Below are positions 1 through 64,000 of a stretch of 64,000 bases of DNA, in pieces. The position numbers and the translations under genes were made by a program. The notes beneath the pieces are model-generated. The model was not told the DNA's origin, made no database searches, and saw only the letters and a program-made list of their open reading frames with translations. This DNA comes from Artocarpus heterophyllus (Eukaryota > Streptophyta > Magnoliopsida > Rosales > Moraceae), in assembly GCA_025403435.1 (NCBI GenBank), contig CM046341.1, positions 11,679,219-11,743,218 on the forward strand. The letters run 5' to 3'. Positions within the stretch are counted from its first letter, which is position 1, and every line of letters starts with the position of its first letter.

Positions 1-246
1 TGGCGACTCGTTATAAAGACTCGGAAGATCTCGCTTTTTTCCCCCACAAATCCTATTCGAAAGCCAAAAAGCGTTTTTTTCAGAGAAAACAAAAAAAGAA
101 CCGAAATTAACGACTGAATCTGCATCTCTGCCAGGACTTCTGAAACGAAAACCAAAGAAAGAAACACAAGAGAAAAGAGACTTTAGCGTTTCGAGTTTCG
201 AGTTTCGAGTTTCGTGAAAGAATAGAGAGGGTTTTCATTAAAGATA
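1..246 (+). promoter_or_regulatory. 5' leader / proximal promoter of the beta-amylase gene
   Basis: Non-coding sequence directly upstream of the beta-amylase start. It is A-rich and pyrimidine-poor close to the ATG and contains about four head-to-tail copies of a 7-bp GTTTCGA unit at roughly 188-214. The window begins inside this region, so the core promoter may lie outside it. The ATG at 247 sits in a reasonable plant context (a purine at -3, G at +4). That the region is transcribed leader is inferred from its position and was not shown. Confidence 0.5.
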
Positions 247-3024
<2,778 letters not shown>

Positions 3025-3086
3025 CTAATGTGTGTGTACAGAAATTATCCAGCTATTATTTTCTGTAGTCTTTATTATCCAAAGGT

Positions 3087-3092
3087 AATAAA
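3087..3092 (+). other. Putative polyadenylation signal of the beta-amylase gene
   Basis: A canonical AATAAA lies 63 bases after the beta-amylase stop codon in a T-rich 3' region. It is a plausible near-upstream polyadenylation element, although plant genes often use degenerate signals. Confidence 0.45.
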
Positions 3093-5344
3093 TTGTGTGC
3101 CTAAAAGAAACCCCTGATTTCTTTCAGCAGCTCTTTTATTATGCTGTTGCTTAGAGTTGGGGATCAAGGACCCGTGATTTCAACACTGGTAGTTACCTTT
3201 TTCTGTTTCACTTTCTTAAAGGATTGTACGTTAAAAATGTATAATAACTTGTAATAATTTCTCTATCTAAGCTTTGCCGTTTTGGTTATTGTATGATGCT
3301 CTCAAGTATTTTATTTTATTTTTTTAACCTGTCCTTGACAATCCTTTTAAGCAAAGGTAGCTTAGAGTTTTGGAAAGAAGTTTCTTGTGGGCAATATACA
3401 CAAATGAAATGACTAGTGATTACCTATAGGTTGTTTTCTTCTTGAACTTGTTCATGGTTGAAAAAAAAGGTTGGCTGTTTTTGAAGCAATATGTGGGACT
3501 ATTTTAACTTTGCTTAGAAGGTCCCACGCAAACAGAGTGTCCAACTCTCAAAGGCTATGATCAACTCAAGTAGATTAGGCCACTTGCAGGCACCATTTTT
3601 GGAGTCCCCCCATTCTTTGGTTTTTTACAGGTCCTTTGCCAAGACGGTCTGCTCATCTCACAAATGTTAACACACACAATATTGCTTTCTTTCGTCTAAA
3701 TTCCTCCATTTGTTTTGCTACTTATTTGTTTCAGTAGAATAAAGCAAGCCTTGTATTTGTAATACTTTCTTTTGTGAAAGTACTACTCTTAAGCATATTA
3801 TATATATACACATATAAATAGAACAGTTGGACTTACTTATCTTAGGATTATGAATAGAGTTCAAATTTTTAGTTTGGAAAATAGTATTACAAAAAATATT
3901 AAAGAAAGTGCCAAGATACAATAAGATACAATTTTAAATTATCAATTATAATAAATTATATTAAATTAAAATGGAACTTGACGAAAATTTACCGGTTTAA
4001 ATTTTATCATCGGTTTTTTTTTTTTTACCCTTTTGAATTCTCATCAAAGTTTTTTTTTTTCATTTAATACTAGGTTAAAAGTTGAAACTGATCTTGGAAA
4101 AAAGGAAGGAAAAAATAAAAAATGAAGAAGGGCACAAAACATATTTCACATGATGTTCGCCAACATTTATAACAAACCATCGTTAATCTCTTTTTGTTTT
4201 CAACTCCTGAAGTTTCAAAAAAGGCAGAAAATATAGGCCTCCAAAGCCACCTTTACGAACCTCTTTTTTGCCTTTTTCATTCCCAATGGTTGCATGCATG
4301 ACAAATCTCGTGTATTGAACTAATGAAACCAGTGGCTTAGACAAGTCTTGATTCAAGAGAATCACAAGCATTATAAGGAGTCGTGAAAATGTGTTGTCCA
4401 AAATGCAATCTCAGTTTGCCAAGCTGCCATCTCTTTAATTTACTTTTCTAGATCATCTTAATTCTAGTCTCTTTCATGACTCATTATAATCTGAATCTGA
4501 ACGTGGTTGTTGGAGATACTTTATTGCAAGATATGATTCATTTATGGAGTCTTGAAGGACCATCTAGTAGACAATATGGTTAGATTTGAAAAGGTTGAGG
4601 TGGGATGGTATGGGCGATACATTAACCAAAAATCAAAGCAAATTCAAGAGGTAGTTAGTTGGTATATATGTTTACATATATATAGGGAGGCACATCTTTA
4701 ATTTTGAATCAATGGACAAGACATTAAGGGCATCTCATTTTAGTGGCAACCTGAAGTAACCCAATTAAGATAAGCAACTAGGACCTAGAAAAGGACATTG
4801 CGTTTTAAAGCCTTTTTTTCCATTGTACCACTGTCTGGTACTTCATGCCCACCATCTGCTCTCACCCTCAAAGAAGATCAGTTCGTTGTCTTAGAACGCC
4901 GAAATCGCCTGGCTTTTAGAGACGATTTTATGTGGTAAGTGCCTTTTCCATCTTCAGATTCATTTGCATTCTCTATCTATAGATTCATTTTTCATCGAAG
5001 CTGTCGATTCATTTTTCCCCGCTGTCAATGGCAGTCCTTTATTGTGATTTTTTTTTTTTTTTTGCATAATTATTCTATATGTAGAATGATTTTGTTTAAT
5101 TTTGCGTAGGGTTTTTGCAACAAAGCTGGAGACAGTAGTGATTGTTCTTGCATGTGTAACTTGGATAATTTCTAAGAAGATTTTATTTGTTTTATGAAGT
5201 TTATTTTAGCGAAATTATAGATTGAGACATACAAATGAAATTTTGAACTCCTTTCAATATATATATATATATATATATTACCCTTTAGATGGGTTTCCAC
5301 GTCTATTTGGTAACTGTATTTATTTATTAGATAGCACTAATCTC
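3093..5344. other. Intergenic region, no gene recognised
   Basis: AT-rich sequence with stops in all frames. It has runs of T at about 4013-4026 and 5049-5062 and a (TA)n tract at 5257-5279. A slightly GC-richer stretch at about 4840-4940 ends in ATGTGGTAAGTG and resembles a 5' leader with a splice donor, but no downstream exon could be tied to it. Confidence 0.5.
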
Positions 5345-6249
5345 GGCCGTTTGATAAAGGTATTCGAATTATGATGATTTAGAATCTTTTTGAATAGTAT
5401 TGTTATTTAGATTGTGATTTGAGTAATGTGATTTGAGTTATAATTCGAGTTATTGTTTGGTTGTTAGAGTATTTAAAATTAGATTTGGATAGAGTATTCA
5501 AATATGCGTTTGATAAGCTTTTGAATCCTGATTTGAGTCATGAATATGTGTTTGGTACATTTAAGATTTAGATTAGGATTTTTTGCTGCCCTTTTGTGAA
5601 AAGTTAAAAATTTTATTACTAAAATAACAAATTTTTAAAAAAAAGTGCATAAAAATGGTATATGAAATAATATTTCCATTTCATTGCATGCAATAATAAA
5701 AATATGTTTGGTGTACATGAACACAATATTAAAAAAATTAGAGTTATAACTGTATCAAGTCCCATGTTTTTTGCCTATTGATTTTTGTTGGCATTTTGAT
5801 GCTATTAGCGATTTTTCGAAATATCCAATTCTTTTCTCAATCCATAAAGTATTTACGGAAAAAAAAAAATTATTACAATCCAATCAAAGAGTGTGCTTCT
5901 TTGTCAAGGAACTTGTATACATGACAGCATATTGTGCATAAAACGGTGGGGAAATCCCCAGCTATCGTATCAACGTTCGCCGATTTGAGCATTAAAAAAT
6001 TACTATATTGAAATACTAATGCCGACTGATGTATCAAGGGCGTTGTGCATAAGCTTCCCACATTTGATTCACTATCGTATCCTGCCAAGCGTTCATGTTG
6101 CCGTTGTCACCCCTATTTTGAATGAAAATAGTGTTATCAATGCCATCATCGTCTTGCACCCCATCTTCTTCATCGACATTTTCACCTTCTATCTCCGCCA
6201 CCGATATTGTGTCATCATATTACTGCTCAATGATCTCATCATTACTTTA

Positions 6250-7479
6250 TCACATGCGTACAAAGTTGTGAATGACAGCGCAAGCAATTGGGATCAATGT
6301 TTGTTTGTCGTATGAAAAAGGCTTCATGCTCTTCAAAATTGGGAATCGCGTCTTCCACACACCAAAGGTTTTCTCAATGCAGTTGCGAAGAGAAGAGTGA
6401 ATATAGTTGAACAACTCCTTCGGCGAACGAGGACTCTATCAACGCTTTCGATACTCCTGCAAGTGATATATAACTCCGCGATATAGAGCAAGGAAATAAT
6501 TTGTGTTTAGATAGCCAGAATCTACTAAATAGAATTTCTTTAAGCAAATCACAAGTGGTGTAAGTATATATATTCTAAGAATACAAGAAAAGCAAATGTT
6601 TATTGAAAAAGAGCAATATTATTTTTTTTTCCTACCCGGCGGTGTTCTTGGAAAGTGTTTCTCTGGATCAGATATAGTGTCCATTAATACTCGCGCATCA
6701 TGGGCGGATCCCTCCTAGCCAGTTAAGATGAATATAAATTTCATTTCAAAGTCGCAGACGCCCATGATATTTTGTAAGTGAAATCCTTTTCTGTTAATAT
6801 ATTTTCGTGATTCTTCACTAGGTGGAATACACGGTATATATATACTGTCAATAGCGCCTACGCAATCATATATAATAAAGTATGAATGGTATCGGTATAA
6901 GTCAACTGTTTTACAAATGACAATAGATCATTTCATTAGGTCTACTATAGTTACCTTGAACCATGGAAGGTACTTTTTCTTATGCTTTTTAAAGAGCATT
7001 GGCAAGTCATTCCATTTAAGCGGTAGAATAAAGTCATGCCTCAATTCACATATTGTTGTTAGGCCCTGTGTGAAGAAGCGCGAAATTATCTCCCCTGAAT
7101 GCTGCCAATAATCCTGTATTTCTCTGTTTGTTTGGCTTTGTGATATGATGTTCAAAAATATCATCAATTGTTCATCTACGTTTGTATTACGATTCGGTCT
7201 TAACAGACCCTTGTTCTTGACTATTGCACTTAGCATTGTAAGTGTATCAACAGCCATTCGAATCTTATTGTATATTCTACTAGGATGCCCCTGCAGCAAA
7301 TTATCTACACGTTCGTGTCCAGGCATTCCTAATGTGTTGCGTTGTTGACGCGGCTGCAAAAATACGACTGCATATAGCGCCACGGAAACAGCTGCAATAT
7401 CATAAATATTATCGTCCTCGTCTGAATTGTTGCTTGAATTATTGTTTCCATAACTTCCATCACCAAAATCTGCCACCAA
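6250..7479 (-). pseudogene. PIF/Harbinger DDE transposase (HARBI1-like), broken
   Basis: Read on the minus strand from 7479, the first 183 codons are open. They contain helix-rich HARBI1-like text such as NKIRMAVDTLTMLS and QSQTNREIQDYWQHSGE. The reading then continues through stops and frame changes into the catalytic domain. The DDE acids can all be placed: Asp in DCVGAID (codon at 6847-6849), Asp in YLVDSGY (6520-6522) and Glu in IEKTFGVWKTRFPIL (6373-6375). The family signature SAHDARVL is at about 6690-6710. The end AVIHNFVRM followed by TGA (6250-6252) is the typical C-terminus. Damage includes a TAG just before EGSAHDARVL and a frame change after YHLQEYRK. In life the protein would excise and reinsert the element together with ORF1. 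Confidence 0.85.
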
Positions 7480-8092
7480 ATCCCTACAAGGAATTTATTA
7501 TATGTTGTGAGATTTAAGAAAACCATAGATTGATGTATCATTGTTGTTAAAAAAACCCTAATATAACACGTTTGTTTGAGGTATGCTGCCTGCTAATAAG
7601 ATAAATAATAGAATACACCAATGGCGAATGGTAATAACTAAGTATATGTCCTGACCAACAAATTAAACATCATCCGAATCAACAATACAATCGTTATCGA
7701 AGAATACAATATGAAAAAATACAATGAAGAATACACTCCGAAAAAATGCAATGCAGATTACAATCCAAATAAAATATGTCCATGACAAATGTAAACAAAT
7801 GTTAGGGAAAATAAATGGCAAGCATGCAAAAATACAATGAAGAATACACTCCGAAAAAATGCAATGCAGAATACAATCCAAATAAACTATGTCCATGACA
7901 AATGTAAACAAATGGTACGGAAAATAAATGGGAAGCATGCAATAATTGGATGAACTAATATCCATAATTTCCACCATATGGTGGACAAGGAAAATATGGA
8001 AGGTCCTACTGAAATTGGGCAGGAGGATGGAAGAAAGGTGTCGGTGGTGCTTGCGACGATACTGGTGGAGGAGGCATGTGCTCTAGTGGTTG

Positions 8093-9150
8093 TCATTGCT
8101 GAGATTGAACTCTTGCGATCCCCTTCTGTACGAAGGCAATGCGGCATTCCTCTTTGGCCATGAGGAACGCGGTTTGGATTTTGGGATTAGTTGATAGGTA
8201 TTCTGTAAAGTCCACGTACTGATCTGGGCCTAGGTTCATCTCATTCATGATTGTTAGGCACTGCCTCCATTCCATATCATCCGACGTGTGTTGATTTGCT
8301 GAGCTTCCACCACCAGTGCCCTTACTACGACCGCGGCTGGATAGGAAATCAGCGATGCTTTGTAAGGCAGTGGCAGCTACCTGGGAGTCCATCGAACCTT
8401 TACTATGCACTGGCCTCTTCCCAATTCTCTGGGAGGTAGGAGCAATGCTGCAAGCACGTATTCCTGATCTGCGGCTGTCAAGTCCGGCCAAATGAGCAAT
8501 GTATGCACTGTCGTCGGGGCTATTGTTATCATCTAAGTCCATCTGATCATAACGTCCTTCATGCTCTAAGTTGCTTCTCTGTGGACTAGGAGCTTCAATC
8601 AAACGAGTCGAACCCGAAGCAACTGCATGACTCCCGGTTGCGGACTCGTGGTGAAACAATTGCGATATCAGCGCCTAATTTGGCACAGCTTTACCAATCA
8701 AGTCCTTCGCTTGGGGGTTTCGCTGGACATCGAATGATAAAAATTATCAGTGAGCAACAATCCAAAAGTCATATTATATTTGGAAGAATTAAGACGGATG
8801 CCAACAAAACTAAATAAACTCACTACTAAGAAATCATCTAGATACTCTGCCTTGCAACGAACGGCCCCGGTTTCAGGATCCCAACCAAGGCCACTTGCAT
8901 TTATCAGAATGGAATATAGCTGAAAAAATTTCCTCAGTCGATTCCGCTTTTGCTTGCAACGTTCGCCAGGAACACCTTGATCAAAAATTTCCCCCGCCCA
9001 CCGATCCCAGTCAGCTGGGGTAGGATGTCATCCCAGGGCGGTTGTTTGATGGTCCACTAGCCTTAATAACAAAGCTCTCTCATTTTATCGGCTCCAATTA
9101 ACAGTTGCCTCATCATCGTTCCTCTTCTTTCCCATCTTTCCCATTTCCAT
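8093..9150 (-). pseudogene. PIF/Harbinger ORF1, Myb/SANT-like DNA-binding protein, broken
   Basis: The second protein of the Harbinger element lies upstream of the transposase on the same strand, the usual order in plants. From the ATG at 9148-9150 the translation runs through a trihelix-like region ending in GLGWDPETGAVRCKAEYLDDFL, the recognisable Myb/SANT-like (Myb_DNA-bind_3) segment. An apparent intron of about 100 bp follows (about 8833-8732 on the minus strand). Coding resumes at RNPQAKDLIGKAVP and ends after the 188-codon open stretch 8659-8093. At least three stops interrupt it: after NWSR, after TTALG and after GKAVPN. The role in the family is to bind the element ends and bring in the transposase. 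The intron boundaries are inferred. Confidence 0.75.
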
Positions 9151-11853
9151 TTTAGGTGTCCATAGAGCGCGCAACAACAAGTGCACATGCAAGTATGGCA
9201 CAAAAAGAACGTAGTGAAACGTTAATAAGTATTGCGTCATACAACTGGCTCAGAAATGAAATTGCTTCTTCCACTTCACATTAGGAGTCTCATAATGGTG
9301 GATTGGCACTTAAAACGTCCATAGCCATGCTGCTCTCAGTTGGTACGCACAAGGACAGGTGGAATCGAATGTTGTACAACGCCACATTCCTGTGCATAGC
9401 CAACTGGGAGCACAGTAGCATGTGTCGCCCATGACAGTCCACAATAATAAAACTTCAACGAACATGAGGAAGCAAATCTTAGTTTCATCACTGCCAGCCC
9501 TTTCTCTAAATCATAATGTAGCACCATAGACTTATCATGTTTAAATTCTATTAACCCAAGAAAAACAAAAGAAGACAGGAGAAAATAGATTAGCAACAAA
9601 GTTGGGAATTGTAAGAAGAACAAGTGGTATACAAATGACATTGTCACGGTGAGGGTAAATAACAGGTCACATGTCACAGTTCACGATCAACAGATGCTCA
9701 AAAAAGATGACGACATAAGAGAGCAAAACAACACAGCAATCCTAAACACATCCACAATACTAAAAGCTTCAACCAACAAGACAAAGCAATGTTTAGTGTC
9801 GTCATAGCCAGCATTTTGACGTTAATTATTGTGCACAATAGCAAAAATATTACATCTCAGATATCAGTGATCACAAATAACATAAGAAACTTGACTGCAC
9901 ACACGTTTAAAATTATTATTTCTGCACAAGGATTGGTTATAGGGACATTAGACATCAAATAAAATAAAAATTGCACAAGGGCCAAACAAAAGTAGGTCTA
10001 GTATTTTTGTGACATGAAGTGTTTTTTTCACAATTGGTTCATAAAAATCTGTTGTCATTACAAAACAAACTGATAAGAAGTTGAAGCTGAAGAAAGGTGC
10101 CGAGGACAATGGAAGAAATAGCTCACTCACACTGGATACATGAGCAGCCGTTGATACAGCTCATCAAGTTGGACTACAGAGAAATTGGACTCAATGGGCT
10201 GAAGAGGGTGCCATTGTACACTCTAAGATCAAGGTGTGTGTCAAGTGTTGCTACTGTTTATACTAATATGAGCAGCCGTTGTTTTTTTGAAGTCAGCAAA
10301 AAATGTCAATTTGACATGTACAGTTGCAGAACAAACAGGACATAAATTAGACAAGTTTCAAAAACCCAAAGATGGTAGCCCTCGTTGGTAATTAGAATTC
10401 TATCTAGGCGTGTAATGTTGCAATTATTTGGCTGAGGACTATTCAAGCTCTTGCATGATAAAGAATGTTATCAAATCCAACATAGCAACAAAACCAACCT
10501 TACAGGGGCAAAAAAGCAGCAAACCAAACCGTAGGCAACAATTCATGTACTCAACTCACATATGCTCTATGTAATAGAAACTCGTGTCCACATCCACTGC
10601 TCGCCTCGAGCAGAATATTTACAATTACGTGTCACCCATTAATCCTAGATCCCTCCAGCAACAGTCAGAATTTACAAAAATTCCCAACAGTTGAAACAAA
10701 ATGAAAAAGCGTTCAAAGGTTAGCATCATTATCACCAATTGTCCGTGGCTTTCAATCTCAAATATCAGCAGCAAATAAAAACACATTATAAACAACAATC
10801 CCACTAACGTGCTCTGTGAATTGGACTCTTTTTTTTTCTGTCTTCTATTTGCTTCATTCATTCCATCTTCACTCTCTCACAGCAAGTGGATTCAATCCAT
10901 AAAGCTTCCCACAATTGGAGCCTTATTGTCAGTAGTTTTCTTTCGTTTGCCTTAGAATCTATATATTATTCAACTCAAGTAAGTAGAACACAAGTTAAGA
11001 ATCCACATCATCTAGTAGGTTCTTCATTTATTTATTTGATCTGTAGCAGTTACAAATAAAGTATCTCACTACTAGTTTTTTTTGTTTTTGGCAACTGTTT
11101 ATGATTCATTATAGTGCCTTCACTCAGATGGGTATTTTTAATTATCTTATTTCTTATATATGCTAGATAGTGTGTTTTCTAGTTTGACGAAAAATTTCTC
11201 CCAATATAGTAGTTTTATGACACTCTGTATTTCCTGCCCTTTATTTCTTTTTTTTTTTAGAAACAGTGGTATGGAAGTAATAATTCCTTCTATTATTTGG
11301 TATGGACTTGACTCAATTAATGACTGCTTCAAATTAAAAATGATTACGTGTAAATAAACATGTTTTGTGGAATTAAGTGAAAAGTGTGTTCTTGAGTTTT
11401 GAACTAGGCAGTGGAAGAATAAGTTTGAAAATATACTTCCAGGGGAATTTATAAGGAATGTTTCGTGTGAATTAAAGTTTTGTGGGAGATGTAGGAACGC
11501 TTCTGCATTGTGAATCGAATTCCCAGTGCATTTTCTATGCTTCCAAACAGAAAAATCTAATTGGCGAAGTTTCCATGGTCGTTTGTGTTCTAAAGTAGCT
11601 CAGTTCGATTTATAAGTTTTGTATATATGCTTTTGTTCAGAGAAGAGAAAAGGTGATAGATTCAAAGAAGGTGAACTAGTCAACCAAAGCAAATGAACAG
11701 TTTTTCCCCACATGAACACAACACCACAAACACACATGAACACAACATCATAAACCGCAATTTCCCAAATTAGCAAGCGCAGAAATCCACATGAACACAA
11801 GACCATAAACATAGGACAAAAATACTCGAAACAATCGTATTGGGGCACAGATT

Positions 11854-11890
<37 letters not shown>

Positions 11891-12300
11891 ATAGAGGTCG
11901 AATTTACCGTGTTTGAGGCAACCGACGAATGGTCGGACTCCGGCCGAACCCAAGCAGCTCGCGAGAACACCGATGAGGTACTCCGACACCGACAACGACC
12001 ACACAGCAAAGGCCGGTGGCAAAAAAATTGTTTACGGTGGAGCAATCTATATGGCCGGAGAAGACGAGCCACTTGAGGGCCAAATCTCTGACCCCTGGAA
12101 TTAATGGTCGCCGTCTTGAAAGAGAGAGAGCGAGGGAGAGAGAGAGAGACACACACACGAGAGAGAGATGGTGGTGGGTTTGCAGCAGAGCCACATTACC
12201 CATCAACGGTAAGAAATATTGGGGACAGCAATTGCAACGGTAAAGAAAATTTGGGGAAAAGCTGGCATTTGCAGAGATTCACGCGAGTAGGGGAATCTCA
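9151..12300. other. Non-coding or unidentified interior of the Harbinger element
   Basis: Between ORF1 and the right end there is 3.1 kb without a recognisable protein. Two stretches stand out by composition. At 10097-10230 the plus frame reads smoothly (MEEIAHSHWIHEQPLIQLIK). At 11900-12110 the DNA is GC-rich and open on both strands, followed by a GA/CA microsatellite at 12118-12170. They could be captured exons or the promoter of the minus-strand transposon genes. I recognise neither. Confidence 0.4.
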
Positions 12301-12639
12301 ACTGTAGCATGAGCATTGAAATTGGGGAAAAACACGCCGAGGGTGAATTCAGGAGATTTAACTCAAGATGACTTAAAAAGTTTCTCAGAGGATTCGAATA
12401 ACAAGCCACTAAACGCCAACTAATGAGATTCTCATTACTCAAATCAAAATTTAAGTACACCCAGTTATACTAGTTATTGGAACCAAACGGGACCGCATTT
12501 CGATGGGATTTTATTTGCTGACAATTGGATTTTAAGTGTTGTTTAGTGAAGATTAGAAAATATTGAGGAAAATTTAGGTTTAAAACTATAAAAAACTATT
12601 GTAACAATTAGAATTTCTTCATTTTTGCTTCGCACATGA

Positions 12640-13320
12640 AACGAATGTTTTTCTTGGTCTTGTTATACCGAAGTTTTCTTTTGGTAAAAAAAATTGAATT
12701 ATAGTGATTTAGATATTTTTAATTTGAGTATTGTATTTAAATTATGATTTGAGCATTGTGATTTGAGTTAGTGTTTGGTTGAGTTATAAATTTCTGTTTG
12801 GTTTTTTTTATGCTCATTTATTAAAAATTTAAAAAAATTATAAAAAAATACTTTATTATTTATTTCATTTTTTTTTAATGTTTAGCTATCTGACAAAGAC
12901 CCGATAGGCCAACCTCTCTCTCATCAAAGACCCATCTCTCCACCTTCTCCCTCTCTAGCTCCCTTCTACAAATCTCTCCGGCTCTCCCCAGAACTGTTAC
13001 GGCCTAAACAACGTCGTGTGTCCATAGGCCTATCTGCTAATCTCTCAGTGGTTAACGAAATTAATGAGCGCTAAATTTTGGCAAAAGAAAATTTAGGATG
13101 AGCAGATGACAAAGTCAAGGGGCCTTGTGCTCACCGGTGGGACCAATAGTCGCCGTGGTGAGAGAGAGAGTGAGAGAGAAAGGAAGAGAGGATAAAGGGT
13201 TTCCATAGGCGGAGAGAGGATGGATTTCAAAGAGAATCCATCAACGGTTAAAAAAAAAAATTCTTGGAGAAAGGGAGAATTGAATGTGACTGTAGCAATA
13301 GGATTTTAGTACTAAGTTTA
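12640..13320. repeat. Truncated relative of the Harbinger element
   Basis: Starting at about 12690 the sequence repeats the look of the large element's left end (ATTTGAGTATTG, GATTTGAGCATTGTGATTTGAG, GTTTGGTTG). Toward 13160-13260 it repeats features seen near that element's right end: a GA-rich run followed by CATCAACGGT. This suggests an internally deleted copy of about 0.65 kb lying head-to-tail next to the large one. Similarity was judged by eye only. Confidence 0.45.
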
Positions 13321-13439
13321 GGCCCGTTTGGTTAGATATTTGAATCACAGTTTGAATCATTTTGCTATAGTATTTTTTCTCACAAAAATTTAAATCTTCA
13401 TTCAAATACTTTACTTAAATATTAGAACTAAACGGGCCC
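13321..13439. mobile_element. Tourist-type MITE, ~119 bp
   Basis: Near-perfect terminal inverted repeats GGCCCGTTTGGTTAGA and the complement of TAGAACTAAACGGGCC enclose about 90 bp. The interior motif (TTTTGCTATAG..TCTCACAAAAATTTAAATC) recurs in the nested MITE pair at 26957-27186, which makes this a family. The terminal GGCCCGTTTGG resembles the ends of the nearby Harbinger element, its likely source of transposase (inference). Confidence 0.75.
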
Positions 13440-13621
13440 AAAAAAACAACCCGAGGTGAACTCTAAAAAATGCATTCAGAGGTCTCAAAACATGATCAAC
13501 TTCAAAAGGGATGTTAGAGCACCAAACGGGAACTCTTTGAACTTAATGGACTCTTAGTCCAAAGAATCCCAAAACTTATCCAAATAAACGACCCTGAATC
13601 TGCTTAATTTTTTCTTTCCAG

Positions 13622-13738
13622 GCTCTTGTTCATGCTCCCGGTATGGTGAGCTCTCAAATGAACTTCAAGAGACTTTCCCTCACCCACATTAAGATTGACA
13701 TCAAGAGGGTTCCGGAAAATAATCTTGTACACTCATGA
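13622..13738 (+). pseudogene. Exon fragment of ribosomal protein eL14 (RPL14)
   Basis: Directly after a pyrimidine tract ending in CAG, the plus frame reads [18 protein letters not shown] and then [16 protein letters not shown] before a stop at 13736-13738. This matches the central exon of plant 60S ribosomal protein L14 as I know it ([30 protein letters not shown]). Retention of an intron-acceptor-like boundary argues for a fragment copied from genomic DNA and not a processed cDNA. No other L14 exon is visible nearby, so it is a relic. Confidence 0.7.
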
Positions 13739-14112
13739 GAAAAGTTAATTCATATAGATTTTGACTTTGAAATTCTCTGATCAGCAAAAAAAAAAAAAAA
13801 AATGTTCATCCAACTAAGGCCCCACCAAGAACCAACCACTGAACTTCCAAGTATTGAATAAAAAAATTCTTAAAAAGTGTTGCTTCCAATTAGCTAGGCA
13901 GAAGTTTAGAAGCATTTACATGGCAATTAAATGCCAGAAAAAACTTTGGCACTGTCTTGTTGCTTTTGAAAAAATAAATAATCAACTTTACGGTTGTTAG
14001 CTTGAGATTAAAACTTCTAAAATAATTAAATTCAAAAAATAATCTGCCAAATAAAAAAATTAAATGCCAAATCATCCAATAATAAAAAATTTGTACAAAA
14101 AAAAAGGAAGAA

Positions 14113-14117
14113 TATAA
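14113..14117. other. Target-site duplication (left) of the outer solo LTR
   Basis: TATAA directly precedes the TGTTAGAC terminus at 14118. The same five bases directly follow the CAACA terminus at 25221 (copy at 25222-25226). Confidence 0.75.
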
Positions 14118-14499
14118 TGTTAGACATGTATGTCCTAAGGAGTAAAAATGTAATAGGTTTTTGGAGATATTTTTATCAATAAAGAATTTATTCATTGTTT
14201 ATATATCAAATCTTGTCCTCTTTACGTTCGTATTTGTTAAATGTATGTTAAGCAAACAAAAGTCTGAGACTGTCGGTCTAAACCTTAAGATTTTGGGCAT
14301 ATGATGTACAGATTATGCTGAAGACACGATTCTTAAAGTGATAGTCTAAATCATAAGATCTGCAATCGAGGGAATAAAGTTGGACGCTTTATTCATGTAA
14401 AGATTGTTATGTTGTCTATATCCCGTTTAGGAAATGGTTTGTCTTGGCCATCGGAGGTGGATTTTGTGAATAGAAACATTGGCACGTTGTCATAGGTGA

Positions 14500-14504
14500 C
14501 GATG
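14500..14504. other. Target-site duplication of the inner retrotransposon (left copy)
   Basis: CGATG at 14500-14504 and again at 23651-23655, exactly flanking the two ends of the inner element. A 5-bp duplication is standard for LTR retrotransposons. It also fixes the first base of the 5' LTR at 14505, where the expected TG has mutated to CG. Confidence 0.85.
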
Positions 14505-16885
14505 CGTGACACCCGTTATTCTCCTAACGGGTATTAAAGTAATTAAATTAATTTTTAGTGTATCAATCAAAAAAAAATTTTTTTTTTGCTTCATTTAAAA
14601 TTTATTTTACAATATTTATTTTTATCTATTTTTAAATTTTCTAAAATTCTCCTATATTTATTTAGTATGTTTACTGAAAAACCTTAAAACTTCTAATAAA
14701 TCTCAAAAATGTCATATTGGCATTATGTGCGTTAAAGTCTCCAGATGAGACATAAGGATATCTTTTCCAACTACTTTTGACCCTCATTTTCTTTATTTCC
14801 TCCATGACATGCTTCAACATGTCTCCTTCATAATTGCTTCTATCACTTCTCTTCAAAGACTTCATCTTTTCTTCCTTTTTCTTCCACGGTTCCCACACTC
14901 TTCTTCTCATTTATTTGCTGAAGCAAAATACTTAGAGAACTTCTTCAAGCCAGTCATAAAAATCACCCACCATCACCTCCATTTGAGCAAGAATTTCAGT
15001 CATACCGAAGTCAAAGAACTTGTTTTGAAGTCATTTCAAGCTTCCAACTAACCATAATCCGAGGTTAGAATCTTATGAACAAATTAAGTCTTTCATTTAT
15101 AAATTTTTTTTATATACTCAAGGATTATTCAAATTTGCGTTCTTAAACCTAAGTATACGTTTTGTCGCTATTTTGGAGCATATGTATAAAGTCTAAGTGT
15201 ATATGCCCTAGACAGAAAATTTATATTGTTAAACTTTGTAATACCTCTATGGGCAGTGGCTATTTCTTGAAATTCTGGGATTAAATTAAAATGAATTTTA
15301 TAAATTGGTTTGCATATTTAAAAAGTAGACATCCTAATCTTTCTAACGAGCTATCATAAACCTAAATCGGAGTTGTATTTTATTTTCCATGAAATTTTTA
15401 ATTTTCGGATTAAAAACTAGTAAACCTGCCAGTTTGTCATGGTATACCAGCTGCTAATCTGAACCAAGAACCCATCTTTGCTCACCACTTAATTCCTTAA
15501 TGTCTTGCAACATTTCCAATATTATCCTAAGTGATTGATGAATCTTATTAGGGACTAAAACATATAGATTACTTGTTTAATTTTATATTGTGTTAAGACA
15601 AAAATTGTTTACTGTGGTATTTAAAAAAAAAAGATTTGCATAAAGGCTTTAATGGCACACTAATAAGATGGATTTACACATGATTTATTTATGAATATGG
15701 TTGTATGTTGTACTTTAGTTTTAATTGTCCTTATGCACGCCTTAGGATCAAGGGAGTTTGGAGCTAACGTTAATTGATTCCGAGATTTAAAGATTGATGA
15801 TAAGCTTGGAAGGTAGGGATTCTATTACTCATCTTTTGTGAGGTTTTTCTGAAATTAAATTTGATTGTTTTACCGCAAGATATATATATATCTGTGTTGA
15901 ACTGATATTATATGAGTATCACATATGAAACTATGACATGGACTCGTCTTGTATTGTACGGCGAGGAACATAATGAATTGACACATGTTATAAATTGAGA
16001 AGCATGGTTAGGAAAACTAACTATATTAATAATGATTGAATATAGAGAAATGTTGAGACATGAAGAGGGCGGCGGTTATGTCCTTGGGCATGAATACCCT
16101 AAAAGGTAAAATAAGGGGAAAGGTGATGACGCTTTCTTGGGTTGAAAGTCCTAGAACACACTGTACAAGAATCGACTTGATGAGGACTCGGGGCTTGATG
16201 TCCCCTCGCTGGAACACCCTTGGTATGTTTAGAGGGTGATCAAATGCGCCCATTTGGGTTTCGATGAGTTAAGTGATACTCTATTTAACGTGGATACTTA
16301 GGAACAATGATGATTGGTAATATTTGTATAAATGTATAATTATGAAACTTTGTAATGATTAACTATGGTATCCACAAGATGTGATTATAATAAACCTCAT
16401 AGTCTGGAATATGATGTAACTTAACTAACCATGCAAGTTTTAATGTGGTAATGATAAAAACCTAAAGGTGAGTAATGGTTTTCTCTACTGAGCATATTGT
16501 CGCTCATATTTTCTTATATTTTTATCTTTTCAAGACTCATTAAGTGTGAGGTGGCTACGAGAAAAATAGTTGAGGAAGCTATGTAGCTATATTACGTTGG
16601 GACTGCTTCAATTGCTAAGAATGTTCTTCATGATAATGTAAGCATTAATTGTTACTTTCTGTAACTGTATTAAAATGCGTTGAGGGTTGAAATGATGATG
16701 ACAGTTTTATATTATTAAATTTAAGGTGCTACATTAAACTGTGGTTTAATCATCGTTTATATTTTATTTTTAATTTAAGAGTTTTCATTTAAGTCCTGGG
16801 CAACTTTATTTTTAAGGTTTTATTTTATTTCTGATTTTTATTTTATTTTATTAAAAACTGTTAATCCCTATATAGGGGCGTTACA
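14505..16885 (+). repeat. 5' LTR of the inner retrotransposon
   Basis: It begins CGTGACACCCG (the 3' LTR has the expected TGTGACACCCG) and ends GGGGCGTTACA. It is about 2.38 kb long, matches 21281-23650 along its length with scattered substitutions and small indels, and is related to the reverse-oriented solo LTRs at 47772 and 59025. Confidence 0.92.
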
Positions 16886-16892
16886 GAATTTT

Positions 16893-16904
16893 TGGTATCA
16901 GAGC
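16893..16904 (+). other. Primer-binding site (initiator tRNA-Met)
   Basis: TGGTATCAGAGC, seven bases after the 5' LTR end. This is the standard plant primer-binding site complementary to the 3' end of initiator methionine tRNA, from which minus-strand DNA synthesis would start. Confidence 0.92.
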
Positions 16905-18240
16905 CTAGGTTCGATTAACCTAGGGAGTGTAGCACACTTTTTAAAAAAATTATTTTTGAGATGGTTTTGAAGCTGAATTTTCATTGTCATCATCAAAATG
17001 AATCTTTACGTTGATTTATACAGTCTAGAAGGATGTAACATGGAAAAGCCCTAGAATGAAAATATTAACGGTTATATGAGTACGATAATTATATAGAATG
17101 AAAGTATTAATAGTTATGAGGGATGATAATTATATGGAATGGGTTTATAAGTAGAATGCTTATGAGAGATTCATATAATATTAAGATCTATAAGCATATC
17201 TAATTCGTATAGAATGATGAAAATTTTGTGTAGAAATGAGAATTTAAGAGCCTTTTATCTCGTGAAAAATAATAAGAAATATAAGGCTTGATTTATTGAT
17301 TTTAAAGTTTGGCATAGATATGTCAAATTCTTCGTAATTGATTCAGACCTAAGTAATGATTGTGTGTGAATTCGGTGGAACACATAAGTGTCAATAACTT
17401 TTCTTGAAAGTTCTTTTTACTTGAGGAATATGAGATAAGTTAGGAATTCATGGTATTGAATCTTGAGTGAGATAAATGTTAGACTTTTGATCTGTTGAGA
17501 CTGTGTAAAGGTAAGAATGTATGAATTTCAATGTTGGAATATTTTGTTAGGTACATTGTATTTAAGTGAATCAGTGAATATTTATGCATAGATGCAATGT
17601 GAAAATGACCAATAGGAGTTTCCTTAAGTAAATCATAATACTTAAGGCACCTATAATAATTTTGGATAATTACGATAAAAGGTTTAACTTCTAGATGTTT
17701 AGATGTGAATCTTTTGGTTACCTAAGGTTTTGTTATATGAGGAAATTAAATATTGTATAAGTGGAATTATGGGGATTGTAGATGTTCTTAAGTAGTAACA
17801 TCAAGTGTCTTTGTTCATTGATATGGTCTATGTTGGAAGACATAAATCGTATTGATTTCAAGGTTAGTCACATTCTAAACCCTTGGTAGTAATGATGATG
17901 AATCCATTGATAGATGTTGAGTATTAGGAATAACATATGGGTGTATGCATTGTTCAATAAGGTTTTGATTAAAACAAATTATTTGAGTTGCTAGAAGATT
18001 ATGTTGTTATGAAATGATTTTAAATACCATTCAGAAAGATCCTTGATTATTGTTAAATTAGACTTCTTGTTCATAGTTAATTTTATCTTTAGTGGGCTTT
18101 GAATTGGGCTTAAGATCTGTATAAATTGGTTTTCAATTTTATGTTTGTTATTTAACTCATTCTAAATGTATTAAGGCCTAAAACAACCTAACCGATTTCA
18201 ACTTAGAACATTTGGGCTTAGTCTAAATCCTAAATCAGTT
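16905..18240. other. Untranslated internal region of the inner retrotransposon
   Basis: About 1.3 kb of AT-rich sequence between the PBS and the first ORF where gag would normally start. It has dense stops in all frames and no gag-like or zinc-knuckle text. It probably served as leader and packaging region (inference). Confidence 0.6.
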
Positions 18241-18506
18241 TGATTCACACTGTCTCTCCCACGTGGTCTCTATACGTGTCATATACAATGGTTTAATTAT
18301 TGTTTACATATACGTTTACTGTGCATAGGAGCTTATTTCTCCGAGCTCACTTTCTCTCTCTTAATTTGTTATTTTCTCTCTAAATCGCAAATCCTCTTCT
18401 TTTTCACTAGAAATTCTTCTTTCCCTCTAAAAGAAGAAGGAATTCTAGGATTCTGTAACTTACTATCTCAATTTTTCCTTTCTATTTACTCTTCTTTCAT
18501 CTCATC
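18241..18506 (+). promoter_or_regulatory. Possible internal promoter and pyrimidine-rich leader
   Basis: A G-box CACGTG at 18260-18265 is followed by a TACGTGTC motif at about 18272-18279, an AT-rich stretch, and a 160-bp CT-rich run leading to the ATG at 18507. This looks like a host-gene promoter/5' leader and not retrotransposon packaging sequence. It may have been captured with the ORF or have evolved to drive it. There is no functional proof. Confidence 0.35.
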
Positions 18507-18917
18507 ATGGACCCAAAGTATCAACACCTGATAAAGTACTTCCCATCACTCTCCCAAAAGATTCTCAGAAAGAAATACAAGGCTAGAATCACTCGGTTGT
18601 GGATTCTTATGCGTTTTGGCATCCCTTGTGATGTGAGAATGTTGATAGAGGGGAAGATCCGTCCGAGTGACTTCAGTCAAGATGTCGGTTTACCAGGAAT
18701 GGGTACCAGTCGTAGTGCAATGAAAAGAAGAGCTCGTGCCATCATGATCACTTGTAACAAATATGGAAGACAAAATTGTAATGGTAAATGTACTTCACCT
18801 GGCTATATGTCTACGAATAGAGAGGATAAAATAAGGTTTTGTAGGGATGGACTTTCAAAGGAGAACTTGAATAGCATCCATCCTCCTCTTCATGGTCACC
18901 CTAGTGGATATGTTTAA
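18507..18917 (+). CDS. Carlavirus-type cysteine-rich nucleic-acid-binding-like protein (136 aa)
   Basis: An intact, intronless 136-codon ORF in the interior of the LTR element. The layout fits the cysteine-rich protein (CRP/NABP) at the 3' end of carlavirus genomes. Residues ~28-49 form a helical segment (LWILMRFGIPCDV). A basic SRSAMKRRARA patch follows at 68-78, then clustered cysteines 83, 91 and 95 with CNGKC..PG, then the terminal IRFCRDGLSKENL part around Cys112. One expected finger cysteine appears to be Tyr86. Carlavirus CRPs bind nucleic acid through a zinc-finger-like motif; several suppress RNA silencing, and one (chrysanthemum virus B) acts as a plant transcription factor promoting cell proliferation. 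The similarity is by motif spacing and order, not by a search. A plant protein with a similar finger is the main alternative. It lies 0.75 kb upstream of the LOG-like ORF. Confidence 0.5.
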   Translation: MDPKYQHLIKYFPSLSQKILRKKYKARITRLWILMRFGIPCDVRMLIEGKIRPSDFSQDVGLPGMGTSRSAMKRRARAIMITCNKYGRQNCNGKCTSPGYMSTNREDKIRFCRDGLSKENLNSIHPPLHGHPSGYV

Positions 18918-19669
18918 GGAGCTATTTTTAAACTCTGGCCTAAATTTTATGCAAAAAGACAACGCCTCAAGAATATGGTATTTCTAGATCCTGTTTGCCA
19001 AGCCATAAGAAAACTGGATGGGGAATAAGTCATCGCTCTATAAAGGTTGTTTAGTCTTTGCTTATTTGAAACAGTTTCAGTTGATGTTCAATAGTTTGTG
19101 TTTTTCTTCTACTTAGAATATTTGTCTTTGCGTTTGAAATAATTATGATTATTAGATTGATACAGTAAGTGTTAGTATTTTATTTAATTTATGGTTTTCT
19201 TAAATATATATATAATAAAATATATTATCTTATCAGGCACGTCACATACAATACAGTAACATGTTTAAATTTTGAAAACTTATTCAGATATTTTAAGATT
19301 TGTGTCTCAAATTTTAAAGTTCTACAGTATTTGTTGTTTATATTGAATTTCTAGACTCGGTATATATTTGTCAAAAGGTTTGCAGTTGTGTCAAGAGGGT
19401 CTTCTGTCAAACTGTTCTCAATTGTCAAAAGTTATACAATTAGAGTCTAATCTTTTTCAAAAATTAAATCAGATTTTCTGTAAACTATCAATCACTTTAT
19501 CTTACTTTCTTATCCATACAAGATTTTGTTTAAATCTTTCGATTACCTTTTCATTACCTACTCGTCTGTCTCTTTAGTCCTTTTTGTGTATTCTTCATCC
19601 TTAAAATCTCATGTAGAACCCGAAGTCTAAGTGGAGCAGACATTAAGCAATCACTTATATAAACTAAAT
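18918..19669. other. Spacer between the two cargo ORFs
   Basis: 750 bases of AT-rich sequence (poly-AT stretches around 19170-19230) with no recognisable coding content or clear second promoter. Confidence 0.5.
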
Positions 19670-20320
19670 ATGTCTACCTCCCAGTTCACCAAGAAAATAA
19701 AGAATGTCTGTGTCTTTTGTGGTTTCAGCCTTGGAAAAGATAAAGCCTATTTAGAAGCTGCAAAACACTTAGGGCAAGTCCAAGCATGCATGAAGATTAA
19801 CATAATCTATGGGGGTGGTAATATAAAAATGATGGAAAATATGACGCTAACAGCTAGGTCTAGTGACGCTACAGTTGTAGGAATTTAGCCTCATATTTTA
19901 GCTGAAGGAAACCTTTATAAGGAAGCCATAGGTAAGGGAAAAGGAGTCAGGAGCATCCCTAGAAATTTTAAAGCCATAATCAATAATTCTGATGCTTTTA
20001 TAGCATTATCTGGTGGTCTAGGTACTCTTGAGGAAATATTCGTAGTTGCTTGTGAGCAATATTTGGGCTTTTGTTCCAAACCCTTGGGACTATTGAATGT
20101 AAATGGTTTTTATAATGGTCTTTTAAAATTTCTAGATTACGCTGTAGAAGAAAACATCATTGTAGAATCGGAGAGACAAATCTTTGTTACTGCTTCAACA
20201 ACTGAGGAATTGATAGATAAAATGCAAATCATACATCCAGAATCCAACACTGCAACATCCAAGCTTGAATGGGAAAGGGAAATCCGGGAGTGGACAATTG
20301 ATTTGAATCTCCATCTGTAA
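19670..20320 (+). pseudogene. LONELY GUY (LOG)-like phosphoribohydrolase, intronless, one in-frame stop
   Basis: One frame runs from ATG 19670 to TAA 20318-20320 (216 codons), interrupted only by TAG at 19886-19888 (codon 73). LOG enzymes release active cytokinin base from the riboside 5'-monophosphate in one step. Recognisable parts are VCVFCGFSLGKDKAYLEAA (residues ~13-31), IIYGGG (43-48), SDAFIALSGGLGTLEE (107-122, the PGGxGTxxE motif with Pro changed to Ser), KPLGLLNVNGFYN and the C-terminal SKLEWE. The length equals that of host LOGs. Host LOG genes have several introns and this copy has none, so it was probably captured from mRNA. Residues 73-105 are diverged and the conserved RK..MA segment is unclear. 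Either it is a pseudogene or the stop is a recent hit in this copy alone. Confidence 0.85.
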
Positions 20321-21267
20321 TCTTTTGGTTTTATCTATGGCATGTAGACATGTGTGTCCGTATTTTATGTGTCACGAATAACCGTTAACCTTGTATTTTG
20401 CATTTCTTGTGGTACGCCGTTGTTCAATCTTTTAGATTCATTGAGCCTAATGCTGGGATGGCTGGATACGGAGTACTTATTGCTCTCGAAACGCATCCTA
20501 CTTAAGGTCCGATCTTTTGTTTATCGATGTTTTTGTATTCTCTAAGCATGCATGATATGGATAGCTGGTATACGGAGTGCCTTGTACTCTCGAAAGGTAT
20601 CCGTATCATGTTTATAACATGTAATATTTTGTTAATATTATGTGGAAGTACCAAAGTCAGTTATGGGGATATTCCATAGGAAATATGAGTATATTATTTG
20701 GGTTGAATGTTTGTGTCATGAGGATAGCTGTTTAATGAAAAATATGTCGGGTTTGTTTGTAACTCTGAGATTCTGTTTAATATCTCTATGAATAAGTTTA
20801 ATGTATGGTTTTGAATAAAAGTGTTTGTGATATATGTTTTATGATTATGTTTTGGTTTATTAGTTGAAATATGAAATCAACTTTATTTGACTTTTCCTTA
20901 CTTAGAAAGGAAAAGGAACCTAAAGATGAAGTATATAAAATTTCTCTGGCAATCTCCTTAAATGTGATTGCAAATCACAGTCAATGGACAATGAAAGACT
21001 GGAATCATGGTATGGTCAATATGGATGCTTGATCATATTCTTAGACCATTATACAGTGTTATAAGTTGAAACTTGTCAGAAATACTCTCATTGAAGGATT
21101 TAAAATTTAGAGTAAGATTTATCATGCAAGTAAATAAGTGGAGATACGATAACTTAAATTTGGAGAACAAACAACATTAACGGTTTAGACTCAGAATTGG
21201 AGTCATAATGGATTCAAAATTTTTACTAGTATTGCTAGAATTGAAATTTTGAGGACGAAATTTCTTT
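20321..21267. other. 3' internal region of the inner retrotransposon
   Basis: No protein recognised. It holds an imperfect direct repeat: about 20452-20503 and about 20550-20604 share GGCTGGATACGGAGT-like and CTCTCGAAA..ATCC blocks. The last 150 bases lead into the polypurine tract in the manner of gypsy elements. Confidence 0.5.
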
Positions 21268-21279
21268 AAAGGGGTAGAG
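21268..21279 (+). other. Polypurine tract
   Basis: AAAGGGGTAGAG just before the 3' LTR (21281) and preceded by GAGGACGAAATTTC, the usual gypsy arrangement for priming plus-strand DNA. Confidence 0.85.
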
Positions 21280-21280
21280 C

Positions 21281-23650
21281 TGTGACACCCGTTATTCTCC
21301 TAATGGGTATTAAGGTAATTAAATTAATTTTTAGTGTATCAATAATAAAAATTGCTTCATTTAAAATTTATTTTAAAATATTTATTTTTATCTATTTTTA
21401 AATTTTCTAAATTTCTCCTATATTTATTTAGTATGTTTACTGAAAAACCTTAAAACTTCTAATAAATCTCAAAAATGTCATATTGGCATTATGTGCGTTA
21501 AAGTCTCCAGATGAGACGTAAGGATATCTTTTCCAACTACTCTTGAACCTCATTTTCTTTATTTCCTCCGTGACATGCTTCAACATGTCTCTTCCATAAT
21601 TGCTTCTATCACTTCTCTTCAAAGACTTCATCTTTTCTTCCTTTATCTTCCACAGTTCCAACATTCTTCTTCTCATTTCTTTGCTGAAGCAAAATACTTA
21701 GAGAACTTCTTCAAGGCAGCCATAAAAATCAGCCACCATCACCTCCATTTGAGCAAGAATTTCAGCCATACCAAAGTTAAGGAACCTGTTTTGAAGCCAT
21801 TTTAAGCTTCTAACTAACCATAATCCGAGGTTAGAATCTTATGAACAAATTTAGTCTTTCATTTATAAATTTTTTTTATATACTCAAGGATTATTCAAAT
21901 TTACGTTCTTAAACCTAAGTATACTTTTGTCGTTATTTTGGAGCATATGTATAAAGTCTAAGTGTATATGCCCTAGACAGAAAATTTATATTGTTAACTT
22001 TGTAATACCTCTATGGACAGTGGCTATTTCTTGAAATTCTGGGATTAAATTAAAATGAATTTTATAAATTGGTTTGCATATTTAAAAAGTAGACATCCTA
22101 ATCTTTCCAACGAGCTATCATAAACCTAAATCAGAGTTGTATTTTATTTTCTATGAAATTTTCAATTTTCGGATTGGAAACTAGTAAACTTGCCAGTTTG
22201 TCATGGTATACCAGCTGCTAACCTAAACTAAGAATCCATCTTTGCTCACCACATAATTCCTTAATGTCTTGCAACCTTTCCAATATTATCCTAAGTGATT
22301 GATGAATCTTATTATGGACTAAAACAAATAGATTACTTGTTTAATTTTATATTATGTTAAGACAAAAATTGTTTACTGTGGTATTTAAAAAAAATTGCAT
22401 AAAGGCTTTAATGGTACACTAATAAGATGGATTTACACATGATTTATTTATGAATGTGGTTGTATGTTGTACTTTAGTTTTAATTGTCCTTATGCACGCC
22501 TTAGGATCAAGGGAGTGTGGAGCTAACGTTAATTGATTCCGGGATTTAAAGATTGATGATAAGCTTGGAAGGTAGGGACTCTATTACTCATCTTTTGTGA
22601 GGTTTTTATGGAATTAAATTTGATTGTTTTACCGCAAGATATATATATATATATATATCTATGTTGAACTGCTATTATATGAGTATCACATATGAAACTA
22701 TGACATGGACTCGTCTTGTATTGTACGGCAAGGAACATAATGACTTAACACATGTTATAAATTGAGAAGCATGATTAGGAAAATTGACTCTATTAATAAT
22801 GATTGAATATAGAGAAATGTTGAGACATGAAGAGGGCGGCAGTTACGTCTTTGGGCATGAATACCCTAAAATGTAAAATAGAGGAAAGGTGATGACGCTT
22901 CCTTGGGTTGAAAGTCTCAGAACACACTGTACAAGAATCGACTTGGAGAGGACTCGGGGCTTGATGTCCCCTCGTCAAAACACCCTTGGTATGTTTAGAG
23001 GGTGATTAAACGCGCCCATTTGGGTTTCAATGAGTTGAGTGATACTCTATTTAACATGGATACTTAGGAACAATGATGATTGGTAATATTTGTATAAATG
23101 TATAATTATGAAACTTGGTAATGATTAACTATGGTATCCACGAGATGTGATCATAATAAACCTCATAGTCTAGAATATGATGTAACTTAACTAACCCTGC
23201 AGGTTTTAATGTGGTAATGATAAAAACCTAAAGGTGAGTAATGGTTTTCTCTACTGAGCATATTATCGCTCATTCCCTTATATTTTTATCTTTTTCGGAC
23301 TCACTAAGTGTGATGTGGCTACGAGAAAAATAGTTGAGGAAGCTATGTAGCTATATTACGTTGGGACTGCTTCAATTGCTTAGAATGTTCTTCATGATAA
23401 TGTAAGCATTAATTGTTACTTTCTATGACTGTATTAAAATACGTTGAGGGTTGAAATGATAATGACAGTTTTATATTATTAAATTTAAGGTGCTACATTA
23501 AACTGTGGTTTAATCATCGTTTTATATTTTATTTTTGATTTGAGAGTTTTCATTTAAGTCTCGGGCAACTTCATTTTTAAGGTTTTATTTTATTTCTGAT
23601 TTTTATTTTATTTTATTAAAAACTGTTAACCCCCATATAGGGGCGTTACA
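21281..23650 (+). repeat. 3' LTR of the inner retrotransposon
   Basis: From TGTGACACCCG to GGGGCGTTACA, followed by the CGATG target duplication. It pairs with 14505-16885 and differs at scattered sites, including a longer TA run at about 22640-22660. Confidence 0.92.
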
Positions 23651-24624
23651 CGATGTATTGGATCGGGACATAAAGTGAAGTGATTTGGCTTAATAATTCT
23701 GTCTCGACAAATCAATTCACTTTAGACAATCATTTGTATTGTATCTTAATCCTGAGATGAATAGTAGGCCTGTTGTCTTGACTTATGTCTTTTGATGTGC
23801 CAAAGGGTGACACCTACATCTTAATAGTGGTATGCATGTTGGTACGTTGGAGGCATGACTCTTGATAGCGTAGACTTGTTATTCATAAATATAGAATCCA
23901 TAGCTCTTTTTTAGGAGTAATGATATCCTCTTATATGCGCTATCATGTAATTAGAAAACTGGAGCTCTCAACCATTTGGATACATAGGTGTAACCGAATA
24001 GTATTCTATCTTTGGATAGTAAGTTTTCTGATGGTGCGATAATGGAGCGTAAGATAAAAATAATCGGGAATGTAAGATAGAATTTGTCCTTAAGCCGATT
24101 ATGGATTATCATATGGGGATACGATACACTATGATATGTCATGGAGACTTAGCTATACGGGCTTCGTAATTCTATGTAGTTCGAGAGTGCAGCTCCAAGC
24201 TTTTAGTGGAGTAGCGTTGAAGTTGATAATTATGAAATGTATATCTGGGATATTGGGTTTCGTAATTATCGAGAGCTTGAACTATATAAGTCCATTTGGT
24301 CCCCTTTGCTTGCTTACAACATCTTGTAATGATACAACGTGCTTTTCCAATGATTGGTAACTTATGTCAGATTTATCAAATTGGTTAAAATTTGGAAGAA
24401 TTAAATAATTATTGTTTGTTTATCGGTTGATTTAATTTTTGATAAATTAGATCAAGATAAACTTGTAGAATTATTAGAAATTCATTTATTTTCTTAGAGA
24501 TTATCTAGATAAAGTTGTTTTGATCAGATAACTTCTCTATTGGGTTATTTGAATTAAAACTGAGACTTAATCCTATAGAATCTCGGGTGAAAAATGGAAG
24601 ATTCACGGAGATTTTTTTTTGACA

Positions 24625-24703
24625 GTTCGGCCTGCCGATCCACGTGTTCGGCCTATCGATTGGGACTGTTCGGCCTGCCGATCAGGATGTTCGGCCTGCC
24701 GAT
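24625..24703 (+). repeat. Four tandem copies of a 15-bp GC-rich motif
   Basis: GTTCGGCCTGCCGAT occurs four times (one copy reads CTATCGAT) with a ~21-22 bp period, in otherwise AT-rich DNA. It ends about 120 bp upstream of the TATA box in the outer LTR. The position fits a U3 enhancer array; the function is inferred. Confidence 0.8.
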
Positions 24704-24820
24704 GAGCGAAGGATAAGATCACGTGTTTTTACGCGGATCTTATCAGATATTGATCCGAATTTGATTCTGATCTGAATTTTGAGACTTAATCTGATAAGGA
24801 TTGACCCTAGGACCAACCTT

Positions 24821-24830
24821 TATAAATAGG
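24821..24830 (+). promoter_or_regulatory. TATA box of the outer LTR
   Basis: TATAAATAGG, a textbook plant TATA box about 400 bp before the LTR end and downstream of the tandem motif array. It would start transcription of the LTR R region near 24855. Confidence 0.6.
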
Positions 24831-25429
24831 GAGTGATTCTCACAAGTTACTTAGATCAATCGAGAGATTAAGAGTGATACTCTGCTGATGAGAATTTGAA
24901 AACTCCCTGAGAGCTTTTGTTCACAAATCACGAACACTTGCTTTGGGTTCTCTCAATTGGTTGGAAGGAGAGTCACCTGGTAGAAGAGCTGTACGTGTGA
25001 GCCCACACTCACTCCGATCGTGGATAGAGAATAGCAAAGAAGACCAGTTGGTTGAGACTCTTCTAGAACGTTACTTCTCTTCACGGATTGCGGAAGTTCT
25101 TCGGCATACAAAGGTTAGTAAGATCTGATTAATTTATGCATATAGCATATCAAACTTGTGTTTTGAAAAATACTTTGATATGAAAATTTTTAAAATTCCG
25201 CTGCGTACTATTTTTTCAACATATAAATAGTTCAAGATTAACAGTATTATTTTAGCCAACACTTGTTAAAATTTAGTAAAATAAAAATTAGGAGTTTGGA
25301 TCATAAATACACAACTAGCTCTACCTATTAGTGCATATATCATGCCATTTTTTTTTCTGACTCAATTAGCTAATATTTCTTTTACAATCTTTTTTTTTTT
25401 GAGGGGCCTTTTACAATATTCGTGTGCAT

Positions 25430-26297
25430 TTGATATTTAAGAGAAAAAAATGAAATTTTTTTAAGAAGTTTATTTTAAGAAGTTTATTCTAACCCATCTA
25501 TCCCTAACTCTCATTTGACGAACACCTACAAGCCGTTTAATCTTGCCCATGAGGAGTCCTAGCGCTACTTGAATTTGTTGGTTTATTTGTTGAGCTATCA
25601 AGTTGGGGTCAACTTGTAGGCTGTTTAATGATTGGTCAATAGCTAGCTGGTCGACCGCATTGGGGACATTTCCCATTGAAACAACTCTCCTTATGCGTAG
25701 GTAATCCCTCAAATCTCTTTTTCAAAATTGGCCCCTTACGTCGCCCATATTCCACTCTAAGGCTGTATCGGGTGTACTATCACATATAGGGGAGTGGAGG
25801 TATACTTATGTTTTGCCTTTGTTGATTCGGTTGACCTATTTCCTAAACCCGATCATGATCTTCTCTCCTCCTCCATTCTCGGCTACCTATAAAATTAGCT
25901 CTTTGTTGTCGGCCACCCTTAATCTCCTCGGTTCCATCAAGGTTACCTTGTTGGCCTCCATTTTGACCACCAGCATGGTTCCCTTGGTCTTCCAGGTCAT
26001 CGCCTAAAGGTTACCGCCTTGATCTTGTATGCCATCGAGGGCTGCCGAAATTTTTGCAAGCAGTCCACTCATTCTATCCACCTTCTTTTTTTTTTTTTTT
26101 TTTTTTTTTTCTAGCAAGGTGGTTCGCAAAAGCTGTCTATCTCTTTTAGATTCTCTAGCATTGCCTCCAATTGATTTATCACCTCCTTGCATGATAGAGT
26201 TATTTGTGTTAACTCTGGTACGGTTAATGCTAATGGTCACCATGATGATGGTGGTGATTCGTCCTCAAAAGATGAAGGCCCTCCTTCTAGAGCCAAT
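25430..26297 (-). pseudogene. Remnant of a retrotransposon internal region (gag-like)
   Basis: Minus-strand coding-like text in two frames: 26243-26004 (MVTISINRTRVNTN..., with a poly-Lys from a T homopolymer at 26087-26110) and 25712-25470 (SMGNVPNAVDQLAIDQSLN, IAQQINQQIQVALG). It sits directly downstream, in the minus sense, of the LTR at 26298-26950, where gag should start. Many stops lie between. No diagnostic gag or zinc-knuckle motif was found, so the assignment is positional. Confidence 0.4.
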
Positions 26298-26950
26298 TGT
26301 TGATGGTGAAAAATGATCAATAAATAATCCTCACAAATCACTCATGGATCCCTCAGATTAATACAATAAAAATGTAATAAAAGATGTAAGAAAATGCTGG
26401 ACACACGGATTTTATAGTAGTTAACTCTTAAATGAGTTACATCCAATGTATTTTCCTTATCAATAATTTGTATAATACATCCTCAGATTTTAGGAAATAA
26501 AACTGAAAGAAAAACGGACAAGGTCTCTGGGATCTAGGGGAGAGAGAGCTAGCTCCTCTCTATATCCCCCTTTATATAACATTGTATTATTATTAAAATA
26601 ATGATTAGAATATTGTCTATGGGAGGAGTATCTCTGTGTTCTATGTTAGCCTATTCCCTTTAGGCAAAGTGCCTCTGCACACGTGGAGAATGTGTTGAGT
26701 CTCGTGCTAGTGGCCTTAAATTCATGTGCACTACCTCGACTATTGGTCACACCCATTTTTGTCTGTTCTTCTTGGAATAATGGGCGCAATAATGGACAGA
26801 GGATACGAAATTCGTTTAAGCTCAACCTCATGCTAGAGTGGCGAGGTCAATGATCGTCTCAACTGCTAATCCATTTGAGATTAATGGGCCGAGTTGGGTT
26901 TTTCTTTGATCTCGCCAATAGGCCTTGGATCATCGAAATCTCACACAACA
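26298..26950 (-). repeat. LTR (653 bp) of a truncated retrotransposon
   Basis: The block starts TGTTGATGG and ends CACACAACA, a TG..CA unit with matching inverted termini (TGTTG/CAACA). It has a likely TATA stretch (TTTATATAAC at about 26571) and is followed on the minus strand by gag-like remains. No second LTR or target duplication was found on the far side, so the element is truncated. Confidence 0.5.
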
Positions 26951-26956
26951 TTCATA

Positions 26957-27186
26957 GAGCCCGTTTGTTTCATGGTTTAAATCATTGTTTAAGAGCCCGT
27001 TTGTTTCGATACTCGAATCACGATTCGAATCATTTTGCTACAGTATTTTCTCTCACAAAAATTTAAATCTTTATTCAAATACTCTATTCAAATACTCAAA
27101 CCAAACGGACCCTAAATCATTTGGCTATAGTATTTTCTCTCACAAAAATTTAAATCTTCATTCAAATACTCAAACCAAACGGGCTC
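26957..27186. mobile_element. Tourist-type MITE interrupted by a second copy of the same family
   Basis: The outer copy has ends GAGCCCGTTTGTTTC and CAAACCAAACGGGCTC and is flanked by ATA on both sides. It is interrupted after 26989 by another copy (26993-27112). Both share TTTTGCTA(C/T)AG..TCTCACAAAAATTTAAATC with the MITE at 13321-13439. Confidence 0.75.
26993..27112. mobile_element. Inner MITE copy (120 bp) with TAA target duplication
   Basis: GAGCCCGTTTGTTTCG...CAAACCAAACGGACCC, flanked by TAA at 26990-26992 and 27113-27115. This is the 3-bp duplication expected for PIF/Harbinger (Tourist) elements. Confidence 0.8.
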
Positions 27187-27189
27187 ATA

Positions 27190-27609
27190 TTCTTAACGTT
27201 CTCATAAATTGTATTATTTTCACCTTAATAATCATTAATGTTGATATTTCAAAACCTTTATAACTTTTTAATTATCACTTTATTAATATTGTTTTGTCGT
27301 TGTCTCTATATTTTATCTCCACAATTCAGTTTTTGCGTCTTTTAAGACTAAATTGAGGCCCATAACTGTCGGAGCAAAACGACAATACCGGTATTATGTC
27401 TTCCCCCGGCTTTCCTCTACTTGTTTCTCAGAGCTTCCATAGGCCAATCACAATAACCCACTCCCAATCCCAACTTTACATTAATCTCCCTCTAACCTTC
27501 CAAAATTACACATCTGCCACTTCCAGTTCCACCTCCACTTCCACTCATATCATTTCAGTTTCATTCCAAATTCTCTCTGTGCTCCGCAAAGCTTTACTCT
27601 CTCTCAGCC
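27190..27609 (+). promoter_or_regulatory. Upstream region of the C2/lipase gene
   Basis: The gap between the MITE pair and the ATG at 27610. The last 200 bases are C/T-rich, as in many plant 5' leaders. No clear TATA box was seen. The nearest transposon ends about 420 bp upstream of the ATG. Confidence 0.4.
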
Positions 27610-30600
27610 ATGGCGTCTTCTCTTCCAACCTATCACGCTCTTCAACTTCACAAGTGTTTCTCCTCAGCTTCTCCCAGGCTCTGCTATCTCCGACGCCGAG
27701 ACTTTTCTGGGCTATTCCCTTCCTCCGAGAAAGTTGGCGTCTTCACTTTCCAGGAAAATTTAAGAGGCGAAGATAAAGTTTTCTGCTCCGTCTGTTGCCT
27801 CTGCAAAGCGAGTAACGAGGTCGATAGGGTTTCGGTCGTCGAAGAAATCGAGCGACCTCCATTCGATATCAATCTCGCCGTGGTTCTTGCCGGTTTTGCG
27901 TTCGAGGCCTATACTAGCCCTCCTGTAAATCTTCCTGAATCTGAATTCCTCTTCTTCCTTTTAGCCACGGTTTGTTTAATTTTTGGTAAAATTATTGAAA
28001 ACGTAAAGAATTTAACTACTGAATTTGCTAAAATTATGTTTTTGCCGCGAAAGTCTCAAAGGAAAAAGAGAAATAAAGACGGAAATTTGAATTGAGCTGA
28101 TCAGATCAAAGAAAACAATATTGGATAGCTATAATTGAGCTTTTACAAATATTTTATCAATGAAGAAAAAGAAAGGAATTGTAGTTTTTCTTGTACTGGC
28201 AATATTTTGTGATTCCGTACAAATGAAGGAAAAAGAGAGAGAGGGGAATGACAATGACAAAATGTCTCCCTCATATTGAAGTTTTTCTCTTGACATAGGA
28301 GGAAAAGTATAGAAACTACGAAATTCTGTGATAACCATTTGTTGCTTTTTTTTTTTGGTTGCTAATGAGGGGAAAAAAAAACTTAATTCCTTTTGATTGC
28401 ACGAGCTTTATTATCATCATCACCATAATTAATTTTTTTTCCTTTTTTACACATAAAATCATTATGTTACAACTTAACTAGGCGTTGATGGCAGCAATTT
28501 ACTGGAGAATTTTATATTTGTTTAAATCACACTTAATTCATTGGCTCTTTGTTGCTCAGGACAATGTTGGTAGATGGGAAGTTGATGTGGCCGAGTGTAG
28601 GACGGTATATTTATCGGAGTATGAAATTCCTTCTTATGGATAAATTCTTCACAATTTTGTTATTTGCTTGTATTTTGTAAAGATATTCTCCGTTTTGTTG
28701 GCTTGCATTCACTAAAGCAAGAGTAATAGCGACTCATGATTCGTGACTACCTGTTCTAGTATATGATTTTCAAAGCCAATTATAAGTAAAATGGTCAATG
28801 GATTTATGATCAAAAAGATGCAATTTGTTCCCCCTGAATGCAGATCATTTGTACGCGAGATATATGATGGGCAAATATTTGTCAAATTGAAAGAGGGTTT
28901 TGATCTTCCTGCTATGGATCCGTGGGTTTGTATTAAGCATTATGCACTGAGGATCAGTTGTATCTTTTTGCATAACAAGTGCCCATACATGTCACTACAC
29001 GTTTATAACTTTATCTTTGTTCTCAGGGGACAAGTGATCCATATGTGGTTATGGAACTGGATGGTCAAGTTGTCAAGAGCAAGATTAAATGGGGGTATGT
29101 TTTTCTTTCGAGTCCATCAGATATTTTTGAAGATAAAAGGAGATGTATATATTTAATAGCTCTTTCAATACTGCAGAATCACTACAATATCTTATCTTGT
29201 TTCATATAGTTTGTTATAATCATATATATGATTAGAGCATGTTTAGTGAAATTGTAGCTTTAACACTGCTGCACCTAAGACATTTTAAGATTGCCTACTT
29301 AGATGTTTTTGCTTTTGTAAGAGCCACTCTTGCTAATTAAATAGTACCCAACAATGTAAGATTGCTCAATGTTCTAAACTTTTTTATACATATTTTGACA
29401 TAGTACATGAGAAGACGATTCCTTGGGGGATATTAAAAACATTGAAAGCTTGATGTCGTGCAACTTGTAGCTTTTGATATATGTATAAATGATTTATCAT
29501 GTCAGGACAAAAGAACCAAAGTGGAATGAGGACTACACTTTTAATATCAAGCAGCCTCCAAAGACAAATCTTCAGGTCAATATGCAGAGTTGCTGAATCT
29601 AAAATTTCATTTGCCATGAGAAAAGCTCTAACCCACTCTCAGTTTTTCCTGTTCTTGTCTTGAAAAGTTATAGGAGTATATCAGATATGAACCATGTAGA
29701 AACGTTCCTTTTTTTTTTAAATTTAAATAACATACTTTTTTAATAAATTTGTGGAGAAGATCCTTCAGAGATCTTCATTTGGCTGGAAGGAGAATGTATA
29801 AGCATCTATTTGATGTATGAACAAGATCTTTAGACGATTTCTGCTGTGCTCAATGGATATCTCCTTTAATTAAATTGTAGATTACTTAGGTCAAAATTAT
29901 TCTGTAACTCTCTAACATGTGGATATAATCTTAGGTTGCAGCTTGGGATGCAAACCTTGTAACTCCACATAAACGCATGGGAAATACAGGCATTAATTTG
30001 GAGAGCCTCTGTGATGGTGAGAATACAGTAGTAAATCACTTACATAATGTAGGATAGGAATCATACTTCTCAAGTCTGTTTCGTTTGCAAAACATGTATG
30101 CAAATGTTTTGTGTTTGTTTTTTAGGTATACTGTATGTGTTGAAGTTTCTAGGTATGATGAGACAAACTGCATTTTGCTAGGAAACATGCATGAACTACT
30201 GGTGGACTTGGAAGGGATGGGTGGTGGTGGAAAGTTAAAGCTGGAGGTAAGTTTCCTGGTGAAATGAACCGCTATATTCACAATTCTAGAAATGATAGAG
30301 CTGTTCATTTCCTTTGTGGTTGCGGCCTTGGGTAAATGCATCTTGATTTAAGATTTTATGTGACGTCGATTAATACATACTGAATGAGTTACATTTTTAA
30401 TTTAAGCGGAAAGAGAAGTTTGATATGCATCAGCAATTTAGGGAGGAAAGGGAAAGTACCCTAAAACGTCATTTTTACTTTCGTATTGAAAAGGAGGTCA
30501 TTCAATTTCTCTTTCAGTTTTCAAGATTTTCTATTTCATATCCTCTTGCTAATGTTGAGGTTTCAGGTCAAGTTTAAAACCTTTGATCAAATCGCAGAGG

Positions 30601-33600
30601 AAAAGGAATGGTGGAAGTTCCCTTTTGTTTCAGAATTTCTGCGTAAAAATGGTTTTGAGTCTGCTTTGAAAGTGGTTGTTGGCTCTGAGACAGTCCAAGC
30701 CCGTCAGTTTGTGAATTATGCCTTTGGGCAGCTAAAATCCTTCAACGATGCTTACCTTACTAAGGATTGGATGTTGAACAGTGATAAAAATGGCCAAAAA
30801 GAGATTGGAAAATCTAATGAAGTTACTGTTGTGTCAGACATGCCTTCGCAAATGGAAGACAGTGCTGTAGGCCCCACAAATAGTTGCAGTGATGGGAACA
30901 ACTTAGAGGAGCTTCACACTGATGATGATGGATTGGGAAATGGGCATTCTGCTGAAGTCGTACCACAAGTTGAAGAGACAATGGGGTCAGGTAAACATTT
31001 TTGGAAGAACTTCGCTAATGTTATCAATCAAAGCGTTGTTCAGAAACTTGATCTTGCAACTCCAGAGAAATTTAAGTGGGATGGATTTGACTTGTTGAAC
31101 AGAATTGGTTTACAATCAAAAAGTATGGCAGAAGCAGGTTACATTGAATCTGGGCTTGCCACTTCAGAAGGCATGGATGAAGCCCATGATGAAACAAGCG
31201 GCCCTGTTGACATTAATACTGTCCGTTCTTCCCTTCCAGATATAAAGAAGGCAACAGAGGATCTCTTAAAGCAAACAGATTCCGTCTTAGGAGCTTTTAT
31301 GGTTTTGACAGCAGCAATTTCTGAATCAAACAAGGAATCACGTCTTTCAGACAAGAGTGCTAAACAAGAGGGTGTTTCTAGTGAAGATGTAATGAATGAA
31401 AAGCTTGCTTCGCTAGATGGGCCAGTGCTGGATGAAAAGAAAGCTCAGGAGATGAAGGAACTATTTTCAACAGCAGAGAGTGCCATGGAGGCATGGGCAA
31501 TGCTTGCTACTTCTCTAGGACAACCGAGTTTTATAAAATCAGAATTCGTGAAGATATGCTTCTTAGATAATGAATCTACAGACACACAGGTATTCTTTTT
31601 CCTCTTTGCAAGGAGCTTACTTTATTGGTTAGATTTCCTTAACAAAATAAAGAAGGGAATATGTTATCTCTAATATTGTCTGTAAAGAATCCTGGTTTTT
31701 TATTTTTGGAAACACTAAAGTAAGAAAAGCTGCAGGTGGCAATTTGGCGAGATTCTACGAGGAGAAGACTGGTTGTTGCTTTTAGAGGAACAGAACAGGT
31801 GTGGCATAGATTGTGGTTATTACCGGAGTTGAATGTATAGCTTTCCGTTGAAGATGCTAATGTATTTGATTTTGCAGACAAAATGGAAGGACTTGAAAAC
31901 GGACTTAATGCTAGTACCAGCTGGGTAATATCTATATATCTTTTTTTCCAAGTTTTTTGTTTTACTTGTATTTATATCTCTTTTCATCTGATGTTTTGTG
32001 TGATATTACATGTCTAAATGATGGGTCCTTCTAATTATATTGGTACTTGTTTCAGTGGAGAATTTACAAGGTACTAGATAAATTGCAACATATTTGTTAG
32101 TGTTGCTAAATGCTTCATTGTATTAAGGGTTGGAGAATATACAATGTACTAGATAAATTGCAACATATTGGTTATTGTTGCTTGATGCTTCCTTGGATTG
32201 AGGGTTGTAAAATTCACAATGTACTAGATAAACATATTTGTTAGTGTAACTTAACGCTTCACTGTATTAAGGGTCAAATATCACACGTGCTACATTGTTA
32301 GCTTCCTGCTTAGCAGTGAAGAAACTAGTTGCATGAAACTTATGGCAGAATATGTGCCGCTGCATTTTGTAAATAAGCATTTGTTTTATTAATATTCTTC
32401 CACATATTCTTCTCATCTCATGCTCATGTAAGCATAACTTACCTTCCATAGGAAATGGGGTTTTGGTGTTTGGAATTATATCAAGGGCTTTTTCTTGTTC
32501 AGTTGTTGATTGTTTTTTATCTCATCTTAGATCTTTTTGTTATGAGATTTGTCCTTTTTTCTTTGTTACGTTAAGATAGGTCAATAAATCATGTGCATCA
32601 TTCTGTTTCATTTTTCAGGCTAAATCCTGAAAGGATTGGCGGAGACTTCAAACAAGAAGTTCAAGTAAGCAGCTGAATATTCTGCTACAATTTTATAAGT
32701 TGCAGATTACTGAGGACATTTTATTATTTTTTGATATACTATGGTGATTATTTATTTCAGGTTCACAGTGGTTTCTTAAGTGCATATGATTCGGTTAGAA
32801 TAAGAATTATCTCTCTTATCAAACAGGCAATTGGTTATATGTAAGTCATGTCTTCCATTTATGTAACTGGCTTTTATTTTTTACAAATATGGTATCACAG
32901 GAATAGTTGATGCTTGAAATAATGATGGAGGAATTATTCACTGCAAGTTAATATGGAAGGATTATTTTAGGTACTTTTGAAACATTTTCCTTTTTCTTCT
33001 AAGGATGAACATGATTTATGCTAATCACCAAATCTTCAAAAATAAGTTTTTGGAAGATAGAATAGAGCTAGATCTCGTACTAACTTGGACATTAGTACCT
33101 GTCGAAATTATATCCTGAAGTTTAGTTTCCACTTCTAAACATTTAGGTTGTGCTTGGTGAGAGAAAAAGTAATAGGAAGGAATTAAATAACCTAGTTGAC
33201 GAAAATGGAAGGGAAAGGTGTGGACCTTTCTATTGTTACGTTTGGGATGTATTCGCTCCTCCAATTCTTTCATATTAGGAGATATTTAACTTTGGTTCTT
33301 CAAAGGATTTGAATTCCCTCACCCATTATATTCCCTCTTTTCTTGCCTATCAAACAACCCTGCATCCCAAACCCCCCTTCCAATTTTTGACTAGGCACGG
33401 GGTTAACTTTATGGATCTGATCAAACTTAAACATTTGAATGGTCAAGTACTATCTTCAAAGGATTTGAATTCCCTCACCCATTATATTCCCTCTTTTCTT
33501 TCCTATCAAACAACCCTACATCACAAAATCCTTCCACTAATTCCCTGACCCCTCCACCCTTCCAATTTTTGACTAGGCACGGGGTTAACTTTATGGATCT

Positions 33601-34111
33601 GATCAAACTTAAACATTTGAATGGTCAAGTACTATTTTCTCAGTTTAGGAAGCAAAAAGAATTATTTATTTTCTATGACAGCGATGATCATGGAGAGCGG
33701 CCACTCAAATGGCATGTTTATGTGACTGGTCATAGCCTCGGAGGTGCATTGGCAACCCTTCTTGCACTGGAACTTTCATCAAGTCAATTCGCAAAGTAAG
33801 TTATTTCTTCTCCAGTAAATTAAGTTTTCTTGTTATCACATGTGCAGTCAATATATTGGTCACTTCCAAAAGTCCTCCATTTACTTGGTGTTTTTGGTGG
33901 GAACACCGTTGCGACACACTGAGCTATTCATACAGGTAGCAGGGTAACAAGAAGGATCTGCAAAAGTTCAGTATGTTGTTTGGAATGTGGATGTTTGTGT
34001 GTGGACAAGTATAATTACAGAAAATATTAACCAGTTGTGTTGTCCTTGGTTTTCCCCAAAATCTGATCCTAGAATTGCTGATTAGTTTTTTTTTGTTTTG
34101 CTTTGCTATGC

Positions 34112-34142
<31 letters not shown>

Positions 34143-37100
34143 TTTTGTTTTTGTTTTTTGTTTTGTTTTTTTGTTTTTGTTTTTTTTTTTTTTTTTTAAG
34201 TGCCCTCCTGCCTTATTACCGTTTTCCCCTTGCATGAAATGTTCAAGGGAATGTAGAAACCATAGCAAAAATGGAGGGAAAAGTGAACTAGGGTGATAGG
34301 CACCCTAAGTTTTCATTGTGCTTCTCACCTAATGCGTCTGATCATTTTTTGGATGATTCTAAGGCTGCTTAACTTGAAAATCATAAAGATGATTTTTGTG
34401 GCCATTATTAAGTTGTTTGTGATTTATGTTTCTAAAATTCAGACAGATACTTACTGATTTAACATGCGTGAGGGCAGCTGTTGGTAAGAATGAAGCACAA
34501 AAAATACAATAATGCAATCACAAGTTTAAACATGGTGATAAGGAATTCAACATGAACTCTTGGTAGGACTTATTTTGAAGATCACCGGAATTTTAATTCG
34601 TTGACGAATTTTAAAGACGTCCTTATTTAATCACCAAGCGTGAGAAATAACAAAGCAGCAGCGACATCTAGCAAACAATGCACAGTTGTTACATTTATTA
34701 AACAAACAAACAAACGAATAGTACAGCATGGTCATTAAGCGTTCATTTCTAAAGACGAATTAATGTTTGGTTTCTGTATTTGTGTGTGCTAGGCGTGAGG
34801 CAATATCTGTGACCATGTACAACTTTGGATCTCCTAGAGTTGGTAACAAACGGTTTGCTGAAGTTTACAATCAGGTAACAAAGCATGCATATACATACAA
34901 TCTTCAAATTGTTTTTGTAAAATTGATGTTCTCTTTATTAATGACGGATAAAGTTTATGTCATATCATTTCTTTCCTAACATTTCCTCTGTTTTTTTATT
35001 TATTTTAATAATCTATGCTTGGAATAATTGCATATAACCTCTATCAGAAAGACTGATTTTAGGTCGAAGTGGTAGCTGCCACACTTCTTGTCCCCTTGAA
35101 ATAGTTAGACATTCAATTCCTAGAAAAAAAAAGACGTTTGCAAAATGTAAATTTGTGTTCTCTCTCAGCTACCAATTAAATCCCCTTTCCACGTGCATTT
35201 GTTAAAGCACGGAACTTGGATTAAGTTCTAGTTTAGAAATGGTCTATAGGCTTTTGTTTTAGCTGTTCTTGGTTTCTGTTTTTGTTTCTTGTTCTGGTGG
35301 ACTTCTTGTCCTCTTTGTTTGCCCTTGTATTCCTTTTTGCTTTTACTTAATAAAGTTTCTTTGTTTCTCATAAGAAAGTGGTGAAATGGTTTCTAATTTT
35401 GTTCGGATTTCCAGTAGATGCATTTGCTGTAAATTGTAATAGAGTTTTTATCACCTTCCCTTTTCACTTCATATTGTTCTTTCACCCTCACTTCGTTTTA
35501 TGCTGATGAGTCAAATCATTTGCTGTAAATTGTAATAGAGTTTTTATCACCTTCCCTTTTCACTTCATATTGTTCTTTCACTCTTACTTCGTTTTATGCT
35601 GATGAGTCAAATCATTGTTTTCATATTTACAATTTATTTCTTTGATGGTTCTTCCTAGTGTACTAGTTCTCGTGTAAATCTTATAAAATTATGCTGAGAT
35701 TGTGAAATATCCTAGCTTTCAGATTCCTTTTATTTGCCTTCTCTTCGTATCCAGAAATTCCATGGTAGTCCAAGTATTTTCTTGTTTTATATAAAATAGG
35801 CATTTTGTTGTTACCGTAGTTCAATTATCTGCTTCTGGAGTTGTGTTATGTAGACTCGTCATATTTTACTGGATGCTATATGATTGTTGGTGAATGTTTA
35901 AATAACCTTACCCTTGCCTTTGCAGAAAGTCAAAGACAGCTGGAGAGTTGTAAACCACAGGGACATTATACCGACAGTCCCACGCTTGATGGGCTATTGC
36001 CACGTGGCTCAACCTGTTTATCTAGCAGCAGGAGATCTAAAAATTGCCTTGGTGAGTTACTCGTTTTCAGTTTCATATGGAAGTTAATTATCAACGATAA
36101 TGAAGCCCACTCTAGGCTATAAAACATTTTAACTTGATGCGTCTTTGTTCTGTATGCATTTATATTTATTCCTAATGGCAGACGAAATGATATTCATAAC
36201 GGTCAGGGCTTCTCCACCTCTTTAGGTATTTCTGAGCAGCAAGCAAATTTGTGTTCTGATGGAACAGAGTTTTGAGTTACTATCCAATGACTTTGGTACC
36301 TGACTGTTTAAGGGAAAAAAAAGTTTAAATCGGGTTCCGATGCTATGTAGGTTATATAGGAAATCAAACGGCAGTTAAATGGCGCTATAAAGATATACGT
36401 TGGCCTGTTTCTTAGTAGCGTACACTTTTGAATTGGTAGTTACTTAACATAGTGTCAGAGCACTGATTGTTTTTTTCATCTTGGAATCTTGGTAAACCCA
36501 ATCCGTAATTTTTAGTGGTGAGTTAACAGCTAGGAAACAGATGACTGCTTTAATTAATGCTGCTCCCCCTACAAATAGTATCTAACAAATGCAGCACATG
36601 CTATCCAGGAAAATTTGGAGCTTCTGGGAGATGGTTACGATGGTGATGTGATCGGGGAATCCACACCAGATGTACTCGTCAGTGAATTTGTATGTATCTT
36701 GCCTTTTAGTCTTTCTTATCGTAAGATTTTGACTTCTTGATGAACCTTTGAATTTGTTATTTTTCATATTTGACATTCTTAATTGCAAGAAGCACTTTGT
36801 TATTGAGTCAATATTTTTTCTTCTTCATTATTGCCTTTATGATTTCTGATAACGTTTTCTTTTGCACAGATGAAGGGGGAGAAGGAACTTATTGAAAAAA
36901 TTTTACAAACAGAAATAAACATATTCCGCGCAATCAGAGATGGGAGTGCACTTATGCAGCACATGGAGGATTTCTATTACATCACATTGCTAGAGGTAAA
37001 ATATTTGTGGAATGATAATCGATTTACTTTGTCGCTTTTTTGCTGCTTCAAATTTCATGGTTGCTGAGTGTCCATGGAAGAACTGAAGTAGTTATTTAGA

Positions 37101-37808
37101 TGTATATTTCTCTGTGTCGTTTGCAAAAGTTATTAATGCAAGTTAGTCGGATATTATATCATGTTTCATTATGCTTGCGTTTCTAGTTTAAAGTTTTTCG
37201 CATAAATCCTTCAATTTTTGAAGACTACAAAGATCTTCTTTGGATTTGGAAAACTTATTTCAATTCACCTCCAGTGTACTTGGTTGTGGACAGAAGATAT
37301 GAAGCTAAAAAGACAACAAACCGTTGTATAGATTTTGTAAAATATTTTAAAACTTTTAAAAATATATTAAAAATTTCTCTATACAAAACGTAGTATTTCA
37401 AAAAAAAAAAAAAAAAGGACCAATATTAAATCTTATGTATATTAAATGTTTAAAATATTTTTAATAAACTTTTCTCAAGAAAAATATATTTTTCAGAAAT
37501 ATATTTGATCTAATATTAAGGGCATTTTGTCTTTGTATTTTTTTGGGTCTACAAAGTGCATGGGGATGAGATTGATTTTAAATTTGAACAATAACTCTGT
37601 AATTTTTAAAAATAGAGAGAGAAATTATAGGAGGAAAAAAAAAAGAAAGAAAACTAGAAGGTATATTTATATGTTTCCTTCATTAATTATCAACTTTGTT
37701 AGGTTCTGATCCATTTTTCTCTTGTACCAGAACGTGAGATCGAATTACTTAAATGCTGCAAGATCGAACTCCACTGATCAAGGTAGTTTAACAGTTGGCC
37801 AAGTTTAG
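27610..37808 (+). CDS. C2-domain, class-3 lipase-domain protein, probably plastid-targeted
   Basis: Eighteen GT..AG exons give 878 aa: 27610-27924, 28560-28618, 28844-28925, 29027-29094, 29506-29575, 29935-30016, 30182-30246, 30567-31589, 31736-31798, 31878-31924, 32619-32664, 32761-32840, 33682-33795, 34793-34874, 35926-36051, 36579-36689, 36870-36995, 37731-37808. Every junction keeps frame. Order of parts: a Ser/Arg-rich presequence, a hydrophobic stretch at ~88-100, a C2 domain at ~124-247 (MDPWGTSDPYVVMELDG, AAWDANLVTPHKRMG), a long linker, then an alpha/beta-hydrolase lipase (Lipase_3) at ~588-775. AFRGTEQTKWKDL is the oxyanion strand, Ser685 lies in VTGHSLGGALATL, Asp745 in NHRDIIPTVP and His758 in GYCHVAQPVY, a full triad. 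It probably cleaves acyl groups of membrane glycerolipids, with C2-guided membrane docking. The substrate is not known to me. Exon 1 is the only plausible start. Confidence 0.92.
32057..32275. repeat. Three tandem ~75-bp repeats in a lipase-gene intron
   Basis: Units start near 32057, 32132 and 32207, each with ACAATGTACTAGATAAA-like text, TTGTTAGTGT and TGCTTC..TGTATTAAGGGT. They lie inside the intron 31925-32618 and do not touch the splice sites. Confidence 0.8.
33147..33358. mobile_element. MITE-like inverted repeat in a lipase-gene intron
   Basis: GGTTGTGCTTGGTGAGAGAAAAAG at the left resembles the complement of TCTTTTCTTGCCTATCAAACAACC at the right, as in hAT-type MITEs. It lies within intron 32841-33681. 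No target duplication was identified. Confidence 0.4.
33301..33636. repeat. Direct duplication of ~160-180 bp in a lipase-gene intron
   Basis: Unit 1 at 33301-33456 and unit 2 at 33457-33636 share CAAAGGATTTGAATTCCCTC at the start and GGGGTTAACTTTATGGATCT further on. The second has an extra ~25 bp. Unit 2 ends 45 bp before the next exon. The open reading frames here are intronic accidents. Confidence 0.85.
34086..34197 (+). repeat. Poly(T)-rich tract in a lipase-gene intron
   Basis: About 110 bases of nearly pure T with occasional G/C, inside the intron 33796-34792. It may be the reverse-strand tail of an old retroposed sequence. No body of such an element was recognised. Confidence 0.8.
35421..35614. 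repeat. Two tandem 97-bp repeats in a lipase-gene intron
   Basis: Period 97 (units start at 35421 and 35518 with CATTTGCTGTAAATTG). The copies differ at only a few bases (CCCTCA versus CTCTTA), so this is a young duplication within intron 34875-35925. Confidence 0.9.
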
Positions 37809-38077
37809 CAACTCATGTACATAAGAAGCTCAGATACACATAGGAACTCTCATTTTTGTGTTCTAAAACAGCCACATTTTCTCCCCACATTACGGATTGT
37901 AGAATAAGGCTTCTTGTTTAAATGAGAAGGCAACAATAGCAGCCATTTGTAATTATAAATTTACAAAACCGGTTAAACCTAAAAACATATCTATAACATT
38001 ATATTCATGAACATCGTTTAGTATTCATGTTCTACACGTGTCAAGAAGAAAACCATAATATATTTTTGGCTCTAGAA

Positions 38078-38112
<35 letters not shown>

Positions 38113-39040
38113 CTCATTGGCTATCTTCCTCCCTGCCACCAGATAAGTGCATAGAGACAAGTGAAATGATATCTAGTAAAGCGTTTTTTTTTTTTGTGAC
38201 GTAAATTCGCATTGTAAGGCTTCTCTCTCTCTCTGTTTTATTTCCTCGTAATTTTTATGGTTGCTACGCCATTTGTCAACCATAAATAATTTAGTTTTGT
38301 ATATGGTGAAAAAATTAAAAATGAATACATTATGAATGATACACTGCGTTGTCGTTCTTTGACATACGGCAAAGTATTCCTCTTTTTCCTTCTGCTTTTG
38401 GTACTGAAAGAGAGCTAGTACTGCTGTTAGTGATCCAAAACAGCCTCTACAAAACGACAGAAAGAACTAAAGACAAACGAGCAAAGCGAAAGACGGCCAA
38501 GAAAAATAAAAAGAAACGCAACCCGAACATACGCCTAAACAAGCAAAACGACATATCAAATGCCTAGGAAAATCTAGAAACCATGAGCTTCTTTAGCACC
38601 TCCTTCGGAACGGGGAGATGCTCCGTGCTGGCCATAGGAGTAAAGATGATGATAGAAATCATTTGGAAGACAGGTTAGAATTGAGATTTAGAACCAAAAC
38701 ACCGTAGTATGTGAGAGCTTTATACTGTAACATAGGAGTGTTTTATATTATAACAGTTGAAACTTTTGTGTTAAAAATGGATTTCCCTAACACTCTCAGC
38801 CACCACAAATCTGTGTGCAGCAATTATAATCCTTGGAAAAGGATATTAATGACAAAAAGAAAAACAAATTGTTTATGTCCCGACGAGGTGCAAGTTGAAC
38901 TTATCAATTATTTATAGGGAAATAAGTTTGGAATGTGAATGTAAGATCGGCATCTTAGAATTCAAGGGCACAGAGGTACGTGCTTCTAGAACAAATCCTC
39001 TTCAAGTAAGGTCGTAAGTTCAACATCTACAGAGGTGACG
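37809..39040. other. Lipase-gene 3' flank and intergenic DNA
   Basis: It contains a (TA)n tract at 38080-38110. At 38440-38540 an A-rich stretch encodes only low-complexity Lys/Arg text. No gene or clean element recognised. Confidence 0.5.
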
Positions 39041-39044
39041 TTAA

Positions 39045-39172
39045 GTTCATTGGTTCAAACCAAAAAATTTCGGTTCGAATTGATTTTGCTACAGTATTTC
39101 ATCTGAAAATTTAAATTGCTACAATATTTCAAGTTTGAACCAGCTGTTCAAACATCACGACACTAAGTAATG
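39045..39172. mobile_element. MITE-like inverted repeat (GGTTCAAACCA family)
   Basis: Starts TTCATTGGTTCAAACCA and ends TTTGAACCAGCTG, with GCTACAGTATTTC in the middle. Related terminal motifs occur at 39917-40030 and 62051-62183. Confidence 0.45.
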
Positions 39173-39295
39173 AAATATGAGTATTCTACTGTCGTAAGAC
39201 TCGCAGAGAGGTGTCAAGCGTTTTAACACCTCTACAACCAACGCACGCCTATCTTTCAACAACAACAATCTCATCTGTCTCAGCACTCTTTAACA

Positions 39296-39321
39296 AATAA
39301 TAATAATAATAATAATAATAA
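39296..39321. repeat. (TAA)n microsatellite
   Basis: About eight TAA units. A similar TAA/AAT tract occurs at 40048-40096 beside the paralogous copy of the adjoining sequence. Confidence 0.9.
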
Positions 39322-39366
39322 AGAATGGCTAGCACTCTTTCATCAGATTAATGTCTACCATCTCAT

Positions 39367-39590
39367 TCATGGTGCAGAAGAGTTTACTTCCAATTTAGGC
39401 AATACTACTTCTTCCATAAATCTTGACAGAATACCCAAGTTCTTTAATTTCCTACGATATTTATCCACTTCATAATCACTAGGTTGGGGATGGACTCCTC
39501 CTTGAATAAACTCCTCAACACTAGAACAGGAGAAAAAAAAAATAGTTGCAAGAATCGGAAGAAGAAGAAGCAAAAGAAAATGACTAGATT
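39367..39590 (-). repeat. Duplicated exon-like fragment, copy A
   Basis: Minus-strand ORF of 68 codons with a smooth composition (SVEEFIQGGVHPQPSDYEVD). The DNA recurs, more damaged, at 40185-40350. I do not recognise the protein. Conservation of a coding-like segment in two copies suggests a captured or decayed host exon. The codons before SVEEF are hydrophobic only because of a poly-A/T stretch and may be intronic. Confidence 0.45.
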
Positions 39591-39916
39591 TTAAGGAACA
39601 AATAGACGAGCACTACAAATGTGCTACATACTAGAAACAAGCAAAATAAAGAAGCTTCTTTTTTTTCTAATAACCAAATAGAATTTATAGTCAAAATGGT
39701 TGTTTGGAAACAAGTATCTATTTCCTATTTGGTGCATTATTTCGAACTAAATTGTTCAGTTCGAGTAGTGAACGAAGTTCAATCAAATCCGTGTTAATAT
39801 TTGCTGCTACTTGAGGAAATCTTGTTCAAATCCGTGTTTAATAGCATTTTCTGCTTGTTGAGGACATGTTGTGCTCTAACTTTGTAATTGATTCAAATCA
39901 ACTAGAGTATTCGGAG

Positions 39917-40030
39917 GATTGGTTCAAACCAAAAGACTATAACATGTGAAAGCTTTATACTGTATCTTACATTTTCTTGACACTGTAGAGCTATATACTG
40001 TAACAACAAAATGTCTTGGTTCAAACCGAG
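39917..40030. mobile_element. MITE-like inverted repeat (GGTTCAAACCA family)
   Basis: GGATTGGTTCAAACCA at the left and TCTTGGTTCAAACCGAGAATCC at the right enclose AGCTTTATACTGTA and TATACTGTAACA motifs. A lone internal segment of this family is seen at 38700-38765. Confidence 0.45.
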
Positions 40031-40184
40031 AATCCAAAACACCCTGTAGTAATAATAATAATAATATAATAATAATAATTATTATTATTATGTAATAATA
40101 ATTCAATAAAAGAAATTGGCTAGCACTCTCTCCTCTCCAATTTTAATTCAATGGCCTAATCTCAACGAGTTAATTTCTACCTCC

Positions 40185-40350
40185 TTCATTCATGGTGTTG
40201 AAGATTTTCTTTCCAATTTAGGCAAGACTACTTTTTCCATATACCCTGCCAGAATACCCAAGTTTTTGAATGAGCTATGACATTTATCCACTTGCAAATC
40301 ACCAGACTGGGAATGGTCTTTTTCTTAAATAAACTCCCCAACACTATAAT
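40185..40350 (-). repeat. Duplicated exon-like fragment, copy B (broken)
   Basis: Matches 39367-39535 (CTTCCAATTTAGGCAA / TTTCCAATTTAGGCAA, GCCAGAATACCCAAGTT, TATCCACTT...AATCAC) with substitutions and stops. Confidence 0.6.
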
Positions 40351-40800
40351 AATAGGGAAAAAAAAGTTGCAGAATCAGAAAAGAAGCAAAACAAAGTGAC
40401 AAAATTTGAAGGAAAAAATAATTAATAATCCTTACAGAAGTTTAAATTCAATGGCTTCAGGTAAAGAAGAAGCACTGATCAAAACTTGCAGCTTGCCATC
40501 TTTAGCAAAACACTGAAGGAAGACTTTCATGTTGCTTATTACAGAAAACGCGTGCCGATTTTCCAGCGCCTACCAGTGATCTATCTTTACCTTCTCTTCA
40601 TCATCTTCATTTATCAAAACAAGAGAAAAATAATAAAATTCAATCCAGTATCAAAAATAAATTATAGACAAAAGCTTATGTATAGGTTTTGTCTATGTCC
40701 TGCCATGCCTTGCATTGGGGTAAGCAAGATAACATGACATGACATTCGTTTCATGTGACATTAACTATAGAAAGACGTAGGAACAGTTTGGATGGCTAAA

Positions 40801-41315
40801 TACCCGTTTGGCTTATAGGTTGAAACAAAAAATGGAATATAAATTCAAAAGTTTTATGAGAAAAAAATACTGTAATAAAAAAGTTTGATTTATAACTAAA
40901 CCAATAAAACAAACATGACAAAATTTTCTTCTACACATGTGGGGCATAATTATTACATGAAATAATTCAGCATAAAAAATTGTTATATGATGGACTTGTT
41001 ATTCAATAGTTTGTGCTTTTACTTTTAAGGAGTAAAAAAGAAAAGAATAAGTTAGGGCTTTTTAATTGTTATTTGAATGATGCATAGAAAAGTGCTTCTT
41101 GTATTTAAAAGAGCCTTTTCACATATTTAATTAAATAAACCAAAAGTTGTTATTGGTATAAAAAGTAATATAATTCAAATGTATAGATGAAATTTTTAAT
41201 TTGTTATTTTTAAATAAGAGGTCAAAAATGTAAATAGAAAATATTTTCTTAAACAGCAGAAATTTTTGGTGTAAATAAGCCAAAAATAATTTTTTTAAGT
41301 CATTCTAAACGGGAT
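40801..41315. mobile_element. MITE-like element, ~515 bp
   Basis: The left end TACCCGTTTGGCTTATAGG and the reverse-complemented right end GATCCCGTTTAGAATGACTT share the CCCGTTT(G/A) core. The inside is very AT-rich and non-coding. Target duplication not resolved. Confidence 0.45.
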
Positions 41316-42142
41316 CGAAATAAATATTAGGTTAAATCTTCTATTGGCACTAAGATCTTACCGGCACAATAGGATGGGAAGAAAAATGACTCCAATTATT
41401 GTAGCAAAAGGAGGGAGGTGGACAACTCTTAAACCGAAAACGGCAAGCACAATAACATGGGAAGGAAAACAAAAATGGGTATCAGAAGTGGCATCAACTT
41501 GGGCAATTGGCTTTATTTTCACTTTTGAGATCATATTTATTGATTGTACACACATCTGAGTCAACTATACTAAACTGCCTTGGAGCATTCTTATCGTCCA
41601 TATATTTTTACTTAGGAATATATACTGGAAATTGGAAGCAAGCAAACATCTAAGAAGATTTGCCTCTCACTTTTGCCTACAACATGTCACATATCAAAGA
41701 AATTCGGCAATTGCCAATGTAAAGCCAGCATAGGATATGTCTCCTCTCTCGCTTAAATATCCTTGCCCATCTGTTTTTCTAGTTTGTGGTGAAATGGGTG
41801 AATGTTTGAAGTGTACATTTCGCTATTTCTATCTTGCTTTCCAACTCTTCATTTATTAGTTTAGGGGAATATTTATCTTACTTTCCAAAGGAAAATCTTA
41901 CTATTGAATGAAATGGCGCATGTTATAGTTCTAATCGTCAACTTAATTTACTAACAAAATTGGTCAATGATATTAATAAAAATTGTAACAAAAAAAAGTC
42001 ATAAACTAGTGGTGTGAACATTCGGGGAAATTATTATCCAAGGCTTCATTCATTGAACCAACTAGCTTCAAAGAAGGATAGCACGCCAAGCAGTACAATC
42101 CGAGATAAAGTTAGGTTCTATGTTTTCTTGCAAAAGTATAAC
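41316..42142. other. Intergenic region, nothing recognised
   Basis: AT-rich. An open stretch of 71 codons at 41344-41559 has no recognisable family and is open on both strands, so it is probably chance. Confidence 0.5.
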
Positions 42143-42360
42143 GAAGAATAGATAGAGAATAACGAAAACAGTTTTTGGGTGAGAGAGAAATAACGTGAAA
42201 ATTAGATTAAAATTTGTGATCACGCTTTTTTTATTTTATAAAATAAAAGCCAACCTTCACTTGTCCATGTTTTGTAAAATGAAGAATAGATAGAACATAA
42301 TGAAAACAGTTTTTTGGGTGAGAGAGAACGTAAAAATTAGATTAAAATTTACGATCACCC
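42143..42360. repeat. Direct repeat pair of ~80 bp
   Basis: 42143-42225 and 42281-42360 share GAAGAATAGATAGA, GAAAACAGTTTTTGGGTGAG and AATTAGATTAAAATTT..GATCAC, separated by 55 bp. Confidence 0.75.
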
Positions 42361-43548
42361 TCTACGGCCTCACTTATCCATTTCAAGGGCATGTGTGCAA
42401 GCTTAAAGTGGGTTTAAAGAGCAAATGTCCTTAATTTTTAAAAGGTTAACATCTTATAAAGTGCTACGTTATTTCATATGATCTAAATGTGGGACTTTTG
42501 GTTGTTTATAAATTCTTCTTTCCATTAAAACTTAAAGAATTCCAAGAATAAGTCACCGATGCCCCAAATATTGTAACTCTTATACGAGAAAACATTCCTG
42601 TAAAACTCAAGATCCTTTTTTTTTTTTATCCCACCTCTCATCTAATATGATGGTTGCAGCACCCTCCAATGCATTTTGGATGGTTTCACTGTGACCCGAT
42701 TGCTAGCATCCCGGAGCAATGATCATAAATCAGGATTTTAGAAGAATGGTGCAGGACATACAAGTAAGAAGGATAACAAATAGTGAAGAAGGAAAATTGG
42801 AAAACTGAAGACGAGACAGGAGAAACTTTCCCCTATGGCACGTTTCGATGTTTATTTCCATTTCTAGTAGCTCTTATTAATCTAATAATCCAATATGTAT
42901 TTGGTTGGTGGTGGAACATTCAAATGCATTTGAATAGTTTAAAATTCAAATCCAAATTTTCACTTTTTACAAATTTGATTATTCAAATGTTAATAGGTTC
43001 TAGTAATTTTTTTTTAAATGTCAGGCTCTAGTAATATTAATTATAAACTGTCTCAAAAAAAAACTAACCAACTATAAACAATCTTTTAATTAATTTTTTG
43101 TTTTAGTATGCAAAGACTAAACTACCATAGTAAGCAAAATATTTGAATTATGATTATTTTTACTTATTCATGTCAAATTTTATATTGTCATAAAGTAGAT
43201 TATAAACCTAGTTTGTTCAACAAAGAGAAAGGAATGAATAAACTTAATTAAGCAATTATATTTAGAGTGCTAAGAAAAAAATAAAACAATTCTAATAAAA
43301 ATTCAGAGGGCTTAGACAGATGCTAGCAACTTTGAATGCCACATGATCAAGCAAACTCAGGGATTAGTTTACATAAATTACTAAATTTATCAATTTAACC
43401 TACTTTTAATAAAAAATGTTGTGTAAAAAAACACTTTTGGTCATGAAGAGTTATTGTAACTAAAAAAAGATAATTGGAATTATAATCATGTTAAAATTGT
43501 AAGATAATTGTAATTATAATATATCTTTAAATCATATTTAATGACAAA
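42361..43548. other. Intergenic region, nothing recognised
   Basis: AT-rich non-coding DNA. No protein, RNA gene or repeat with clear ends was seen. Confidence 0.5.
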
Positions 43549-44060
43549 TTAATTGAAAATACAATGCTCTAAACATAGGCAAATGAAATGTTCATTATCT
43601 TCCATTTCATACATACAGACAACATTTGGATGTTGATCAGATACTTTTAGATTTTCATTTTCTCTCATAGCAATATAATAATGAGTTTTAACAAGCCGTT
43701 TAACCGCCATAAAACGGTAAATGTAGCTTCCCTTAAGAACCATGTTTCCGTTAGCGATTTCTATTTTTGAAACTATAAGTTCTCAATCTTCAAATCATCA
43801 ACAACCATGTTAAAAGCCCGTAGAGTTTCTCTCTCACTTTTTTCAAAGCATAAAAGCTCATATGAGCTATTATTTGGTCCTTCCTTGTTACTGGCATTAT
43901 TCTTTTCGTTTTTCCAACGTTTAATCCTTTTGCAAAACATAGATTCCCCAACTGCCTTTTTCTGTTTTATATGTCATATTGTGAAATATGCGATGACGAT
44001 AAAAAAAAGAAGTAATGGGATAAGAAAATGTACACTCCACTTGTGAAATTCAACTCAGTC
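43549..44060 (-). pseudogene. IRE1-like kinase fragment, copy 2 (juxtamembrane part and N-lobe)
   Basis: On the minus strand the text MAVKRLVKTHYYIAM (43710-43666) through DQHPNVVCMYEMEDNEHF and CLCLEHCIFNL matches the N-lobe of plant IRE1 kinases (VAVKRLV.THHDVA..E..NL..SDQHPNIVR). This includes the ATP-anchoring Lys in AVKR. Upstream text (VGKTKR, DQIIAHMSFYALKK) corresponds to the juxtamembrane region. There is no catalytic loop, C-lobe or ribonuclease domain. IRE1 is the ER-stress sensor that splices bZIP60 mRNA. This copy is a truncated tandem duplicate of the next one. Confidence 0.75.
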
Positions 44061-44194
44061 TCTAAAACCTTAATCTCAATATAAGGCAGGGCAACTGCAG
44101 TGCCTCTGGAAGCTATTCTAAATTTCTAAAATCCACAGAGACAATAATTTAAAATGCAGAAAGCTGTTTTAATAAACGAATATGAATGATAAAA

Positions 44195-44330
44195 GTAGGG
44201 GTAACAATTCGTGTTAATAGGTCGTGTTCATGTCAACGGTTTATCAATCATGTGAGAATACATCAATCCGAATACGACTCATTTATCAAACATATCAGAG
44301 GATGTCATTATAAAATCTAAAAAAAATTAG
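44195..44330. repeat. Fragment of the 45993-46855 MITE-like element
   Basis: Begins TAGGGGTAACAATTCGTGTTAA like the end of the larger element and shares its GTGTTCATGTCAAC and ACTCATTTATCAAA text. It is part of the tandem duplication that also copied the IRE1-like sequence. Confidence 0.6.
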
Positions 44331-44344
44331 TAGAGAAACTGACC

Positions 44345-45860
44345 TCAAACCATGGTTGAGATCTAAGAGACGATTAAAAAGATCAAGAGGTTCTGACATC
44401 TTCTCGATGAACAATAGACCTTTCCTGCCTTTCACAATCCTTGTATTGCGTTCAATTTTCTCACGATATGGGGTTCACCTCTAGTCATGTAATAAAAGAG
44501 AACACAGCCTAGACTAAATAAGACTATTGCATATGTTTGGTGCTTCTGCTCAATTATCTCAGGTGCTTGCCAACTTGAACTATCACAACCTGTGGTTTGA
44601 AACCAACATCTCTATTGAATAATGCACCACCAAGAATTTTAATATATATTTTTTAAGTAAGGAGAAGTGATTTATTCTAAATTTTAAAAAAATGATGAGA
44701 TGTCTGTCATTAGAGTGTTGACTTGTGGAATACTTATCCTCTGGAAGTCGTTAATTGATGCCCATATTTGATAGTTTTGTCATTAAACATACATCATTAT
44801 TTATCAAAATATTTTAAGGCTCAAGTCCCTACGAATAATCTCGATTTCATGTATAAAGGCAATTCTAGATATCACATGACTACAGGATAGATATTCATAA
44901 TATTATAAGCTTTCTACAAGAGAATCTAAATTAAATTAGAAGAATAGAGCGATACTAGAGGATGATAATTTCACTATAAAAAACCGCTCTTAATAACTTT
45001 TTTTTTCTATTGTTTTAGTGACAAATATCATAAAAAAATTGTTTGATTTCTTTTATTTCATGACGTGCTAATATATAAATTACTAAATTTATTAATTTAA
45101 TTTACTTTGAATAAACCTATGTTATTGAAAAACAAAAACTATCACAAAGAGATATTGTGACTAAAAATTAGAGAATTATAATTGTACTATATCTTTACTC
45201 ATATTTAGTGACAAATTGCATACACAACACTCTAAACATATGTAAATGAATTGTTCATCATTCTCCATCTCATAGAAATAGACAACATTTGAATGTTGAT
45301 TAAATGCCTTTTGATTTTCACTTTCACTCATAGAAATGTAATAATAAGTCTTAACAAATTGTTTAACCGCCATAAAACGACCATTGTAGCTCCCTTGAAA
45401 GTAATGTTTTCCCTAGCAATTTTTTTTTTAAAAAAACAAGTTCCTAATTTTTAGATCATCAACAACCTTGTTAAATGCTTGCAGAGCTTCTTTGTCACTT
45501 TTTTTAGCGTGAAAAAGTTCATTTCAGTTACTGTTTAGTTCTTCCTCATTACTGGCATTATTCTTCTTGTTTTTCAACGTTTCCTTCTCTATCACTTTCT
45601 TGCACAAAAAAGTTCATTTCAATTACTGTTTAGTCCTTCTTCATTACTGGCATTATTTATCTTGTTTTTCAATGTTTCTTCTTTTTGCAAATTATACATA
45701 TCCTCAACTGCCTTAATCTGTATTCTATGTCACACTATCAAACATGCGATCATGATAAAACAAGTAGTGAGAACAAGAAATAATGGATAAGAAACTGTAC
45801 ATGAGGCTTTGGATTAGTTTTAGTTACTCCACTTGTGAAATTCAATTCAATCTCCAACAC
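44345..45860 (-). pseudogene. IRE1-like kinase pseudogene, copy 1 (N-lobe to C-lobe)
   Basis: Minus-strand order: juxtamembrane part (45860-45430), N-lobe 45373-45176 (MAVKQFVKTYYYISM, QHSNVVYFYEMENDEQF), catalytic-loop remnant at about 44880-44810 (FIHEIEIIRRDL, where HRD has become RRD), and the C-lobe 44590-44345. The C-lobe shows SSSWQAPE (the APE motif), FSLGCVLFYYMTRGEP, then, after a frameshift, IVKGRKGLLFIEKMSEPLDL and FNRLLDLNHGLR. Stops, the frameshift and the damaged HRD make it non-functional. No luminal sensor and no KEN ribonuclease domain were found. It is flanked and followed by MITE sequence and by copy 2. Confidence 0.8.
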
Positions 45861-45992
45861 CTCAACCTCAGTAGAAGGCAAGGCAACAACAATGACTCTG
45901 AAAGTATTTTAAATTTCTAAAAGCCACAGAGGCAATAATTTAAAATATCCAAAGCGGTTTTAATAACCTTCCACTATAAATATAAATGATCA

Positions 45993-46855
45993 GAGTAGGG
46001 TGGCAATTTGTGTTAATGGATCATGTTTATGTCAACTGCTTATTAATTGTATTCGAAACATCAACCTAAATACGATACATTTATCAAAAATGTTAAAAGA
46101 TGTCAATCCAAACACAACCCATTTATTAATCGTGTTAACCATGTCAACCCACAAAACCGTTGAAACTTATATATTGAATAAATAATTGATATAATTATAA
46201 CTTATTTAACATGATTATAATACATATAATAGGTCTATTTGTGTTAATAACCTTCCACTGTGAATATAAATGATTAAAACAGGTGATAATTCGTGTTAAT
46301 GGATCACGTTTATGTTAACTACTTATTAATTGTATCAAAAAACATCAACCCAAATACAATACATTTATCAAAAATGTCAAAGGATGTCAATCCAAACACG
46401 ACCTATTTATTAATCAGGTTAACCGTGTCAACCTACAAAACTGTTTAAACTTATATATTGAATAAATAATTGATATAACTATAACTTATTTAACATGATT
46501 ATGAAACATATAATAGGTCTATTGGTCAATTTATCATATCTTTTTAGATTAATATGTAAAATTTATCTACAACTTTTAAATTTCATAATACTTAGATTTA
46601 ATACAAGCAAATAAAGTTTCTTCATGCGTCATATAAACTTTTATATTATGTCATATATATATAATTAAGTTTCGCGTAAACTTTTATATTATATCATATA
46701 CATAATAAGTTTCAAATCATAGATGTAGCTAGTTGTGTCGTTTTGCGTTAATCATGTTGAATGGTCAACCTACCCCATTTATAGTAAACTCAAATCATCT
46801 AATTTTTTTGTTGATTTCATGTCGTGTCATAACCTAAATTTGTACCCCTAGACTG
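45993..46855. mobile_element. MITE-like element with internal ~285-bp tandem duplication
   Basis: Ends GTAGGGTGGCAATTTGTG and the complement of AAATTTGTACCCCTAG form imperfect inverted repeats of the common plant TAGGGGT.ACAA type. Inside, 45959-46243 and 46244-46528 are direct copies (TTAATAACCTTCCACT, ATATATTGAATAAATAATTG), so the duplication overlaps the left end. Non-coding. Confidence 0.55.
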
Positions 46856-47766
46856 GTTTTATAATCAGTTATACAGATGAAGAGTAGCAGCTCAATAGTT
46901 TCCTTATTCTCTAGTTTTTTTTCTGAGGGCATGCCAACCATATAATCATTGCTTAGATCTTAAAAAACATAGCATCAATTGTTGTTAGAAGGATTAAATT
47001 CATACATATTCCTTGAACTTTCTCTCTAGAATTAGTCTCTGTAATCAATTTTGTCTCATAAATAATCCATGAACTCAAAAAGAGTCACATGAATTGTCCA
47101 TTTGTTACATTTTGGATGGAAAAAGGCAACTTTATCTTATAAATGGTCCATAAACTATCTTTTCTCTCTATAAAAAATAACTATGCTAAAACTTGTATTA
47201 TAATTAGTCCCTAAACTAAAAAAAACATATGCTAAAACTAGTTATATTGTTAAATAAACATACAAAAACATTAAATATACGAAATTGCATCAAAATTGTA
47301 GTACCTAAACTTTTTTAAAAAAATTGGCACATTAATTTCTTTGCTACACATATTTAATATTTTTTTATCTACTTATTCAAATATATAACTTTAATTACTT
47401 TTTTGAAATGAGTATGTTTTATGTACCATATTAATAAACATCCCTAAATTATTTTTATATCTCATATAATAGATTTATAAATTTATAAATATCTTTTGTC
47501 TTATACCTATTTTAACCATATATTCCTACTAATATGTTAATTTTATTTTATTTGTTATTTTATTTTTAATTTTCTTTGTAAAATATCAAATTCATATGAA
47601 GAGTCAAAATTACTAACAAATTTATTTTTTTAAAAAAAATAAACAAAACAAAGCTTTAATACCAACACTTTCGAAATTCAACTAAGACAACACTCATATA
47701 TATCTTAACCACTAGTTTTGAAAATTTTTAACACCAAATTAAGCAACAAAAGTTCCTTAATATACC
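46856..47766. other. Intergenic region, nothing recognised
   Basis: AT-rich. Fragments such as CATAAATAATCCATGAACTC and AATTAGTCCCTAAACTAAA resemble ends of common plant MITEs but no complete unit could be drawn. Confidence 0.4.
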
Positions 47767-47771
47767 GAAAC

Positions 47772-49745
47772 TGTAACGCCCCTATGTGGGGGTTAACAGT
47801 TTTTAATGAGATAAAATAAAAATAAATAATAAAAGTAAAGCCTTAAAAATAAAATTTACCCGGGACTTAAATGAAAACTCTCAACTCAAAAATAAAAATA
47901 TAAACGACAAATAAACCACAGTTTTAATGTAGCACCTTAAATTTAATAATATAAACTGTTGTCATCATCATTTTAACCCTCAACACATTGTAATACAGTC
48001 ACAGAAAGTAACAATTGATGCTTACATTATCATGAAGAACATTCTCAACAATTGAAGCAGTCCCAATGTAATATAGCTACATCACTTCCTCAACTATATT
48101 TCTCGTAGCCACCTCACACTTAGTGAGTCCTGAAAAGATATAAACATAAGGGTATGAGCAACACTATGCTCAGTAGAGAAAGCCATTACCCACCTTTAGG
48201 TTTTTATCATTACCACATTAAAATCTGCATGGTTAGTAAGTTACATCATATTCCAGATTATGAGGTTTATTATGATCACATCTTATGGATACCGTAGTTA
48301 ATCATTACCAAGTGTCATAATTACACATTTATACAAATATTACCAATCATCATTGTTCCTAGGTATCCATGTTAAATTGAGTATCACTCAACTCATCGAG
48401 ACCCAAATGGGCGCACTTGATCACCCTATAAACATTCCAAGGGTGTTCCGGTGAGGGGACATCAAGCCCCGAGTCCTCACCAAATCGATTCCTGTACAGT
48501 GTGTTCTGGGACTTTCAACCCAAGGAAGCGTCATCGCCTTCCCCCTATTTTACCTTTTAGGGTATTCATGCCCAAGGACGTAACCGTCGCCCTCTTCATG
48601 TCTCACAATTTCTCTATATTGAATCATTATCAATAGAGTTAGTTTTCCTAACCATGCTTCTCAATTTATAACATGTGTCAATTCATTATGTTCCTCGCCG
48701 TACAATACAAGACGAGTCCATGTCATAGTTTCATATGTGATAATCATATAATATCAGTTCAACATAGATATATATATATTGCGGCAAAACAATCAATTTT
48801 AATTCTATAAAAACCTCACAAAAGATGAGTAATAGAATCCCTACCTTTTAAGCTTATCAACAGTCTCTTAATCCTGGAATCAATTAACGTTAGCTCCATA
48901 CTCCCTTGATCCTAAGGCGTGCATAAGGACAATTAAAACTAAAGCACAACATACAACTACATTCATAAAATTTATTTTAATTTAATCTTAGAATTTCAAG
49001 AAATAACCACTGCCCATAGAGGTATTATAAAGTTTAACAATATAAATTTTCTGTCTAGGGCATATACACTTAGACTTCATACATATGCTCCAAAATAGCA
49101 ACAAACATATACTTAGGTTTAAGAACGCAAATTTGAATAATCCTTTAGTATAAAAGAAAATTTATAAATGAAAGACTAAATTTGTTCATAAGATTCTAAC
49201 CTCGGATTATGGTTAGTTGGAAGCTTGAAATGGCTTCAAAACAGGTTCCTTTAGTTCGGTATGACTGAAATTCTTGCTCAAATGGAGGTGATGGTGGCTG
49301 ATTTTTATGGCTGCCTTGAAGAAGTTCTCTAAGTATTTTGCTTCAGCAAAGAAATGAGAAGAAGAGTGTGGGAACCGTGGAAGAGAAAGGAAGAAAAGAT
49401 GAAGTCTTTGAAGAGAAGTGATGGAAACAATTATAGAGGAGACATGTTGAAGCATGTCACGGAGGAAATAAAGAAAATGAGGGTCAAGAGTAGTTGGAAA
49501 AGATATCCTTATGTCTCATCTAAAGACTTTAACACATATAATGCCAATATGACATTTTTGAGATTTATTAGAAGTTCTAAGGCTTTTTAGTAATCATACT
49601 AAATAAATATAGGAGAATTTTAGAAAATTTAAAAATAGATAAAAATAAATATTATAAAATAAATTTAAATGAAGCAATTTTTTTTTATACATTAAAAATT
49701 AATTTAATTACCTCAATACCCGTTAGGAGAATAACGGGTGTCACA
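47772..49745 (-). repeat. Solo LTR related to the inner retrotransposon, target duplication GAAAC
   Basis: Reverse orientation relative to 14505-16885: it starts TGTAACGCCCC and ends ACGGGTGTCACA. GAAAC stands at 47767-47771 and 49746-49750, so this is a genuine solo LTR. It is ~400 bp shorter than the intact LTRs. The missing part corresponds to about 15306-15692, with a TTTAT microhomology at the junction. Confidence 0.9.
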
Positions 49746-49750
49746 GAAAC

Positions 49751-50106
49751 ATATGTTACAATTATTTTCTATCATTATTTTATGTACTGTAATAAGAAAT
49801 AAAAAGTAATATTTTTACTTAAGGTTATTCATATATTTAATAGGTGTAAGTAAAATCACTCTTTTTTTCTGGTTTAGGTTTAAAAACTACATCTAGTATT
49901 AAAGACTATACATCTAATATAATTTCACATATTTAATATATTTATTTAACAACATAATTAATTTTAACATATATTTTTTTATTCTAACATATATATATAT
50001 ATATATCTTTTTTTTATTCTTTTAGTTTATAAACTAAATATAATACAAGTTTTAATACAAGAACTATTTACAAAGAAAAAAAATTAAAGACTAAATATAA
50101 TTTAAA
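49751..50106. other. Intergenic region, nothing recognised
   Basis: AT-rich sequence with a (TA)n tract at 49990-50006. Confidence 0.5.
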
Positions 50107-50114
50107 CTTTGTAG

Positions 50115-51947
50115 TAGGGCTGCACAAAAACCGGCCCGTACCCGTCGGCCGCCGGCACCCGCACCCGCCCCCGCCCCGCCCAAAAAAAATAGGTCCCATA
50201 TCAGCAACCCGTCAATGGGCGGGTTGAACCCGTCCGCCTGTATATGTTGGCGGGCGGGTTTGGTTTTGAAATTTAAAGGGAGGGTTCAAACCGACCTGCC
50301 CGCCTAAATTTTTTCTTTTAAAAAAAAAAAAAAGAAGCTAATTGCTCAATCTAATTTGCCTTCTGCCCTCCGTCCCCTTACCCTAACATCGACTTTAAGT
50401 CCTTAGAGTTCCCTCAAAGTTCTAATTGCAGCCAGCCGACCCCAAAGTTTCCCATTTTCTTTTCTTCTTCCCATTCCCAGTTCTGAGTAATTAGTTCAGT
50501 GGCAATGGCGGGCGCAGTGCTTCCCCTCTGGTGGCTGTCTTCCCCTTCCATCCACTGTTGCCCACTTCCCTCTCGTCAGTGGCAGGCAAGTTCTTTTCTT
50601 CTTTGTAAGTTTTTTTGTCTTCAAAGTTAAATCTTCTTTGCTTTCGGCTTTCCTTCTATTTTGTGAAGATAGATATGTATATCTTTTCTTTTCTTCTATT
50701 TTCTTTGCTTCTGGATGATAGATATGTTATTAGGTTTTTTGTGTAAAGCTCAGAGTAGAGATTATTCACAAATTAGTTCCCCTGTGTGCGCCAATAATCT
50801 CTCTTATAGTTATTCCCCTCTCTTTCTCTTTCTAACACTTTCTCTGACTTTATATCTTTCTTGATGGGTGTATGAGAAAAACAAAAGCATGAATTTTGCA
50901 TACAAATATGGATCTTATGTCGTCTCATAGCTTTTCTGCATTTTTCTTTCTCATGGTTGATATATACATACATATATATATATATATAAAACTAGAATCT
51001 GCTTGTGAAAGTTCTAAAATTTTTCATCCATGTAATTGATAGCGGTTGAGTGTTTGCTTCTCTTATAAATCTTTGATTCTAAAAGTTATTTGGGATTTCT
51101 ACTAGAAAACTTTAAAGTATCGGAATACGCATGCAATAAATAAATGAATAAACGGTCAATACTAGTAATATTTTGAAGTTAGTTAACAAAGCAATTCAAC
51201 CCTGAGTTCAAGATAGAGTTGGGTGTTGATTCTAATATTTATGTATATTGGATGATTGTATGGCACTCTGTTGTCAGATAATAATCACTTTATTTGCAAT
51301 TCGTCTTTCATTGAGGGCAAGCCAAATGTTTATCTCAGCATTAGAGGTTGTTCCAAATTAATCATTCTGTTTTCATTTTAATTTTCTCAAAAGTTTCATG
51401 GTTCTTTTATTGTCAAGATGAGGTTCTATGTCTTATTTACCTTTTATGTGCAATCTTAATGACCATTGGTTATTGTTTGTGTCTTCATACACTTGATTGA
51501 TTTTTGCAAAAAAGGGATGCTTCTATTGTTTGCACAATACAAAGTTGTGTTAAATTTCTGTTTGAGTTTACTTGAAGAATTGGATGTATACGTGTGATTC
51601 AAAGATCTTTTTCATGTTGTAGGAACTTTGAGATTATGCAAACACTACTACATTTTATGCAGAAAAATATTCTTAATTTGTTGTAAATATAGTCATAGTT
51701 TTTAAAAATGCTTCATATATTATTATTTTATATTTTTTACAAATTTTTTTAACTTTTTTTAAAACCCATTAAAGCCCAAATTTTCTTAACTTTTTTTTGA
51801 AACCCATTAAAAGCCCAAATTTTCTTAAATTTTTTTAAAGCCCAGAAAATTACACAAATTGCCTTAGCCCAAGTTTTCTTAACTTTTTTAAAGCCCAAAA
51901 AATTACACAAATTGCCTTAACCCATCCCTGCAAAAAAACCACCCCTA
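50115..51947. mobile_element. Non-autonomous hAT-like transposon (1.83 kb)
   Basis: The ends TAGGGCTG and (reverse complement) TAGGGGTG form short terminal inverted repeats. The flanks CTTTGTAG (50107-50114) and CCTTGTAG (51948-51955) agree at 7 of 8 bases, as expected for the 8-bp hAT target duplication. The left 190 bp are strikingly GC-rich (CGGCC, CCCGCC and GGCGGG repeats that can fold back). The right end carries degenerate repeats of AAAGCCCAAATTTTCTTAA (51765-51920). No transposase is seen. A GC-rich patch at 50490-50590 might be captured host sequence. Confidence 0.7.
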
Positions 51948-51955
51948 CCTTGTAG

Positions 51956-52136
51956 AGAGAAAAGAACCAAAGTTAACTTCAGGAGAAAAATCAGTTTAAA
52001 AAATATCATGAATTTAATTCATGGACAAGGGTTTACGTTTTATATAAGCTTAAGACTTCTTCTCGTTTTACGTTCAAATCGGTGTGGGAATACACTTCCT
52101 TTTTACTTTGGCAAGTGCCATAATAAAGAAGTATTG

Positions 52137-52171
<35 letters not shown>

Positions 52172-52657
52172 CCGAAACAAAATATATTGTCATAATGGTT
52201 GTTTGGAAACAAGAATTTTCGTTGCAACTCGTACAGCTTATCTCGTAGGAAAATCACCACGCGCCTTAGCTGCAGGAGATGTATTGATGGAATATATTAG
52301 CCGAAAACGCGGTCATCAGTACTTTCACTTACATTCTTCCCACAAGGCACAAAGCCATTAAACAAATTGAAAGCTTATCCCATCCATCACAAACAAATTC
52401 ATTATTCTTATTTTGGGGACCACGAGAAATTGCATTCTTTATTAAAAAAAAAAAAAAACTCTGCTTGTAGGACACATTTAGCCTTCCAAGCATCATCCCA
52501 AGAAGAAAGAAAGAAAGGCATTGTCTACCTTAGCATAGCTAAATTTAGCTTAGTCTATTTACAGCTAAGCTACTAGTAAATTGCTCAATTATACATCATT
52601 ATATGTAGTTTTTTTGACTTCTAGAAAATCAGCAATTTCCCGAGAAACTGTTTAATT
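51956..52657. other. Intergenic / 3' flank of the coiled-coil gene
   Basis: Holds a 29-base T run at 52139-52167. A 20-base stretch next to it (ATGGTTGTTTGGAAACAAG) also occurs at about 39698-39716 beside another T run. This could mark the tail of a small retroposon family. No gene recognised. Confidence 0.4.
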
Positions 52658-54156
52658 TTACACTTTTCCACCTTGTTTGACAACAACTTTCCTGGGTGGA
52701 TTCTTGGTCTGCAACACCTTCTTGCTGCTCATAATCCGCAGGCTTTGCCTCAATATGTCAATCTCTCGGTCCCTCTTGTACAATTTTTGTTCCATGGAAG
52801 CCAACTTTGACTTCAACACTTCTATGGTATTTTCTTTTGCTTGTAGCTCTCTTTTTAGCTCTTCTGCCATGTCTTCCTCCTCTGCTCTCCAGTACAGTCC
52901 ACCTTCTGCACAAAAACGACAATTAGTGGCAAGTGAGTGTTACATCAATTGGTCACTTCTTGGTCTAAAAATCCTTTTTTCAATAAATCTCCGTGGAACT
53001 TGCACATGAACATAATATTGGTTAAAAAAAAATCTTAGGGCTTAGGGTGTTTGCCTAAATGAACCAAAATTTAAAAAAAAAATGCAAAATTCAAAATACC
53101 ATTATAGACTGATTTGAACTAAGTGTAATAAATTATTGTTAGATTAAAGGAATAATCTAAATAAACCAAAAAGAATCATATATAGCTAGAGTAAGGCTCA
53201 AAGCTCTTAAAAATGTGTCATGTCTAATTTGCACTGCTTAGGACTCCATATGATGGCACAGTACGGAGTTAAAATGTAAAGATATATATGAGAGTAAACT
53301 TGCCAGTAATAACACTATATATAAGCACATGTATCGTCCAATTAAAAACGTTTTTAGCCACGATTAGATCTGGTCAAATACACATAAGAATATTTGTTTT
53401 TCTACGTGTTCTAACTTATTAAATATCCTTTTGCATTGTGTTAGCCGTGAAATATTGTACTTCTGTCCCTTTTTTATTATAGGAATTACAAAAGGAATAA
53501 ATGCTTTGGGTAGAGAAATTAAGTGATGAAAACCAGAGCTTCTAAATAATGCATTTGTCACTTCATTTTCCTATTTCCAATCAGAATTGTGGTACCTCAT
53601 TTATGCCCTCTTCTGCCTTGTAACCTTTTCATCTATACGACATGTCGTACAACTAGCTCAAGTTGATAACTCAAGAATTACCAAGAATAGCACAAATCCA
53701 TGAAGAACTTTTTTGGACTTAAATCAACGAATACTTTTAACCCATGAAGATTCTACACCTTTAACATCAAATTTCCAACATTTTCCATTATTGGGTTTTC
53801 AAAATCTAAAAAAACAAAAACAAAAAAACAAAAACAAATTTAAGCAAACACGTAGAACAATTATATGGACCCCAAAAAGAAATCAATAAAAGAGCTTTAT
53901 TCTTTCCAGCCCATCATAAATTAATTTTTTTTTCTTTGAGAGATGAATTTAATTTATTGATTCTCTTTTTGCGGCATCTTGGCTCCTATCTATGATAACA
54001 AATTGTCAATTCCACTTATATAATATGAGAGAAAGCAAAGCATGGTAAGACTTGACAAGGAATTATCAACTTTTTATCTACTATGTTCTTGTGTCATGTG
54101 TTAAGCGTACGTGTACGTGTGTGTGTGTGCGTGTGTGTGTGTGTGTGTGTGTTGAG

Positions 54157-54191
<35 letters not shown>

Positions 54192-54695
54192 CAAAAAGGG
54201 GGAAAAATCACCATGAGTCCTCTGAATGAGATCATCAAGCTCCATCTTAATTGCCAGGTAAAGCTGCTTCCACTTCTCAACAGTCTCATCTCTTCTTGCT
54301 CTCTCCTCCCTCATTTGATCCACCAAAATGTTTGCACCCAAAAAAGCCCACTCTTTCCCAACAGTATCTATCCCCTTCTCTCCCACATTTACAACCACTT
54401 CTTCAATCTCTCTAATCCTCTCATCCTTCTCCTCCACCAATGCCTTCAACATCTTGACCTCCTCCTTGAGCTTCTTCCTCTCTTGCTTCCACTCTGCCTT
54501 CTTGAATGCAAAAGCCACCATTTCCTTCTCATAGGCTATAGTAGTGATACTATTGCTACTATTATCTAAATTCACCCTCTCATACAATGACTTGTCATTA
54601 CTCACTTCTTCTTGGATAAACCTTATCTTTTCCTTCAACCCCTTCACATTGTTCTCACACAAACCCCTCCTAGGCCTGCTCGAATTCCCACCCAT
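52658..54695 (-). CDS. Plant-specific coiled-coil protein, 243 aa, function unknown
   Basis: Two exons on the minus strand, 54695-54212 and 52905-52658. The GT..AG intron joins ..LIQRTH to EGGLYWRAEEED in frame (732 nt). The N-terminus MGGNSSRPRRG is basic with Gly2, so N-myristoylation is possible. Most of the rest (about residues 18-50, 60-110, 130-160 and 170-225) is predicted by eye to be charged, heptad-like helix: EWKQERKKLKEEVKMLKALV, REERARRDETVEKWKQLYLA, KRELQAKENTIEVLKSKLAS. The C-terminus RDREIDILRQSLRIMSSKK is followed by a short basic tail. I recall similar uncharacterised plant proteins but know no role for them. A structural or scaffold role is all the sequence suggests. Confidence 0.85.
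54111..54191. repeat. Compound (GT)n-(GA)n microsatellite next to a splice donor
   Basis: GT-rich run 54111-54152 followed by GA-rich run 54154-54191, starting about 20 bp inside the intron of the coiled-coil gene. On the gene's strand it is (TC)n then (AC)n. Apparent ORFs of His-Thr repeats here are artefacts. Confidence 0.95.
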
Positions 54696-54900
54696 TTAAA
54701 AGAAGGAAAAAAAATAAAAACAAAAATAAAAAAGCTCTAGCTTTTCAAGGATTAACTTTCTCTATCTTCTCTTGGGGGTCACTACAAAGTGATGGGAAAT
54801 GCCTCTTGGTGTTTGGGAAAATGATAGAAGAGTGGTGAGAGAGGAGAGGAAAGGAGAGGGGAGTGAGTGACATAAATTCTATGTTTAGGCTCCCCCCATT
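54696..54900 (-). promoter_or_regulatory. Upstream region of the coiled-coil gene
   Basis: Directly upstream (minus sense) of the ATG at 54693-54695. Purine-rich on the plus strand, i.e. pyrimidine-rich leader on the gene's strand, with GAGAGGAGAGGAAAGGAGAG at about 54838-54857. No certain TATA box. Confidence 0.35.
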
Positions 54901-55866
54901 AATGAAGGAGCCTACTTTGGGACTTGCCTAATTTTATAAGAGAACTTGTTAGGCCTCCCTAACTTGAATTATTAATGGAAGTGTCAATGAGGCTCGTGAA
55001 CGCCTGTCTGTGGATTGTGATTTTTTGCATCAACAGATTGGACACATACATGACCATTATGCAAGTATAAAAGGGAACAAAGCTAAGTCACATGCATAAG
55101 TAATAAATATTTTTTTGGGATTTTTTTCACTTTTCTCTTCAAACTCCCATTGAATTAGCCAGTTGTACTTGAACCTTAAATTGTGGCGAATTAACCACTA
55201 GATTCAATAAAATATTACAGTGTCCCAAATCAATAATATGTTAAAATTTGACGAAAAAGAAGCCGACTTGTACATTATGTGACATGACATGATTATATCG
55301 TAATATAAAATTTTAATCTCCCTTCAAATGGTCGCATATGACATGTATGAGGTTGTATTTATCCAAATTTCAACAGTCATTAGTGATATGAAAACACTTT
55401 GTAACGCTAATAAATTCGGTGATAATCTGCTAAAATTAAAAGTCAGAAGGTAATTTATCAATCATGAAAAGTTCAAGAGGCATATTTGCCAAATATTTAC
55501 CTTTTTTTGCACCTCAAGGTCCTCAAGCTTTTGAATTTTTGGTTCTTTGGTTCCTTATTTAAAAAGCTTGATATTTGGGTCCCAAAATAACAAATTCTTG
55601 CATCCCTTGCATTCAAGACAGTTATTATCTTCAAATGGAAAATAAGAAAATTTTAGGTACTTGTAAGAATAAATGAACTTGATTAGTTGGTCGTCGAAGT
55701 ACTATTTTTTCTTTTAAGCGCAATGCAACATATTCAATTCCCTTTACTTTTCAAAATCAAAATTACATTGTGTGTAGTTAGTCATTCTTATTATTGTTGT
55801 TGCTGTTATTATTATTCAAGATTAGGATTTTTTTTTGGCACACCTTTGGCCCCTCCGTACTTTATT
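54901..55866. other. Intergenic region, nothing recognised
   Basis: AT-rich non-coding DNA without recognisable repeats. Confidence 0.5.
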
Positions 55867-56780
55867 TATGGGTTTTTTTTTTTTTTTTTGGAATCAAATC
55901 TTCATTCAACTAAACAATAGTACAAATAAAGACTCAAAACGACTGCCCTTTAGGCATAAAAGATCCCGAACATAGACTAGACTCGTCAATATACCAATGA
56001 AGTATAAGGAAAACAAGTGACGCCGATACCCATAGGGGAAAATCTAATTGACTTCAAACGCAAAGCTCTTTGGCTCAAAAGATTCTACAACTATCAATGG
56101 ACGAAGTCAATCAACAGGATCAAACACACCCGTATGAGGGCACTTATGATCGGCCTAGACATAATTTTAGCCAACAAAATTTACACATACCACTGCTAAA
56201 CTGTGAGTGTACAAAACATGAAGGTGTGGAGACCACCTCCTTTGTTCCACACACAACTAAACAAAAACAAAAACAAAATATAAAAAAAAAAAAGAAGATA
56301 CAAACATATAGGAAAGACCCCAAGTAGGAGAGATATGCCACCGTCGTCGCTTCCCATTCTGGCCATTTGTGGACTGCCCCAGCCGCCGACATTCGTCTGC
56401 TCCGACCACCAGCCTCCACCCTTGGACCCCAATAGGATGTCCATCCTTCTAATTCTTGCCGCTGCCACAGTCCAGCCTCAAGATCTGCCATGAAGTCCAT
56501 GAACGCCGGTGCCGTCTGCCACAAAAGCCATCTCCTACTCTCGCCAGCACAGAAATTCACCAGCTTCCTCTTTGGCTTACCCCTTTAGACCCGATCCCCC
56601 CTCGTTGTGGTACCTCTTCTCACCGAACTTCGATGCACCCCCTCTTGTGGGCCCAAGTCCCGGTAGTAAGTTTGGGCCCGAAGGGAAAGGGGACAATGCC
56701 ACTCCTTTCTCAAAGAAGACTTTGAAACGTACCTTTTGAAACCCTAGCAGAGCTTCAAAAACATGTTTTACTATGCTCAA
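55867..56780 (-). mobile_element. Possible minus-strand retroposon (LINE/SINE-like)
   Basis: A T run at 55873-55888 would be the poly(A) tail of a minus-strand insert. The following ~900 bp are much less AT-rich than the surroundings, especially 56330-56700 (C/G-rich, Pro/Ser/His-rich in all frames). No reverse transcriptase or RNA polymerase III box was recognised, so the class is uncertain. Confidence 0.3.
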
Positions 56781-58434
56781 ATATTATATTCATGGGGTTT
56801 TAACAACTACACATAGGGATGGAAGGACTCAGGGTGCTTTCGGTTTGTAGGTTCACGTGGATTTAAATTCATGAAATTGGTTTAAACTCGTGCTTAAATG
56901 TGTGTTTGGCTGAGGTAGTTTTGAATTTGATAAAATGCTTGAACCTATCAAAAACTGATTTTTTGAAAGTTATCCCCCTTAAAGTCACATGATTTGCTAT
57001 AGTCAAACCATGACTCTATTTTCAAATTTTTGCAGTTCTTACATTATTCAAAGAGTTGTATTCCTTGATCACACTTTATTTCTTCAAACCCTAATTAAAA
57101 TTAAGAAAAACTATTTGTATCATCATAGGTTAAAACTACACTACTTATAAAACTGTAAACCTTGTCTAGTATATAGTGTATTTTTTAAACTAAGACTAAC
57201 AGTTTTGTTAGTAGCGATGCATAACGTCATAAGGTTATAACTAAAAAGATGTGAGGATTTTATTAGATTAGGAACCTCGATGCTAAAGGGTTTTAACTTG
57301 GGGATCCAAATATGATGATTCACATGGTTCAATTATTTGGGGGAGAAGAGGCCAAAAAAGAAACTTGTTTTTTCTCTCTTGAAGCGTAGGTTAGGCCTCA
57401 GAAATCACACCTCAATAATTAGCCAAATAGGCCAGCTCCCCTATGGGTCCTACACTTTTTCCACTATGACATGTTTGACATTACAACAAGGGTTTTGTCC
57501 TTGTGAGAATCTTCTCACAGTTTCGAAATTCGATGGGACTATGCACATATTCCTCAAACCTATGATTGCCTTCACAAGTCCCTTGAGTTTATGTTTCCAA
57601 ATCAGACAGTTTGGCATCTCCTTCCTCTCTTATTGTTTCTTTTAGTCCCCCATATCTGACGAGTTTTCCTTAAAATTATGTTTTTTCCATTTCAATTATG
57701 TAGCATTATGTTTTGGTTCTTTAATGATGATTTTAGTGCTAAGGACTAAGTAAAAAACTAGTTTGAAATTTTTTTCCAAAAAAAAAGATATGTATTTTTT
57801 AGCTATTTGATTAGTAGAAAAAACATATTTTAATTAGATTTGACGTGTGAAAACATGTACTATCAATAAAAAATACTTACCAAAAAAAGATCAAAAAATC
57901 TTATGGAAATCTATGCATTCCAAAAATTTGTTATGTATCATGCTTAAATTGTGGTCATTAAATTGATAGAGAAATATTTTTTGAATATTGAAAAAAGTTG
58001 TTAGTTTTTGGTTTTTTTTTAAAAAAAAACTCCATGTTATGTCACACTTTTAAGAACTTTATTTATTCATACTATACCTAAAAAATTTATGTTACGCTAC
58101 AACTCATATTATATGTTTAAGTTATATCATACTAAAAATATCTATAACATTTATAAAATATAAGTTTCAAAAGATTGTATTTTATTTCCCTTTAAAAAAT
58201 TTCATTTCAAAATTCAAATATTTGTACTTGGTACATCTTATAAAACGGGATATAACGTTGCTTCCTAAAATCCTTGTAGAAAAAGAAATCATGGGTATCA
58301 ACCACAAATTACCCTTTTCCACCCGTTGGTGGTTTAGCAAATTAACAAATAACTATCAAGCAATTATAGTTCTAAACGTATCTAACCGGTAGAGTATCTC
58401 AAACACAATGTTAAATAATACATCATTTAACAAA
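56781..58434. other. Intergenic region, nothing certain
   Basis: A stretch at 56836-57060 has MITE-like wording (TTCGGTTTGTAGGTTCAC, GTGTTTGGCTGAGG) but no matching second end was found. The 102-codon ORF at 57337-57645 has no recognisable family. Confidence 0.4.
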
Positions 58435-58879
58435 ATCTATTTGGTAGGAAAGCAGGGTGACAGAAGGAAAGGATCGATCAATAATGATTAAATATAAACT
58501 ATCATTTACCCTTTTAAACCCTTTTCCTTCTAACCAAACAAGATAAAAGGATAGTAAAAAGAGAAGGGTTTAAAATATATCTTGTTCAGTTATGTAAAAA
58601 GGATATTCTAATAATTACATTGCATAAGATCCTTATTCCTAAATAAGTAAACACTATAAATAAAGTAAAAAATTGTTTTCTATTATACTATCTAATGGAT
58701 AAATAAATACTAAAAAAAATTGTTCCTCGTTACTATGACTTTATTTTTCTTTTCAATCTTATTACCTTCTCTACTATGTTACTTTACGCTTTGATAAATG
58801 CACCCCATATTAAAGATAAAACATTCCTGGTATCAAACAAAACACTCGTCCCCTTTACCTGGTTACCAACCAAAGATAG
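58435..58879. mobile_element. Possible MITE (~445 bp)
   Basis: Left CTATTTGGTAGGAAAGCAGGG resembles the reverse complement of the right end (CTATCTTTGGTTGGTAACCAGG). The inside is AT-rich and non-coding. Target duplication not established. Confidence 0.35.
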
Positions 58880-59024
58880 GTGATTTCTCAGTGGGAATAA
58901 AAAAAATAACCTATTGATAGATACTTGTTATTTAACCATTAGATTTGTAGAAAAAAATAATTTTGATCAGAGTTAACAGATTTAAAATATGCATCACTGG
59001 TGGGGTTCTGTTAGAGAAAGATTC

Positions 59025-60999
59025 TGTAACACCCCTATGTGGGGGTTAACAGTTTTAAATAAATAAAAATAATTTTAAATTTTAAATTATTTAAATCAAT
59101 TAAACAATGCCCATGGGTCTTTAAACAACAAGAAAAATAAAAATAAAAATAAACGTTTTAAATACAAACCACAGTTTTTAGTGTAGCACCAAATATATAT
59201 AATTACAGTCATCATCACCATAGTACAATTCCCAAATAACTTAACACAGCCATAAAAAAATAATACAACTCTTACATGTTGTAGATAAGTTGTAATTAAA
59301 CAGGGTCTTCTAACACGAAAACAGCAAGATTGTTTTCGCTTATTCCTCTTCAGATATGTTGCACTGAGTTCCACCTGAGATATGAAGATATGATAGGGAT
59401 GAGCATCGACATGCCTAGTAGGGAAATCATGACTCACCTTATGGTTTATCCATTACCACATTAAAAACTGCATGGTTAGTAGGTTACATCATATTCCAGA
59501 TTATGAGGTTTATTATGATCACATCTTATGGATACCGTAGTTAATCATTACCAAGTGTCATAATTACACATTTATACAAATATTACCAATCATCATTGTT
59601 CCTAGGTATCCATGTTAAATTGAGTATCACTCAACTCATCGAAACCCAAATGGGCGCACTTGATCACCCTATAAACATTCCAAGGGTGTTCCGGTGAGGG
59701 GGACATCAAGCCCCGAGTCCTCACCAAATCAATTCCTGTACAGTGTGTTCTGGGACTTTCAACCCAAGGAAGCGTCATCACCTTCCCCCTATTTTACCTT
59801 TTTGGGTATTCATGCCCAAGGACGTAACCGTCGCCCTCTTCATGTCTCACCATTTCTCTATATTAAATCATTATTAATAGAGTCAGTTTTCCTAACCATG
59901 CTTCTCAATTTATAACATGTGTCAATTCATTATGTTCTTCGCCGTACAATACAAGACGAGTCCATGTCATAGTTTCATATGTGATACTCATATAATATCC
60001 GTTCAACATAGATATATATATATTGCGGCAAAACAATCAATTTTAATTCTATAAAAACCTCACAAAAAAATGAGTAATAGAATCCCTACCTTTCAAGCTT
60101 ATCAACAATCTTTTAATCCTGGAATCAATTAACGTTAGCTCCACACATCCTTGACCCTAAGGCATGCATAAGGACAATTAAAACTAAAGCACAACGTATA
60201 ATCACATTCATAAGTGAGTTATGTGTAAACCCGTCTACTAGTGCCATTAAAGTATTTTTATGCATTAAACATGGAGAAAATACATACTAAAAACTAAGTT
60301 TAGATTAAAGAAAACCTACCTCAAAACTTCTTTGAAAAGCACCAAAGTTTGGGTTATCAATCAAGCTTGAATTAACTCTAAAACCGCCTCGATCATGGTT
60401 GGGAATTATAATTGTCTTGGCCACAAAGAGAGCTTTGTGCTCTATGTCTTTAGTTAGAAATTTGAAGTGAGAAGGGAGAGAATGAGAACTAGAGAAGAAG
60501 GTGGTGATAGTTAAATAAAAAGATATCAAAATGCTTAAGAGGAATGAGATGTTTACAGGGGAAAATTGTAAGAAGGAACAAAAGAGTCTTAAAGGAAAAT
60601 ATCATCTTGTCTCCCATGAAGACTTTTAGCAAATAATGCCAACATAATTGAGGGGATAATTGGAGTGAATTATAGAAGAAGATAAGGAAATAATTAATTA
60701 GGTGGTTGAGAAAATATCTCCATGTCTTCTATGAATTGACGGAAAATAATTCAATGTCCCCTTCGGATACCTTTAGCAAAATGAGAAGAAGTCTATATAA
60801 TTGAGCAATAATTTAGGGAGACAAGATTGGTAGAAGTAAGTGTTGGTAAGTTTTGAATGTTTCTTAGGAAGACTTGGTAAGAAAATACTAAAGTGGCATT
60901 TTTTTTTAAATGATCATAAACAACTTAGTAATTTTAAATAGTCACATTTTATTCATTAAATTTTACAAAATTATGCCCGTTAAAAATACGGGTGTTACA
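59025..60999 (-). repeat. Second, more diverged solo LTR, target duplication GATTC
   Basis: Starts TGTAACACCCCTATGTGGGG and ends ACGGGTGTTACA, flanked by GATTC at 59020-59024 and 61000-61004. The outer parts differ strongly from the other LTRs. The middle (about 59451-60190) is nearly the same as 48211-48960 in the other solo LTR. Confidence 0.9.
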
Positions 61000-61004
61000 G
61001 ATTC

Positions 61005-61342
61005 GTAAAGATATGTTAGTAAATCTAAACCCCCCACCAAAAAAAGAAACAAACAAATAAATAACCTAAAGATTTACTGTTGTAAATGTATTTGTTTTTC
61101 CCCCTTCCAATGAGGCATTCTCTTCTTAAGCCTTTCTAATCTTAACAAATGAGTATAAGCCATGTAGGCTTAACAGGCAAAACTAACCACCGATTCCAAA
61201 TATGTAAAATTTATGAGTTAAAAAAAAATTCTTGGAGACAAAGATTGAGCTCAAATTTTCTGGACTATTGAAATTTTATCAACTACACTAATTTTGCTGA
61301 ATATCAGAACCACGTCAACCTCTAATTTTAATATAAATTTTT

Positions 61343-61393
<51 letters not shown>

Positions 61394-62050
61394 TTGTCTA
61401 TCCCCACTGATTACACCAAACACTTGTTGCTGTTCTACAACAGTCACCAGATTCTTCAGTACTAGTGAAATGATCAGAGAAATGAACACCAAAACCCACT
61501 TCCATGATTAGGAGAAAAGTTGCAAAAAAAAGCATATCTTATACATCCCACTTTACAGGTGTCATTAAAATCTATTACCAAAACAATACTTCCATGCATC
61601 ATAAAATGCCTGTTTGCTGGCCCATAAGACACTTAACACTATATATATATATATATGTATGGCTCGTATATGTGTGTATATGTATCACATATGTACAATT
61701 TGTGTTTATGGCTCTAGGGGAAATCTTTGGATTCCCTGGATGAAAATGACCTGCAGTTATGGCAGGCAGGAATGAGAATTGAACAAGGGCATGACAAATT
61801 GAAAATGAAATGGCTTTATACACACAAAGAGTACCACTGGTAGGTCCAATTTTCACTAAATTAGTGTCCTGGTTGCATACACTACCTTGCAACTAAGCCC
61901 ATGGGTTTCAGCATGGCTATGAGAAGGCATTTGAGGCAAAAACAAACAAATAAATATGGCATTTTCCTTTGGATTGTGTGGTCAACTTTATCCATTATAG
62001 TCATATAAATTTTATTTCTTCAAAGCTTTTGTATAAAAGGTGTTTGAAGG
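61005..62050. other. Intergenic region with a (TA)n tract
   Basis: A (TA)n run of about 46 bases at 61346-61391. Around 61690-61910 the base composition is more even, but the frames there are short on both strands and match nothing I know. It may be transcribed non-coding DNA or a gene edge. Confidence 0.4.
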
Positions 62051-62183
62051 ATTGGTTTGAACCATTTAGTTTGAGCTCAAACAATGTAAAGCTCACATAT
62101 GTTATAATGTAAAGTAAAAGTGAACTATAATGAGCTATCACATGCTATAGTATTTTGAACTAATTGATTCAAACCAATGCTCT
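62051..62183. mobile_element. MITE (133 bp), GGTTTGAACCA family
   Basis: Terminal inverted repeats GATTGGTTTGAACCA and the complement of TTGATTCAAACCAATGC enclose AT-rich sequence. Related to 39045-39172 and 39917-40030. Confidence 0.6.
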
Positions 62184-63580
62184 CAGAATCCAAAACGCCT
62201 TTTCCTTGTTTTTGTTCTTCTTGTTTGCTGGAATTTTCTGGTTTGGTAAGTTTAGCATCTTTTTATCATGCTTTTTATTTTTATTTTTTTGGTCCTTCTC
62301 TCTCTCGTAGGTATTCCCTATGGTAGTATGCATTTTTCAACGGTTAAATCTAGTTAAAATTATTTTTTTCTACAAATCTAACAGCTAAAAAACATATGTC
62401 TATTATTGATAGTTTATTAGAAAATATTTTTTTTTTCTTAACTCTATTTCCTATTTCTTTTATTAGTTATGTAATTGACATTATTGCTCATTCATGCATT
62501 GGGAGATTTATTCTGACTTTTTACTCGATAATAAATGGAATAAAATTGGCTACATAGAGTGTACTCTACCATTATGTGAGTCCATTCTATAAGACAGGCA
62601 TAATTACAATACTAGGATGTGGGCATCTCACTAACCTATGTAGCAGTTTAGCAGATTTTGAGCCCCCACAGACTTTAGCATTGTATTTTCCTTTTCAAAT
62701 CCTTCTCTTTTTTCAAGAAAGAGATAGTTTGTGATGTTAGTTCTTTTTTTTTCTTTTTTTTTTCTTTTTTTAGTGTGTGTCCTCTTTCACAATTAAGAAT
62801 TGAGAGAGGCCTGTGACCCTCTTACTTTAGACGACTCATGGACGCAGTCTCAGAGTTTGGTTTCCGACTCTAGATTTGTTTTATTAGGATTGTGTGGGAC
62901 ACTTCTGCGTCCTTTTGAAGGTTTAATTTTTTATAATATTTTAAAAAAAGATTTTATGTTATTTTCTTTTATTTGAAACTTATAGTGGGAAATGCAATTT
63001 TATACTACGATAGAGAAGATTGTTTTAATAGTTGGATTAATATTTTAACGGTCTGATTTATGACTGTCTGCGTTAAAAATTTGCAGCTCATGATACAAAA
63101 TTATTTTCAGTTACATATCAGACTGTTAAAACTATTAAAACACCCATGCTCCATAGTGATGCAAATTAAAATAGTTTTCTCCACCATAATAATTCCATAT
63201 TTTCTTTTAGTAATCATTATGAAAAAATTTTAATAATGGAAATTATACTTATTAGAAGTTATTAATCCTTGTGTTATTTTGTGAACTATTTTTCCTTTTC
63301 AGAATTATAGAAAAAATATCGTACTGTTAATTTTCTTTTTTTTTTCCTGCCTTAATAGGTGTATAGAACCAAATTTCGTTTTTACAAGAAAAACGGAAGT
63401 TCCTGGGATTTTCCTGCTTATGCAGATAGGAGAACCTTAAATATGTTGAAAGTTGAAGTTAAAGAGAAGAAAAAAAAATCAATGTTCCTAATTTGACAAG
63501 CTCCCATGTGAAAAATCAAATTTACCAGGGGAAGTTATGGAGTGGAAGCACCTAAAAAAGAAACCTTAGCAATTAATAAT
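62184..63580. other. Intergenic region, nothing recognised
   Basis: AT-rich with a T/C-rich run at 62743-62772. No coding content. Confidence 0.5.
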
Positions 63581-64000
63581 TTTAGGACTTGTTTGACACA
63601 CCGTATTGTATTGTATTACATTACATTATATTTTTTATATAATATAATATAATACAATGTGACAAACATGCCTATGAAATTTAATACAACACTCTGCATG
63701 TCAGTTTATGTTTTACGTAGTGATAAATCACCTTGTAGAGAATCAATGTTATATCATTATATTCATTATTATGTAGTCAAATTAATTTCCGGTTAAAAAG
63801 TCATTTTTGATCATCTCATATTTACTGATTGTTAATTGATAATTTTGAGTAAATATCATATTAATTAACTGAAATTATAGATAAATTTGATTACACAGTA
63901 AATATTCATTAGTTGGTAAATCATAAAATTTAAGGGAATGCTCCCTCGTTGGATGGAAAAAAAAAATTATGCCATTTTCTTAAATACTATAACATTTTGT
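63581..64000. mobile_element. Possible start of a MITE running out of the window
   Basis: GGACTTGTTTGACACACCGT followed by repeated TATTGTATTG/TACATTACATTA is typical wording of a Tourist-like terminus, partly palindromic at 63606-63660. The partner end is not in the window. Confidence 0.3.

Follow-up and report, generated by a model that had tools for sequence, protein, structure and literature searches.

An inactive LTR retrotransposon copy in Artocarpus heterophyllus with a flexivirus-like nucleic-acid-binding protein gene and a LOG-like gene

The element described here is one inactive member of an LTR retrotransposon family of Artocarpus heterophyllus that has many copies and appears to be non-autonomous. 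It lies in a 64,000-nucleotide stretch of contig CM046341.1 (hereafter, the window) and contains two genes between its LTRs, one resembling the cysteine-rich nucleic-acid-binding proteins (CRP/NABPs) of flexiviruses and the other resembling LOG. In the reading that we favor, to which we assign a probability slightly below one half (approximately 0.48), an old two-gene accessory cassette would have been inherited within the family, and the element would be copied by the proteins of another element. As its homology suggests, NABP would bind RNA or DNA and blunt host silencing of the element. The LOG-fold protein of the window lineage would be no cytokinin enzyme but an adaptor, its EAR-like tail making contact with corepressors of the TOPLESS type.

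The window copy possesses paired LTRs enclosed by a target site duplication, with a primer binding site and a polypurine tract adjoining the LTRs (Table 1). All of these features, including LTRs of 2.4 kb, had been reported in a preliminary description of the sequence and were confirmed. The K2P distance between the two LTRs was 0.048. The primer binding site was assigned using what we take to be the initiator tRNA-Met sequence, and its 12-base core (TGGTATCAGAGC) was exact in 13 of 20 long genomic copies. A search of the window for tRNA genes (bacterial setting) found none. Gag and pol were not recognized, in agreement with the preliminary description. When 10 of the 23 stop-to-stop pieces of at least 50 aa were scanned, there was no retroelement Pfam match at E ≤ 0.1, and the two matches obtained were both judged to be due to chance; further, the integrase of a Ty3/gypsy-type element on contig L001 had no match in the window at E ≤ 1. 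The window element was therefore read as non-autonomous.

Table 1. Coordinates of the retrotransposon copy of Artocarpus heterophyllus CM046341.1 within the window
Feature	Position	Strand	Remark
Target site duplication CGATG, left copy	14500..14504	.	Repeated at 23651-23655
5' LTR, 2381 bp	14505..16885	+	Differs in its first base (CGTGACACC in place of TGTGACACC)
Leader/internal region	16886..18506	+	Gag or pol not recognized
Primer binding site TGGTATCAGAGCC	16893..16905	+	Match to the initiator tRNA-Met 3' end
NABP frame, 173 codons plus stop	18507..19028	+	Window copy stopped at 18915-18917
Spacer separating NABP and LOG-like genes	19029..19669	+	Non-coding control taken from 19040-19639
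LOG-like frame, 216 codons plus stop	19670..20320	+	Internal stop at 19886-19888
Polypurine tract AAAGGGGTAGAGC	21268..21280	+	Behind GAGGACGAA motif (21251-21259)
3' LTR, 2370 bp	21281..23650	+	Paired with 5' LTR
Target site duplication CGATG, right copy	23651..23655	.	Repeat of 14500-14504

The polypurine tract is presumably of the chromoviral type. The primer binding site corresponds to tRNA-Met, as in Chromovirus/Tekay, and not to a non-Met tRNA, as in Athila. According to the available part of one published account, most chromoviruses use a tRNA-Met primer and non-chromovirus Ty3/gypsy elements do not (PMC6317226). Because Ty1/copia lineages use tRNA-Met as well, the primer alone is not decisive for Chromovirus/Tekay; judged by its sequence, the site is of the kind found in chromoviruses (and Ty1/copia), unlike that of Athila/Tat elements.

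The search for further copies that the preliminary description had proposed showed that the element is not a one-off. At least 40 scored matches to 18300-19100, window included, were obtained in the same genome (40 scored out of 3022 first-look candidates). Among the copies, which were sampled by similarity to the NABP region, all 20 long ones examined contained both NABP and LOG sequence, and the same LTR-gene-gene-LTR order was found in many of them. Exact target duplications of their own were present in L019 and L024, and L023 had one with a single mismatch. The NABP frame was uninterrupted in 28 of the 38 other copies fetched, and the LOG frame in 18 of the 37 others having LOG. LOG was split by an insertion in L028, and its end was missing in L024.

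The first gene had been described as an intact 136-codon ORF patterned like a viral CRP. The resemblance was borne out, but the ORF is a prematurely stopped form of the 173-codon frame that stays open in most other copies; the window frame stops at 18915 (usual end, 19025), and one cysteine of its zinc finger is replaced by tyrosine. The zinc-finger pattern C.KCGR..C...C was found in 18 of 20 long copies and was missing in the window, L021 and L023. With the window NABP alone, Pfam gave no match and PHROGs nothing useful, and of its three nearest relatives one exceeded a curated Pfam cut-off. When aligned members of the family were scanned at E ≤ 0.01, 30 of 35 matched Carla_C4 (PF01623) and 27 of 35 matched Viral_NABP (PF05515). 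A search with the NABP profile returned 175 matches at E ≤ 10, and 116 of the 120 listed had PF01623. In a Foldseek comparison of a predicted structure with viral models, the named matches among the best 22 were flexivirus proteins, most of them labeled as NABP, RNA-binding protein or silencing suppressor, but the best E was no lower than 8.8e-3. A caveat on the predicted structure is that the best of the five models far outscored the other four. A profile search of PDB sequences gave just four matches, all with E above 0.5, and scans of viral contigs confirmed no relative. Relatives were found in rosids and asterids; many were approximately 182 aa long, and a C-terminal part, DPVCQ.IRKLDG, was common to many of the plant members. 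With a basic stretch followed by a C4 zinc finger, as in flexiviral CRP/NABPs, the first gene belongs by sequence with these viral proteins. In the available text of a published account, flexiviral CRP/NABPs are RNA silencing suppressors, one of which acts as a transcription factor (PMC12172455).

The preliminary description had named dN/dS near 1 in both ORFs as the outcome expected of a one-off capture. We computed omega on variants grouped by the number of copies sharing them. Omega was 0.35 (z = -2.74) or 0.39 (z = -2.55) in two runs for NABP variants found in four or more copies, a cut that was our choice among several, the highest cut being based on few variants. Lower cuts gave weaker signals (three or more copies, 0.53, z = -1.98; two or more, 0.67, z = -1.55), and singletons (1.14) and variants in two or three copies (1.11) looked neutral. 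The controls were near neutral, with z ranging from -1.28 to 1.44 in the five wrong frames and from -0.93 to 0.69 in the spacer (19040-19639). Pairwise NABP divergence displayed no codon-position signal, and this flat phase-wise diversity counts against strong constraint; with transitions and transversions treated apart, pairwise omega was 0.81/1.17. Between the NABPs of L001 and L017, pN was 0.35 and pS 0.75, with 90 of 172 residues identical. For LOG, omega was 0.57 (z = -1.9) or 0.69 (z = -1.5) in two runs, from which the wrong frames were not clearly separate; singletons gave 0.92 and variants in two or three copies 0.89. These values suggest purifying selection on NABP, which they support but do not prove, so that dN/dS near 1 does not hold for its widely shared variants (approximately 0.4); the signal of selection on the LOG-like gene is weak.

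The LOG-like frame spans its full length in the window, as had been described, and its resemblance to LOG was correct, but it is interrupted at 19886. Pfam identified the LOG fold (PF03641), with E = 1.8e-9 for the window part and E = 9e-22 for sequence P0123. Two motifs, GGxGTxxE and MHxR, presumably have roles in LOG phosphoribohydrolase. The first reads SGGLGTLEE in the window and exactly PGGLGTLEE in 27 of 37 copies. The Arg that host LOGs carry in the second is replaced by Asn in the window and in 33 of 37 copies and by Tyr in one, and three (L014, L022 and L026) keep it; if the alignment were shifted by a single residue, however, an Arg would come to lie close to the missing one. The protein of the window copy ends in IDLNLHL, and this EAR-like LxLxL tail is also found in 33 of 37 copies. 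Among 120 listed LOG relatives, the tail was present in 110, including 58 of the 62 with a broken GGxGTxxE, a frequency biased upwards because the tail formed part of the search profile. None of the 44 listed Citrus relatives retained GGxGTxxE, and 11 of the 19 listed from Orobanche had lost it, whereas the tail was kept in 41 of the 44 and 16 of the 19; GGxGTxxE, MxxRxxxM and the tail were all kept in 42 of the 120. In P0164, the tail falls outside the stretch aligned with all 17 PDB LOG sequences matched. In a LOG tree of 69 rows (205-240 aa, which excluded fused models; Citrus-type rows thinned; rooted on no certified host LOG), P0123 adjoined a group with a Populus protein, a placement that is unsure because its branch is long.

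One or both cassette genes occur, as judged by sequence matches, elsewhere in eudicots, at least once in another retrotransposon. Citrus and Populus sequences were present among the LOG matches, and gene models of Citrus and Orobanche fuse NABP with LOG. The neighboring Orobanche locus tags OROGR_009121/009122 were further evidence of the pair, as were P0010 and P0164, for both of which the longest contig was 8723. On contig L001, NABP lies directly behind the integrase of the Ty3/gypsy-type element, which we take, from its integrase sequence, to be Athila-like. This element has the same NABP family as the window element, from which it differs in that pol is present and no LOG was seen within 983 bp downstream. 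The occurrence of the same pair in distantly related plants suggests a common accessory module for evading host control.

Steinbauerova in 2011 is said to have described two Athila-like elements with similarity to LOGL4. LOG-type (YgdH) domains in Gypsy elements of Citrus and Populus are already published (PMC9289625), so that the novelty claimed for the pair in the preliminary description is limited to the viral-type partner and to the combination. We found no published report of a virus-like NABP in an LTR element. The window element resembles the Citrus and Populus Ty3/gypsy elements in having a LOG-type gene inside a plant LTR element and differs from them in its unrecognized gag-pol, its tRNA-iMet primer binding site and the viral-type NABP beside LOG; the available part of that account makes no mention of NABP, the LxLxL tail or active-site decay (PMC9289625). 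Unlike flexiviral CRP/NABPs, NABP of the window family is encoded in an LTR element and has the additional C-terminal part. Acquisition of a positive-strand RNA virus gene by a retrotransposon has a parallel, in the accessible text of two reports, in insect elements, which differ in that they are LINEs and that the viral domains they contain are helicases (PMC4686597; PMC5563155). For conserved extra ORFs in Tekay elements, a role in modulating RNA silencing has been proposed; as far as the available text goes, these are likewise accessory ORFs of a chromovirus, but they encode another protein without a known domain, gag-pol is present and the proposal comes from structural resemblance (PMC11728184).

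It is possible, and somewhat less probable than our favored reading, that the family arose from a cassette-bearing element by deletion or recombination and that both genes are passengers decaying neutrally in what would be a parasite on another parasite. The window copy is dead in both genes, the rare variants of NABP and LOG have omega near 1, overall NABP diversity lacks a codon-position signal and constraint on LOG is weak. This account is opposed by the low omega of those NABP variants that at least four copies share, given that the wrong frames and the spacer are near neutral, and by frames that are uninterrupted in 28 of 39 (NABP) and 18 of 38 (LOG) copies, window counted. The preliminary description, which likened the element to an oncogene-bearing retrovirus, proposed instead that the LOG-like protein raises local cytokinin while the CRP-like protein suppresses silencing, favoring transposition in dividing cells. 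In its favor are the LOG fold and the arginine kept in three copies, and, given the exact PGGLGTLEE of most copies and the relatives with both motifs and the tail, an enzymatic function may be ancestral or may persist. However, a cytokinin role is doubtful because the MHxR arginine has given way to Asn in 33 of 37 copies and to Tyr in one, although most keep GGxGTxxE, and the Citrus and Orobanche relatives have frequently lost GGxGTxxE while keeping the tail; we regard this model as distinctly unlikely.

The direction of transfer could also be the reverse, flexiviral CRP genes having derived from a plant or retrotransposon gene. NABPs occur in both rosids and asterids, their common length of approximately 182 aa exceeds that of most named viral structural matches (62-202 aa among the best 22), and homology by itself gives no direction; nonetheless, we consider such an origin rather improbable. 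To a reading in which LTRs inserted by chance into an endogenous virus, or into host genes of an ordinary kind, we give almost no credence. LOG genes form a family that is common in plants, and cucumber is known to have an endogenous sequence of a flexivirus replicase, according to the part of that report available (PMC3136472). This reading was rejected on the ground that LTRs and gene order are the same across the copies; further, target duplications accompany individual copies, and no viral gene apart from NABP was observed. A bolder form of our favored reading is that a counter-defense cassette is widespread in the Ty3/gypsy elements of plants and maintained by selection, and that in this cassette an RNA-virus-type silencing suppressor is joined by a LOG-fold, TOPLESS-recruiting EAR adaptor. 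Cytokinin chemistry would have been given up in several lineages, and the cassette could move from one LTR lineage to another and be multiplied by elements that lack replication genes. As a whole, we hold this generalization to be rather unlikely.

The homology of NABP to characterized viral silencing suppressors raises the direct question of whether the element protein suppresses silencing, and the LOG partner, with its EAR-like tail kept and active-site residues lost, provides a second testable prediction. Further, Citrus database proteins named as cytokinin enzymes may be transposon proteins.

The preliminary description of the window (G000:C15:11679219-11743218, in a 985-Mb genome) had proposed an LTR retrotransposon with a CGATG target duplication and without gag or pol. 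Comparison of the LTR pair confirmed the LTRs and the duplicated target CGATG (K2P 0.048; 82 transitions and 27 transversions at 2360 sites compared). At plant substitution rates of 0.7-1.3e-8 per site per year, this divergence would place the element at roughly 2-3.5 million years of age. Its GAGGACGAA...AAAGGGG end is presumably as in Tekay-type elements. The primer binding site is TGGTATCAGAGCC; according to passages of Neumann et al. (PMC6317226), most chromoviruses prime from tRNA-Met, as do the Ty1/copia lineages that use a complete tRNA, and non-chromoviruses do not. In line with the claimed absence of gag and pol, neither was recognised in the 10 pieces scanned with Pfam (of 23 internal stop-to-stop pieces in all). 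Further, the integrase of L001, a separate retrotransposon contig, had no match in the window at E<=1, and its RNase H piece matched once, at chance level (E 0.14) and in a part of the window that the element does not cover.

Features of the window, with the basis of each assignment
Feature	Position	Basis or context	Remark
5' LTR	14505-16885	LTR pair comparison	
LOG-like frame	19670-20317	window element	one stop inside
3' LTR	21281-23650	LTR pair comparison	
LTR piece	47771-49746 (-)	same family, 88-94% identical (range for this piece and the next)	no internal region; probable solo or broken LTR
LTR piece	59378-60252 (-)	same family	no internal region; probable solo or broken LTR
Exon-like ORFs	226-3024	motif presumably resembling plant beta-amylase	
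ORF	33431-33799	GHSLGG motif, which we take to be lipase-like	

The search for other copies suggested in the preliminary description was run on DNA against the own genome with 18300-19100. From 3022 first-look candidates it gave at least 40 scored matches, one of them the window itself, with identities of 96-100%. Our own-family sample comprised 38 of the 39 other scored matches and was chosen by similarity in the region of the first gene, a relative of flexiviral nucleic-acid-binding proteins (NABP). Both genes were present in all 20 long copies and both were uninterrupted in seven of these; with the window counted, the frame was uninterrupted in 28/39 rows for NABP and 18/38 for LOG. In three further copies both LTRs were clearly delimited and their divergence was measured: L019 (K2P 0.022, duplication AGTTC), L024 (0.032, AACCC) and L023 (0.037, flanks mismatched at one of five bases).

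Outside this genome, the NABP-LOG pair occurred in fused gene models of Orobanche and Citrus. The fusions may be annotation artefacts; artefact or otherwise, they show that the two genes are adjacent. The pair also has neighbouring locus tags on one Orobanche contig (OROGR_009122/009121), and the longest contigs of P0010, an NABP relative, and P0164, a LOG relative, are equally long (8723). In L001, an integrase (PF00665, PF17921) is followed by an uninterrupted NABP frame, and LOG was not seen in the 983 bp downstream of it. This plant-like retrotransposon sequence (L001 1-3330) is assigned to a MAG of Candidatus Nomurabacteria (DAIEQH010000041.1) and is probably a contamination in the prokaryote genome collection.

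The pair had been claimed as undescribed, which can hold only for the viral-type partner and for the pair as such. Passages of PMC9289625 report LOG/YgdH in Citrus Gypsy elements, and in Populus too when the authors' count filter is left off, but we found no report of a Carla_C4/NABP partner in retrotransposons in the main texts of the open-access papers searched. In the passages covered, a review of extra ORFs (PMC7264820) mentions neither LOG or YgdH nor carla or nucleic acid binding. Insect LINEs that carry viral helicase genes have been published (PMC4686597, PMC5563155).

The NABP frame of the window, described as an intact 136-codon ORF, stops early at 18915, whereas 28 of the 38 other copies continue without stop or indel up to 19025; further, one zinc-finger Cys is replaced by Tyr. 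The 136-aa ORF alone had no Pfam match. Its nearest proteins were P0001 (91% identity), P0002 (65%) and P0003 (60-61%), one of which passed the curated Carla_C4 cut-off, the other two matching viral families below cut-off. A profile search gave 175 proteins at E<=10, with PF01623 in 116 of the best 120 of these; named relatives among the matches listed came from Hibiscus, Orobanche, Striga, Xanthoceras, Acer and Citrus. The carlavirus-CRP-like patterning was upheld; 30 of 35 aligned members matched Carla_C4 and 27 matched Viral_NABP (E<=0.01). One relative, P0114, is probably plant contamination: it is attributed to Clostridioides difficile but lies on a contig of 293 bp. The AlphaFold model of P0010 had a mean pLDDT of 81.6 and pTM of 0.62 (other four models, 54-62). 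Taken one by one, its matches to viral models were weak, the best having E 8.8e-3 and none reaching 1e-3. Of the top 22 rows, however, 18 were named, all of them presumably flexivirus proteins: 16 were nucleic-acid-binding, RNA-binding or silencing-suppressor proteins, and two were '15kDa protein' and 'HP'.

As the preliminary description had suggested, we compared dN/dS across copies. Pairwise Nei-Gojobori ratios were 0.50 for NABP (19 rows) and 0.53 for LOG (10 rows), or 0.81/1.17 and 0.76/0.66, respectively, with transitions/transversions handled separately; NABP diversity did not differ among the three codon positions. To separate recent decay from older change, variants were binned by the number of copies sharing them. 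In indel-free rows (37 NABP, 24 LOG), omega for singletons, variants in 2-3 copies and variants in at least 4 copies was 1.14, 1.11 and 0.35 (z -2.74) for NABP, and 0.92, 0.89 and 0.57 (z -1.89) for LOG. In all matched rows, with six frames and variants in at least 4 copies, the true frame of NABP gave 0.39 (z -2.55) versus z -1.28 to 1.44 in other frames and -0.93 to 0.69 in the spacer control, although the wrong-frame control removes only part of the bias from picking copies by NABP-region similarity; LOG gave 0.69 (z -1.50; other frames, -1.05 to 1.12). At cuts of at least 2, 3, 5, 6 and 8 copies, NABP gave 0.67, 0.53, 0.30, 0.43 and 0.33 (the last from five variants), and LOG ranged from 0.48 to 0.75. 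The low ratio of widely shared variants, beside near-neutral controls, indicates that the lineage which transposed probably kept NABP under constraint; the evidence on LOG is suggestive only. Between lineages, NABP of L001 and of the comparison row L017 (pN 0.352, pS 0.751) is a case of saturated synonymous sites with a conserved protein.

The LOG-like frame, claimed as full-length, is present but carries an in-frame stop. Of 7993 proteins scored with a LOG profile, 3670 reached E<=0.001, and motifs were counted in the best 120, in which the nearest by identity was P0123 (84%, 216 aa; PF03641, E 9e-22). A tail L.[LIF].L at the end or within 3 residues of it was present in 110 of these 120 (strict LxLxL in 108), a frequency taken from a top slice with a search profile that included the tail. 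GGxGTxxE was present in 58 and broken in 62, 58 of which kept the tail; 42 combined GGxGTxxE, MxxRxxxM and the tail. Among the best 120, GGxGTxxE and the tail were found in 0/44 and 41/44 Citrus relatives and in 8/19 and 16/19 Orobanche relatives. The own family, in which 37 copies matched LOG, gave a different picture: PGGLGTLEE was exact in 27 of these, and LxLxL ended 33 of 37. The position aligned to the MHxR Arg was Asn in 33/37, Tyr in one and Arg in three (L014, L022, L026); a shifted alignment is conceivable, because the main type has an Arg one residue upstream. The P0164 tail lies beyond the stretch aligned to every one of the 17 PDB LOG sequences matched, and host LOGs are not known to have an LxLxL tail.

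Sections of PMC12172455 describe viral CRPs as suppressors of RNA silencing, and CVB p12 also as a transcription factor that causes hyperplasia. Because these proteins are homologous, the element NABP would act against host silencing, the simplest role for a retained viral-CRP homologue. The LOG-like gene of the window has no intron whereas host LOG genes contain introns, so this partner was probably acquired from a host LOG via RNA. Since active-site residues are lost in several lineages while the LxLxL end is kept, its protein would have a protein-contact role; the usual partner of LxLxL motifs is TOPLESS.

The LOG frames of L014, L022 and L026 form a second type (DNA 81-86% identical to that of the window), in which the middle part is closer to LOG and the arginine is retained. 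The elements are otherwise similar, and exchange between subfamilies is possible. P0152 and other Citrus LOG-like clusters may be transposon proteins to which a hormone enzyme's name was wrongly given: a 705-member cluster is called cytokinin riboside phosphoribohydrolase by one source, although its motif reads PGDLATLEA. Further, P0186, Populus trichocarpa LOGL10, groups with the relatives that bear an LxLxL tail and is possibly carried by an element.
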